Below, in pieces: positions 1 through 64,000 of a DNA stretch of 64,000 nt. Under the pieces are notes generated by a model. It saw only the letters and a list, made by a program, of their open reading frames with translations, made no database searches and had not been told where the DNA came from. Position 1 is the first letter of the stretch, and the number at the start of each line of letters is the position of its first letter. The stretch comes from Branchiostoma floridae. Taxonomy: Eukaryota; Chordata; Leptocardii; Amphioxiformes; Branchiostomatidae. Location of the stretch: assembly GCF_000003815.2 (NCBI RefSeq), contig NC_049984.1, forward strand, positions 27,448,631 to 27,512,630. Reading direction: 5' to 3'. The translations under genes were made by a program, and so were the position numbers.

Positions 1-1752
1 ATCCCAGGCGCAATTCCGCCGGCGAAAAGCGACGTAATCCAACTTATACAGTATGAACACCGATGTATCCCTCTACTAACACCATAGATCCACCTCGCTG
101 TCGTGCACGGAAGAATAAATACGGCCTTTGCAAGTACCGCGATGCACTATTTTAACCCGAACTACTTTTGGGGACGGGGGTCGCGGATAAATACTGTGTT
201 ATGAGACCTTAAGCCAACTTGACCTTGGATTTCTTTACGTTCATACAATAAAACTAGTCAAGATACAAAACCGTACCAAATTTTAGAGCAGAAATCCAAA
301 TGGTTCCTGAGATATGGCCAACTTTGCACTTTGGCGCCTAGCACAGGTGTCGGCACTGTACAAGGACTATCTGAGGGGCCGCTAATTGGCCTCATTATCT
401 CAACAAATTTAATATTCTGGTTGACTTTTTCTGTTATAAGGAGCTTGCCAGACCATATTCTACCGTTCTGAGTGATTGGGGTTGGGGGTTTGTCTTTTTT
501 AGGGCGGAAAAAGGGGGGGGGGGTGGTCGAGCGGGCTTTAGACCGCACTAAGTCCTATACTTAAGCATAGGGAACGGTCTAGGCGGCCGTTGCCATGGTA
601 ACGGCGGGTCAGACGGTAACGAAAATGTTACAGTTCAAGTCAGCCGAGGTCAATTACTAACATATCGGTCAAATTTAATGTGCTTGTCCGTCCCTGGGGA
701 ATTCACGCTGTGGATGAAGGTCTCAGAACACAGTTTTTCGGGTATGGGGATTTACATGGTTAAGGACCCCAAAGTGCAGCCTTGTCAAAACAAGGCGGCA
801 GGCGGCGATTTTAGCCGCCTACTTACATTTTTCCAGCCGGCTACTTTGGGGTAGAATTTCAAAAAATAAAAGTTTAAGTCCAGCGCTCCCTGTTACAAAA
901 TCCCCCAGCAATTTGTTTTGATAAACCTCTGGCAGTTTTCTGATAGTTGGCCCCCGGTTAGGGGTCATAGCGGGGAACCAATGCCGAATTTTTTTGAAAT
1001 TCAGGATTTTTTTGTCAATTCAAAGTTTGAAGATAACGTTAACAATAAAAGTTACCCAAAATACACCCCCAAACCATATTTAGGGGTCTAAATTAAAAAG
1101 TTTTCCCAGGGGGAGGCCCCCCAGACCTCCCCTACGGGACGGGGGGACACCCCCTCCCGTACCTACCCCCCGCTCGCCACTTCGTGGCTCGCCGCAAGAC
1201 GCTACGCGTCTTGCCTGCTCATCATCATCGTTCAGCTGCAGCGCAGGCGACTGCAAGCCTTCTCCAGTTCTGCCTTGCCTGCTACTTTCATGTATTAGCC
1301 CCCTACTCTAAAAGTTTGTGACAAGGCTGAAGTGAGGTGGTTCGACGACTCAAAACCTATAGTAGGGTGCAGATACAATTCACAAGAATTTAGTATGTTG
1401 AAGTTGAGGGTACAAGCTACAAAATATCTGAAGATGAGCATAGATTTGCCGGCTCGTTTTTCTATAACAGACACTTTGATTTGACCCCCAGCGGAGGTCA
1501 TGGAACTGCAGGCGGCGAACAGGAAGTGCCGGTAACATATCAAGGCGCAAATTCCCGCCGGCCGAAAAAGCGACGTAATCCAACTTATACAGTATGAACA
1601 CCGATGTATCCCTCTACTATTCACCACAGATTCCACCTCGCTGTCGTGCACGGAAGAATAAATACGGCCTTTGCAAGTACCGCGATGCACTATTTTAACC
1701 TGAACTACTTTTGGGGACGGGGGTCGCGGATAAATACTGTGTTACGAGACCA
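1..1752. repeat. pair of about 200-245 bp direct repeats, LTR-like spacing
   Basis: Bases 8-215 and 1543-1755 are near-identical direct repeats (GCGACGTAATCCAACTTATA ... GGGGTCGCGGATAAATACTG). About 1.3 kb lies between them and holds no recognisable protein. They could be ends of a non-autonomous element or a simple duplication; no target duplication was identified. The copy at 1 is cut by the window edge. Confidence 0.55.
945..1005 (+). repeat. dispersed repeat, 'GGCCCCCGGTTAGGGGT' family
   Basis: A segment with CCCCGGTTAGGGGT, then AGCGGGGAACC.ATGCC and a T-run. Related copies are at 25874-25935 and 26040-26110. Confidence 0.6.
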
Positions 1753-2300
1753 TAAGCTATAGCCACCCTCCCCATAGCCTGGTTACCAAACCCCAGCCCG
1801 ATCTCAAGTTTCTATCGTGCCAACAAAAATATATTTTTGAGGTTGGGGTATGGTATCCAGGCTACCCTCCCCACCGTCCCTATGCTATAGGCTATAGCCA
1901 CCCTCCCCACAGTCCCTCTCGCCCCCCTCCCCACAGCCCGTCCCAGCCCACCTCCAGCGAGCAGCGCCTTGGCCCACTCCGGCGCCCGTTGCAGCGGGCC
2001 CGCGCTGCTGTCCGCCCGTTCCAGCGGGCCCGCGCTGCTGCCCTCCCGCCGGGCAGGACCGGGCCGTCCCGGGCCGCTCGGCGGGCCGAAGTGCGGCTCC
2101 GCCCGGAAGCACGTCAGACTGAAGCCGCTGGGAGCCGGACCCGCCACCTCGCCCATGTTCTCGCACATTCCAGTCTGCAGAGGGACTTGGCTTACAAAAG
2201 GCAGTTGGAGGAGAAAGTAATCATGTTTTTTTCAGAAAGGAAACAACCAGAGAAAGAGAAAGTGGACAAAAAATTTTGCCGGTTTTGCAACGGTGCGGTG
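1745..2300. other. GC-rich segment with short repeats, no gene assigned
   Basis: GCTATAGCCACCCTCCCCA occurs twice (1755, 1891), and an inverted pair CCAAACCCCAGCC / GGTTGGGGTATGG flanks 1786-1850. GC-rich frames at 1970-2300 have low-complexity composition (Gly/Pro/Arg on either strand) and no recognised domain. Confidence 0.5.
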
Positions 2301-2367
2301 GCCTGACTCAGGACTTGGTGACGTCATTTCCGGATCTGAGTCACCCCGCGCCGGAAGAAGGCAGGAG

Positions 2368-2606
2368 TAATCTCCAAGCAGATCCTGCGGGAGTATAAAA
2401 TAGTATAGTATTAGCAAGGAGGTTCTTTAACCTCCTTGGTATTAGTAATATGAATAATAAGATAGTATCAAAAGCCGGCAGAGGAGTGAAGCCGGCTTAG
2501 GAGTGTGTTTTGCTACATGGAAAATGGACACCTCTTGGCTGACTACACTCCTTGGCCAGCTCCAGTTTGGTATAAACGTTACTATCTTATTTACTAGTGG
2601 AGATTA
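2368..2606. mobile_element. palindromic MITE family 1, copy A
   Basis: Terminal inverted repeat TAATCTCCAAGCAGATCCT at the left and ..GTGGAGATTA at the right. The internal parts (GATAGTATCAAAAGCCGGC; TAGTATAAAATA) are shared with copies B-D. Flanks GGCAGGAG and GGCTGGAG look like an 8-bp target duplication with one mismatch. An extra 20-bp hairpin (AAGGAGGTTC..AACCTCCTT) sits near 2415. Confidence 0.75.
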
Positions 2607-3267
2607 GGCTGGAGCAAGTTGCAGATATTCAGATATGTGGATCCAGACAAGGCATCGATGAATTTGGCTTGGCTATGTCCCGTTAGCGTGCACTATGGCT
2701 TGCGAAGCGGTTGCATACATCCCGAACGTTACCACTTAACGTTTAACCAAGAAATCATAAGTTAAATGAAAACACACAGCTAGTTATAACAGTTAAATAA
2801 GTAAAAATGAAAACGTGTACAAGACTGCCTTTAATATTGGTAGTGAAAACAAACATCAAATTTGAAAATCTTAATGGCTTTATATATTAAAGTTTAGGCG
2901 GTTTCCTGACTCGGGCCACCCATCGTGGTGCCCCGGCCCCGTATGGTGAATCTATGGGCGCTCACCAAACCAAGGACAGGGCAAGACGTGAAACAGGCTA
3001 GTGATTTCAGCAGGACAAATGTATCAAGGCAAACCAAGGACAGGACAGGGGGAATGAGTGAGTAGTACGAGGATTAGAGTAGAGAAAAGTAGAGTCTGAG
3101 TAGAGTGGACATCTTTGGTATTGAAAGGAGTTTTGACTCTTTGTCTTGTCTACCAGGACTCCGCGGATCATGGCGCTAGACAAATACGTCAAACAGGTGA
3201 CGTTAATGTTGCACACGGCACGCCAGAATGTGAACTGTTGACCTTTGGCCAGTTGAAGCTGAACCAT

Positions 3268-3445
3268 GGCGGACACTGCAGGGAAGGTACGGAGGGGGTG
3301 GGGTGTTTTAGACACACACGGGGGGTGGGGTAGTTTAGGGGGTCCAGATACACACAGGGGGTGGGGTGTTTTAGACACACACGGGGGTGGGGTAGTTCAG
3401 GGGGCCCAGATACACACAGGGGGTGGGTCAGACACGAGAGTGAGG
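3268..3445 (+). repeat. G-rich minisatellite
   Basis: About two and a half units of a roughly 68-bp repeat built from ACACACGGGGGGTGGGGTAG, TTCAGGGGG and CCAGATACACACAGGGGGTG. Multiple G-runs could form quadruplexes on the plus strand. Confidence 0.75.
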
Positions 3446-4274
3446 GGGTAACGTTAGTGGGAACCTGCACAGAACCTGCTTTTTTTGCAGATAATCCGGC
3501 TAACGTGACGCAACGAGCCCCTCCCCCCTCCCCCCTCCCCATGTGTTTGTGTCACTGTCAGCAAACTTGCACGTGCGTGCGCGTCCACGTTCCAATTCGG
3601 CATAGTCTACGAAAACCTCGCCTTCCGCACTGGTGTTCCAGTGCTGAATCAATTGTCTGAACGGCCTCAGCACTGGTTTTCCAGTGCTGAAATTCTTTCA
3701 GCACTCGTTTTCCAGTGCTGATCGGCCTTGTTCGAGTGCTGAAACTCCCTCAGCACTGGTTTTCCAGTGCTGAATTTCTTTTAGCACTGGTTTTCCAGTG
3801 CTGAACTTCTGTCAGCACTCGTTTTCCAGTGCTGAACTGCCGCCAGCACTCGGTCACCAGTGCTGAAATCCGGGGATATCGGGGCCGGGTCAGGTCAAAG
3901 GTCATTCAGCACTGGTTACCCAGTGCTGAAACTGCCGTCAGCACTGGAACCGAGTGCTGATATACAAAAACCTCGCCTTCCGCACTGTACTGGATTTACC
4001 AGTGCTCGGGGACACTTCAGCACTGGAAAACCAGTGCTATGAAATCTTCAGCACTGGAAAACGAGTGCTGACGTCTTTTAAGGACCCAGGAACTATGTGT
4101 GAACCAGTGCTGACGTCCTAATCCAGCACTGGAATCTCCCAGTGCTGAGAGTCTAATGTACAAGACGTAAATTCGAAGGAAAGATAAGTTATTTCGTGCA
4201 AAGAAAATTGTAGTTGTGCTATCCATTCGTTATGTAATTGAATATATGTATACTGTATAAGGGATATATATCAG

Positions 4275-4325
4275 TTATAAAATGAATGAATGAATGAAGA
4301 CCTTTATTGCACATTTTTTTTATAA
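4275..4325 (-). mobile_element. LINE-type 3' tail
   Basis: Read on the minus strand: TGTGCAATAAAGGTCTTCAT followed by (TCAT)n. A polyadenylation-like AATAAAG next to a 4-bp repeat is typical of CR1/L2-like 3' ends. Confidence 0.45.
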
Positions 4326-4544
4326 AGTACTGATAGCGGTACTAGTAAAAGGACGCAAATTTGATTAAAGTTACTTCGTGCAAAGAAAACTTAGTGTAAA
4401 GTTGTGTATTTTATTCGTTGTACATGTGTAATTGAAAGGTAGATATATGTATATGTGTAAGAGGTGTTTAAGGGATAGCTATCATTATAACAATAAGCAA
4501 CAAATGAAATTGTCTTCATTCATAGTTAGAGTATAAAAGACCTG

Positions 4545-4640
4545 TTTCTTGCAGATCACTTTAGTGTCACTGATGAAGGAAAGTGGATTCTTTCCGAAAC
4601 GTCTGACCGTTTCAAAACCATATCCAGTTGCTTGAGTAAC
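4545..4640 (+). repeat. 'AGTGTCACTGATGAAGG..GAAACGTCTGA' dispersed repeat
   Basis: Shares the AGTGTCACTGA..GAAACGTC core with 8730-8872 and, reversed, with 15945-16040, including the following CCAGTTGCTTGAGT segment. Origin unknown. Confidence 0.5.
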
Positions 4641-4834
4641 TATTTTTGGCGTAATAAGCAACTTTATTGTGTGATTGTGATAGATATAGCCAGCCTCCTC
4701 GTTGTTGTTGTCGTTGTCGTTGAAGAGGCGCCACTGAACTTCCAAAAGGATGAGGTCTGCCATAGGTGACGTTTATAATCCAGCAATGTCTTAAGTTTTA
4801 GTAGTAGAGCAAAGGACGTATCGTAATTCCAAAT

Positions 4835-4934
4835 NNNNNNNNNNNNNNNNNNNNNNNNNNNNNNNNNNNNNNNNNNNNNNNNNNNNNNNNNNNNNNNNNN
4901 NNNNNNNNNNNNNNNNNNNNNNNNNNNNNNNNNN
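4835..4934. other. assembly gap, 100 N
   Basis: Exactly 100 N, a nominal gap size, inside the hairpin array. Confidence 0.98.
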
Positions 4935-5147
4935 CTGATTAGTTCGTCAGCACAGGAAATCCAGTGCTGAATGTTCGTCAGCAGTCGCTGTCCAGTGCTG
5001 AGCCCGGGGTTTCGAGTGCTCAGTGCGCGTCAGCACTGGATTTCCAGTGCTGACGAACATTCAGCACTGGAAATCCAGTGCTGACGCCATCTTCAGCACT
5101 GGGTTCCAGTGCTGAAAAAGGAGGGAGAGGTTTTCGTAGTTTTGCCA

Positions 5148-5329
5148 TAATCTCCAAGCAGATCCTACTATGGCATAAGGGATAAGATAGTACCAAACTG
5201 GCCAAGGAGTGTAGTCAACCAAAAGGTGCCCATTTGCCTCCGGTAGCGAAACACACTCCTAAGCCGGCTTCACTCCTCTGCCAGCTTTTGATACTATCTT
5301 ATGCTACCGTAGGATCTGCTTGGAGATTA
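5148..5329. mobile_element. palindromic MITE family 1, copy B
   Basis: Starts TAATCTCCAAGCAGATCCTA and ends AGGATCTGCTTGGAGATTA. The middle is in inverse order to copies A and C. It lies nine bases from the end of the fold-back element. No clear target duplication. Confidence 0.8.
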
Positions 5330-5419
5330 ATTCGGCAAGCTGTAGTGTGAACAGCTTTGTTTATATGTTAACAACCCTCATGTGTTTGCTTATCTATTTA
5401 CTGCTCATAACGTGTTTAA

Positions 5420-6747
<1,328 letters not shown>

Positions 6748-7204
6748 CTACCGGGTGTGTATGATTATCCCGGCGGCGAACACCTACTCTGGCCCCGTAG
6801 ACAGCCTGCACTAACTACGGTATAAGGCCGTGCCACAATTAGACTGGATTCCAGGTTACTAGAAACCCTGCGAGCTCCATTATTCCTCACGGCGGAGTTA
6901 GGGGAGGGAGGCGACACACTTTTCACACCGAGGGAATAAAGCGAATCGAGAAAGGATGGCGGTATAAGGTTTAAGTGGTACGTGGGTAGTATAAAGCTTT
7001 CGTGTGAACAATGGCATTGCCAACGTGCCGGCTTTATGGTCTCAATCTAAAAGGAATAGGTGATATTCGGTCACACCATTTCTGCTTTCTGAAGTGCTCA
7101 GTTAAAGCATACCTGACCTGATTTTAGCCCACATTAAGAGGTGGCCCTATACTTTTTAGAAGTTTTGTCACTTTTTTCAAGTATGATGTGCCTCTCCTGT
7201 AATA

Positions 7205-7338
7205 CTGGAACGACGGTTGGTTGTCTGTCTGTCAGTCAGTCTATTTGTTTGTCTGTCTGTCTGTCTGTCTGGATGGTTGGCTGGCTGGCTGGCTGGTTGG
7301 TTTGTTGGTTGGTTGGTTGGTTGGTTGGTTGGTTAGCA
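7205..7338 (+). repeat. compound simple repeat
   Basis: (GTCT)n followed by (GGTT/GGCT)n; no coding potential. Confidence 0.9.
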
Positions 7339-7887
7339 GGTCGGTAGTTACCATTTTAAGTGCTTTAATGACAATGTCTTAGTTCAGCATCAAGAGGAAC
7401 TCCGGCAATCCCATGAGACGAGAGAGAAATTGACGTGCTAAATTGGATACCATCCTTGTCTAGTCGTCTAGACGTGCTACTTTGTAAGCTATAAGGTTCA
7501 TTTGAAAGGCTTTGATTAAAACAAAACTCTCATCAACTCCTACCATTACGATGCAGAGGGTATCTCCAAATATATGACCTCATTTTGAAGCTGCCATTCC
7601 AGGGTAGCAAACGCCATGGTGCGATAAAATTCACAATTGGTAAATGTATAATGTGCGAAAGTGCTACGTGAGAGTCATTTGGCTTTATCAAGATAGTACA
7701 CAAGAAAAGCTCTCAGCTATCATCCCTTACATTTGATTATTAGACTCGGGAATTGCGGAGTTGCTGTAATCTTGGTCATTTATCTTGCAGAGTAACACAA
7801 TCTAATATCAACATTTTCTCACAATCTTGTTTCAGCGCCAATAATTGGTGAAGCCGCCGACTTGTATGATCTATGGGGACCATCAAT

Positions 7888-8066
7888 TAATCTCCAAGCA
7901 GATCCTACGGTAGCATAAGATAGTATCAAAAGCTGGCAAAGGAGTCAAGCTGGCTTAGGAGTGTGTTTCTCTCTACATGGCAAATGTACGCCTCTTCAAT
8001 GGCTGACTATACTCCTTGGCCAGTTTGGTACTATCTTATGCCATTGTAGGATCTGCTTGGAGATTA
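7888..8066. mobile_element. palindromic MITE family 1, copy C
   Basis: Starts TAATCTCCAAGCAGATCCTA and ends GTAGGATCTGCTTGGAGATTA. ACCATCAAT is present on both sides, reading as a 9-bp target duplication (8 bp if the last A belongs to the element). A duplication of that size suggests a Mutator-like or hAT source. Confidence 0.85.
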
Positions 8067-8369
8067 ACCATCAATAACGTTGGTTCACAAATCTTTGCAC
8101 AAGGATTTTTCTTACTACATATCACGGGGAAGAACTTATAACTCGATGCTACAAACAGATTTGTATATATCTTTAGATGTCAGAACTCCCATGATGCAAA
8201 AATAGGCAAATATATCAAGGAGTGCTCTGCTATTAGAAAGAATACCGTAACTAATGATTAGCCTACTCCATTGTAATACTATATCAAAGAATTATGTTAG
8301 CCCTTACTGTTATGTAAATTAGGTTGTTAAGCTTTATTCTTTACCTCTATTTTGTACTTTGTGTAATTA

Positions 8370-8520
8370 TAGTAAGACCTAAAGAACGCTATGGGGGACA
8401 GAGACGTCTGGAAGGAGAGGGTGGACTTGGTCCGGGCAAGCAGCCCGCGATGATGATGATGATAGTTGTTGCCATACATTGTATCATGTACAATTGTCGT
8501 GCAACAAAGTTCTTCTCTTA
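8370..8520 (+). mobile_element. 3' end of a LINE: pol C-terminus plus tail
   Basis: In frame K-N-A-M-G-D then RDVWKERVDLVRASSPR and TGA at 8451-8453, followed directly by (GAT)n. The tail GTCGTGCAACAAAGTTC matches the one at 53651-53670. A homologous C-terminus in reverse lies at 19470-19570. A simple-repeat tail suggests an RTE-like clade. Confidence 0.6.
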
Positions 8521-8729
8521 AAGGAAGTCTTAGGTAACAGAGACTAGGGTCCAGGAAAGTACAGGATGGAGAGTACCAATGGGCCAGTTTCTAGCCAAGT
8601 CACTCATTATATGTAGGTAGCACACCTCTATGACGCCTTTGCAATGATAGGTGATACAAAACCTGAGAATGTCTGAAGTTTGTGAAGATTAGACATCCAG
8701 GTACACAATATTCGAATGCAATGCAATCT

Positions 8730-8872
8730 GCAATTGGATTTTTAAAAAATCGGATATTTACTTCTGGACGTTTCGAGTGACATCCATCACTCTTCTTTAG
8801 CGTTCAAGTATCAGTGACACTGAAGAAGAGTGATAGTGACTCGAAACGTCCGGGAGTAAATATCCAATTTTC
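8730..8872. repeat. imperfect inverted repeat, dispersed family
   Basis: Left arm 8750-8797 (GGATATTTACTTCTGGACGT then TTCGAGTGACATCC...) pairs with 8824-8868. The core CAGTGACACTGAAGAAGAGTG and GAAACGTC recurs in shorter form at 4550-4630 and, inverted, at 15945-16040. Confidence 0.65.
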
Positions 8873-9046
8873 ATCTAGTTGTACGGATTGAATTACCTGC
8901 AAAAATTAAGAATGCCTTCGCTGTCATTTGAAACCGTATCCAATCCATCTTGAATGATCACCAAATCATCAGTAGGTATTGCGCAAGGACATTCATTTCC
9001 CAGGAACCGCCATAGAGATCTCTCGAATGCTCGAAGGTCGTCCTGT

Positions 9047-9282
9047 AAGGCTCCCTTTCCACTAGACGGCGATCGCGCTACGCTCTCACTGCGACCTAAA
9101 TTGGATATGTGTAACCTTTGCTTTCACACTGAATATATCATACAAAACGTAAAGATGTGACTGAGAAGACAACAAAACACAGAAAGTGTTAGAAGATTCG
9201 CTTCTTTTCTATACAATTCGTTGAGCGATATGTCACATTTTAGGCCGCAAAGAGAGCGCGGCGAGAGCGGAAAGGGGTTATA
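9047..9282. mobile_element. MITE family 2, copy 1
   Basis: Begins AAGGCTCCCTTTCCACTAGA then GGCGATCGCGCTACGCTCTC, and ends GAGAGCGGAAAGGGGTTATA; the termini are roughly inverted. About 235 bp, non-coding. Other copies at 20757-21011 and 22010-22242 share the internal ACACAGAAAGTGT and TTCTTTTCTATACAATT motifs. Confidence 0.75.
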
Positions 9283-9647
9283 ACTGGCAGAACTTGATCG
9301 AGTTTTGAGAAGTTGTTAGCTGCAAAATTATGGTTTCAGCGCATTTCTGATCCCGTCTGTACGACCTGGGGGCCACCAGGCACGACCTGAGCCGGCCTCG
9401 GGGTGATGAAGGTGATGGATTAACAGATAAGTGCTCTTCACACGCGGATTAATCGGATCAGCGCCCACCTCGGTCAGGTTACGCCGAAGATTGAATCGTT
9501 TCCAAGCCGATGAGCTGAGTAGGTGCACACCTACGGAAAATGCATCAACTCATTCCCTGGAGAGATATGGCGTTCTGGTTCAATGTTACCATGAAAGAGA
9601 AACTTTTCAGGGCTTGTAAGACATTCGAAAGCTATGCCTTTGTTTCA

Positions 9648-9687
9648 TTACCTCCATGAAATGTCATGGAGGTTATATTTTACCCAG

Positions 9688-9729
<42 letters not shown>

Positions 9730-10738
9730 TGTCTGTCAACAAGATAACTCAAGAACGGCTGGATGGATTAGTTTCATACTTAGTGTGTTGGTGGGGTGCG
9801 ATGAAAGCTAAGAGTGATTAGATTTTGGGCCCCCTAGCGGTTTCCTTGGTACTGCAGCGCAACTTCCGATTTTGCTATCTCGTGTTCTGAACACGCTATG
9901 GTCACGATTTTTGAGTGTTAGATAGCTCTTGTGCTCAGGAATAAGTGACATCAGTTTTGGCCCCCTACCGACTAGGTTTGGGATAGCAGGGGCATTTTTG
10001 TCAAAAACTTCTGAAGAGGATAACTCAAGAAGGGAACAATGGATTTCCATGATTTTTGGTATGTAGGTACCTTAGACAATGTTGTACAAGATAAGATACC
10101 AATTATGCAAAATAGTAGTAAATTTGCATAATTAATGAGAATATTCTATCATGGCAGTTTTTTCAATGTATCTCTTGTCCCGGATATGATATAGTCTTGA
10201 CATTTGGGTGGTAGATAGCTTGCAGTGACATGACAAAGTGGGGCAGATTTCAGCCCCCTAACATGTAATTTCGGAACTGCAGGGGCGTTTTTGTCAAGAC
10301 ATTCCAAAGTGGATAACTGCAGAAAGGATTGACGGATTGGCATCATTTTAAGGGTGCAGGTAGCTTAGGCAAAGGTGTTCATAATGATATTCATGTTATG
10401 CAAATGAGGACCTTATTTGCATCATTAATGAGGAATTTGTATAATAACATTATTACTAATAACTGGACTTCAATAAATCATATTAAATGTAACACTTATT
10501 AATTATGATAGATGGAATATAAGCAGATACCAAATATGGTAATGAGGAACTTATTTGCATAATTTATGTAAAAATTGCAAAGCCGCTTTAAGTCTAATGA
10601 TTGGAATTTTATACTTGTGTATAATGACATGTGTACGTTAGTCAATGATGAACAACAACACGCATAAATTATGTTAATGTTTTAGTTAATTGCATGAAAT
10701 TTACAAAAGCTCTAAATTTTCATGGAGGTATGAGGTCG
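9648..10738. mobile_element. about 1.1-kb non-coding repeat bounded by CCTCCATGA / TCATGGAGG
   Basis: The left boundary is a hairpin (CCTCCATGAAATGTCATGGAGG) followed by (GT)n at about 9690-9730. The right boundary is TTTTCATGGAGGT at about 10720. Inside, paralogous blocks repeat (GATAACTCAAGAA.GG...TTTTTGTCAA.AC.T; TTTGCATAATTAATGAG). No long frame of convincing composition. It could be a non-autonomous DNA element; the class is not determined. Confidence 0.45.
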
Positions 10739-10739
10739 C

Positions 10740-13730
10740 CGAACTCTAGTTTTTAATGTATTCGAACAAGAAATATGAAAGCTTTTGCAAGAAACATATA
10801 AAGCGTAGAATTGATTTCCAAATTATCGTATCACTAGCTCTTTGCTATTGAAATACATTGTATATTGAAAATATACATTCGTAGAAGAGGATTCTCTTTA
10901 TTTTAAGGCTAACCATCATAACATGTTTTCATGATCAGTTAATTTGCAATCAATGATATAAATATGCCCTGTAGTATATCGTACTTGTCCACAATGTCAC
11001 AACATTCCCCCATCGGTCAATATTGACCATGGTAAAATCCTAATTGATATCAGCTCTACAGCTAGGGCTATATGAATAAACAGTCCTGTACGAGAATGGC
11101 AGTCTCTGCCACGTAAGGCACATCTGTGAGCTGACTCAGGTCTGTTGCAAAGTTCTTTTATCAGGATCCGCCTTTCTTCTTTGTACGTTCTTCTTTACTC
11201 CACCTTGACAACGCTAGCACCAATTCCAATTCCTTAGTAGAAGTGCAGACATGTCTTTCTCTCGGTGCGATCAGTCGCGCATTTGCCTTTACAGTAAGAT
11301 CTATATCTGGTTAAATGTTGTTACTGTTGCTAAGCCCTGAAGACTGAGCCGGATTTCTACAAGGCGCCACCGAACGGCTGGGGAATAACCAATGACCCGA
11401 ATCTTCTCCTTTCCTCATCAATGTTGGTATCGATCTCATCAACAGCGGCTTTCGAGAACAATCGTTGAATTATGACAATACAAACCTACTCTCTGTTTCA
11501 CTCACAGTCATGTAAGTTTTTAAAAAGTATGCAAACATGGCTTTCTTTCTCTTAGTCTTGCCTTTGTTTCGTTATAATATATAATGATCTATGATAGTAA
11601 ATAACACTATGGTTGGATAGCAACATGCTCTTTCTGTTCAAGAAAACTCTCTTGAAACTGAACTTCATTCCACTTACTCCTAAAATGATTATGTCTCAAT
11701 GGAATATCTGTAGCAATGGTTGATGATAATTCGAAAGCATTATTAGTCTTTATTCTATTCCCGTTTCTTCTGCTCAACAAGCTTATACCCGTCTGAAAGA
11801 GTTAGTCGTGGTGACAAAGATAATACAGGCAGATTACAGAACATAAAAGAAACAATTCAACATAAACCGAAACTAGAATAAGCTACACGTATTACACTAA
11901 ATACTGGTTTAGTCACCCTATCTAAACAAAGTAGATATAGATATAAATAGACAAGTGAATGAATGAATCATTGAAACAATGAAAGGAAAGGGTTGCCGTA
12001 GCAAAGCAGTAATCTTAAATCCCTCATCAGTGTACTGGTAAAGAAAGTGTGTAATCATCACGGAACCATGGGGGATAGATCCTCTACTGTTGCTTTGTAT
12101 TATTTTGTAATTACTGTTCATTTGTTAGAATGCTTTTTGTTCTTAGTTTTTATTTGCTTATTTCTTTTAAGTCTAACTTGCTTGTTTTAACTGTACACTG
12201 GAGGTGTGGGACCTGTAAAGGATCGATGTACTATCTTGTTGGCCACACCTCTTAAGAAATACATAAATAAATAAATCACTAATAACACTGTTAAGATCTC
12301 ACCCCTGAAGACCTAAAGTTACCAACGGGAGGGAACTTGGCCCAAGATTAACCCATAATTTGCAGCAGTAGCCGAAACTCTGCGCAGCAATTTTGTGTTC
12401 CGAGGCCGGACATTCGTCATCGTTAAGGCTACTTCCGTCCATCATTGGTGTATATAATCTTGTCGATTTCTTACTGCTGGAACTAATGTGAACCTTAAAT
12501 TTCAGACTTTCGCGGTTTTTATCCGCCACATTAGGTAAGTTGGAATGCACCTGCCCCCTGTGAAATAAGAGTGTGGAGGAGAGGGGGGATCCCGAGAGGG
12601 GGGGGGGGATCCCACTGGCAAAGTGCAGTCATCTGACAACGTTTTTTGAGATCATTCTAAACATTGGACAATGCATGTATCTTGGACACAGAACTCTTTC
12701 TTTCAAGATGAATAAAATAATTTACTCACATCAGGTTCTTGTGGCGGGGAAGGGGGGGGTGGGGGTTGTGCGCTGTATACATTTTTAAATTTATGATCCA
12801 CTGTCGAAGGTACATTCGAAAATCTAGTATATTGTGTTGGAAATTACTATTCACCATTGCTTCAGAATAGATTTTTTAAGCATATTACAAACCTGCACTA
12901 AACTAAATACGTTACATTTTACAAGTGAGGAAATTAAACTAAACCCCACGACGTAAACGTGGTAAGCTTCAGAAGAGTTACAAGTTTCCCCTTTAATCCG
13001 GCAAACAACAGGTTATCAGTAGTACTCCACTGTGTCCTACTCTGCAGTGGTCGTTATTATTACATGTTATTAAGTCCCAATATTGACTTTATTTATCTAC
13101 GTTGGCAACTTTTCAAATGTTTGAAGATCAAACTCAAATCAGGACGTAAGACAAACCAGCCAAATACTTCTGGAGACTTTAGATGTTAAAAATTAAGATG
13201 CAAGAACGAATGTCATTAAAGCTGCAGGCTGAGTGCAAGTCTGTGAGGTGCCAAGTGACTAAACGTTGGCAATTAAACATAGGGAAAATATGGCCAAGTT
13301 GGCAACGGACCTTGAGTTGGAGGAAAGCCCGCCATCAAACAGTGGCTAATTGCGATTCATCACATCATAGCCATTACTGAAATGACTTCCATTTTCCCTT
13401 CTGTAATTCCGGTTAGGAATAACCGAATTTTGTCTTAATCAACTTCAATCCGCGACGTGTTTGGGGCGAATATCCGAATGTGCTTTTAGGAAAGTAACAT
13501 GAAAATTTGGCTCCGTTTTGGTTGTTGATTAATCTGCGATTCTCAATCTTGTGCTGCGTTTGTTTGTCCAAGTCCGAATAAAAGTCATTCAAGCAACATG
13601 AAGTCTAAAAGCTAGAAACTAATCCTCACGTGGATCTTCGAGTTATTAAATGCCAATTAAGCATAATTCCCTGCAAGATACCTATTAGCAGGTAGGTAAG
13701 AAGTACGTTTTTATCGCTACTATCTTCCTT
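10740..13730. other. about 3 kb without a recognised gene
   Basis: AT-rich sequence. A LINE-like tail with (AAATA)n ends near 12280 (CTGTACACTGGAGGTGTGGG...). G-runs occur at 12580-12610 and 12748-12766. No frame has recognisable motifs. Confidence 0.6.
12190..12285 (+). mobile_element. LINE-type 3' tail
   Basis: GGAGGTGTGGGACCTGTAAA...GGCCACACCTC followed by AAATACATAAATAAATAAAT; the GGAGGTGTGG / CCACACCTC pair forms a hairpin just before the A-rich tail. Confidence 0.4.
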
Positions 13731-13734
13731 TCGC

Positions 13735-13940
13735 TCCACTTCTCTCTTTCTCGCTCACTCTTTCTTCTTTCCCTTCTCTCTCGCTCAATTTTCCTTCAGT
13801 CCTCTTTGCCTCTATTTTACTCCTCTCCCTGCCTCTCCTATCACTGTCTTCTCCCCTCTCCTTCTCGATTTTCCCCTTCCTCCCTTTATCTCCCTCTCTC
13901 TCTCTCCTTCCCCCTTATCTCTCAATCTATCTATCTCTCC
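13735..13940 (+). repeat. pyrimidine-rich tract
   Basis: About 200 bp of CT-rich sequence (TCTCTCTTTCTCGCTCACTC and similar). Confidence 0.8.
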
Positions 13941-14154
13941 TCTCTCCGACTGAGGCTCGCTCGTGAAAGATATGAAGGGTGTTGGTCAAGGTTGCTGCAA
14001 ACTCTCTGTTTATTTTTGTAGAGGCCGTTTCTGGACATTCATTCCCATCTCGACAATTTACTTTACAACAACCTGCCCGGTTTATCCCCCGTGCTGGCCG
14101 TTAATAAACGTAGCCGAGACCAGATTGAAGGTGAAATTGGTAAAATTGAGTACC

Positions 14155-14410
14155 TAGCTTCGGCTAGGGCCGTCCCTCGGATAGGACGTTAAATGGGGGT
14201 CCCGTGTCTGGGGAGAGCCATACACATGTGCGATGGTGCAGTATGAGTGGTCCAAAGCCTGCAGTACCTTGTCAGGACCTAGGGAAATTACTGTCGTATT
14301 GAGGTCACCTGAGTGGCGCCGAATGGCAGCTCGCTCCAGACACTTGCGACAGTCGTATTGAGGTCACCTGAGTGGCGCCGAATGGCAGCTCGCTCCAGAC
14401 CCTTGCTATT
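14155..14410 (+). repeat. SINE-like segment with a 49-bp perfect tandem duplication
   Basis: CCTCGGATAGGACGTTAAAT and GGTCCCGTGT..GGAGAGCCAT resemble a dispersed repeat motif I associate with invertebrate SINE-type repeats (from memory, uncertain). Bases 14293-14341 and 14352-14400 are identical 49-mers (GTCGTATTGAGGTCACCTGA...). Confidence 0.5.
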
Positions 14411-14707
14411 TAGCCCCGCCTATTGTAAGCTCCTCGCAATTCAGCCCCTGGCTGCAAAGAGTCAGTAGTCGGCCCACCCAATAACAGATGTTAGTCCGAA
14501 AATCACGCTGGACAAATCACCGGCACTCAATGCCCGCGCTCATTGCTTCCAGGAAGGCACCCCATCCGTGAAATGAACACAAACATTCCTCTTCCGGGAA
14601 TCGATCACTGCTGGTGGATACGAGCAGGATGGATGGGTCTCTGCAACCAAGATACAATTGGTGCGACGCCTCGTGTGTTCGGTTCTGGGAAGGACACCTG
14701 AATGATT

Positions 14708-14848
14708 CTTGTTCACAGAATGACCCTATCTCCAGCTGTGACGTCAGGAACACGCCACTTTTGCAGGAGGGGGTCATAAGTATCAGAGAGTCTGTGCCGC
14801 CCCTTTTCCTGACGTCACAGCTGGAGATAGGGTCATTCTGTGAACAAG
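14708..14848. repeat. perfect 43-bp inverted repeat, 55-bp loop
   Basis: 14708-14750 and 14806-14848 are exact reverse complements. Each arm contains the palindromic cAMP-response-element core TGACGTCA. The surroundings (14520-14700) have no recognised gene. Confidence 0.9.
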
Positions 14849-15389
14849 GTCGACGGAGTTGACCGAAAATTTAGGGTAAGTCCCTATATTAATTCGTGTT
14901 GGAAAGAAAGTTTAGCAGTTCCATAATTTGTTTTCCAGTACACCCCCTTCTTACTACCTCAGCTATTTGTAGTGGAAGGCGCCTATTGTACAGATTACGC
15001 AATAAGGATTGATATGCTAATCTATAAGGCAATGATAATTTTGTTATAAATGAAGTAATGAATCGATTAGCGTATCATGATAGTTTTCTGATACTTCTTG
15101 ACTTGCTTAGTCTTTATCTAGCTCGAATTGATAAATAGTTTTCATACTCTATTTGTCGTCTAGAGACTAGGCACATAGTGTAGCTTCGTTACCTGTACTA
15201 CTTAGACTTGTTTACTTATCTAAAATGAATGTTGAACGTTGTTTGCATTAGTATTATTTACACAACATCAATCAGTTCCCAGAATTGTCAACTTTGCGTT
15301 AGTGCCAATACTGGTCATGATTTGTCCAATGTGCATTTTTCCAGACCTTATTAGACAACATCATGCAGTGCCGCAGAAAAAATGAGTAA

Positions 15390-15540
15390 ATGAGAGAGTG
15401 AGTGAATGTGAGTGAGTGAGTGAGTGAGTGAGTGAGTGAGTGATACAGAAAGAGAGAGAGAGACAGAGAGAGACCAAGGCCATAATCAGAGAGACCACCA
15501 GACAGAGAGATCGACAGACAGGCAGAGAGAGACAGTCACG
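15390..15540 (+). repeat. (GAGT)n and (GA)n simple repeats
   Basis: GAGTGAGT run at 15393-15443, then GAGA/GACA-rich sequence to about 15540. Confidence 0.9.
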
Positions 15541-15934
15541 CCAAAAACAGAACCTCCAGCGAAGGTAACCCTCATTCATCCTTTGTAAAGACACTGCTCT
15601 GAAAACTAGGTCAGGTGTTTACCCATGCATTCAAGCTGGGCCATTACTTTCAGATCCATTTCCTTCAAAGAAACGATTTCCCAATCCCTAAAGATGGAGA
15701 TCGAAACAAAATGTACTCTTTTGACAAAGAAAGCAATAGCGTAGGGCAAAGACTGCATTGTCTAAATTGGGTGCCCTCTCCGTTAACTAGGGCGTCAAAT
15801 ACAATAAAGCTTTGGTGTCGCCGTTTAGACTCCCTGCGCTACCGTACAGACTTTGAATTTCTAATTGTAAAATGGTGCAAAGTATATGGTGCATGCCAAA
15901 AAGCACTTACTCAATTTAAAGCAACTTGATTAGA

Positions 15935-16045
15935 TATTGGAAACGGTCAGACGTTTCAGATAGCGTCCACTATCTTTCGGCAGTGACACTGAAGTGATCT
16001 AGCAGAAACTGGTCTGTCATATTCAGTTGCTTGGAATTGAGTGAC
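15935..16045 (-). repeat. 'GAAACGTCTGACCG' dispersed repeat, reversed copy
   Basis: ACGGTCAGACGTTTCAGATA followed by CAGTGACACTGAAGTGATC corresponds, on the opposite strand, to 4545-4640. Confidence 0.5.
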
Positions 16046-16049
16046 TGCT

Positions 16050-17125
16050 TTTTGGCAGATCTTGTTACCTGTATGCCTAATCTTCATTGACGTATATGGT
16101 GCATGATATAATCTTATAAAAGTATGATCTTAAAGACAAGAAACATGCAAAACGCAAAAAAGATTCGTGCTTTATCTACGGAGAAAGTGTCGGGTCATGC
16201 CTCATGCCTTTGGTGACCCAGTATAGGCGAAGCGCAGCCACCGCCTCTACTGGAAAGGGCGTGTAGAGCTGTTTAAAAGAATTACACAGACAACCTTTAC
16301 GAGCATTTCATCAAGTATCACCAAACGGTGCGCCCCCGAATCGGAGTGTGTAATTGCTTTGATCGATATTTACGCACAGCCTTGCCCATATGCCTCCGCA
16401 GCAATCGGAAGTGATGGGGAGGTTTTACTGCATGTAATTAATGTTACAGGCCCCCGTACATATCAGGCAGCTTTTGTTGTTAACCTGCGTTAAACAATGG
16501 ATCTTTTTTATTTGTTAATTATTGATTTTACTCTGGTGATAACACGGATGACACCGTTCTCTAAGATGGTCAAATGTGACTAAAAAGGCACAGGAAATTA
16601 TGAAATCTTTAAGTTTATACCCAGCCCAAACAATAAAAGCTTCATTTGTGGCTCATTCGCATTGCAATGTGCAAACTAGCACAAGGTATACAAAATAGAT
16701 CAGTTCATTTTTCACCCAAACCTATATTGTTTAGGAAAATTCCTCCATTGGAGATATTTTTCAAAATCTTTTAGGACCCACTGGTTGGATATCATAGGCA
16801 TAGGCGTACCCAACGTTACCGGTAATGTTTGTTACAACAAAGTGCTTTTTTCTTCGAAATGATTTACAGAGTTTTTACAGAGGACGTTCCTAGGGACATA
16901 ATACAAGTGGTAGCGTTCTTACACCAGGTTGAATAGAACGTATAAAGCATTGATAAATGTATATGCTGTGGTGTCTTTCATAAAACATAGTAGGTGTCAA
17001 AGTCGAAAAGACTGGCGGCAGCCCTTTTTCACATTTCAAGAACAAATCTCATACAGAACACCTGGCTCCAATAGTAGGTCAAAGGTCACTGGAAGTTTGT
17101 ACCTGCCCCCGTTGATTGACGGTTG
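16050..17125. other. about 1 kb without a recognised gene
   Basis: No repeat or coding signal that I can support. Confidence 0.5.
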
Positions 17126-17128
17126 AAG

Positions 17129-17262
17129 GTAATCTCCTAGCAGATCCTACTTAGCATAAGATGGTATCAAAAGTCGGCAAAGGAGTGAAGCCAGCCTAGG
17201 TCGGCTTCACTCCTCTGCCAGCTTCTAATACTATCTTATGCTACCGTAGGATTAGTTTGGAA
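17129..17262. mobile_element. palindromic MITE family 1, copy D, shortened
   Basis: Left end TAATCTCCTAGCAGATCCTA; right end decayed (GTAGGATTAGTTTGGAAGG). The inner hairpin is shorter, with a self-complementary AGGAGTGAAGCC..GGCTTCACTCCT core. Confidence 0.7.
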
Positions 17263-17299
17263 GGCCATGTTGCAGATTGCCTCTTTTGTCCTCTCCCCT

Positions 17300-18640
17300 G
17301 AAAAAGGTATTTTGCTTAGTGTTTTACAAGGTTTTAATCTCTCTCCTTAATCAAGTTAGGGCCCAGATATGCCATGAGAATTATGCCAGTTCCGCGTAAG
17401 TGTAAGATTTTAAGCATAACTGCCAGCGGAACTATCAAACATGTCGACATACCAACAGATTCTTTCTTCATTCAGCTCAGGCTTCTAAACTATTGAACTC
17501 TCTCGATGACAACTGTTTCTATCCTGTACACAATCTTCAAGCTTTCAAAAACAACCGCTATCTCATAGCACGATAATTTCCACCATCCATACTTAGTTCA
17601 TTGCGTAGAAGTGATTATAAGACTTTGTATTGAACGAACCCATCAAAGAATTGTGAGATCAATTCATGGTATTTATCTTCTCATTAATCAACAGGAGATC
17701 CCGTAGTCTGTACATTATGAATAATTTATCATTACTGTAAGATGTTAGGCAGATTCAGCACTGGTGTGTTTGTGCCATTTGTGACACCTCTAAGGCCATG
17801 TTGATATGATTGTATGAATAACATTCCCGCGCGCATCAATTATCGTCTATTTCCAAAAGTTTTCAATCATACTGTAAATCGTATAAAGCATCTGCAAAAT
17901 GAGAAAATATATGCCGTACGTAAGCTGCAAACAGACATCGGAAGACGGAAGTCAGTTTTAAAGACAAAGATGTCAATGTGAAAGAACAAAAATCAATTCG
18001 AAGAATATTTTTTATGACACGCCAAACTCCATGACTATGTGTGTTGTCATTTGTTCAACCATAATGACCACTTAAATTTCATAATTAAGCCAACTTTTTA
18101 TATTTTAGCCAAACTTTTTTTATTCGCATGCTCGTATCAGTTTTGGAGCTTCCAGAGGATGTCATCCATGTAATCAACATGGCCTAAGGACGGAAGGTAA
18201 CTTGCGGTCGCGGTATGCCAGTCGACTTTCGGCGAACCGTTGATCATTATGTGGTTTGTCTTTGATTAAAAATCAATGTTATTCCTAACAAACCATTAAC
18301 CTCTACGACCTCTTCCTTCGACTTCTTCTCTTGCCAATTCGACCAGCACAACCTCCAAGACATCAAAGTAAGTTCTTGGCTTCGTTAGCGATCTGTACAG
18401 ATTGGCGCCTGGCCATGGGCAGAGTGTTGTTGATTTAACCTCTCCGGCCTCTTCCTTTAATTGACCTCCCTACTTCCAAACCGGCACAGTTTTTCGTCAA
18501 CATTACAGTAACTTGCTGGCTTCGTTATCAAGCTGCCAAACTAAGAATTCCATGTGTACAGATTGTATATATATGTATATGATGTTAATTTGTAACCGTT
18601 TTGCTTATACAATGTAAGTTAATGCTAGTGATTGTATGAT
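17300..18640. other. about 1.3 kb, possible LINE remnant and decayed tandem repeat
   Basis: At 17475-17585 a plus frame reads HSAQASKLLNSLDDNCF...RYLIAR, similar in style to LINE pol C-termini (weak). At 18300-18550 two diverged blocks share CCTCTTCCTT..GACCT..CAGTAA.TT..TGGCTTCGTTA; a third relative lies at 18850-18950. Confidence 0.3.
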
Positions 18641-18785
18641 TCTATGTTTATTGCAGGAAATTGTATCTGTACTATATAACATGTATGTAATTCTTTACCA
18701 GGGTTAGCCCTTGACAATAGCCTATGGCTAGTTTAGCAGCCCTGGCTGTATATATACATATGAACCAATAAATGAATAAATAGAC
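18640..18785 (+). mobile_element. LINE-type 3' tail
   Basis: CCAGGGTTAGCCCTTGACAA..GCAGCCCTGGCTG then ATATATACATATGAACCAAT and (AAATGAATA)n, the layout of a CR1/L2-like tail. Confidence 0.45.
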
Positions 18786-19464
18786 TAAGAACTTTATCAG
18801 CATTTGGCAGACTCCATGTTAAAGCATCCTACTGTTCAACCCCATAATGGTCAAATCATCTTTCCTCTTTGACATGCCCTCTCTGTCCATATCCACCCAG
18901 CACGGTTTTTCTCTAAGGCATGGCAATAACTTCTTGAGGCTTCGTTTGCCGTCCCCGAAAGACCGGAGTGTTGACATAACCTCGAAGGAAGGAGGATGTA
19001 ACATTGAACAAACTTACACAGGATGTAACGACCTCAACATGTCAACTACCACGCCTTCGGGTAAACGCTTCACATCGTTCTCAGTTTACTGCTACAGGCG
19101 GTGACCTTTTCGTCAAAATACCTTCCTTGATGGAAGTGTTTGAATCTAGTTTATTAGAGAGAAAAAAATATCCAGTCGCAAAAGGGGATTTACCTACCGG
19201 TTTGACTACGTGCACCTCATTTCGAATAGTCATAGCGCGGCTATGGCAGGATGTATTTGTCGGATCACTAACTAATTTTCCCACAAACTGTTGTGTTACA
19301 GCTGGGTGAAATTCGGTAGAATAAAATACAGCCGGACGGTGGTTTATAATACTCTCCAAGCTATGCTTCGACTGTTTTTTATGTGCCTTTGTTGGGCTTT
19401 CGATTTTGTGCTGTATTGTTTATGGAAGACATTAAGAAGAAAGTACAAAATAGAAAGCCCAATC

Positions 19465-19570
19465 ATCATCATCGTCGCGGGCTACTTGCCCGGACCAGGT
19501 CCACTCTCTCCTTCCAAACGTCTCCCATGGCGTTCTCCAAGTCTTCAACCCGCAACCCCACTGAACAAAT
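19465..19570 (-). mobile_element. LINE pol C-terminus, second copy
   Basis: The minus strand reads DLENAMGDVWKERVDLVRA then SSPRR and TGA, followed by (GAT)n. Same family as 8370-8455. Confidence 0.6.
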
Positions 19571-20092
19571 ATATGCCAGAAATGCTTTCACTATATATGC
19601 TTTCACTACCAGAAAGTCCAATAAAAACGCCTAACTCGTAAAAGAAGCAGAACCTCTGTTTGGAGAGTAGTTTTGAATACAGTTCGTAACTGATCGCGCG
19701 CTTCCCGAGAAGCTGGTTTGTTACGCTAGGCTAGGGGGCAACTATACTGCCATGGTTAATTGATGTAATAGGAGTACGTGGGTGAACGTTAGAAAGCGGT
19801 AGTTTTCAATAAACACGGCAGGGACGCTACGTAAATTACATAACAAATGTACACTTTCGGAAATCTACGCACTTCCTTTCCTACAGAGGCATAGTGATGC
19901 GATTTCAAAAAAGATTCTCAAAGCCTGGAAATTCTAGAGCAGTTCCATAAAAAGCCACTATGGAAAATTATTCGATATTCCCTTTCACCAACCCACATAT
20001 TAAATATCATTAAGACCCATCCATGTGAACAACTTCTCGAGTTATGCTACATGTATTTGCAAACGGCATTGAACGCCTAACCCTTGGGCAAA

Positions 20093-20231
20093 GGTATCAA
20101 GTACAGAATTATGTTACATATTAATGAGAAGTGTTTCGGTATGAAGTATAGAATTATGTTACATATAAATGAGAAGTGTTTTGGTATGAAGTACAGAATT
20201 ATGTTACATATCAATGAGAAGTGTTTCGGTT
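20093..20231 (+). repeat. three 45-bp tandem units
   Basis: Units of 45 bp, 15 codons each (YRIMLHINEKCFGMK) if read in frame, with few changes. There is no surrounding protein, so this is treated as a minisatellite. Confidence 0.75.
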
Positions 20232-20756
20232 CCCGTACTTCCTCATCTTGGTCCCTAACGTGTTATCGCTTTCGCTTTCATAAAGAAGAGAAATTCGAAA
20301 GGGACACCAAAAGGCGGGATTCCCGGAATCCCATCAGGCGTCAATTCCAGCAAAAATAAAATACGTAATATACTGTCAAATACTAAAATAAGTAGAAATT
20401 TAACACAAAATGCCCATTCACAACAGTTGACAATAACACACAATAAGACATATTCATGTGTTGTACATGTGATGCTGATGTTTTGCTCTTTTTTGGCACT
20501 TCGAGCGTGGCCCCATAGAACACCTGGCGGTTCCAGGGGTATTTTTTAGTCCAGTCGGGCACCATGAACCAGGTTGACTTTAGGTCGGATTTAAAATGAA
20601 CCCGGGACCCGGTAACAAATAGACACCGTAACCTACCTATGGAGAACACCGAAGGGTACCACCGGAATAGTTTTGTGGCTTCGGAGCACGGCCTGGGCCA
20701 CATCATGCCTGACGGGCACCGGGGCAATTGGGACCTTAGCCTTAGTCAACAATCCT

Positions 20757-21011
20757 AAGGCCCCCTTTCCACTAGTCTACACGACGATCACGCTGCGCCC
20801 TTACTGTGACCTAAATATGATATGTGCAACCTTTGATTTCATACTGAGCATACCATACAGCATATAAAAGTGTGACAACAAAGGGACAACAATACACAGA
20901 GAGTGTAAAAAAAATCATTTCTTTTCTATACAATTGGTTGAACAATCTGTTAAATTTTGCGTCGCAGAGAGAGCGTGACGAGAGCGCCGTCCTAGTGGAA
21001 AGGGGGTATAG
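20757..21011. mobile_element. MITE family 2, copy 2
   Basis: Starts AAGGCCCCCTTTCCACTAG and ends CCTAGTGGAAAGGGGGTATA. This copy keeps the best terminal complementarity of the three. Confidence 0.78.
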
Positions 21012-22009
21012 CCACTATAGACTACCTTGCCACTGATAGGGACCTTGACCTTCACATGTGCACATGTACATCTATTAATATGCACAACGTGAAGAAAGAG
21101 ATTAATATACGGATATAATCTTAACAGGATCCTATTAAACAGTGCGTGATTGGGGGACCTCTCTGTTCACATTTTAAAGCCTTCCGGCTTCGTACAAGTC
21201 TGCTACAGATGATAAGGAATCGCGGAAATCAATACACGCTGTGTTTCCGGCAAATTGTCTTTTTTTATGTAACAGACGTACATTTTGTATATCAAAGCTA
21301 TCACGCCATCATTCCACTAGAAGCTGAGACCCTGCTGCAACTTAAGATTTGACAGATCGGCCAACAGATTTCATACACAGAATAAATTCTCACGTTTTCA
21401 TGTCTCGTTGTCTTTTAAATCACACTTAAATATCTTGCATCACTTTCGAATCATAAAATCTAAGGTTTGTACAAGTCCAATTCCAGTAGCTGTGTCTGTC
21501 TAGTAGTCTGAGGAAACATATGAGACTTGCTTTTAGTTATCAATGATATGTCTCTAAATCTGAAGAGAGGATGCAAAAAAGGATTTACCAAAAGCACAAG
21601 GAAAATGAAGAGAAAACATATATCATTTGACCAGAGCTTGAACGGAGAGTGGTGTTACATGCAAGAAATCTAAGATCATACAAATGGTTGAAATGAAATA
21701 CACGTAAGGCTAATAGTTTAATTGGCTGCGCATCGGTTGTCATCTTCCTTTTTCCTCCCAACGCCATTTAGATTTGTGTCAGCTTGGTAATTCCATGAGG
21801 GCGAGTCAGGCGAGCTCTTCTTCAATACCTCATGTCGTATACATGGGTCGGAATGGACTGGTGCTAATTTCCTCTACGCAATAAAAAAAATTCTTTGACC
21901 CCAAAACACTTCTCATGCCAATGCCTATCCTAAGGCGCCTTTTTTACTTTTATTTTCCACGAAAACGCCTGAAAAGCGAAAATCAACGTTTACGGTTGTC
22001 ACTTAACTC

Positions 22010-22242
22010 AAGGCCCCGTCACACCAGACGGCAATCGCGTTGCGCTCTCACTGCGACCAAAATAGGATATCTGTATCCTTCGCTTTCACACGGGGTATAT
22101 AATACAGCATGTAAAAGTGTGACCGAGAAGTCAACAAAACACAACGTGTAAAAAGATTCGTTTCTTTTCTGTACACTTCGTTGAGCGATATGTCAAATTT
22201 GAGGTCGCAGAGAGAGCGTAGTTCTAGTGGAAAGGGGGTATT
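22010..22242. mobile_element. MITE family 2, copy 3
   Basis: Starts AAGGCCCCGTCACACCAGAC and ends TTCTAGTGGAAAGGGGGTAT. Same internal order as copies 1 and 2. Confidence 0.75.
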
Positions 22243-23147
22243 ACTCAGGGACGACAACATCGCATGGCGTTTTACTTAAAAATTTGACAAATTTTAACAT
22301 GATAATTGAAAGAGGTTTATTTCACTCAATTATCGCACATAATCTTAATCATTAGATTACATATCATATGTACTGTTGTAACGTCCGATTTCAACATGTA
22401 TATATATAAGGCTCAATTCTTAATCACAGAACGCACACTTTCGGAAATATGTACAATGACCTACATGTAAAAACGTCCAATCGTATCGTAACAGAGTACC
22501 TTTACAGTACACTCCTGGTGAGCACAGACTGAGCTCAGTTGTTCTTATATATCATATATTATAAAGTTTTACATAATTATAACATTAAGTCATATGTTTT
22601 ATTCCTTGCAACGATAAAAATGAAAACAAAGCGATCAAAATACAGACCTGATATACATTATTGAACATATCTATCGATTTTTTTACAGCTTTGGGGGTTT
22701 ATATTAGTTGTTATTTAACTGGAAGATCGTTAAAATTCTATGGTCAAATTCTATTGACGAGCAGGATATTTTTTTAATTTTCCCTCCTATCAACATTAAG
22801 TGAAATTTGTCTTTATCACTTTGAGTTATCTGTCAACCATTCTACATGCATACATAGATTCACCATGCCTCACAAAACAATGTCATTTGCCTTTAGCAAT
22901 TAACTGCTTGAGGTAAGAAAACCACTAGAAAAAATTCTTATTCTTGGACGCATAATAACCAGATTTCGTGTCCACTTCAAGTTTAAAGCTTGCAAAAATT
23001 GAAATTGATCGAAAACACAGTAAACCGCCATAAGTTAACTGACTTGAGCATCTGCAGTTCAACACTTTTCCGTCAGGTGGTACTACTACAGTATAAGACA
23101 GTCTATAGTAAAAAAATCGCCCCCAAAAACCAATTTCATAACAACGT

Positions 23148-23360
23148 ACTGTAAATGCAGAAATGTTCGCGGTGGATTAATGTTCGCGGTTTTCGCGGTG
23201 ACCACTTCACCGCGAACTTAAAACCACCGCGAATATTTTTCTATTATGGTATTAGACTTCAGTCTATGGTGTTACCGCGAAATTAAATCCACTGCGAAAA
23301 GTCCTTTTTCCCGCTACCGCGAAATTAAATCCCCGCGAACTTAAATGCATTTACAGTATT
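23148..23360. mobile_element. MITE family 3 ('TTCGCGGT'), copy 1
   Basis: Ends TACTGTAAATGCA and TGCATTTACAGTA are inverted. The interior has repeated TTCGCGGTG and CACCGCGAA motifs forming multiple hairpins. A decayed copy is at 39271-39472 and a fragment at 40425-40505. Confidence 0.75.
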
Positions 23361-23424
23361 TCAAATGTATACAAATATTTTGACAAAACAAGTTATTTCT
23401 CTTAAAGATAACGGGGAAAGAAAA

Positions 23425-23490
23425 ACCAAGGAGCTTTTATATCAGATGGCCATCTGATATAAAAGCTCTGATATAAAAGCTCCTTGGAAA
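23425..23490. repeat. nested perfect palindrome
   Basis: 23431-23468 is a 38-bp perfect palindrome centred on ATGGCCAT (arms GAGCTTTTATATCAGATGG). The right arm is partly duplicated (TGATATAAAAGCTCC), so the whole segment CCAAGGAG...CTCCTTGG is again symmetric. Confidence 0.85.
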
Positions 23491-23769
23491 AACAAAAGTC
23501 ATTGTATGTGAATGTTGAACATCAAAATCATATCATGACACTGATTGTGTACGACCTTTCGAACATGAGACTTGCATGGCACAAAAATTTATCAATATTC
23601 AAGAAGAGCATAATAATATTTCAAACAAGAAAAATGCAAATGCCCTACACTTCCACATGATTCTGCTAGATGGCGCAGTTGCACATCCAACAAAGGCAAC
23701 TAATGATTAATAATCCTGGCAGTAGATATTTTAAGCATAATAATTATTTTGCTTAAATAAAATGTCAGT

Positions 23770-24665
23770 CTTTGTTAGTCCTTATCAAGTTTCAGTTCCT
23801 TCAACAACCCTGTCTGTCCTGGTTACGCATGGCGTCCACCTGCAAGACATTCTTTAATCTTCACATTCAGAATCTTTTGTGTTGTGCAAACTTCAGATCC
23901 TCTTGCCCCTCTTGCTTGTTCCTTGTAATTTTGCCCATGGCAGACACCTCAAATGACACTTCAGTGAGCTGTCATTTGAGATTGACTTGTGAAACTGACT
24001 TTTCATGTACATGGAAAAGCATCAACTTTGCAAAGTCCTTTCTCTACTGTAACTTTGTCTGGTGTTTCCTTCTCTTTCTGTTTTTTGTCAAGTCCTTTTC
24101 TCAAGCACCTTCTGAGTTAATACCATCTTTAGATCTCGGAGTGTTGCTGTCCATAACTCACGAAGGAGAGCTCAAAGACAAGGCGTCCATCCTGTAGCTG
24201 CAGCTGCCCTCCATGTGTACGTATGCATTCGCATCCAAGGCAGCGGCTGCCATGTATGGACACATCACAGCAGGGTACGGACTTGCACATGTTACGGGAA
24301 TGACCAGTTCGACGTAATGCTCATGTTAGCTTTCCACACGATGTCCAGGTGATCTCGACTAGCCTGGGCTGGAACTGCCTAGCGGACATGACCATATATA
24401 TGCTGTGGCTGAGTCTTGTGATGCTGTCATCTCACGTGACACTTCAGTAAGCTGTCCTTTGCGACTTTTGAGCTGTGCCTTGTGAAACTTAACATGCTTT
24501 TTGTCTACAACAAAAGCATCAAGACCTTTCTTTACTGCAACTTTGTCTGGTGGTTCCCTCTCTTTCTGGTTTTTGTCGAGTCCCTTTCTCCAGCATCTTC
24601 TGAGTCGATATCCGTCTTGAAGGTGGTTCACAACAGAACAGACACACCTAAGGTTTTCAAGCACA
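23770..24665 (-). pseudogene. two diverged copies of a transposon-like coding fragment
   Basis: The minus strand at 24380-24600 reads RKGLDKNQKEREPPDKVAV then KKGLDAFVVDKKHVKFH. A second copy at 23900-24130 reads RKGLDKKQKERETPDKVTV with stops. Lys-rich; family not recognised. The similarity between the two copies on this strand suggests past coding rather than the opposite-strand frames. Confidence 0.35.
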
Positions 24666-24669
24666 TGTG

Positions 24670-25360
24670 TGACAGTTTTGACGTACTTTCTTTTTCGTTA
24701 GTTCCTGGCGATTTCTTGATTTGTGGCAACTAGCTTCCTGTCATGCCCATCTGTCTAGAGAGGCATAATTCCTTTTTCCTTCCAGAGATGCACCAATTCT
24801 CTCATTCTCACTCTTACCCAGCTAAACCAATGCGACAGTGTGATACTCTCCACCAGATGTCAACACACACTTCTGCTTTCAAATACAACAGCTTTGAATA
24901 GGTATTCCAACGCTACCGCGAAAACCCTCTGCCGTACGGCGATCCGTAAATTTGCTACCATCTTCCCACACCCGCGGTACAAAAACTATCCGGTTCTAGA
25001 GGCAAATTTACCCATCAAAATAAAGGATATAAGTTTCTCTTTCCTGTGATGTGTTTATTTTGCTTGTAAATTGTTTAAAACGCCAGAAATTCGTCGGTGA
25101 AAACGGCGCGCCGTAAGCGGGGAGGCCTGGGTTTCAGATCGTGGTTTCAAAACTTCCGGATGCAGCCGCCGTGACCCCTGACTTTACCGCGCTTGCGCTT
25201 CGCCGTCTTAGACCGCAGCAGAATGAAAGTTGTACCATTTGAAAGAGCACATTTCAAGCTTTAAAATGATGCCTGGAACATGAGGAAAAATTAATTTTTC
25301 GGGGGACAAAAGTCAATTTGAAAGGAATCGTCGATCTTTAATGATAAAAATCACCGAACG
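24670..25360. other. no gene recognised
   Basis: Unique-looking sequence, more GC-rich after 25080. No supported exon. Confidence 0.5.
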
Positions 25361-25479
25361 AACTTTATTTTTTCTTCTTGTTCCTGGTGCCAAACTGACG
25401 ACAAAAAACAGGGCTACGTTTTGATGTAATCAGCATGTTTACAGCATGCACACCAGCGAAGCGGCGAGCTGTTTTCCCC

Positions 25480-25620
25480 GACGATCGCCCCGATTTGGCC
25501 GGCCGGCGGCGCCGCGCGATCCTAACGCGCCAAATTTTGGGCTCCGCGCCCCTCAGAAACGGAGGATGAGTGACTGAAGCGGCACAAATAGAACATTTTT
25601 CGACGCTATGGATGAAGAAT
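25480..25620. promoter_or_regulatory. CpG-rich segment with an E2F-like site
   Basis: GGCCGGCCGGCGGCGCCGCG and ACGCGCCAAATTTT (reverse TTTGGCGCG, E2F-type consensus) lie just upstream of a short ATG-containing segment ending AATTTCAAG/gtaaaa at 25625. Possibly a promoter/first exon; the direction is not settled. Confidence 0.35.
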
Positions 25621-25873
25621 TTCAAGGTAAAATACTTGATACAACTTGTAGTGTTTGGGGGAGGGGGGCATGTTGAAGAAAATGTGCTTTTGAACAATTT
25701 TTTCTCAAGTCAATCCCAGCAATATAATTTCTATGCAGTGTTTTTTTATCCATGTTTTAGTCATGAAACTTACATGTAATGTAAAATGTTTCTTAGTAAT
25801 TATTTCTTATTAATTATTCTTAGTTTATTGCTTTCTTTAGTATATTTTACATATGGATAATTTTTTTCACTTT

Positions 25874-26110
25874 TGTTGAACTTGAGGCACCGTGGCCCGG
25901 TTAGGTGTCAGCCGGGGAACCTATGCCCAATTTTTTTTAGAAAATATCAATTGTATATTTTCAATGTCATCGTTACTGTTCGTGTGAATCATTTCTTGCC
26001 TCGTTCCAAGTCTAAAATACCACTGTGTATTTTTTTCACTTGTTGAACTTGAGGCACCGCGGGCCCCCGGTTAGGGGTGAGCCGGGGAACCTATGCCCAA
26101 ATTTTTCAAA
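25874..26110 (+). repeat. two tandemly arranged copies of the 'GGTTAGGGGT' repeat
   Basis: TTGTTGAACTTGAGGCACCG followed by GGCCCGGTTAGG and GCCGGGGAACCTATGCCCAA occurs at 25876-25935 and again at 26038-26103. A third relative lies at 945-1005. Confidence 0.6.
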
Positions 26111-26639
26111 ACACGAATGGCATTTTCATTGTCAACGTGAAAAAATTGTGCAACCAGATTGTGTATTCTTTGTCAGATTTTGCCAAGTGATTTTTTGCTC
26201 GACTTTTCTGGTGTAGCAAAAATCATAAATCTGTACTTACCTGCAATATCATATTCTTGTCTCTACTATCAGCCAGGTTCCTACTGACCGGGCGAGGTTG
26301 ACGCAGTTGGTACTGAGGTTCAGTCGCAGAAGATGGCTCAGAAACAGTGACACTTACCTCCTTCCATCTTGTTGCAGGTATTTATCTACTTAATGATAAT
26401 AAGTTAATCTATTCCTTACCCCAACTTGCCTGTCTTTCTTTATTGAATTCTTTATTTCATTATTGGATCATTCTGATCCTTTCGTCACAAGAAAGAAAGA
26501 AGTCATAAGTCATAAGAAAGATGATGATGTAGATGAACATCAGACGTGGTACTGGAGTAGGTCGTCATCCCCTCAGATGTAAGAACATTATCACCATGGT
26601 AGACATGTTAATCATAAAACTCAAATAATTTTGTTTTCC

Positions 26640-26713
26640 AGGTGGAATGTAGATTGTACCAACTCCCAGATGTAGCTGATATAAGACCGGAGAGCGGAGC
26701 GGAGATATTGAAT
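26640..26713 (+). CDS. possible exon, unrecognised
   Basis: Acceptor ttttccag, then an open 73-nt segment (VECRLYQLPDVADIRPESGA, then EILNG) before GTAGAG. Composition is exon-like, but it does not match TM9SF and no partner exon can be joined with confidence. Confidence 0.2.
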
Positions 26714-26719
26714 GGTAGA

Positions 26720-28200
26720 GGTCAAACATAATGTTGACAAGTTGTGCAGCCAGTTCCATTATCAGCATTAAGTTTGTTTAAAGAATACTGTTGCTACCAC
26801 AGAGAATGATAAGTAAGCTGTGAAAAGTTGTTTACCTTGAATTATTATGTACTAGTATAGTATTGATTAAATAAGGAGAAGTACATGTACCGGTACCTGC
26901 AAGTACATCAAAGAAATCTGTATCGATTGTATGTATTCTGAAGACAGCCTTTGACCTTGAAAAATGTTGAACTTATCCTAATAATTTAGTGTTTTCACAA
27001 TGTCTACATATTGATATTTTATCTCTTATTAGTACTAACATCTGTCTTCTATATTTTATTATACAATTACAAGTGTAAAGTTGTACTGTTGATGCTGTGT
27101 AACATCATGACTTAACATGAAAATAATGCGACATATTCACACACTTACCTTTCACCTTGACCAAGTTGACCTTGTTATAAGGCAATTAATATTGCTGATA
27201 TTCTATGGATGTGACATTGTTGGTATATTTGTTGTGTACATTGCAAAAGTATATGAAGCATGATATTTAATCTTCTGCAATGCGACTCAACTGGTGCAAA
27301 AAACACCATTGACCGTAACCCAAAATGTGAACTTTTAAACCCAAATTTACTTATTTTTTAAAGAATTACAGGTAAGATGACAATTATTGTGTGAAAGGAC
27401 ACCAGTGGGTGCTGTTATGTGTAAAATATTGAAGGAGAGGGTTGTTCCTGTCAAGAGATACAAGTGTGTGATCTTTGGAGGATTTTTCCTTCTCCAGGGG
27501 TCAAAGGTCACGGTGCCACCTGTGTAATTTGTTGTGAAATGCATACTTCGACCCTGTGTAAAAACATAATAAAATGACATGAATGTTCAGAACTCTGTGG
27601 AGTGATTCTATGTAGTACATATTACAGGGAAATAAGATAAAACAAGCTTTGCAGCCTTTACTTACCTTTTCATCAACCCTCAAAAAAGGTATTTTGTTAA
27701 TTTTCATAGTTTATCGCGCAGCCGGCCATATCTGAGGGTAGGTTTTGGCAACTTTGTGGAGCCATATCTCAGCAACCCTTCAAGATATTTGCTTCATTTA
27801 AAAAGCATTTTACTCCTCTTGGTTAGCTCTTTCAGAAACAGTAAAAACAGTCATTGTATTGTGTTTTTGAAATTTTGGTTGGAATACCTAGTATTAGTGT
27901 CACTTCTTTAGGTATGAGTTCCTGTGTTAGGGTACTGTAAGTCTTGAAACTTCTGCTGTAGTTTATTTCCAGTATTGCTGTGACCTCTCCACTGCAAATT
28001 CATGGCACCATCAAAATATCCTTTGTATGGCTGCTGTACTACAGAATTAACTTTTAAACCATTAGTTTAAAACATTACAAAAACATCCTTTTCCCTCCTA
28101 CCAAGAAAGTTGATGAATTACATTAAATTACGTAATATTTGAGTATCGTATCATGTAATACCCACACAGTATACATACATGACTTAGAATAACACTGTTT
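26720..28200. other. no gene recognised
   Basis: AT-rich sequence upstream of the first recognised TM9SF4-like exon; presumably intronic or intergenic. Confidence 0.5.
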
Positions 28201-28212
28201 GTATTTAACCAG

Positions 28213-29569
28213 TATTGCAGACAACCTCCCCTCTGCTACAAGGTTTGAGATGCTGGACACAGGACAAGTCATGTATGAGCACGGCTACAGAATCGGATAT
28301 GTGGTGGACAATGTGGTACGTTCTGCTCTCACCCAGGATTTTGAACTTCTTACCAACTTCTATTATTCATCTGTTCAAGTGCTACATGGAATTCAAGTAG
28401 AATCTTACAAGTAGTTGATAATAGTGCTTATGACATGACCATTATTGTGATGTGAAAAAAAAGTGGCCAAAAAAGTATTTACAGGTGACCGTAGGTGTGC
28501 TGGAACCCAGCATGCTGGAATCAATGTAGATTTCAAAGGGCAGGATTTGACATGGCAAGTTATCATTAAAATCAAATGTTTGAATTTTTCTGTTTTCAGC
28601 CATACATCAACAACCACTTGAAGCTTGTGTTGCACTACCACACAGAAGATGAGTAAGTAATTCCCAATGCTTCTTTTTATTAGATTTTTTCATCTGTTCA
28701 TGTTTTCCAGAGAAGAGTACTGTACATTTGCATGCAAAAAGTGATGAAATTGTACCAATTACAAAGTTGTGTGCAGTACATGGATGACATGCATAGAACA
28801 ACTGCATACCTCAGCTTTTGTATACATTTCTATACACGTTGAATTGATGTTATGACAAATGTTGTTCATTAGAAATTTGTATCAAAGTTAAGCAATAAAA
28901 TCGCTCTGTATATGTAAGCATGGCAATGTATTCAAACTGTCACATGCACTTTTACAGAATGGAGAAAAGACACTGACTAATAATAATTTGTTCCTTTTTT
29001 TGCTTGACGTTGTTATCTGACTTTTTTTTCTTTCTCACAGGGAAACCTTCCGAGTAGTTGGCTTTGAAGTGGAGCCAAGGAGGTGGGTAGCGACTTTGTT
29101 CCTTAAGGCTACAGTCACTGTTTTTGAAAATAACTACTTTGAATAACTCTAGCTATAGGAATGAAAGGCACTTCTTCACTCTATCATATTTGGTCACAAT
29201 CCCTCCATCATGCCCCTGTTACACAGCAGGGAAATTGATCAGCGGACAAATCTGCAAGCTCTAAATGACATTTTTAGCAGCAATGCACCCATTACCCAAT
29301 GTTCTCTTGATCTTTGCACAATTGCTCCATCCACAGTGATATGCTAAATTTTCATTTGAAAATTTGATTTGAGTCTCTGTTGATTTTGAATTCAGTATCT
29401 GTACTGCAATATCAACAGAAAAAGCGAAAGCTAGTTAACTGTGCTACAGGGGCTTTAAACTGCACTGCAAAAATGTACTCCTAACACACGTAGACTTTTG
29501 TCCAGTATGTAGAGAAGTCCACCAGTGAAATACTTTGAGATGACTTTGATATTTTTCTCCCCTCAGTAT
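28213..29569 (+). CDS. TM9SF4: TM9SF4-like transmembrane 9 superfamily member, partial
   Basis: Three in-frame exons: 28213-28315 (IADNLPSATRFEMLD..YEHGYRIGYVVDNV; donor GTACGT), 28600-28652 (PYINNHLKLVLHYHTEDE; donor GTAAGT) and 29041-29082 (ETFRVVGFEVEPR; donor GTGGGT). A fourth starts at 29567 (ctcag|TAT), would give S-I, and runs straight into N. This matches the lumenal N-terminal part of TM9SF4, where human has LIADNLPVATRLEL and HTYRVVRFEVIPQSI. The family consists of nine-span Golgi/endosome membrane proteins involved in cargo sorting and adhesion. The upstream signal-peptide exons and the membrane domain are not seen; after the gap no continuation appears, so the assembly may be discontinuous here. 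Confidence 0.82.
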
Positions 29570-29669
29570 NNNNNNNNNNNNNNNNNNNNNNNNNNNNNNN
29601 NNNNNNNNNNNNNNNNNNNNNNNNNNNNNNNNNNNNNNNNNNNNNNNNNNNNNNNNNNNNNNNNNNNNN
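29570..29669. other. assembly gap, 100 N
   Basis: Nominal 100-N gap three bases into the fourth TM9SF4-like exon. Confidence 0.98.
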
Positions 29670-30034
29670 CTGACATCTGTGATGGATTATCTTGTTTACG
29701 TGTTGGCGGACCGGATCGGTCTACTTTGCAGTATTTTCGAACTCGTTGAACATATCATACAACTTATTTGTATTTTACATTGTTTTAATGTGTTTCAATC
29801 CAAGAAGACGTGTTTATGATTTTTTAGTGTTAATCGACCGTGTGTATCAACTGCCCCACTCTCCACTTCTCTGTTGGCTAAAACAAATACCAGCTATTGC
29901 CAGACCTACTTGAGTTGAAGACATATCTATCGTATCAACTGGCAAAAGTAAAATTGTTACAGAACTAATCTTGGTTCTTAATGTTTCATTTCCTTTACAG
30001 AAGCTCGTGAGATGAGGCGAACATCAATCAACAC

Positions 30035-30080
30035 AATATACTGGTGCAGACCATATCAACAGATGGACACCTCCGATAGA
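30035..30080 (+). repeat. short dispersed repeat shared with 32085-32122
   Basis: TATACTGGTGCAGACCATAT then CAACAGATGGACACCTCC recurs at 32085-32122 with two changes. The downstream segment 30315-30395 (GGGGACTGTGCCTCTGGCTC ...) also recurs at 37765-37840. These look like fragments of the same transposon family. Confidence 0.6.
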
Positions 30081-31132
30081 GAAGTGTCATACTCTGGTCG
30101 ACAAAGCCAATATCTTTCTGAAATGAAGTCAGCACAGCTTACAAAATTTGATCATTTATTAAAAGGAGGTTCCCAAATTTTTGACTACATTGAAACGTTG
30201 CCATTGGTGGCAGATAAAATCGTGACACATAACTGATGATGTCGATATTTGGCTTGTTGCAGAACATCCAACTTACTCAGGGTTTGTTAGTTAGGTCTAT
30301 TGTTACAGCTGTCCAGCCTCTTGGAAACCCAGACTTCGGGGACTGTGCCTCTGGCTCAGTGGGGGCTGGTTCAGCTTAGATGGGTATGTTGGATGTTTGG
30401 ACAATTGAAAGTTCACTTTACTACAAAAAGTTATAGATTACAGCATTGACGATTTTGTCAAACGCCAAGTACACTGCCATCACCTGAACAACAGAAGCTA
30501 GTAACATCCTGGATTTGGTCCACAGTATATACAATGTCATAACTTTTCCGTCCCTTTTCAAGTCGATCATCTCCCAACTTAACAGGTCTGTTTTTCTTGT
30601 AAGCAACAAAAAGAGCTTCCTGCTCGAGGTCTTCAAGCTGTACTGATCTGACTCTGAGGTGTGTTAGAATTCTGCATTTCGACCCCTGCTTTCTTTATCA
30701 GAGGGTAGGTTATTAGCATTTGAGTGTTAAAAAGATCAACATGTCGCAACATCTTTTCAAGTCATATCTGGCAACTAATGGGGTTATCTGCATTTAGCTC
30801 AAAACTTTCATTTAGAGCCATAATAGATACAACACAACAATTTAGGTATAAGTTTATATTAAAACAAAGAAAACAATACAATGTGGCGTACCAGAAGGCT
30901 GTAGGACAAGTAACAACAAATGATAACAACCAGAATTCTGATGGTAATAGCCTTGTCTTGTCAAATCAGTTTCCTAAAAGATTGTCAGCCAACGTATTTA
31001 GAACTGGAGGCTGGGATGAAGCTTGGTGGAAAATTATACGCAAATACACCACACAGTAGTTGACTTACTACATGGCTATATATAGGTGATTTCATGCACA
31101 TCTGTATTTTCTTCCGGTATGAACGTTGACCA

Positions 31133-31417
31133 TCAATTTTTATATTGGTCAATCCGTCTGAAGATTATATGACTATCGTACACATACCCTCTGTTCCGCT
31201 TCTTGGTTTCATAATATCTTCGGCGTCTACCATTCAGTGTGATTTTCTTGCATGCCAGTTGCCTTGCACGGTGGTCATCTATCACTGGCAACAGCGGTAA
31301 TACTCTTCTGACAGTTTCTTTGATCAGCAAGCGGTCAGCGATCGCTCCGGTGAGCAGTTTTTTGTTGGAGACGACATCCCATGCTTCACGAGCGAATTTC
31401 TTTAAATGAGAAAACAT
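31133..31417 (-). CDS. unrecognised short reading frame in transposon zone
   Basis: 94 codons, basic, including FAREAWDVVSNKKLLTGAIA and LPVIDDHRARQLACKKI. I do not recognise it. It lies next to Ty3 gag remains and could be a transposon fragment. Confidence 0.25.
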   Translation of the reverse strand: MFSHLKKFAREAWDVVSNKKLLTGAIADRLLIKETVRRVLPLLPVIDDHRARQLACKKITLNGRRRRYYETKKRNRGYVYDSHIIFRRIDQYKN

Positions 31418-31442
31418 TGATGTTGTAAAACGGGTATGAATT

Positions 31443-31870
31443 TCAATTACATCTGAAGGTTTTATTACTGGTAATTGGATGATAGATATCGGCAGTAACT
31501 ACTACTAGTACTACAAAGGTATCGAAGGTTGATTGGGATAATTGATGCCTCGCGTACGCCTTCAGCTGCTGCGTGAGTGCCCTTTCACGCAAGCCGTTAA
31601 TGAACCGGTCGCGCATAGCCCGGTCCCGGTCCTGGTCCTGCACACTACCTGGTCATCACCTCTCGACCCGCCTCAGCAGCTCCTGCAAGGCAAGACCGTA
31701 TCCTCGGTAGGTCTCGTCCGGCCTCTTCTCCCGTCTATAGAATTTAGCCAGCAAGGTGGTACTAGCCGCGGGGTCCCAATATGCCACCCACAACACGCGG
31801 ATGAGGGAATCCACGTCCGTTTTCTCACTCGGTGTGACGCAGGCCACCTCTCGTTTTGCATCCCCCTCTT
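31443..31870 (-). pseudogene. Ty3/gypsy-type gag fragment
   Basis: The minus strand gives SEKTDVDSLIRVLWVAYWDP, LAKFYRREKRPDETYRGYG and, in a shifted frame, DRAMRDRFINGLRERALTQQ. This is the helical capsid layout of Ty3-type gag. At least one frameshift separates the two halves. Confidence 0.6.
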
Positions 31871-32129
31871 AGTGACACAAAATCAAGTTAGCCCTCTGGC
31901 TTGATGGCGTGCGCCACGAATTGAGTGTACGCTCGACGTCCTCCCACCATTCTTCGAAAAGGTATGCTGGGTCCTTTCCCGAAGACTGACTCTGAAACGC
32001 TTATTTAGTTCCTCAACTGTGGGTCCGTGCACTAATATGTAATCTATGATGACTTCGACTCCCTCGAGACCTCCAACAAGGGTATACTGGTGCAGAAAAT
32101 ATCAACAGATGGACACCTCCATTCCTCAT

Positions 32130-33295
32130 CTCCTAAGTGGCATTTCCACCCTTGAAGACATCCAGGTCCAGATTGAAGACGAGCTTGCGGTGATTCCGCT
32201 TGTTGTGTTGGACACAGTCCTGTTTATTCACCGGTGGATGGCCAGCCTGGCGCAGGGCTTCGTTTGTGCCGTTCACATTTCCACTGTCGTTGTCTGCACA
32301 CAGTGTGTCTGGTACCAATCCATTGTGCAAAAGAGCCTCTGTGTTTTCCTTTGCCAACTTGTGCTCACTGGCTCCCATTTTCTCGATCGGAGTGAACGTT
32401 TGTGAGCATTTGGCATGAAACGCCGGCCTTGTCCTCGGTCGATTTTTCGCAGATTTTGCAATGCTGTTGTGCGGTACACAGTCCCAAAATCATGCTCATG
32501 TTTTGGTTCAGCCTCAAACAGAGCGCATTCTTACTGAGTACCGCCGATACCTAGCTTTGTAAGAGCCACAGCAAACTTAACATTCGTTTTTGCCGGCTTC
32601 CTCTTCCTCTTCCGGTTGAAGCGACCGCAATCATCTCGTTGATTATTCTGTCGCTTATGGGTGGTCAAGGGTCGAGGCCACCGGCCAAGGTTTTAGGTTG
32701 TCACATACGCTCGGAGACGATTGAGATGGTAGAGGCTTCGACAGCCACTTGTGGTAGCAGGTTCCAATCACTTATAGTGCGCGGCAAGAAAGAGGCCTTA
32801 CGGTACAATGTCTTACAAACAGGTCGAACCAACTGCCTGTCATGAGAACGGCTTTCGCCCCCTCTTCCTGCCAGGAAAACTCGGCCTCTTCATACAGCTT
32901 AACCGGACCAAACACGAACCCGCACTTGGTACATGTCAAGCTCTCCTCGCAATCGAACCCGCGCCGGGTCTCGCCCGAGGTCGGAAAGGCGCACAGACGG
33001 CTGCATCGAGGATGCTCCTCAATTTCGCCAGGAGAGAACCAACCTTAGCCCCTGAACATTACCGTCGTCTTCGATTTTCTTAGCCTCAACTAACTTCTCG
33101 ATGTCGGTCGGTTCCGTGGGTAAGGGACGGAGCCTACCTGGTGTCGGATTGGCACCAGGATTGTCAGACGCCAAGGTCCACACGTCTCTCTTGTGGCGAC
33201 GAATTTCTTTGACGTTGCTGTTGAGCTCTTCTTCAGTCAGGGTCTGCTTCTTTTGGTAGAGGACTGCCGTTTGGTCCAAACTGCCCGGCATTATT
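32130..33295 (-). pseudogene. degenerate transposase gene, possibly Mutator-like
   Basis: Minus-strand pieces: 33291-33019 (Glu/Lys-rich), 33000-32830 with GFDCEESLTCTKCGF (a CxxC knuckle), and 32378-32133 with NGTNEALRQAGHPPVNKQD and RNHRKLVFNLDLDVFKGGN. Stops and frameshifts separate them. The last motif is matched at 50230-50430 (minus). My family memory points to Mutator-like transposases of marine invertebrates, but that is uncertain. Confidence 0.4.
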
Positions 33296-33585
33296 CTATT
33301 ATCATTGATGAACCAGTCTTGTTACTTCTAACATGCAAGTGCAAGGATCGGTTTGGCAGACAACCCTTTTGTCTTGTAGAATAGGACTGGCAGACAGGGA
33401 ATTAACACAAGAACCAGAGACTACACACCAAAGACTGCTACATGCATGCATGATATGCAAGGTGTGAACGCGAGTCGTAATAAGACAAACATCACTGTTG
33501 CTAAGGGCACTTGCTATACATACATAGTAGTAAAGATGATATTCAATATTCTCCTAAAATTCCAAATATACCATTGTTACATCCG

Positions 33586-33927
33586 CTACAGAGTGCTGAC
33601 CTGCAGCAGCTGATCAACTGCAGCAGCTGGGTAGCCTGGCTCTCCTACTTTGATTCCATGTTTGTCATCAGGGAAGACGAGTGCAGTATGTTGTCTGAAC
33701 ATTAATGCCAATTCTTTCATGCAGTGAAAGATCGCAGCAGCATAGTGGCAGTCTCCGTGGTCGTGATTCAACTGCCGACATTGTTTTGTGGTCATGAATT
33801 GCAGCCAGCGCAGAATGTTTGAAGTTTGTGGAGAGTTTCGCCTTGTGATGAGGCTTCTAAACTTGCTGAGGGTGTCGACAATTCTACGCAAGAAAGTTCT
33901 TCTGCCGTTGAAAACCCACATGCTCAA
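33586..33927 (-). pseudogene. transposase-like fragment with a DDKHGIKVGEPG motif
   Basis: Open for 113 codons on the minus strand: FLRRIVDTLSKFRSLITRRN..FHCMKELALMFRQHTALVFP then DDKHGIKVGEPG. The acidic 'DDKH..KVGEPG' block recurs in invertebrate transposon proteins (recalled, not checked) and could hold a DDE aspartate. The frame ends without the rest of the catalytic domain. Confidence 0.4.
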
Positions 33928-34696
33928 TTAAGCTTCCCTGTGAGGTGCTGCAGTAGCGCGAGTTCTTTTTAGGTACCCGCGGTGGTGTTGCTACCGACCC
34001 TATGTACATTCCAGAAGCCAAAGGAAATAGCATGGCTTTTGGAGGCAGTTCTAGAGTTCCTGTTTCTCTTGTTGTATGTCATGTTTTCTGGGCGACAATG
34101 TGTAGAGAGGATACTCTGTCCAATTTGCCACGCTTTAACCTTATCAGATTGAGACATTCGCCCTATATATGATCTCACCCCTCGTCATACCCTTGAGAAA
34201 CTTCGATACAGCTTAACTTAACTAAACTACGAAAGGTTTAAACAAGCAAACACACAAACCAACACAAACATGTTCTTGGAAAACAACACAACATCATCAT
34301 ATCATGCATATACGTCACATGTCCGTATATCTCACGCCAATAAAAAAAAAACACAACAGAATACTGTAACTCTGTCTAAAACCAACATAGCACACTCGTC
34401 ACGGCCCCTTCCTCATACTCAACATCAACATCAAATTCAAAAGAAACTCAACAACAAACCTGACAAGCTCATCAAATCAAATCAACGAAAACATTAAACA
34501 TCGCAATAACAGGACAAGGTCTCATCCACTTCTAATACCTTCCAAATGCACATCCTCAGCTAAAGACATCATACTTTTGCCCAACTACGTTCTCTATAAC
34601 ATTTCAACTTCGTTGTACTAGGCGAGCCTACACGCATTCACAACCACAAAAGTCCGCCCTGCTCTACAATAGAAAATATTGTCCTGTCGTCAAAGA

Positions 34697-34957
34697 CTAC
34701 CTCGTCAACGCAATGATGAACACCATTACGCCTACCTTCTTCTCCTCCACTCCCAACATCTCCTGCAAGACCTTGTGATACATGATAGCACCCCGCAAAG
34801 TGGAGATCTTCGTCACTTTGTGAGGAGTGTCGAAAGCCTCATCAGGCAATATACCCCTCAAACGCTGCATAGCACTTCTAATCTCCGACGAATAGCGTAA
34901 CTGCCGACGGTTAATCTTCACCCTGTCCTCAGGCAAAATCTTCCGGCCTGGCGGCAT
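34697..34957 (-). CDS. bHLH-like small reading frame
   Basis: 86 codons from ATG at 34957: RRQLRYSSEIRSAMQRLRGI then LPDEAF..HKVTKISTLRGAIMYH and KVLQEML. Helix 1 (IRSAMQRLRGILP), loop and helix 2 (KVTKISTLRGAIMY) fit the basic helix-loop-helix pattern. In the basic region the usual DNA-contacting Glu is Gln by my alignment. A possible donor (GAAG/GTAGGC) follows residue 74. It could be the first exon of a bHLH gene, a retrocopy, or a transposon-carried module. Confidence 0.45.
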   Translation of the reverse strand: MPPGRKILPEDRVKINRRQLRYSSEIRSAMQRLRGILPDEAFDTPHKVTKISTLRGAIMYHKVLQEMLGVEEKKVGVMVFIIALTR

Positions 34958-34959
34958 CG

Positions 34960-35465
34960 TGACATTTGCAGTGAATGGGACATGTCAAACCCAAAGACCT
35001 CGTCACGCTTAATGTGGATCAGGTTGTAACCTTATCTCTTAATTAATAGACCCAAGACACTTTACTCATTACACACTACTGCAAATGTTAGCTCATGGTG
35101 AGGTTCAAATAGCACAGTTGGGTCCTGCTGTTTGTGGTTGATAGATTTATGAACATCATCCGGATATAGATATATTCAGCATGCGAAGCATTCTATAATT
35201 GTCATTGGACAGGAAATTAAGATCAACTCCTCTCTTTAGTTTGACAAAAGAGCTTCATCCTCCTCTGTTGTTGCTTTGCGTTTCCTCCCCCTTCGTTTCT
35301 TTGATGACACTACGTGTTTAAAGACACCAGACCGTAAGTTCCCTTCATGATTTTTATCTTATGGTGAACCTATGGGTGAAATACACAGAAATGAATAATC
35401 GATTTTGTTTTGATACGTAGATGATATTAAATGTAGAACAGTTTGTATATATTAGAATTTATCCT
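34960..35465. other. no gene recognised
   Basis: AT-rich; nothing supported. Confidence 0.5.
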
Positions 35466-35468
35466 TAC

Positions 35469-36207
35469 TGTAACGGATAGAAAATAGTGAATTATACTTT
35501 ATGTTGAAATATAGTGTAACTTTGGTTTAGCTGTAGGTAACAGGAAGTGAGTAGAGGACATTGTAGTCATGGTCAGTTCCTGGAACAGGACAGGCCGGTT
35601 TGCCTCAGTAATAGGTCACCTATCTGGGTCAAATCCCAGTAGGGAAGGGTATTCCCAGTGTTCGGTTGTGACGTAGGACAAGATAGATCATGCCCATATT
35701 TGGTACAGAGGAGCCCTGGGTTCCTTTTATGGACATGGAAGAACCTGGAAATCTTGGAAACCGTCTTATGACAAGAAACTTAGGAATGTTGTGACTAATA
35801 TTGTGTAGGAAGACTTCCTGTCTTCCTTGGTATATAAGGAGACAGAAACTCTCAGTCAGGGAGTTGCTGGAGGTAGTGGCTGGAGTCAGTTGACCAAAGA
35901 TGTAGTCGGTTTGTGCAATGAGGTCAGTCCGTGTTGGTGACCGGTGACATTTGTCTGAAGTAAGTCTGTTCTGTAGTTAACACAACGCAATGTCCTAACG
36001 TAATAATGTTCTGAAGTAGTAATGTCCCAGTAACTTGTCATTATCTTTGTATTATCTGTGTCATATAGTCTGTGATAGCTCTGTTTGTGTTTAATATTAT
36101 CTGTGTGAATAATCTGTATACAAGAACAAAGGACCCAGTGATCGAACATTATTTCTGCTTGATTATAGATATTTAAGGACGTTAAAGCAGAACTGGGTGT
36201 CGTTACA
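35469..36207 (+). mobile_element. candidate solo LTR
   Basis: Begins TGTAACGG and ends CGTTACA (TG..CA with a 7-bp inverted terminus). An internal TATA-like GTATATAAGG at 35831 is placed as in a U3 region. No primer binding site or polypurine tract is evident beside it, and flanks (TTAC/CTAC) are not a clean duplication. Confidence 0.45.
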
Positions 36208-36751
36208 CTACCTTTGAAAACTATTTCTTTACATTCAAATCTTACACCTTGTACTTCTGCTTCACAAAGAAGGTTCAATGTATTATGCAATTGTGATGAA
36301 ATAGGCAATCTGTGCCTCACATTTGGGGAAATGTCACCGTCAGTACAAACGTTTGTCTTCCCACTGATTAATTGATACTTAGACATGTTATTCTTTTCCC
36401 TTGTTATTACATACAGGTAACTTGTAAAAATGAGTCAAATGAATCAGGTTCCACTGCATTTGTAACTGTCAGTCATTTTCATTTATTCTTTCTTGAATTA
36501 CGCCTTTACAGTATGTTGCTAGTGAAAGTCTGTTTAAGTCTGATGAAAATGGGACCTTAGCTTTACATGAAGCCTACTTTGCCCGTATTTTCTCATCTAA
36601 AGACTTAAGAAATGTGTCTCAATATTCTTAATGTTTCAGGTTTAGGCTATGGCGCTTTGGTTTCCTCGGCTTTTTGTTTCGTCGCCTTCATTTGTACCTT
36701 GGTGTGTTATCTGTTGTTGCGTTGCCAGTTCAAATTTAGTTCGGTTCTATA

Positions 36752-37130
36752 TTAATTGTATATTACTTCATCTAGATCGGTGACACCCTCTCTGTCAGAA
36801 TATAAATTGTCATGGCACCCTTCTTGCTCCACCGCATGTTTTTCTCGATTGAGTCTTTGATATGCTCTATACCAAGAGACTTCATAGACTGCATTAATCT
36901 CAAGGAGAGGTCTGTCATACTTAGTACCCTTGGATTGTTGAAGAGATAATTCCGTATGAATTGGAATACGCAGTATCCAAAGCAGACTCAAATGGATGTT
37001 GCCTTATATCCCCTTCATTGTCACATGGTCCCGTACTTCTAGAGTATGCTCGGTAGCATGATCTGTGGTATTGGCCTTCTGCTGTTATAAGGTCTCTGGG
37101 AGCCAGACTTATCATTCTGAAATCCATTTT
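36752..37130 (-). pseudogene. transposon-associated fragment
   Basis: The minus strand reads ISLAPRDLITAEGQYHRSCY then RAYSRS, and after a frameshift YEVSWYRAYQRLNREKHAVE. An 'RDL..AE..YHRSCYR.Y' motif is familiar to me from lancelet and cnidarian transposon proteins; the class is not known. Confidence 0.35.
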
Positions 37131-37764
37131 TGTTTCTGTGGCCTGTCGTATCTTCTTATCGGATGGTGGAACTTGTGGGGTGGCGTAATTAAGCAGAAGA
37201 CAATCAGTCAGACTTCTAGGACATGGGTACTTCTCTGCATAGGTGAATGCATAAAGGTCCTGGCCTAGATTGAATAGATTACAAAGCTTCGTTAGTACAT
37301 AAGGTACAAAGGGCTCTGACCATTCGTCTCGTACAAACTGTATTAGATTATAACTTACATTTAGGATTGAGGTTCACTGGTTTGTCTCCACCTGCGCTGC
37401 CGTACTTAGCCTTACGATTAAACAGAGACGCCAGAACTTCCGTGTGTTTTCTGGCCTTTGTGGTGCTGGGCTTCATGGGCTTCCGGGATTTTTCTGTAGT
37501 GTAATACATAAAAATGGGATTGCTTTAACAAGATGCTGAGATCAGACACTGCATGTCCTCTCCATCTACTATATTATCTAATCTATCTATACTGAGACTA
37601 TACTATAAAGGGTGGTTTTAACAGATACAGAGGTGTGAAACATTAATATGTCATCCTGATAATGATATGCTGGGAGTGTTGTTATTCATGCAAGGTGTAT
37701 GAAAAATTGTTGGCATGGTGCGAAAAGTTGGAACAATATTTTCACACTGACAGAAAGAAAGTGG

Positions 37765-37845
37765 GGACTTTGGGGACTGTGCCTCTGGCTCAGTGGGGGC
37801 TGGTTCAGCTTTGTTAGTTAGTTGGGTGTGTTGGATGTTCTTAGT
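37765..37845 (+). repeat. second copy of the 30315-30395 repeat
   Basis: GGGGACTGTGCCTCTGGCTC then AGTGGGGGCTGGTTCAGCTT is identical to 30328-30375, followed by similar GTGTTGGATGTT. Confidence 0.7.
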
Positions 37846-38029
37846 TATCAGTTGCTGACGTAAGGAATGGCACTAACAAAGCCAGGTAGGTTTTGAGGTC
37901 GCAGACTTGCACAAAGCAGATGTTTCTGAAAAGTGTATAAAAGTTGTAAGGATTTGTCAAAACAAGCACTATGCCAATTTTACATATATTGAAATATGTT
38001 ACATTTCTCTAGCCTCTTATTGCATAAAA

Positions 38030-38165
38030 AAAAGGGGCGCGGCCACCGCCTGGTCCCCATCGCCCACGGCCTGGCGCACTGCCTGGTCCCCAGCGTCCAC
38101 CTGGTCCGTGTCCACCTGGCCCCCCGCATCCATGTGCACCTGGCACACAGAGTCCCCTTGAATAT
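38030..38165 (-). CDS. possible low-complexity exon
   Basis: A GC-rich 120-bp segment with a 9-12 bp periodicity; minus-strand frames read VHMDAGGQVDTDQVDAGDQA or a Gly/Pro-rich alternative. It could be a minisatellite or an exon of the gene at 38.5-41.3 kb. Confidence 0.25.
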
Positions 38166-38472
38166 TCAATAAATACTTAAAGAGTAGAATGAGCGCAAGG
38201 TGTTCTGAGATTGACCACATAAAAAGAAAAATCAGTGAGTAATTTTAACTTACGTGAGTCAGCAAGTGTGTTTGTATCTACATAGCGGGTAGACTGCCGC
38301 CCTTCTACTGAACAAATCAGTATGCGAGTAAGGATATCAGCATCTAAATGTGGAAAACCAAAATTCCAGAACGAAAAAAGGCAGTAAACCGAATTGTCAT
38401 TCAGAAAACATTCTAGTAGTCAACCAATGACACATGACCAGAAAACTGAGAATTGATTGTTTTAGTTCTTAC

Positions 38473-41296
38473 CAGGTGGTGTTGGACTGTGGTGTTTTTC
38501 ATCCTGTCCAGGTTGTTGTAGGATAGATGTTCTGGTGAGGTGATGTGGCTCCTCAAACCAAACATACAACCAGAATGGCTCTCCGCGCTTTGCTAAGAAA
38601 TAAAGATCAATAGATATCAATAATATAATATAATATTATGATATGGCAAATGTAGTTAGACACAACGTCATTGTTGTAAATTTGCATATACTTACTGAAG
38701 CCTGCTGGTCGACCTCGCAATCATAAAGATGGACTGGGTTATCAGAGAAACGCGCATATCAGTCAACGTATTTGAGCATGAGCACTGTTTGACATTAGTG
38801 ATTGATCTCCAAACAAACAAGGCGGTGCTTGTGGTAAGAGTAGAAGGCGGAAAAAAGGAGAGAATTATGTGCCTGTTCATTTTATATTACTTTTTTGTTT
38901 TGTTTTGTTATTTTATCAAGCAGCTACCGACGCACTGGAAGCAGCAACCTCACTCCTCACTGTGGAAAGAAATGAAGGAAATTGACAGATTTTACAGTAT
39001 ATGTAAACTGCAGTATTGACTAGATGATGATGATGATTGACCAGCAATGTGACACTTGCAGGGAGTAGAAATGTCTCTTCAATTATTCAACAATTAAACA
39101 TCTTGGCGGAAAAGTGTGATAAAATTCTTACCACATATAGACAGCAATGTCCGCACCAAACAGGTGCCAGGACTCGACAACGAACAAGTCTGATGAAGCG
39201 AACAGGTTGAAGTCAGCAGCCGTTGCGCTACAAGCAAAAGGTTTAAAAAAAAACAAAGAATACTAAAATACCGTAAATGCAGAAACTTTCGCGGTGGTTT
39301 AATGTTCGCGGCTTGGACGGTGGCCGCTTCACCGCGAACTTAAAACCACCGGGAACATTTTCCATGGCAATAAGATACTACATGGTACCGTGTGATGGGG
39401 CTAACACAAACCGAGCAAAATCCGTTTTACCTTGAAATTAAATCCCCAAGAACTTCAATGCATCAACAGTAATAAATGTCTCATCTGAGCAACACCCCTA
39501 ATTAAGAAAAATCAAGGCAAAAAATTCCTAAACAAACTATAGACTCAATTTATCATCACAATTTACTTACGAAGCGTTGAGCTGTGAGGCAAACTCATAG
39601 CTGACCTCCTGGACCTGGCTAAAGCGGTAAATCAGGTCCTTCACGTCCTTGGGATTGTCCACGAAGTTGTGGTGATCAACAAACTGTATGATGTGCATAG
39701 AAAAATAGCATGTGAATTTGTCATTCCCTTGTTCAGTTACAAGCATTTGCCACCAAAAAGATACAAAAATAGAATTTATGCAGCAGTATCAAGATCACAA
39801 AATGGTCACAAGGGCTCCAAATTGCCTATCTAATAAAGGATAAAAATATCCACAGATTAAAGAAAAAGACGACATGCATCTGCACTAGTGAAATGCTTCA
39901 CCTTCTTATGCTGCCTCCTTGATGTTAACAAACCCAATACTAAGTTTTGATTACCAACTATAACATAGAATGTCAGTATAGTAACATGCATGTGACAACT
40001 AGAATGACTGATGATGCATTGTGAAATACAGTATGGACTCAGAAAGCCAAAATCAAGGAAATGTTTCCTCAACGAAAACAAATAAAGGTGGCTTTTGCTC
40101 TGTTCCTTATGAACGATCCAAATTGTTATTTTAATAATAAACGTAATACTGAATTCTGAGTGTTTCTAAAGCTACTGGTATGTAAGGCAGATGCCGTTAC
40201 CGAAACCCCAGTATACATCTATTGTTTGTAACTCAATAATGAACCCTGGCTTAACTTGTTTACATTTGTATACATTGAAGAAAATTTTGATATCGTTCAC
40301 ATGATCGCATGTGTGTTGTTTTTGCATCACTCCTTGTTCTTTATATCTTACAATGTATTTCGAAGTCGGCCGTGAAAATTACAAGTATGCATTTGGGGAG
40401 GGGGGCACATTTGTAACATACACATCCGCGGAGCAGTAGATTCGCGGCACAATGGTCTCCGCAAATACCGCGAAACTAAAAGCACCCCGGAAATCACAGT
40501 ATGGAGAGCAGTGACCAAGCCGACATACTTTTAAAAAAGAGAAGGTGTCCTTCACAGTTTGAGTGGTTCAAAACTACATCTATTTTCGCCATACCTGGGG
40601 CAATTGCTATAAATTGAGGCCCTGTCTGGAATTATGAAGATTGTCCATGTTTGGTTACAGACCTCGTTGGAGATAAAGGTTGTGGCTTTTCCATATTTCC
40701 ACCATATCATAACGTAATGCTTATCAATGGAAAGACAAAGGTACAGGTCAAATTTGGGCCCCTTGTATGAGACCTAGGTACTGTAGCAGACATACTCTTT
40801 TTTGATCTTAAGAACTACATGTGCTATAATCTTGACATTTAGATAGAAGATAGCGGGTAACATAAGGGGAGAATCTTATTTGGATTGAGATCATGTCATG
40901 GTCAGCGCTGTAGTTATATCTGCTTGGATGGACTGTTATGGTTGACAGTGACCTTGAGATAGCATACCACAACTTTGTACCCACCCGTAGCCTCCATGCA
41001 TCCATTTGCTGTGTATAACTTGTTGGCGACGGTCGGATGGTTGTTAATGTCTTCCAGCAGGTCTGTCTGTAACATAATTATTAATGGACATATTTAATTC
41101 TATTGACATTGATATAACAAATGTCATGTAACAATATGGTTATAATTGGATGTATATTTTGTTATACATGCTTAAACATGGTTTTATTTGTGGTTTTTAT
41201 AAAATGATAATCGGTTGCATGTACCATGAGTTTGTTTCCTCGGGCTTTGTGCAGGCTTATTCTTGGAAACTCTTGTCCGTCGTTGGTATCATTTAG
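38473..41296 (-). CDS. unrecognised multi-exon gene, partial
   Basis: Exons on the minus strand: 41296-41225 (LNDTNDGQEFPRISLHKARG; 24 codons), 41066-40968 (TDLLEDINNHPTVANKLYTA; 33 codons), 39683-39571 (FVDHHNFVDNPKDVKDLIYR..SQLNA) and 39227-39132 (ATAADFNLFASSDLFVVESW, then HLFGADIAVYM). These four join in phase with good splice sites. A further likely exon, 38592-38473 (KRGEPFWLYVWFEEPHHLTR), is out of phase with the fourth, so an intermediate exon is missing. I do not recognise the protein; no membrane segment or known motif stands out. The consistent splicing argues for a real, host-like or intron-bearing mobile gene. Confidence 0.55.
39271..39472. mobile_element. MITE family 3, copy 2, decayed
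   Basis: TACCGTAAATGCAGAAACTT and TTCGCGGTGG start it; TTCAATGCATCAACAGTA ends it. It lies in an intron of the unrecognised minus-strand gene. Confidence 0.65.
40080..40960. other. intron-like sequence, MITE fragment only
   Basis: Between exons of the unrecognised minus-strand gene. A family 3 MITE fragment lies at 40425-40505. Confidence 0.5.
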
Positions 41297-42270
41297 CTGA
41301 AATAAAGCATATGTACTGTAAGATCATTTTGATGGTAATTGGATCAGAAGGTTTTTGCACCCGTTGATATAGTGTTATTTTCGACAGATAGGAGTTTTTA
41401 GCTAAGACCTACCCCCATGTTGATATTTTTATAGTCCTTCCTTCCTCAGCTAGGTAAAAATGTTCAAGAGTGCAAGAAGACACTTCCCTTCCGTTCGGAT
41501 ATTATCTTTGTGTTATACTTTTTCAGGATTTTCGTTTCGAAGCAGATCTGTCTCTCCAAGTAGAAGAGATTTTAAAGGTTGACAATGCTGCACAATACAG
41601 GCTGAATGTTTGTTAATAGACCAAAGCTATGTTATTCTTATGATAAACAAACAACACCTATCATCATTTATAGATTTGCGCCACGAAACTGAGAGCGCCA
41701 CGCCCCCTTATTCTACTCATTGCTTGTGGAGTGTGAACGGATTGACGGAAGCTAAGTTCAGTAGTACATATATTTTGGTCTTTTTATTGGCCCTGAGGTG
41801 GTAATAACTGAGATATAATTGTCTAGAAATAGGTAGAACATGGCAACAAGATCGACAGCACGATTCGAGTAACCAATCCGGAGTAAGGATAGAGCGCCAA
41901 CGAGAGGCAGAGTCCACCTGTCGCCTCTCTCTAGCAAACTGAACTACTTCCAACTCTGATGGTCCTACTGACAACTGTGGGGGTGGAGGTGGACTCCTCA
42001 TAAAACATATTACTTTACACTTGGATACACATTACTTTACAATGTGATGTGCAATTCAATTGATAGCTAAGATGCAGAAAAAAATAATTAGACTGCTGTT
42101 ATCTGTGCAACCCCTTATCAAAGTTACCATCAGATCAATGCAACTGTAATACATTTAACGCATCGGCCGGTTTGCGCCATAGAATAAATTGTAATAACTG
42201 AAGTCAGAGATCATCAATCATCAAGACTAAACCTAAAGTGGATCTTTAGATATCAGAATGATACAGTAAC

Positions 42271-42985
42271 TTACGTTTGTGTAGGTTGCAGACGTAAAAT
42301 TGTTAGCTGATAGCTGGTTTCCTTGATGTTGTCTGGTGCAATTCGTTGACTATGTACGAACATGCTAATCGATTCTGCCTCAGTGCAGTTCTCCAAGTGC
42401 TGTCTCATTTGCCTTTGGTTGAACTGTACTATGAATGGATCGGTTTCCTTTACAGTAACAGGGATTACTCCATCTTGCTCTTCAGTAAAACTGTCAAACA
42501 TTAGTGAGTTGCTGTCGCAGCTCAGCATTTATAGATGGACTTGTTGCTGATCTGCCTGGAGTACCACTGTATCTCGTAACCCATCAATGCATGTGCTTGG
42601 CATTGCAACAATAAGTTCAGCCATTGCTCTAGCTGTATGAGCACTCTGTCCTCTCGTGTCAAACCGATGTTGTTGATCGTAACCCATTTACCATTCTCCT
42701 ACATCTATTCAGTTGTTTCAGCATCCAAGTCTCGATGTGTGTCACTGTTGTCTCCAGCTCTTTCTTTTGCTCCACAGTAGTATCCAGGCTCACATTGACC
42801 TGAAAGGTAGACCTCATCATTTCCGCATGATGGCCAACCAACCCTCCTTGATCCTCCGCCTTCCACTTTCGGCGCTTGGCCAGCCGCCCAATTTGCAACA
42901 GCCATGAGTCGTAGTGGGCACTTCGCCCTGAGTTGGCCAAGAGGGAATCACACTTTGCCTCCATTTTTCTCTCGTCCTTGATCAC
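42271..42985 (-). CDS. unrecognised coding segments, minus strand
   Basis: 42985-42660 gives an Arg/Lys/Glu-rich, probably coiled-coil frame (MEAKCDSLLANSGRSAHYDS ... TVEQKKELETTVTHIETWML). 42528-42271 gives KETDPFIVQFNQRQMRQHLE then NCTEAES. They could be upstream exons of the gene at 38.5-41.3 kb, or separate transposon pieces; the joins are not determined. Confidence 0.3.
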
Positions 42986-43604
42986 ATCAACACAGCTTCC
43001 CTTCCGTCAAATCCGCTGTGACCCACTTCCGACACCAGTGTAACAACGGCAACCGTTTATACCCCAGGCCCTAGGCTCCCTCTCGACTGTCTCCGTACTC
43101 TTGTCTCAATGCGAACCTAAAGCGAGGAGTAAATTTCTGTTTGCTTTTCTAAGATTTCTGTAGGGTAATACGTGAAAGGATTGTCGGTAATTTGTAATGT
43201 TTTTATAGTATAATTTCTGCGCACTAAGTTATCCCCTAACTCTATCCATCTTGCTCTCAACTTGTCAAACCAATTTGCATGTATTTTAGAAAACTTGTCC
43301 TACGCTGACATGCCTGGCTCACTGAGATTCAGCGATACGTCCAGCACATGCATTACAGATATAGGAGCCACGTGGCTTCTTGTTTGTTGGGATCAGAGGC
43401 TTATCCAACAACAGGTCTCCTCGGTACTCGAGACCTTCCCTGGCCTTCTGGCATACCTTTTCAAACAAGGGGCATCGAAAATGCTATACTATAGTTTCGT
43501 AATCCCCTTTTAAAGCAGCCACTATAACAACACTAACCTGTAGAATAGAAGAGAGTAATAATTTTCAGGTTTCATTCAACTGATATAGCTGAGTATGCCC
43601 ATTG

Positions 43605-44120
43605 TCGTCAATTCACCGTATTGGTGTGGTGGATCTGTATACGTAGGTCAACAGTAGGTGTGGATGGATCTTGGTGACATTTTGCAGCAACCTGTTTGCT
43701 TTGCCGTAGAATGTGTCCAGTTTGTCCAAATGCCTCTGGGACTTTGCGCCTCAGCTCGACTTGGTTTTTTATTCTCAGTACACAGATATTAACCACCCGT
43801 CCGTCCGCTTCCACCCAAGTCCTTCTAACAGTAATTCATGATAAAATATCAAGACACGGAACTGTAATGTTTCAGCTGCCTTAGAATGCATCCAGTTTGC
43901 TATCTGTTTAACATCGAACTTTGCTAACAGATCTCGCTTGAACCAGGGAAACGACCATACTGCCTGCCTGCCTGATAGTCAAGGACTGGTCGTATTGCTG
44001 AACAAGCTTCAATATGTACTGAGTGGGGTACAAATTCAAATTTTCCTACTTTGACTCTTTTCTTGTCATCCAAAAATGCAACCATGTCATTCTTTTTTGG
44101 TTTACTGTTGCCTCCTCTTC
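43605..44120 (-). pseudogene. degenerate unrecognised coding sequence
   Basis: 44110-43925 minus reads KKNDMVAFLDDKKRVKVGKF then EFVPHSVHIEACSAIR with a stop afterwards. 43814-43608 reads EADGRVVNICVLRIKNQVEL and FGQTGHILRQSKQVAAKCHQ. Stops between the pieces make a working gene unlikely. Confidence 0.35.
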
Positions 44121-44542
44121 TCTTCTTCTGTGCTACACAGGGCTGCTGACTCTGTTCTCTCTTTTTTCCTTTGTTAGTTACCTATTGAAAAGATACATTT
44201 GAAAAACTATAAGGACAAACTATGGAACCACTGTGGCATTGCTACGTTGAAGTTCGTATCACAGAGAATCAAGATGCAACTTTGCCTTTTTCTATGAATA
44301 AAAGATTATAGGAGGATTTGCTTTACAATTATGATTAAAAAAAAATAAATGACCTATTGGCAAAGAAGGTTCTCTGAACATTTTTGCTTCACAAAAAGTA
44401 TCATCATCATGTCATGTTCATCTGCTATTTAGGTAGAGGATATGAGGTGATTGATTCACTGGGGTACTACAGTGTATTTGAAATATTATGCATAAGATAT
44501 ATAGGATAAATACAGATATAACAGTAATGTAATTACTCACAG

Positions 44543-44942
44543 GAGGACAGTTGAGCTCCTTGTTTAGCAGCCTCTGCAGTGCTGTCCTCTGCCCTTCATC
44601 TGATGTTGGTGGAACAGGTGGCAAAGGCTGGAGGTTGTGGAGAAACCAGGATGGAGGTGGAGGATTGGTGGTGGATGGCTGTTGGATTATCTAAAAATGT
44701 CTGCCACTGCTGGTAGTTGAGATGGTCCCTCATTTTTTCGATTGATGATCTTAATTTCTTCAGGTCTTCTTCCTCGAAGTGTTGGCTCCACAAAGGATGG
44801 CTGTCCGGTTGGTATCTGCTGCTTGCCATCAACTTCCTTGAATAGTTGGAGATCTGGGTCCGTTGAGGATGGTCGCCACACAGTGTCGGTTGACCACATC
44901 TTGTGCTGGATGTTGACGTGTTCACTCCTATCTTTAGTAAAC
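44543..44942 (-). pseudogene. exon-like segment with frame changes
   Basis: It begins after acceptor tttttcag (44943) and ends at a good donor (CCTCCT/GTGAGT). Three successive frames look coding: FTKDRSEHVNIQHKMWSTDT; EEEDLKKLRSSIEKMRDHLN; and a Pro-rich PPPPSWFLHNLQPLPPVPPT then SDEGQRTALQRLLNKEL. Two frameshifts, or sequencing errors, would be needed to read it through. Confidence 0.35.
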
Positions 44943-45059
44943 CTGAAAAAGAGGTAATCTTTTTGTGGGCTTGTTTGTCATCATGGAAATGATGTCATTA
45001 AGAAGCTGAAGTTTAGCATCATTTTTTTAGACTGGGGCAGCCGCTCACTATAAATGCTG

Positions 45060-45434
45060 TTAAGGCCACACCAATTTAATTTCTTGGTTCACGGATTCGC
45101 TCGCTCCGATTTTTTGGGAAAAAAAATAAAAATAAAAATTATCATTCAGCAAATTTTCACCATTAATGAAACCATTCACCAAATTTCTGGTGTAGCAAAT
45201 TGGCCTTTATATCATAAGCTCCTTAAAATCAACAAACAGGTGCTGTTACTGTACAGTAATAGTGGTTTTGTACTTTTTTTAAGCTGAAAACTTTTTATTC
45301 TTTATATTTTGGATTAGCCCTTACCTTTACCCCAACCATTTAACAATTTTTATTTTTATTTTTATTTCGCCCTTTCGCTCCATATTTCTTATGAAAAAAT
45401 CCGTGAACCAAGGAATTAAATTGGTGTGGCCTAA
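45060..45434. mobile_element. MITE family 4, single copy
   Basis: About 36-bp terminal inverted repeats: TTAAGGCCACACCAATTTAA at the left and TTAAATTGGTGTGGCCTAA at the right, extended by TTGGTTCACGGAT / ATCCGTGAACCAA. AT-rich interior, no coding. TTAA/TAA at the ends suggests a TTAA-type target. Confidence 0.8.
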
Positions 45435-45439
45435 CCATT

Positions 45440-46160
45440 GTTTGCCATTATTTGTCCCAATGAGCTCTCGTGCAAGCACTTGCAATAAACGTGTTATTCT
45501 AGTAATATCCTAATCAACATATCCACGTACATCTCCCTGCCCCACCCTTCATTCAATATTTGATGATAGTTGAGGAAATGAGCACACATTATATGTTCCT
45601 AAAGCCAGACAGAAGTGTAGCCAGTTCATATACCTGTACATATGAGGCTTGGAATGGCCTTCAATCGGGGCCAAATAATCTGCGAAATCTAGTAAGAACA
45701 GGGCATAAAGAAAGGACTCTGTATACTGTATAACTACCATACTGACCCACTAAACCCTGAGCCTCAACAGCAGTGTTGGCTGTTACATGATAAGTTACGG
45801 AACCTTAAGAGTTTGTCTCTCCGATTGCCAACCAGACACTACAGTTGCATGTAACTGTAATTGTTGCAATATTTTCGATTGACATTTTTTTTCTTTGTTT
45901 TATTACGATCTCCATTAGTGTACATTATCATGACACTACTCTTCCTGGAGTCATACATATATAATAAGATATAAATGAAATGCATGAAATGAAAAACAGC
46001 TTAACAACAAATGCGGATAAGTTAGCGTAAAATGATAAGCAGATGAAAGAAATTTCAAACTGGACATTAGGGCTTTAAGTTTTAAGGAGCGCTTTAGTCA
46101 AGAAGGGGGTATTATTTCCCTACAAATGGCAATTCCAAACCTTATAATACAAGTGAAAAC
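45440..46160. other. no gene recognised
   Basis: AT-rich; no supported feature. Confidence 0.5.
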
Positions 46161-46716
46161 TTCAACTTCTATATAAAGAACTCCAGAGGGTTGTTTGCGG
46201 TCATCAAAAAACGCATCTTGCGGATCGACTCCCATCCTCTGGAAAGGGTGAAGAATCTGCCCATGCCATAGAAATCTACTACTGCCTCTTTTCTTGATTC
46301 AAGCGTGTTGTGATCATCAAGGAAACAGCCAAGTGTTGTTCTGCTGGCCAGTGACACTACTGCCTAGGCCGTCTGACTCGGAACCATCGGTGTTGTTGTG
46401 TATCATCTTGTCTGATGTGAACAGCGCATCCATCAGGGCTCAGACTTTCGATGCTCTGTACTTGTCTGAAGGATTGGACTCGAAGGAAGCGACCTGTGCG
46501 ATGACAGGTGCTGGCACTGCCGCCAGGGTGCACCGATCAGAACTGTAATTGTAAGAAATCTAACAACATTCAAGAATCATGTTTTGCACTGGCACTCACA
46601 ACAGGGAAGTAATTTTATGAAATCATCGCATAGCAGCATTTCAGTATCTACTTCTTGTCATGGCTGGACATGTGAACTATGTAACCAGCTTAAGTTTTAT
46701 CAGTCAACTCAAGTTC

Positions 46717-47373
46717 TCATAACATTCTCAGACTGGAAGTCCCGATAGGATGTGGCGTTGGAAGGCTGGAAGCCCAGACTTCTTCTGGTGTTTGAGTTTT
46801 GAATCTTGAGTCAAACGCAATTGCCTCCTCGAAGAAGTTTGTTACTTCTAGATCTTGGTAGCGTGTTTTCAGATCCTCCCAGATCACTCTCTTTATCTTC
46901 TTAGTGAACTCAGTGTCAATTGCATCATGGGTGCACAGGTGGTTTCTCAGCTTGTCCATCATTGGTTGAACTTGGCCAGATGTTGGCTGCGACAACCGCA
47001 GGATATTGTTCAAGAAAGCGAGCAACCATGGCATACGAACTGTTCCAGCGCGTGTTACAGTCAAGCAGCAAACTTTGGCGAGGGCGATCCAGGGCTTCCT
47101 GACCGCGCCCCTCCCGGATTCCTTGGCCACTGCCGCACTTGGCTTGTAGCTGTCGTTATCATCCTTGTCTTGACTTATGGTGCTTGATTTGCCAGCTATC
47201 TCATCGTTGGCCACTGTCGCACTTGGCGTGTAGCTGTCTTTATCATCCTTGTCTTGACTTATGATGAATGATGTGTCAGCTATCTCATCATTGGGTATCT
47301 GGCAAGCAGGGTGTTCTTTGACCTGGTCAATGTTTACTCTTTGCAGTTTTGATGTTTTATTGTTCATCAACAC
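46717..47373 (-). pseudogene. hAT-type transposase fragment
   Basis: A 218-codon frame ends with PMMDKLRNHLCTHDAIDTEF, then TKKIKRVIWEDLKTRYQD and FFEEAIAFDSRFK, the ZBED-like hAT pattern. The preceding hallmark CNTRWNSSYAMVARFLEQYP lies in another frame (about 47065-46995), so there is a frameshift. The N-terminal part contains a 33-36 codon tandem repeat (NDEIA..S.ISQDKDD.DSY.PSA.VA). The dimerisation C-terminus is not intact. Confidence 0.65.
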
Positions 47374-47659
47374 AACTGTCTTCCCCTTGACTTCCTGAAC
47401 CGAAGCTCTTTTGGGGCATCTCTGCGACTTTGACTCTTTATATTTAAGGACTTTGATGCTTCACTCATTTCTCCGACATGTTTTGCACCTTGTGTGCAGC
47501 ACATGTGAATGCGTAAACCGTCTTCTTTCTTGCGTTTTCCTTATTGGACAGGGTATCCCAGTCTGGAATCATGGATTCAAGCTTTTCCTCTTTCATTTTA
47601 AGAACAGTCTTGTAACTTTGGTTTCTATAGCAGCTCTATGCTTCATATGTGTCAGGATT

Positions 47660-48560
47660 TGACGTACATGTGCAAAACTTGTATCCACCCCAGTCTTCAA
47701 ATCCTCTTGGCGCCTATTTTGTAGTCAGTGTTAGTAATAGAAATGGGTCTCCACATATGTGATGATCATCATTTCCTTAAAATTGAGATAACATCCTACC
47801 TTTTGAATTTGTCCTTTTACAAAGCTTTCGTTGAGGGAACCTAGGAGTCCTTTTCTGTTCTTGACCCCATTAAGACAACAAGGTACCTTGAGACCAGAAT
47901 TCAGGCAACAATCGGTGCAATTTGGTAGATATGGGACTTTCTATATCCCATGGGCATTAACGCTACCGTGTTATCTCCACCGAGGAGCGATTCCAGATCC
48001 ATATACTGCTCATGTCAGTTTACAACTTCGAGAGGTGTTGGCATGGACAGGAAAAAATAATTTAGGTTAAAGTCTGACGGGGATTTTAGTTCAGAGACTT
48101 GAGACCACATATTTAGGAGTACCATTATCAATTAGACAGATGGTGGTTTCAAGTTTGAATACAAGTTATATCCTTGGATGCCCTTAGTTTAAGCTTATGT
48201 ACAACAGAAATACGCTACTTTGCGCATAAAGGTGAACTGGCATTAGATCTTTTTCTTCAACTTACCATCAGGACAAATCATTGATTAATAATAAATTAAT
48301 GATAAACATACAGAATTCAGGTCTGTCGCTCAGGATGTCGAAAACATGGTCGGTCTCCATGAACCCACCCGGGAAGGGAAAATCATGTCCACCATCAGCT
48401 GGAACAGGGACAGATGGCATCATGTCCAAATCAGTTTCGTTACACTCCACACCCTACTCCACATCCCATGCTGACTGGTGGATCGTATGGAGGGCTGTCC
48501 AATCTGCGGAATGGGTGTGCCTGGTTATTCTTCTACACCTGTCTCTTCTGCCATGTTAGC
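47660..48560. other. no gene recognised
   Basis: Nothing beyond short frames; likely eroded transposon sequence. Confidence 0.45.
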
Positions 48561-48588
48561 TTGACGTGGACTCTCCGGCGATGAGACC

Positions 48589-48897
48589 TCACAAGATGAT
48601 GTGGGTCATCCAGGTGAGTGTTCTGGGGATGACTAAACCGATAAACTCAATAGTTGTAGTATTAGAGGGAAGATGTTGAGGGAACAAGGTAACAAAGTGG
48701 TCAGGGTTAAAGTCTCTCAGGATTACGTCCGCAACAAATGGTACACATGTCCTTGACTCGGTGTCAGCATTGAGTACAGCTACGTTACGCCCCAAAATGT
48801 CACGGGTAAAGCGATTCCTGTGCAACCGTCTGATGGATTGGAATGTTAAGGGCAACACCGACAGCAATGATCTGAAAGGTCGCACTCCAGTCCCCAT
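48589..48897 (-). CDS. unrecognised reading frame
   Basis: 102 codons with RFTRDILGRNVAVLNADTES and PFVADVILRDFNPDHFVTLF. Exon-like composition; family unknown; surrounded by transposon remains. Confidence 0.25.
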   Translation of the reverse strand: MGTGVRPFRSLLSVLPLTFQSIRRLHRNRFTRDILGRNVAVLNADTESRTCVPFVADVILRDFNPDHFVTLFPQHLPSNTTTIEFIGLVIPRTLTWMTHIIL

Positions 48898-48986
48898 CTT
48901 TCAACGTAGATTTTAGGAACTCCCCTAATAGAATGTAAAACAAAGAGTCGCTCACCACAATAGTCGGGGCAAAGCTTTTGTAGTAT

Positions 48987-49380
48987 TCATAAGTAGTTAA
49001 TGAACGTGATCAAGTTCTTTGACACACTAATTTCCGTGCTCTCGTCTATCATAAGGGAGACTGCTTTGCAGTTCCGGATTTCATGTAGCATGGCCTCATC
49101 TATGATCGCTGACATGAACTTCGCAAAGTAGTTGACCATACCAAGAAAACGTTGCACTGCTTGCACATCTTCTGGTTGCGGCATCTCTTGTATGGCTCGT
49201 ACCTTCTCTGGGTCGGAATCCGTTCGCTGTCAGTAGCTGTCCCATATAAGGTACTTCTTTCAGCTTGAGTCGCATTTTCTTCTTGTTCAGGTTTCTCTCT
49301 GTTGCTCTTACTAGGAGCTTGTATAGATTCTCGTCATGATCTTGGATGGCGTCTGCTTCCGTGTCGCCACATCCAAACAC
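48987..49380 (-). pseudogene. Ty3/gypsy reverse transcriptase fragment joined to hAT-like sequence
   Basis: The minus strand reads FGCGDTEADAIQDHDENLYK, KKKMRLKLKEVPYMGQLLTA (the RT thumb region) and, in another frame, MPQPEDVQAVQRFLGMVNYF. The last frame continues without a stop into EAMLHEIRNCKAVSLMIDES and TEISVSKN, a segment typical of hAT-related DUF4371-type proteins. Confidence 0.6.
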
Positions 49381-49782
49381 GAGGATGTGCTAGAGGGACG
49401 TCAACACCTTAAAGTCCCTCTAGCACTTCGTGTTGTCTCCTCTGATATTCCTCTGGGGCCGTGGAAATCCAGATTTGACGGGAGAAAAATGGTGGACGGC
49501 CGTGGGCACATAAGTGTATTTGTTGGGTGGCATCGCCTTGTCCATGACTTTGCCTGCTGTGCGATGGAGTCCAAAATATTGTGCACATGATACACCGTTG
49601 GTGTTAGTGCTTCAGCTACGCGATACATCTCGGTATGTCGGACACATCTCGGTATGTCGGACACCCCTCGCCTCCTGTCTTCTGCTGGTTTTGGCTGTCG
49701 CGCTGTCTGTCACAGGCCTTCCTTTTCTGGTGAGGTTTGCTATGCCAATCACCTCCGCGGCTGTCATTGCGCGACCTCGTGT

Positions 49783-49913
49783 ACGTGTTGACGCCGGTAG
49801 CTCACAACTTGTAGGCAGCCGTCACATCCGCACTTCTCCCATGGACACTTTCCTTGTGGCACCTTTACGCCGTGTACCCTACACTTCTTACAGTGGTACT
49901 CCTTCCTCTCCAT
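49783..49913 (-). pseudogene. DM-domain-like zinc module
   Basis: The minus strand reads KEYHCKKCRVHGVKVPQGKC then PWEKCGCDGCLQVVSYRRQ. The pattern C-x2-C-x2-H-x8-C-x4-C-x-C-x2-C is that of the DM domain (doublesex/DMRT) except that the stretch before the third Cys is about four residues short and lacks the second zinc-binding His. The upstream frame is a translated CA repeat, so this is not an intact gene. Confidence 0.5.
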
Positions 49914-50051
49914 GATGTTGGCAAGTCTGGGTTGACGGGTGCATCGGTCCTCATTTATATGCCCTTCGTACCCCTCGGTACCCCGCCCTCGTCGGGACCA
50001 CCGACGTCGTTGGTTGTTTTTTCCCTTCACTTCAGAGCACAGGAGCACGCA

Positions 50052-50054
<3 letters not shown>

Positions 50055-50095
<41 letters not shown>
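50055..50095 (+). repeat. (CA)n microsatellite
   Basis: About 19 CA units; it creates artificial Cys-Val and Thr-His frames. Confidence 0.95.
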
Positions 50096-50096
<1 letters not shown>

Positions 50097-50218
50097 TGGG
50101 ATGGGAAATATGGTGTGTGACTTTTTTCCTGGCATCAGTTTTTGTTCTGTTTCCACTAGTCAAAGCAGAGCCAATCAACCTCCACCAACTCAACAGCCTG
50201 ATTGCAGATCCACCACAT

Positions 50219-50430
50219 TTATTCAGGATAATTTTCCAGAAATCCATTATCCGCCGTCTTGCCTCGCGGCTTTGGTATTGTTCCCTCCCGCAAATACATC
50301 CAGGCACAGGTTGAACACTTTATTCCTGTGATTTCTACTGATGTGTTGGAGACAGTCTTGCTTTTCGGCAGGAGGCAAACCGGCTTCACGTAGGGCCGTG
50401 TTGGTGCCGTTGAAAATTTTAGAATCATTT
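50219..50430 (-). pseudogene. fragment related to the 32.1-33.3 kb transposase
   Basis: The minus strand reads FNGTNTALREAGLPPAEKQD and FNLCLDVFAGGN across frames, matching NGTNEALRQAGHPPVNKQD and FNLDLDVFKGGN at 32133-32300. Confidence 0.45.
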
Positions 50431-50659
50431 TACAATGATGATTTGATCAGCTGACGTGTTGCGTGCTGCCAAACAAAGAATTTGCACGGAATTGTGTCAA
50501 CGTGGATTTGCAAGTTGGAAGTAATTAAGTGCAATGAGTACTGTGGCAGATTCATTTCCACAATTGGTTTGCAATGGTGAAAATTTGATCAACTGAAGGG
50601 CGAAGAAGTTACACCAAATTATATCTATCGATGTCTTTTTGTGATTTTGAAGTTAACAA

Positions 50660-51207
50660 CTATGACAACATCAGCCAAGATGTTGGTTTTTGATGGTGGC
50701 TTCCTGTTCCCCATGTTTGAGTTCCGCCGGGCCGTCCATCATCAATGTGTACCAGTGAACCTTCATCCGATCCTTCAACGCTTTGTTCACGCCTACATCC
50801 AAGGGCTGGAGGACACTGGTGAGCCCGTGTGTCGACCTTGCGTTCTGTCAGCAGCTGTTTTATTTCACCGCATAAGTGGAACTGGCGGAATCCCACACGA
50901 GCAGCCGGCGTGCCGTCTTGGCGGACGGGGAAGATGTCGATGTGTCCCGAGCCAACTTCATGCAACCATCCTCATCATTCCACGCGCTAGGCATGACCCA
51001 CACCGGGAACTTGCAGCCAGGAGGGAGGACGCCGGCCCCTTGCTTCCTCTTCCCACGGAAGATCACTGACAGCGGGTACTTCCCGCCGTCAGCGGTCACG
51101 GTGCACACAACGGTGCATCGCTTCTTACCGGCCCCGGTCGTCTTCATCTTGCAGTCTTTCTTCCCGGTGTAGTCGATGGTTGTGTCCGATGGAAGGTTGA
51201 AAGTCAT
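50660..51207 (-). pseudogene. pogo/Tigger-type DDE transposase fragment
   Basis: 51207-50860 reads MTFNLPSDTTIDYTGKKDCK, GAGKKRCTVVCTVTADGGKY and PLSVIFRGKRK, the first catalytic block region of the DDE_1 (jerky/Tigger) family. After frameshifts LVWDS..EIKQLLTER continues toward 50860. Degenerate. Confidence 0.7.
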
Positions 51208-51225
51208 GAGTGTTTAGTTGGCAAA

Positions 51226-51435
51226 CTAGATTGATTGTATTCTTCTGTTTGCTATTTGCTGATTTCCCTTTTCTATTTGCTGATTAAGATGTATCAGGAC
51301 ACTAGGCAGTGATTTGTAAAGGGCATCCGTTGCATCGTCATGCGACAACCACCTGACCTCCTTTGGCTGCTTCAGTTTCAGCTCCATCTCATGGAGGATT
51401 TTCTGTAGGAAAAGATGCATTGTAATGATGAACAA
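51226..51435 (-). pseudogene. hAT-related fragment
   Basis: ILHEMELKLKQPKEVRWLSH then DDATDALYKSLPSVLIHLN matches the 'LKQ..RWLSHD.A' block of hAT-like (DUF4371/ZNF862-like) proteins. It is separate from, and in the wrong order to form one gene with, the piece at 49.0 kb. Confidence 0.6.
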
Positions 51436-51689
51436 ATGCTTTAGAATATTGCAGAAAGAGAATTGTTCAGTTGATGTCTTACAAGTTTTATGGCTCTTTT
51501 AGAAATTATTAACGTAAATTTGAATGACTTCATTTTACACAGGTACCGGGAGCGGCTGATTTAAATTCTACATTTGTTCAAAAAGTGATTTATATTGTGG
51601 CACTTATATGTGTAGCATATGTTTCCAACCCCAGAAGGTCCGTAACGTTTGCTAATGATTAATTAGTTATGAATACGCGAAAATGTTTA

Positions 51690-52040
51690 TCTTTGGGCTC
51701 TCCGGAGGGGCGCAGTCGGCTCTGTGGGAATGGCGAAGTAATCCCCGGGTAGCTTTGCGCATGCGCTCTGTTAACCGGGGAAAGAAAAATGGCCGCCATG
51801 TTTTCTCCCGATTCCCCCAAGTTATAATTACGGCCCGACTCGACGCGATTTTGCTCGAAACAAACTGAGTTTGTAGCGTTGGTACTATGTATAAACATCT
51901 ACAGGGGATTGTCATTTTGGACGATTATTTTTGCTCTAGTATCTCACCAAGTCAGCCGATTTCGACCGTGTGTTGGGCCTCTGTCTGCACACTTCTCATT
52001 TGTTTTGACTAGAAGATGGCGACGGAACTACGTGTACATA
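51690..52040. promoter_or_regulatory. NRF1/YY1-type promoter-like segment
   Basis: TTTGCGCATGCGCTC (palindromic NRF1 core GCGCATGCGC) at 51756, the palindromic AAAATGGCCGCCATGTTTT (two overlapping YY1-type ATGGC sites) at 51786, and AAGATGGCGACGG at 52013. Such sites mark TATA-less housekeeping promoters in animals. No convincing first exon is assigned on either strand. Confidence 0.45.
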
Positions 52041-52299
52041 AGATCACATAGCGATGTGTCCTCTGCTGATATTTTCCTACTTGCTATAACTTACCCGGAA
52101 ATTGTAGCGTTTATGCGTTTGTGATAACATCTAAGAGTTTATATTGGCATTTCGAAAACTGTATCTGAAAACTGTTGTTTGTAAAACGGCGACGGACATC
52201 TTACATAGCTACATACCGATGTGTTCTCTGCAAGAATTTTTCTTACTTACCATTCAAAATATTCCAAATACTTTCATATTGACGAAGTTTGGGTTTGGT

Positions 52300-52744
52300 A
52301 AGTCTGATCCTACTGTGGTGTTCATGCAACTAAATAGCAATTTTGACAATGTTGCAGTCAAGGCAACACTGACAAAGTTACATGTTACATATAAACACAC
52401 CAGCCGGTGAAAGACTGTGTCCAACATGCCATGATAATATTGAAAATGAATCCCACTTTATAAAGGATTGTCCAACTTATAGATTATGATATAGAGAGAC
52501 AAAAAATATTACAGTCTATTAAATGCAAATCTGATACAATGTTACCACCTTCCAAGACAGAAATGTTAAATATGTTACTATCATGTTACTGATATATCTG
52601 CCTATGTCGGTCAATTTATATTTAACTCATTTAAAAAACGAGACAATATTATACTATCATGAACCAGCACATAGGGCTAGCCTGATTGTAAATATTATAT
52701 ACCACGTAATTGTATAAAATAGATTAGTCTCTTAGATTTTTAGA
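52300..52744 (+). mobile_element. 3' part of a LINE ORF2, degenerate
   Basis: The plus strand at about 52405-52490 reads ERLCPTCHDNIENESHFIKD then CPTY, the C-terminal Cys-His motif of many invertebrate LINE polymerases. Stops follow. Its tail resumes at 53591 after the inserted element. Confidence 0.6.
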
Positions 52745-53590
52745 TACAGTCAAACCTGCCCGAGCGACCACCTCTTCTCAGCGACCACCTGGGCATTTCG
52801 ACCGCTTTTTCTCGGTCCCGATTTTTTTTCCTATTGACGTAAGCATTAAGCGACCTTTTCTCAGCGACCACCTGGCCAACGCGACCGCGACCGGCCCAAA
52901 TTGGGCCCCTTAACGACCGCATCATTTTCAAAATTGAGGTTTTCATCGATTTTTGATGATAACTAGTGCGATTTTGTGCCGAAATCGACCAGTTTGCGTC
53001 GGATTTTGACTGTCATTACGATGTTATGTTTAGAATAAAGATTGCGGCGGTCAATGGGTGGGTCAATGGGGCTGTCTACCGTAATATGGGAGGAAATTTC
53101 TAAGAAAGATCTGTGTAGCTCAAACCTTTTAAAGAAAGATCTGTGTGAGTGCTTTTGTCCAACTGTACTGTACATTCACCCTTGGGTAAGTACGCTATTT
53201 GGACGTACCGGGCATAGAATTCGAAAGGTGCACCGTAGTTATTTCGGATACGACGATCAAGAACACAGCGACGCATAAAGGCTTGTATGGTAACTGACAG
53301 CATCAAAGTTTCCTTACTGTCTAAAACGTTAGTGTACAAATATTAAACTGTATCGTATAAAAGCTGGGGTTAAATTTACAATTTACAGTGTGCGTGTTGT
53401 ATTTGACATTAAATACCTCGCTTCTTTGCGTGCGTGCAGTGTGCTTGCTATTTGCCATTAAACACAACGGAAACCGTTATACTTTGCATAGGGCATGTTT
53501 TGAGTCGATACTCTTCTCAGCGACCACCTGTCCAAATCGACCGTTTTTGTCCGGTCCCCCGGGTGGTCGTCTTGGGCAGGTTTGACTGTA
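52745..53590. mobile_element. non-autonomous Tigger/pogo-like element, 846 bp
   Basis: Perfect ends TACAGTCAAACCTGCCC and GGGCAGGTTTGACTGTA, with TA at both ends as in Tc1/mariner-pogo insertions and CAGT.. termini as in Tigger elements. Subterminal copies of GCGACCACCT in both orientations. No transposase inside. It sits within the 3' region of a LINE. Confidence 0.8.
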
Positions 53591-53700
53591 CTAGTAACTC
53601 ATGTAGTTAAACTGTTCTGTATGTATTGTATGTACAAGTTGCCAAACACTGTATCCTCTACAGTTGTCGTGCAATAAAGTTCTATCTATAAAAGTTACCA
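53591..53700 (+). mobile_element. LINE tail continuing after the insertion
   Basis: TGTATCCTCTACAGTTGTCG then TGCAATAAAGTTCTATCTAT; the same tail occurs at 8484-8515 (TGTATCATGTACAATTGTCG then TGCAACAAAGTTC). Confidence 0.6.
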
Positions 53701-54660
53701 ACGTCAGTAACGTCTGTAGTAATACCTCATACCTCCCCAGTGCAGTGCACATACACCTTCGTACGCAGGACTTGTTCGCATAGCTGATATGGCACACAAA
53801 GAAACCCGTTCTGAACTACCAAGAAGATTTTGAAGGCATTTTCGAACATGCTACAGCGCTGACGTCAGCTACATAATCAATGATCTCTAAGTATCTACTG
53901 TCTAAGCAGATTTATTTATTTATTTATTAGGATTCTCCACACTGGAGGGTATGTTGGGAAGGAAGATCGTAATTTTTCGTGACTTCTTCCAGATTGATTG
54001 ACACATTGGATATCGATATCACGGAGTGGACTTTTATGGTTGTAACATTATCTATTATGTTTGCCCTATATGAAGGCATATGTGTAGGCGAAATGTTTGA
54101 AGGAAATTCATGACTGACAAATAGTAATTTGCTTTTCTTTAAACTTCAGTCAGCCAATGTTGTTTCAAGTCCCTGACACTTTCCGCGAGAGAAGGCTGGC
54201 CGGTGATTCTCATGTCACTGACTATTTTCTGCTATCTGGTGTCTGTTTACAGAGAGACATCAGATCAGTGAACAGAGATAGTGATCATCCGACCCACAGT
54301 CGTGTTTTGAAAGCCTGGCTATACAGTCCTAATAGTGTTTTATGTTATAGAAAGTCACCTACAATATTAAAACAAAAAGGGTGACAAGGAACGCTAAGCT
54401 AAATTGAATATCACTGAGACTCTATAAGAAAACACACACACAAGAGCATATCAAATTTAGTTACCTTTACTTGAACATAGAAGTTATATTTACAGTTTTT
54501 TACAAGCAAAGTGAGGATGAGGAGAAGGTACAAAATATGTTTTGTGATTACATGAAGTGGTATATGTTGTAAAGTTTTTTGTTTTTGCCTTTCCATTGTG
54601 ATGCATTATAATGTTAACCCTTGCAAGAACTTTTTCCAAAAACAAAACAAAAATACAATA
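53700..54660. other. no gene recognised
   Basis: TATTTATTTATTTATTAGGA at 53908 and short frames only. Confidence 0.5.
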
Positions 54661-55040
54661 GTTGTCAACAGAATATAATACTAAGTTATGTACCTTCCAG
54701 GTCTTCTTTGATGTGTCTCCATGTTGCAAACGAACTGTGTCCTGAAGTACCACAGAAGCTACTGTACTATTGTGCCTTCCAGGTTGACAAGAGGTTTCAT
54801 CTGTATCACTTAAACTGCATTACATGTCGGAGAACACATAAGCCCTAACTAAGTTTCTAAGGCTATGTCAAGAAATAAACGATTATAATGTTTATCCTTG
54901 CAAGAACGTTTCCAAAAATATATTTGTCAACAGAATATAATACAAAGTTATGTGCCTTCCAGGTCTTCTTTGATGTCTCCATGTTGCAAACGAACTGTGT
55001 CCTGAAGTACAACAGAAGCTACTATACTATTGTGCTGAAG
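54660..55040. repeat. two direct repeats of about 105 bp
   Basis: 54664-54775 and 54928-55038 match closely (TGTCAACAGAATATAATAC..CCTTCCAGGTCTTCTTTGAT..GAACTGTGTCCTGAAGTAC). The minus strand reads VVLQDTVRLQHGD in both. The first copy has two extra bases that shift the frame. Possibly a duplicated exon or a tandem duplication. Confidence 0.6.
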
Positions 55041-55355
55041 TGGTATATATTGTAAAGTTACGTTTATGAAAACAAAGGAAAGTAAATTGAAAAAAAAATG
55101 CTGCGGTTGTTTCAAAACGTTAAAGCCATGATAGGAAGACAGTGTGTACAGTGTCTGGTTGACCAAACCGACTGTCCACCTACCATGGCTTTACTTTTCT
55201 AAAAAACATGGAAAGTCAACCTTGCAAAAAAAAAAACTTAGAAATGTGGCTTAAAGCCACTGTCCCCGCTTGCTGTTCTTGTAGGGCGTGGTGCGGGAGG
55301 TCTGGCGGGCAGGGCCCCCAGAGGTTCCGCTTCTGGTCCCGCAGCGGCAGACGGG

Positions 55356-55673
55356 CTAGGTGGTAGTGGCCAGGTCCACAACATCGACGTGGTACACCTG
55401 TACAGGAAAAGAACAGAAAAAAGCAGATCAGTGTTTGCATTACTACAAATGTATATCAAATGCACTTAGTCAAAAAGTCCTTTTAGAAAGGTTATATATA
55501 CTTACTTCTCCATGCCTCTGGTCGGCAACCCTGCCGTCATGTAGGCGGATTGGATCTGAAGGGTCAGCGAACCGGGCCCGCATCACCCAGCGCACCTCCT
55601 CTGGGTACACGTAGGTGGGCGTGTCCCGCCCTGGCGCCCGGGAACTCGCCCCAATCCTCCCGTTGGAGCCATG
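55356..55673 (-). CDS. last two exons of an unrecognised gene
   Basis: Exon 55673-55506 (acceptor ttgttag, donor GTAAGT) encodes 56 residues including TYVYPEEVRWVMRARF and RLHDGRVADQRHGE. Exon 55397-55356 (acceptor ctgtacag) adds VYHVDVVDLATTT and stops at TAG 55358-55356. Both junctions are phase 0 and the sequence is GC-rich relative to its surroundings, so coding is likely. I do not recognise the family. It is downstream of RAG1L on the same strand, with the N run 56268-57029 between them, so earlier exons may be in the gap. It could also be a second gene of the same mobile unit; nothing seen here proves that. Confidence 0.5.
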
Positions 55674-56267
55674 CTAACAAGGGATAAACCAACATAGACC
55701 AGGTTCACTCAACAATTTATGCATTACTGCAAGATTTTATATAGTGAACGATTATACCCATTTCAGGATTTCATGCATAACACATTATGATAAAACTGCA
55801 CTTCATTTATTGTTATTTTTTCAACAACAATGGAATTTTGTAGCTCACGTCTGAATCTTACCAGCAGCTTAGTCTGCGCATCCTAGACTGCGCAGGTGAC
55901 GTATTGGATATTTAATGAGGTCAGTTGGCCATGCACCACCATGCGACATCTGGCAACATTGCAGGTCTAGAACTGCTACCATCACTTCTAACCAATGATA
56001 TACCAGGATTTCGATCACGTGGTTCCTTCATTTTGGAGAAGACGGCAGCTATTGTTCCTGGCTTTCTCGCGTTTCGGCCGAAATTTAGCGTTCATCGGGC
56101 CGCTGGAAGTGCCGCGTCAGCACAACTACGTGCAAGATCATGTGTAGAAGTAAAATCGAGATTTTTACATCAAACGGAGTTTTGATGCCGCTAAAAAGCA
56201 CGGATATAGTTCGTCAAAGCTACCAAACGTCATCCTGTGGACAGCTCTGCAGCGTATGTTTTTTTTA

Positions 56268-57029
56268 NNNNNNNNNNNNNNNNNNNNNNNNNNNNNNNNN
56301 NNNNNNNNNNNNNNNNNNNNNNNNNNNNNNNNNNNNNNNNNNNNNNNNNNNNNNNNNNNNNNNNNNNNNNNNNNNNNNNNNNNNNNNNNNNNNNNNNNNN
56401 NNNNNNNNNNNNNNNNNNNNNNNNNNNNNNNNNNNNNNNNNNNNNNNNNNNNNNNNNNNNNNNNNNNNNNNNNNNNNNNNNNNNNNNNNNNNNNNNNNNN
56501 NNNNNNNNNNNNNNNNNNNNNNNNNNNNNNNNNNNNNNNNNNNNNNNNNNNNNNNNNNNNNNNNNNNNNNNNNNNNNNNNNNNNNNNNNNNNNNNNNNNN
56601 NNNNNNNNNNNNNNNNNNNNNNNNNNNNNNNNNNNNNNNNNNNNNNNNNNNNNNNNNNNNNNNNNNNNNNNNNNNNNNNNNNNNNNNNNNNNNNNNNNNN
56701 NNNNNNNNNNNNNNNNNNNNNNNNNNNNNNNNNNNNNNNNNNNNNNNNNNNNNNNNNNNNNNNNNNNNNNNNNNNNNNNNNNNNNNNNNNNNNNNNNNNN
56801 NNNNNNNNNNNNNNNNNNNNNNNNNNNNNNNNNNNNNNNNNNNNNNNNNNNNNNNNNNNNNNNNNNNNNNNNNNNNNNNNNNNNNNNNNNNNNNNNNNNN
56901 NNNNNNNNNNNNNNNNNNNNNNNNNNNNNNNNNNNNNNNNNNNNNNNNNNNNNNNNNNNNNNNNNNNNNNNNNNNNNNNNNNNNNNNNNNNNNNNNNNNN
57001 NNNNNNNNNNNNNNNNNNNNNNNNNNNNN
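56268..57029. other. assembly gap, 762 N
   Basis: Unsequenced bases lie between RAG1L and the partial gene at 55.4-55.7 kb. Apparent reading frames through this run are artefacts. The gap is where a tail-to-tail partner gene or a transposon end would be looked for first. Confidence 0.98.
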
Positions 57030-57521
57030 ACCTATTGGTTCTCTGTTTTCTATATTTCCAAACAGATTACTCACTCCTGTGATTTCTCCCACAATATTGA
57101 CATAATTTGTAACTTGTATACAGTCGTACTGATTGGCACTACATAATTTTTGTATACAGTAATGATGACCTGAAGTGACAAGATCAGTCCATGACAGAAG
57201 ACGACTCCTTCCTTGACTGAAGATGGTATGCAGGTAATACTGATTCACACTACATGCCGATTGACATTATACAGTACATAGTATACAGTAAATCACTGAA
57301 TGAGTAATACTAATTCTAACTAACTAGTAATAACTAGTCTACATGCTGTCTGACATTGTATTGGTAGTAATTTGCAGTTCATGCAACATTTTTTCACGTG
57401 ACTACAGGCAGGGGAGTTGACATTACATGTAGAACACTCCGAAGTACCTGCACTGTTTTTGTATCTTACTTTTTACTTGTGCATTTCTTGTGTATCATTG
57501 AAATGTAAGATCATGGGAAGC

Positions 57522-57799
57522 CTAGCCTATGGTGTTGGTTGGGCAGACCCCGATCAGATGGCTTGTGAGTGTTGACTTGAGTCGTGCCACAGGGTCGGGA
57601 ATGGTACAGGTGGGTCTTGCCAGGGAGTTAAACAGTGCATGGACATGCTCAACTCCCTGCTCTGCCATGAACCCCAGCCCGAACCCCCACCTCCTGATGC
57701 AGGGAACCACATGATCTTCTAGCATGTGCATCTTTATTGGTACGGTGCCATTGGGGACATTGCTTCTGTAGTATGACATGAAGTCTTTGATGGCTTTGT
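57522..57799 (-). CDS. RAG1L: RAG1L last exon: zinc-binding HxxxxH and catalytic glutamate region
   Basis: The exon starts after an acceptor (tttccag) and finishes the codon GAC; it ends at TAG 57524-57522. It carries H-x4-H (KMHMLEDHVVP, H1018/H1023), which I align with RAG1 H937/H942, followed 17 residues later by AEQGVEHVH, which I align with the RAG1 'SEGNESGNK' segment holding E962. About 37 residues follow before the stop, so the C-terminal tail is shorter than in vertebrate RAG1. The alignment is by eye; either E1040 or E1044 could be the catalytic residue. Confidence 0.8.
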
Positions 57800-60700
57800 C
57801 TGGAAAAGCAAATAAGAGTAAGCATAAATGAGTGTACGTTAAGAAGCGGGTTGTATTGACAACGTTGGTTAAGTAGAAGAATGTACTTAATATTCTAAGA
57901 AAATAGTTTGTACATGTACATACCTAGCTCACATACTGCAGTCTCCTCCATGGGACCTCCATGGGAGTAGAGCTTGTGACATCTTGCAAAACGACTGAAC
58001 AGCTCCTTGTATGTCCCCGCCGTTGACGTCGCTCTGGGCACAAGGGATAGCGGCAGATCTGGAAACTTGTCCATGATCTTGGTCACTGTACGTTCCACCA
58101 TCCCTGTTAGTTCATCTATGGCATCATCCTGTGTATAAAAAAAGGAATAAGTCACAATAGACTCAATATTATACAAGGCACAAAGTCTGTGTGACCGACA
58201 TAAACTCCCAAACTAAAAATAATAACTAGCTTAGTACTTGCCTGCAACATTCTGTTAACGTGGTTTCCATTGAAGGAGTTGCTGTGGAAGGCCTGCCTCT
58301 TCACACGGAGGGTCTGCAGGAGGTCATCCAGTTGGCTCGTTAAGGGTCCATCCCCCTTCTTTATGGACGCCTTCAGTCGCATTTCTTCTGCCTTAGACCT
58401 CTGCATGAATAAGTAGATGTATACAATGTAAGACATATCCCAATTATATAATCAAGTCACATTCATCCATATATATTGATCTTTAATAAATCTTGTTAAG
58501 AATATGTATGTGCCAACTTTGTACATGGTGAATTTACCAGTGAATCTTTCTGACGCACAAGCTCCTCTACCATGGAGCAAGCTTCTGCAAAGACAGCTTC
58601 ATCTAACTTCTCTGTTGTTCCGTTGCAGCAGGCGAGCCAAGCCAGCTCATTTTCCTGGTCATGGAGCTCCTCCTCCACGAGGTCAGCCTCGTCGTCCAGA
58701 CCCCGGGCCTGTTCGATGGCCTGTACGTAGCACCTGAACTTTCCGAGGTGGACGTCGGCCAGCAGGGCCTCCTTGGACACCTCCCCCTCGTGTAGCACTC
58801 CACACAGGTACGACTGCAGCTTTAGGTCAAGCTCATGCATATCTGTCTCCATTAGCTTGAAGGCACGAAGGTATAGCCCCAAGCTTATATGTAGACCAGG
58901 TATGATGACCTGTGAACAAATAGACAGATTTTGCCATAAGTTTAAACAATTATGTGGTGTTCCGCAAGTAAGCAATGGTCCATTTAGCAGTATTGTCAAA
59001 TTGATACTTTTTTAATTAGTTTACCTGGTCTACTGGCAATGCGAACATCACGGGGGCGATCACATTGTGATGTTTTTTGGCTAATGACAACTTGCCATTA
59101 GCCTGCTCCATGAAGTCATGGTAGTGCTGCTGCAGGGTTGCCAAGGTTCTTGGTGGGATGCTTAGCCTCCGATCTTCTGACTCCGGGTTGTTCATTTCCA
59201 TTTTGGTGATGTCACACCACAGGCATGGGTGGACAGCTGTGGTAAAAGTGTTAAAACAATTATTACATAGTATAACTATATATCTTTATGAGAAATAAGT
59301 CATTAACATTTTTGAAGGCTCTGTTTTCAAGAAAGAAAGTGGAAAGGGCCCTTACCACTTGCTCCGGACAGCCCGTACCAAAGGCACAGGAAGGCATAGT
59401 CTCCTGTGCCAAACACACGCATCGTATGCTCCTTGCCATCCTTGGCCCTGCAATGTGAATTTGAATCAGGTTCATTGGGAGGTGACATAAGAAAATGGTA
59501 CAAAGTTAACACAGGTTTAGCTACTTGTCAAAGTAAGTACTAACTGGAAGCTCACCTCCACTTTGACCCTTGCAGATCGCCCAGTTCCTGGGCATACCGG
59601 CCGATGGCAAGCATCAGATTTTCCCGGCTGTCCTTTGCCTCAAAAATGCTGAACACAGCGGTGTTCTGCCGGGAGTTTGGATGGTCCCTGTTGAGCAGCT
59701 GGAAGGTCAGTTTGAAGGAGCCTCCCCCGTGGTCTCCCCCGACCTTTACCCAGATCTCATCTTGGGGGATTTTCCCCCCATGCCATGTAAGGCACCTGTA
59801 GAAGATAGATAATTTCCTGTAAATCACTTTTACTTTTCAACCTAGACATATATAAGCAATAACATTCTTTTTATGTACACAGGGTGACACCATAGCTGGT
59901 TGCCAGATCTTCTGTGTTGCACCAACTGTCAAATAGACTAAGGGTTAGATGAGATGAGACAAACATGCAAGCTGAGAAAATTAATGCTTTCTTACTCTGA
60001 CTCCTGACACTTCTCCAGGTAGTCAAAGATGGCAGCGCCGACTGGGGAGATGTACGCACACGGAAGCAGTTGCACCTTCGTGGGGTCCGACCCATCTTTC
60101 TTCGCTCCCTTAACACAGAAAGGTAGGGTTTCGGCGTGCATGTCATATGCAGTAAGGCGCTCCCTGGCGGCCCTTCTCGTCAGTCGCTCACTCTCCATTG
60201 AGATGTTGTACATCTTAAGCCAGCTATAACAGAACAGACAACTCTGTTTAGACTATGTATACCAGTAAGGTTCTTTGTACAAGAATGTTGTAAATGTAAC
60301 TTATGTTGTCTACAGAAAATGGTTTTCAATTTTACCTTCTGAGTTTCCCAAGTTGATTGTAGTTCAGTCCTATCTTTACTTTTGCCTCCAGCTGGTGACC
60401 AGAAGGGATGACAACTTGATCGAACTTCAGCTGGTGCAGCATGCTCCTCAGCTCGTCCCGTGGCACCCTCCGCAGTTCCTCCCGGAGCAGCACTCCAGGA
60501 TCCCCACCACTCACCCTGTCTCTCACCTCCTCCATAACCCTAGCCTTCTTTCGAACGGTAGAACGGGCTGCCTCTGCTGAGGACTTTCTGGGCTTGGGGA
60601 CATGCATGAGACGTAGGGGCTAAAATTGAAAAAAGAGACACACATTTCATTATCTGTGGGAGGGGGGAAGGTGGGAGGGAAAGAGAGTTTTTGCAAACCA

Positions 60701-62061
60701 AGACAAAGAGGTAGGGCGGGTGGAGACAGAATCTATAGCTGCTCTTACCATAAATTCTTATTGTCATATTGTCTATCCGACTGCTGCCTACCCCTGTGAC
60801 AGGGGTCCCAGCAGCAAAAATGGATACGACGATAAATGTAAAATGTCAATTAGAGAAAACTTATGATACATACCTGTCCTGGTGTTTTTGCCTCAACAAT
60901 CCTCGGGTCACGGGAGAGAGATCTCATCCGACAATACATCGAATAAAAGGCATCCTGCTGGTCAGGTGTCAGGGGACCTTTCTCACTTAGACCAACTGTT
61001 ACCTTATCACTGGTAACAGATGTGGAAGGTTGGGCATCACGGGAGGAAGGAGGAGGACAGGTAGCAGGGGCAGGTGTAGTAGTCATGGTAGTGGAGGGAG
61101 GGGTTAACACTGTGCTAGGAGTGGAAGGAGGTACAGGTACATGTACGGGTGGTGGGATCACCTGAGTGTTAGTGTGAGGCACCATAAGGAGATATCTCCT
61201 TCCAGGTAGCAGAGGCGGTGTTGTGGTGTGAGAAGGAGCAGGCATTTGTGTTGTGTTTGTAGGACATTCATTATGATACTTAAGTTCATCCAGCCTCAGC
61301 TGTGCACAACAGTTTCTACAGTTAAAAATTAATTGAGCATAGCAGGACCTCCAGGTCCTGTGAACAGATGTCAGGTCACTTGCTTTTATTTGTGCTTTGC
61401 ATATAGCACAGTCAGCATTGTTATTTCCAGCTATCTGGAACAACTTATGTAAGCATTCAAAGCAAAACACATGAGCACATAGTGCTTGCACGGGTAGGTA
61501 TACAAAACACTGGCAAATACCACATTTGTATGCCTCCAAACTACAGATTGGTTTGAATCGATCCTCATCAAGAGGGAAGTCATCTAATGTGCTTAAGAGT
61601 TCAGAGAAAGTCTCTTCACTCATAGTTTTGGCACACTCTTCCACCTTTTCACCTTTCTCATTTTTGCCTTTCTCAGTTTTCTGAGTTTTTGGCCTACCTG
61701 GAGACTTCTTTTTTACTGGTCTCCCCCCTTTTGTCAGTGTTGCTACCTTCTCACAAGGAATGCAGGTTTTTCCATACCAGTGAGGATACCATGACACTCG
61801 TGTTGGTAGCGTGTCAGATTTCCTGTACAGTTTGCACCTACACCTATGGCAAAAGGGTGGGGGATGTAGGTAAGACCTGTCCTTTTGGACATCTACCAAC
61901 CACACTTCTTTAATCTTATCGGCAAACTCAACACATGAAAGCAGTTTGACTTGTTTTGCCCTGTCTTGGTTTGTCTGCACAAACTCGCCACAAAACCGGC
62001 AAAGCTTTGCAAGGTTTTTGATGTGTTCTTGTAGTTGTGAATCAGTGCTGCAGGCAGACAT
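57522..62061 (-). CDS. RAG1L: RAG1-like protein, ten exons, apparently intact
   Basis: Exons on the minus strand by my reading: 62061-60874, 60619-60336, 60223-59996, 59795-59556, 59447-59356, 59236-59025, 58909-58538, 58400-58242, 58128-57924, 57799-57522. They sum to 3,258 nt, giving 1,085 residues plus TAG, with every junction in phase. Start is the ATG at 62061; an in-frame TAG at 62083-62085 closes the frame upstream. N-terminal part: CRFCGEF (residues 21-27) and FCHRCRC (70-76) pattern like the RAG1 N-terminal zinc motif; basic GRP-rich stretch 112-140; C3HC4 RING 180-221 (CGIC..CAHVFCFEC..CAIC) and a following zinc finger near 247-265; then a Pro/Thr linker. Core: candidate catalytic D588 (VGGDHGGGS), D663 (FGTGDYAF), CxxC at C682/C685, H1018-x4-H1023, and candidate glutamate E1040/E1044 (AEQGVEHVH). 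Known family role: DDE strand transfer at terminal repeats or RSS-like sites, in the nucleus. Mouse RAG1 is about the same length. Whether this is a transposon gene or a host gene is open. Confidence 0.9.
58240..58241 (-). promoter_or_regulatory. GC splice donor of RAG1L intron 8
   Basis: Exon 8 ends ...TTGCAG and is followed by GCAAGT, a textbook GC-AG donor. The next acceptor (tacacag at 58129-58130) joins it in phase 0. The nearby GT (GTACTA, 58237) would shift the frame. Confidence 0.65.
60874..62061 (-). CDS. RAG1L: RAG1L exon 1: N-terminal zinc domain plus RING finger
   Basis: One open exon of 396 codons, ending in phase 0 at CAG followed by gtatgt. The order of parts matches the non-core N-terminus of vertebrate RAG1: a CxxC pair, a second Cys cluster after a 'VDVQKD..LHPPPFCHRC' stretch (compare RAG1 'IDVRGD..IHPTRFCHNC'), a basic linker, the RING finger, and a zinc finger of form C-x2-C..H-x3-C (NCRNC..YHNEC). 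The known role of the RAG1 RING is E3 ubiquitin ligase activity. Residues 270-345 are low-complexity Pro/Thr/Ser. The last 40 residues (LTPDQQDAFYSMYCRMRSL) begin a folded region that continues in exon 2. Confidence 0.88.
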
Positions 62062-62099
62062 TTTGTACAGTTGAGAAAAAAACTAGCAAGGTTCATGGA

Positions 62100-64000
62100 C
62101 ATCTACATCTGAAAATTGCAATACAGGTATATATTCACTATATGAATAGACAATATGAATTGTTTATCCAATGTACTACTAGTATTGTTGTTTTGACAAC
62201 ATAATTTTAGTAGTGCAGCAAAGAGATGTCTCCTATTTTTCTCATCTATAAAGTATTCACATTATCAATTCTAGGAGACAGTCTGTATTTTGTATCTATT
62301 GTATTATTGTTGTCACAAGAAAAGTTTAATAAGCATCAAAGAAATGTCTCCCTGTTGTTTTTTCTCTCAGCTCTTTGTAACATTCATTACATAAAGAACT
62401 CTGATGGTGGGGAGGGGGGCACATTCAGCGATATTTATCTACTTCAATACAACAACAATTTGATATGATCAGTCTCCTGAGTATTTTATTCAGGTAGAAC
62501 AATTTTCTTAGGGATACAATTTAATTTAGAACAGTATAGAACGAAATACAAGACTCTACAGTAACTGATATTGTTCTAAATATGACCTACAGGTCGTGCA
62601 CTCTTTGTCATTTTATCCGCTCGTAACACAAAGGAAAGAAAGCAAATGAAGAAAAGAAGCACGGATATTAGTAGTGGTAAGTATGAGATTGACAACAGAT
62701 ACAAAGATTACCGGTGGATAACTCCGGGAGAGGAGCAGTGCTCAGATGAAGAAGAGCAAAGTCAAGGGTATGATAAAAGTTTGCCCGGTGAAGCCCTATA
62801 CCCGGAAGTGCGTGTCATGTCCCCGTATGTTTGTGATTAGAAATTATATATCCCCACAGGTCTCCTTTCATCAATGAGACCTTACAGGGCAGGATATAAA
62901 CTCAAGTAAGACAACTTCTTTGAGGTTGATATGTGGTTTATTTGCTCAAAAACACCTTAGTTACGGCAAGTAAATATTCAGTTGCTATGCCGGCACGTGG
63001 GCTGCCCGTGCCGGCGTAACACGATATGACCATATTTGGGAGTGCCTCGCGATGCCGCGCAGGCGCACACTAAGGGAGCAGGATGAGAACTTTAGGCGGT
63101 GACGTGAGCTGAACTTGGGATAATTTTTTCCTGTTTTTATGGGATCATTTTTTTCCTTTGTTTTTATCGTGGCAACTATCATTGCTTGAGCTGAAATGAA
63201 TTGTCTGATTCATGAATGAACAAAAACAGGTTAATCATGTGTGTCAAGTTGAAAGGCAATTAGAGAGAAACGGCGTCAATGCCAACATAACTGACCCACA
63301 ATCCCCGGAAAAGTGCGGCTGCCAGCCGGCGACGGGGCCCCCAGTCCGGCCGGGTGGTGTTCGCCGAAGCTTCGTGGGCCATGTGCAGCAGCACGTGCCT
63401 GAGGCCAGCTGGCATTGTGAGTAACGTACGATTTGCTCTAAGGACACTGACGAAATATGGCAAAGCTCGTGCATGCTATAGAAAATATTCAGATCTGCTT
63501 TACTTACTATCACTATCAGTTCTCTTAGCGTTCAGTATGACTAGAACCTACACTCTCTAGCCTCCTTCTCACACCAGCATTTACGTGGCGGTGGTGGTGG
63601 GTGTTGAGCGTTGATTCGCGATTTTCAAGACGACCGAAGAATCTCTTGCCATGGGAAATCGTTTTGCTGCCACTATCTCCCATGACCAAAGATTCTTCGC
63701 CCGTGTTGAATATAGCGAACCAGCGCCCCCTAAAAAATATTAAACGCCGGCGCTACAATAACAAGTCTGTGGAGGACTACTACTTGAATACGTAAAAATA
63801 CTACTACTTATTTTGCATCTTTTCACACACTAGATTTTTACCAGCACTATTCTGAGCGAGAACAGGGCAAACTTTTTTTTTTTTCAATTACAGATTGCAC
63901 TGTCTTCAAACCAAATATGACACGTTCTGGTCGTCAAAATTGTACAATTTACATACCCGCTCTGCTCGAAAAGCTGCTCGAGGGCGGTCACAGCATTGTA
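62100..64000. other. upstream of RAG1L: no gene recognised
   Basis: 62590-62840 holds an acidic 64-codon plus frame (EEQCSDEEEQSQGYD) of unknown meaning. 62990-63115 is CpG-rich with an imperfect hairpin (GCCGGCACGTGGGC / GCCCGTGCCGGC), and 63300-63380 is GC-rich. A promoter for a minus-strand gene could lie here, but none is defined. Confidence 0.4.

Follow-up and report, generated by a model that had tools for sequence, protein, structure and literature searches.

A likely Chapaev-type transposase gene with Chapa and RING domains, apparently intact, in the lancelet Branchiostoma floridae

Chapaev transposons are known from lancelet and sea anemone, and the portions of Kapitonov & Koonin (2015; PMC4411706) available to us present their Chapa domain as the counterpart of a truncated RAG1 N-terminal part and report that, in two Chapaev subgroups, Chapa is followed by a RING, similar to RAG1. 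DUF1280 has been assigned to putative Chapaev transposases, and the family placed in one clade with RAG1 (excerpts of PMC3985635). The Chapaev motifs are given as C(2)C, LH and H(4)H (excerpts of PMC4079192), and C(2)C and H(3-4)H are described as common to EnSpm, Mirage, Transib and RAG1 in the accessible part of PMC12730594. The amphioxus ProtoRAG RAG1L has N-terminal zinc motifs, a ring dimerization domain and a core, according to the available text of PMC7204232, and N-RAG-TP of Aplysia carries, and consists entirely of, a RAG1 N-terminal-like part, as related second-hand in the accessible passages of PMC8355894. Here we describe a lancelet locus that is very likely a cut-and-paste transposase gene of the Chapaev type, apparently intact and equipped with both Chapa and RING.

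The locus occupies positions 57522-62061, minus strand, of the window (the whole 64 kb stretch of DNA that was analysed). By splice-site reading and translation, ten exons join in one frame of 3,258 nt with the stop, giving 1,085 residues with no stop or frameshift in any of the 1,085 codons (Table 1). Acceptors are AG in all nine introns; eight donors are GT and one, at the end of exon 8, is GC (CAG|GCAAGT). The coordinates, ten-exon count, reading frame and length given in the original prediction were all borne out. Among the open frames listed for the window (at least 100 aa and less than 30% N), none exceeds the 410 codons of the exon-1 frame, and the runner-up has 247.

Table 1. Features of the ten-exon gene, in window coordinates.
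Feature	Positions	Strand	Content or evidence
Chapa domain / PF12560 RAG1_imp_bd match, residues 8-141	61639..62040	minus	E 1.4e-6, 28.5 bits vs cutoff 23.3 (Pfam)
AT-hook-like KGGRPVKKKSPGRPK, residues 111-125	61687..61731	minus	GGR invariant in 6/6 aligned N-termini
RING finger C3HC4, residues 180-222	61396..61524	minus	ligand pattern; alignment to RAG1
C2HC zinc finger after RING, C248-x2-C251...H263-x2-C266	61264..61320	minus	sequence; aligned to RAG1
Exon 1, residues 1-396	60874..62061	minus	start codon, Chapa/RAG1-importin-binding zinc region, AT-hook-like KGGRP...PGRPK, RING, C2HC finger, Pro/Thr-rich linker
Exon 2	60336..60619	minus	acceptor matches P0023; 3' junction matches P0002 and P0023
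Exon 3	59996..60223	minus	splice reading; P0002, P0023
Exon 4	59556..59795	minus	first catalytic Asp, D588 (GGDHGG), 59734-59732
Exon 5	59356..59447	minus	second catalytic Asp, D663 (GDY), 59401-59399
Exon 6	59025..59236	minus	CxxC zinc ligands C682/C685, 59225-59214
Exon 7	58538..58909	minus	LH motif L754-H755 and long helical insertion
Exon 8	58242..58400	minus	GC donor CAG|GCAAGT at end; P0002
Exon 9	57924..58128	minus	splice reading; P0002
Exon 10 and stop	57522..57799	minus	H1018-x4-H1023 (57728-57711); candidate catalytic Glu E1044 (or E1040) (57662-57648)

In the predicted model, the C-terminal ~620 residues are an RNase H-like DDE nuclease with the RAG1/Transib fold. Structure comparison gave the top scores to RAG1 and BbRAGL, with Transib close behind; when aligned by structure, the core and RAG1 are 16-17% identical. 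The core motifs are intact (D588, D663, C682/C685, H1018-x4-H1023 and E1040/E1044). Among the catalytic and zinc residue positions of RAG1, E962 is given in PDB titles. The full candidate DDE core that had been proposed here stands in its DDE, CxxC and H-x4-H layout and its predicted fold, but its sequence is that of a Chapaev. The RAG1-core profile PF12940, whose match was to decide whether the gene is RAG1-like, gave none in the window protein at E <= 1, so the assignment to RAG1 fails at the level of sequence profiles. PF12940 is also absent among the matches listed for 17 relatives (E <= 10; 25 of 31 families), and, run against the PDB, a profile of the core retrieved no RAG1 chain at E <= 10. 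PF06918 (DUF1280) matches the core at 46.4 bits against a cutoff of 25, and all three Chapaev motifs were located in the protein, at C682/C685, L754-H755 and H1018/H1023. Since C(2)C and H(3-4)H are common to several families, they support the broad clade, and it is the DUF1280 profile that supports Chapaev. On sequence, then, the core belongs with the Chapaev (DUF1280) transposases, and its kinship with RAG1 is real but distant. A ProtoRAG-type RAG1L identity was rejected for want of a PF12940 match and in view of the DUF1280 match.

The N-terminus, as judged by profile comparison, is homologous to that of RAG1. In a search of the PDB, the single window protein matched mouse RAG1 at 3.7e-7 over residues 44-264; with a six-sequence N-terminal profile the RAG1 match strengthened to E 1.8e-17 and was collinear with RAG1 positions 99 to 376, a span that takes in the first zinc motifs, the RING and the finger after it. 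The original prediction had placed RAG1-style Cys motifs, a RING and a zinc finger in one exon, and this is confirmed for exon 1 by these matches and by PF12560. All C3HC4 ligands of the RING are present, from residue 180, although Pfam zf-C3HC4 scores slightly under its cutoff (20.4 vs 21). The layout of the Chapa and RING Chapaev subgroups is thus found in the window gene, with PF12560 at 28.5 bits and the RING as a C3HC4 pattern slightly under the Pfam cutoff. The first zinc module of the Chapa region is ZAD-like by the same kind of comparison: the zf-AD profile PF07776 matched five of six first-module pieces, the best at E 3.5e-5, with bit scores, where printed, of 19.9 and 17.0, under the cutoff of 28. 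The window's own first-module piece did not match PF07776 at E <= 1, and a search of one open literature library found no paper connecting RAG1 with ZAD. The N-terminal alignments (A2, A3 and A4) comprised the window, P0007, P0012 and three of the four exon-1 matches, P0023 being left out with its 28 exon-1 residues; A5 held the window, P0012, P0020, P0022 and P0007.

Searches with the core returned 18 matches: ten named lancelet proteins at 42-99% core identity, a lancelet chimera (P0019, 67% over 12%) and seven others at 26-33%. The core alignment (A1) contained 17 of the 18, without the chimera and its 12% coverage. Apart from P0002, P0023 and P0019, the lancelet relatives are 42-59% identical, with several per species. 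P0012 (1,028 aa) reproduces the whole order of Chapa-like region, RING and DUF1280 core at 28% identity and 99% coverage, its Chapa match lying slightly under the Pfam cutoff (21.1 vs 23.3). P0007 (B. floridae LOC118422598, 1,141 aa) combines Chapa with the core; in this Chapaev paralogue, a proline-rich unit of 17 residues, VSTVQPQPGVAYCPVPP, is repeated many times where the RING would be. In B. lanceolatum an exon-1 homologue, P0020, bears the name 'V(D)J recombination-activating protein 1-like'. Its contig measures 19,392,235 bases, as does the longest of those listed for P0005, a core protein, so P0020 is probably a Chapaev first exon that was annotated separately. Lancelet models that cover exon 1 alone and are called 'RAG1-like', as P0020 is, can therefore be pieces of a Chapaev transposase, and such names call for caution.

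Neither TIRs (CAC...GTG ends) nor a 3-4 bp target-site duplication could be accepted around the gene, and no second copy of the element, by which its ends might be fixed, was found within the 64 kb window. Together with the intact ten-exon frame and the near identity of P0002 from B. floridae x B. japonicum (679/685), the missing ends would suit a domesticated Chapaev, in which the host has retained the transposase gene for some cellular function and the element has become immobile. Two observations make this unlikely: a 762-base N gap (56268-57029), ~0.5 kb past the 3' end of the gene, could hide one element end, and lancelet core relatives at 42-59% identity, several per species, have the look of a number of element families and not of a single conserved orthologue. 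Because these relatives are mostly so divergent, and numerous, a transposon gene is favoured over a host-kept one.

Two inverted repeats lie upstream of the gene start. One, 0.9 kb away at 62987-63017, is GC-rich and hairpin-like, with 11-nt arms (one mismatch) and a 9-nt loop; the other, at 63608-63726, has 55 nt arms, 78% complementary, and a 9 nt loop, and is possibly a short non-autonomous element. Elsewhere in the window, an alcohol dehydrogenase exon lies on the plus strand at 6125-6442 (Pfam ADH_N, E 2.4e-18). A 59-base tandem repeat (5833-6237; 6.9 copies, 96% match) is immediately upstream of this frame and overlaps it, and a 33-base array (6423-6746; 9.8 copies) overlaps and then follows the end of the exon.

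Two predicted proteins bear on the exon junctions. P0002 (NCBI LOC144875275) agrees with the window in 679 of the 685 residues from 401 to 1085, which implies that exons 2-10 are joined alike and reproduces eight junctions; it starts at an internal Met within exon 2. P0023 (NCBI LOC118418271, B. floridae) has only 445 residues; its identity with the window spans residues 326-353 and 397-700 together with the C-terminal tail (DKAIKDF onward) and points to B. floridae as the source of the window. P0023 links exon 1 to the exon-2 acceptor through a different, internal donor (last base 61003). Its match ends at residue 700 in exon 6; exons 7-9 are absent, and intron-9 residues precede exon 10. The inferred join leaves after 59167, mid exon 6, and resumes at 57861, at the end of intron 9, where normal splice sites are absent; possibly the allele has a deletion, the assembly is faulty or the gene was poorly modelled. 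As the exon-1 donor at 60874 is reproduced by neither P0002 nor P0023, its support comes from the splice sequence and from the conserved seam between exons 1 and 2, which reads KTPGQ|PLRLMHVP in the window, ATGGQPIYLVKVP in P0012 and PTGAKPLHFVQVP in P0007.

The truncation of P0023 and its join from exon 6 to intron 9 are what a decayed or non-expressed copy, with a merely apparent exon model, could leave. We consider this improbable, given usable splice sites at all nine introns, a coding sequence free of stops and frameshifts, and the agreement of P0002 over exons 2-10. The full-length 1,085-residue product is accordingly presented as a predicted gene model that is apparently intact, with P0023 counting against it. 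That the gene is instead a true RAG1-like gene of the ProtoRAG/RAGL family, an invertebrate orthologue of RAG1, can be nearly dismissed: N-terminal homology, the ranking of RAG1 and BbRAGL in the fold comparison, with Transib close behind, and the name of one exon-1 homologue speak for it, but the core has DUF1280 where PF12940 would be expected (window E <= 1; relatives' listed matches E <= 10), recovers no RAG1 chain from the PDB at E <= 10 and is 16-17% identical to RAG1 in structural alignment, and no kelch/RAG2L match was found in 20 open frames of the window (11 within 6 kb of the gene), a scan that small spliced exons could escape.

As a Chapaev-type transposase, the protein would work by steps that we infer throughout from RAG1 and Transib. 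A dimer would bind the inverted ends of the element that encodes it. Metal ions held by D588, D663 and a glutamate (1040 or 1044) would serve to nick and cleave the transposon ends, which would then be joined to a new site, with the CxxC/H-x4-H zinc site shoring up the active site. The AT-hook-like stretch probably touches A/T-rich DNA, and the RING and C2HC finger probably dimerise and, as in RAG1, may serve as a ubiquitin ligase.

These comparisons allow a tentative proposal, to which we would give somewhat less than an even chance. The architecture of RAG1 (ZAD-type zinc module, RING, C2HC finger and RAG-fold DDE core) would be an ancestral package common to Chapaev and the RAG/Transib line, so that RAG1 inherited its N-terminus with its core and not from a separate, N-terminus-only element. 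N-RAG-TP and several 'RAG1-like' entries would then be Chapaev first exons, and the RAG1 N-terminus a relative of the ZAD of insect zinc-finger proteins. The window gene allows the ancestral-package idea (in the available portions of PMC4411706) to be set directly against a separate-element origin of the N-terminus (in those of PMC8355894), and is of use in testing whether N-terminus and core came to RAG1 together.

Compared with known systems, the window gene differs from vertebrate RAG1 in lacking a core sequence-profile match to it, in carrying its GGRP stretch before the RING rather than after it, and in that neither V(D)J function nor a RAG2 partner is indicated in the window. ProtoRAG BbRAG1L (6b40) belongs to a different sequence family, and no RAG2-like neighbour of the window gene appeared in the frames scanned. 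Transib (HzTransib 6pqx) is without the N-terminal region, according to the accessible text of PMC8355894. N-RAG-TP, in the same account, is the N-terminal-like part alone, whereas here that part makes up the first of the ten exons of a transposase gene. TIRs are expected of Chapaev transposons; none could be accepted around this gene, where the N gap may hide one end. An intact N-terminus joined to a core had been thought rare, but it is not new, since Chapaev subgroups with Chapa and RING (2015; PMC4411706) and ProtoRAG RAG1L (PMC7204232) had already been described, as far as the available parts of both papers go. Likely among its nearest known counterparts are Chapaev1_BF and Chapaev2_BF of B. 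floridae, named in the excerpts of PMC4079192. With the Chapa and RING Chapaevs, as the available text of PMC4411706 presents them, it shares the DUF1280 core, the Chapa zinc domain, the RING after Chapa and the host group, and it shows the full order of RAG1 domains in one apparently intact gene that does not belong to the RAG/ProtoRAG family.
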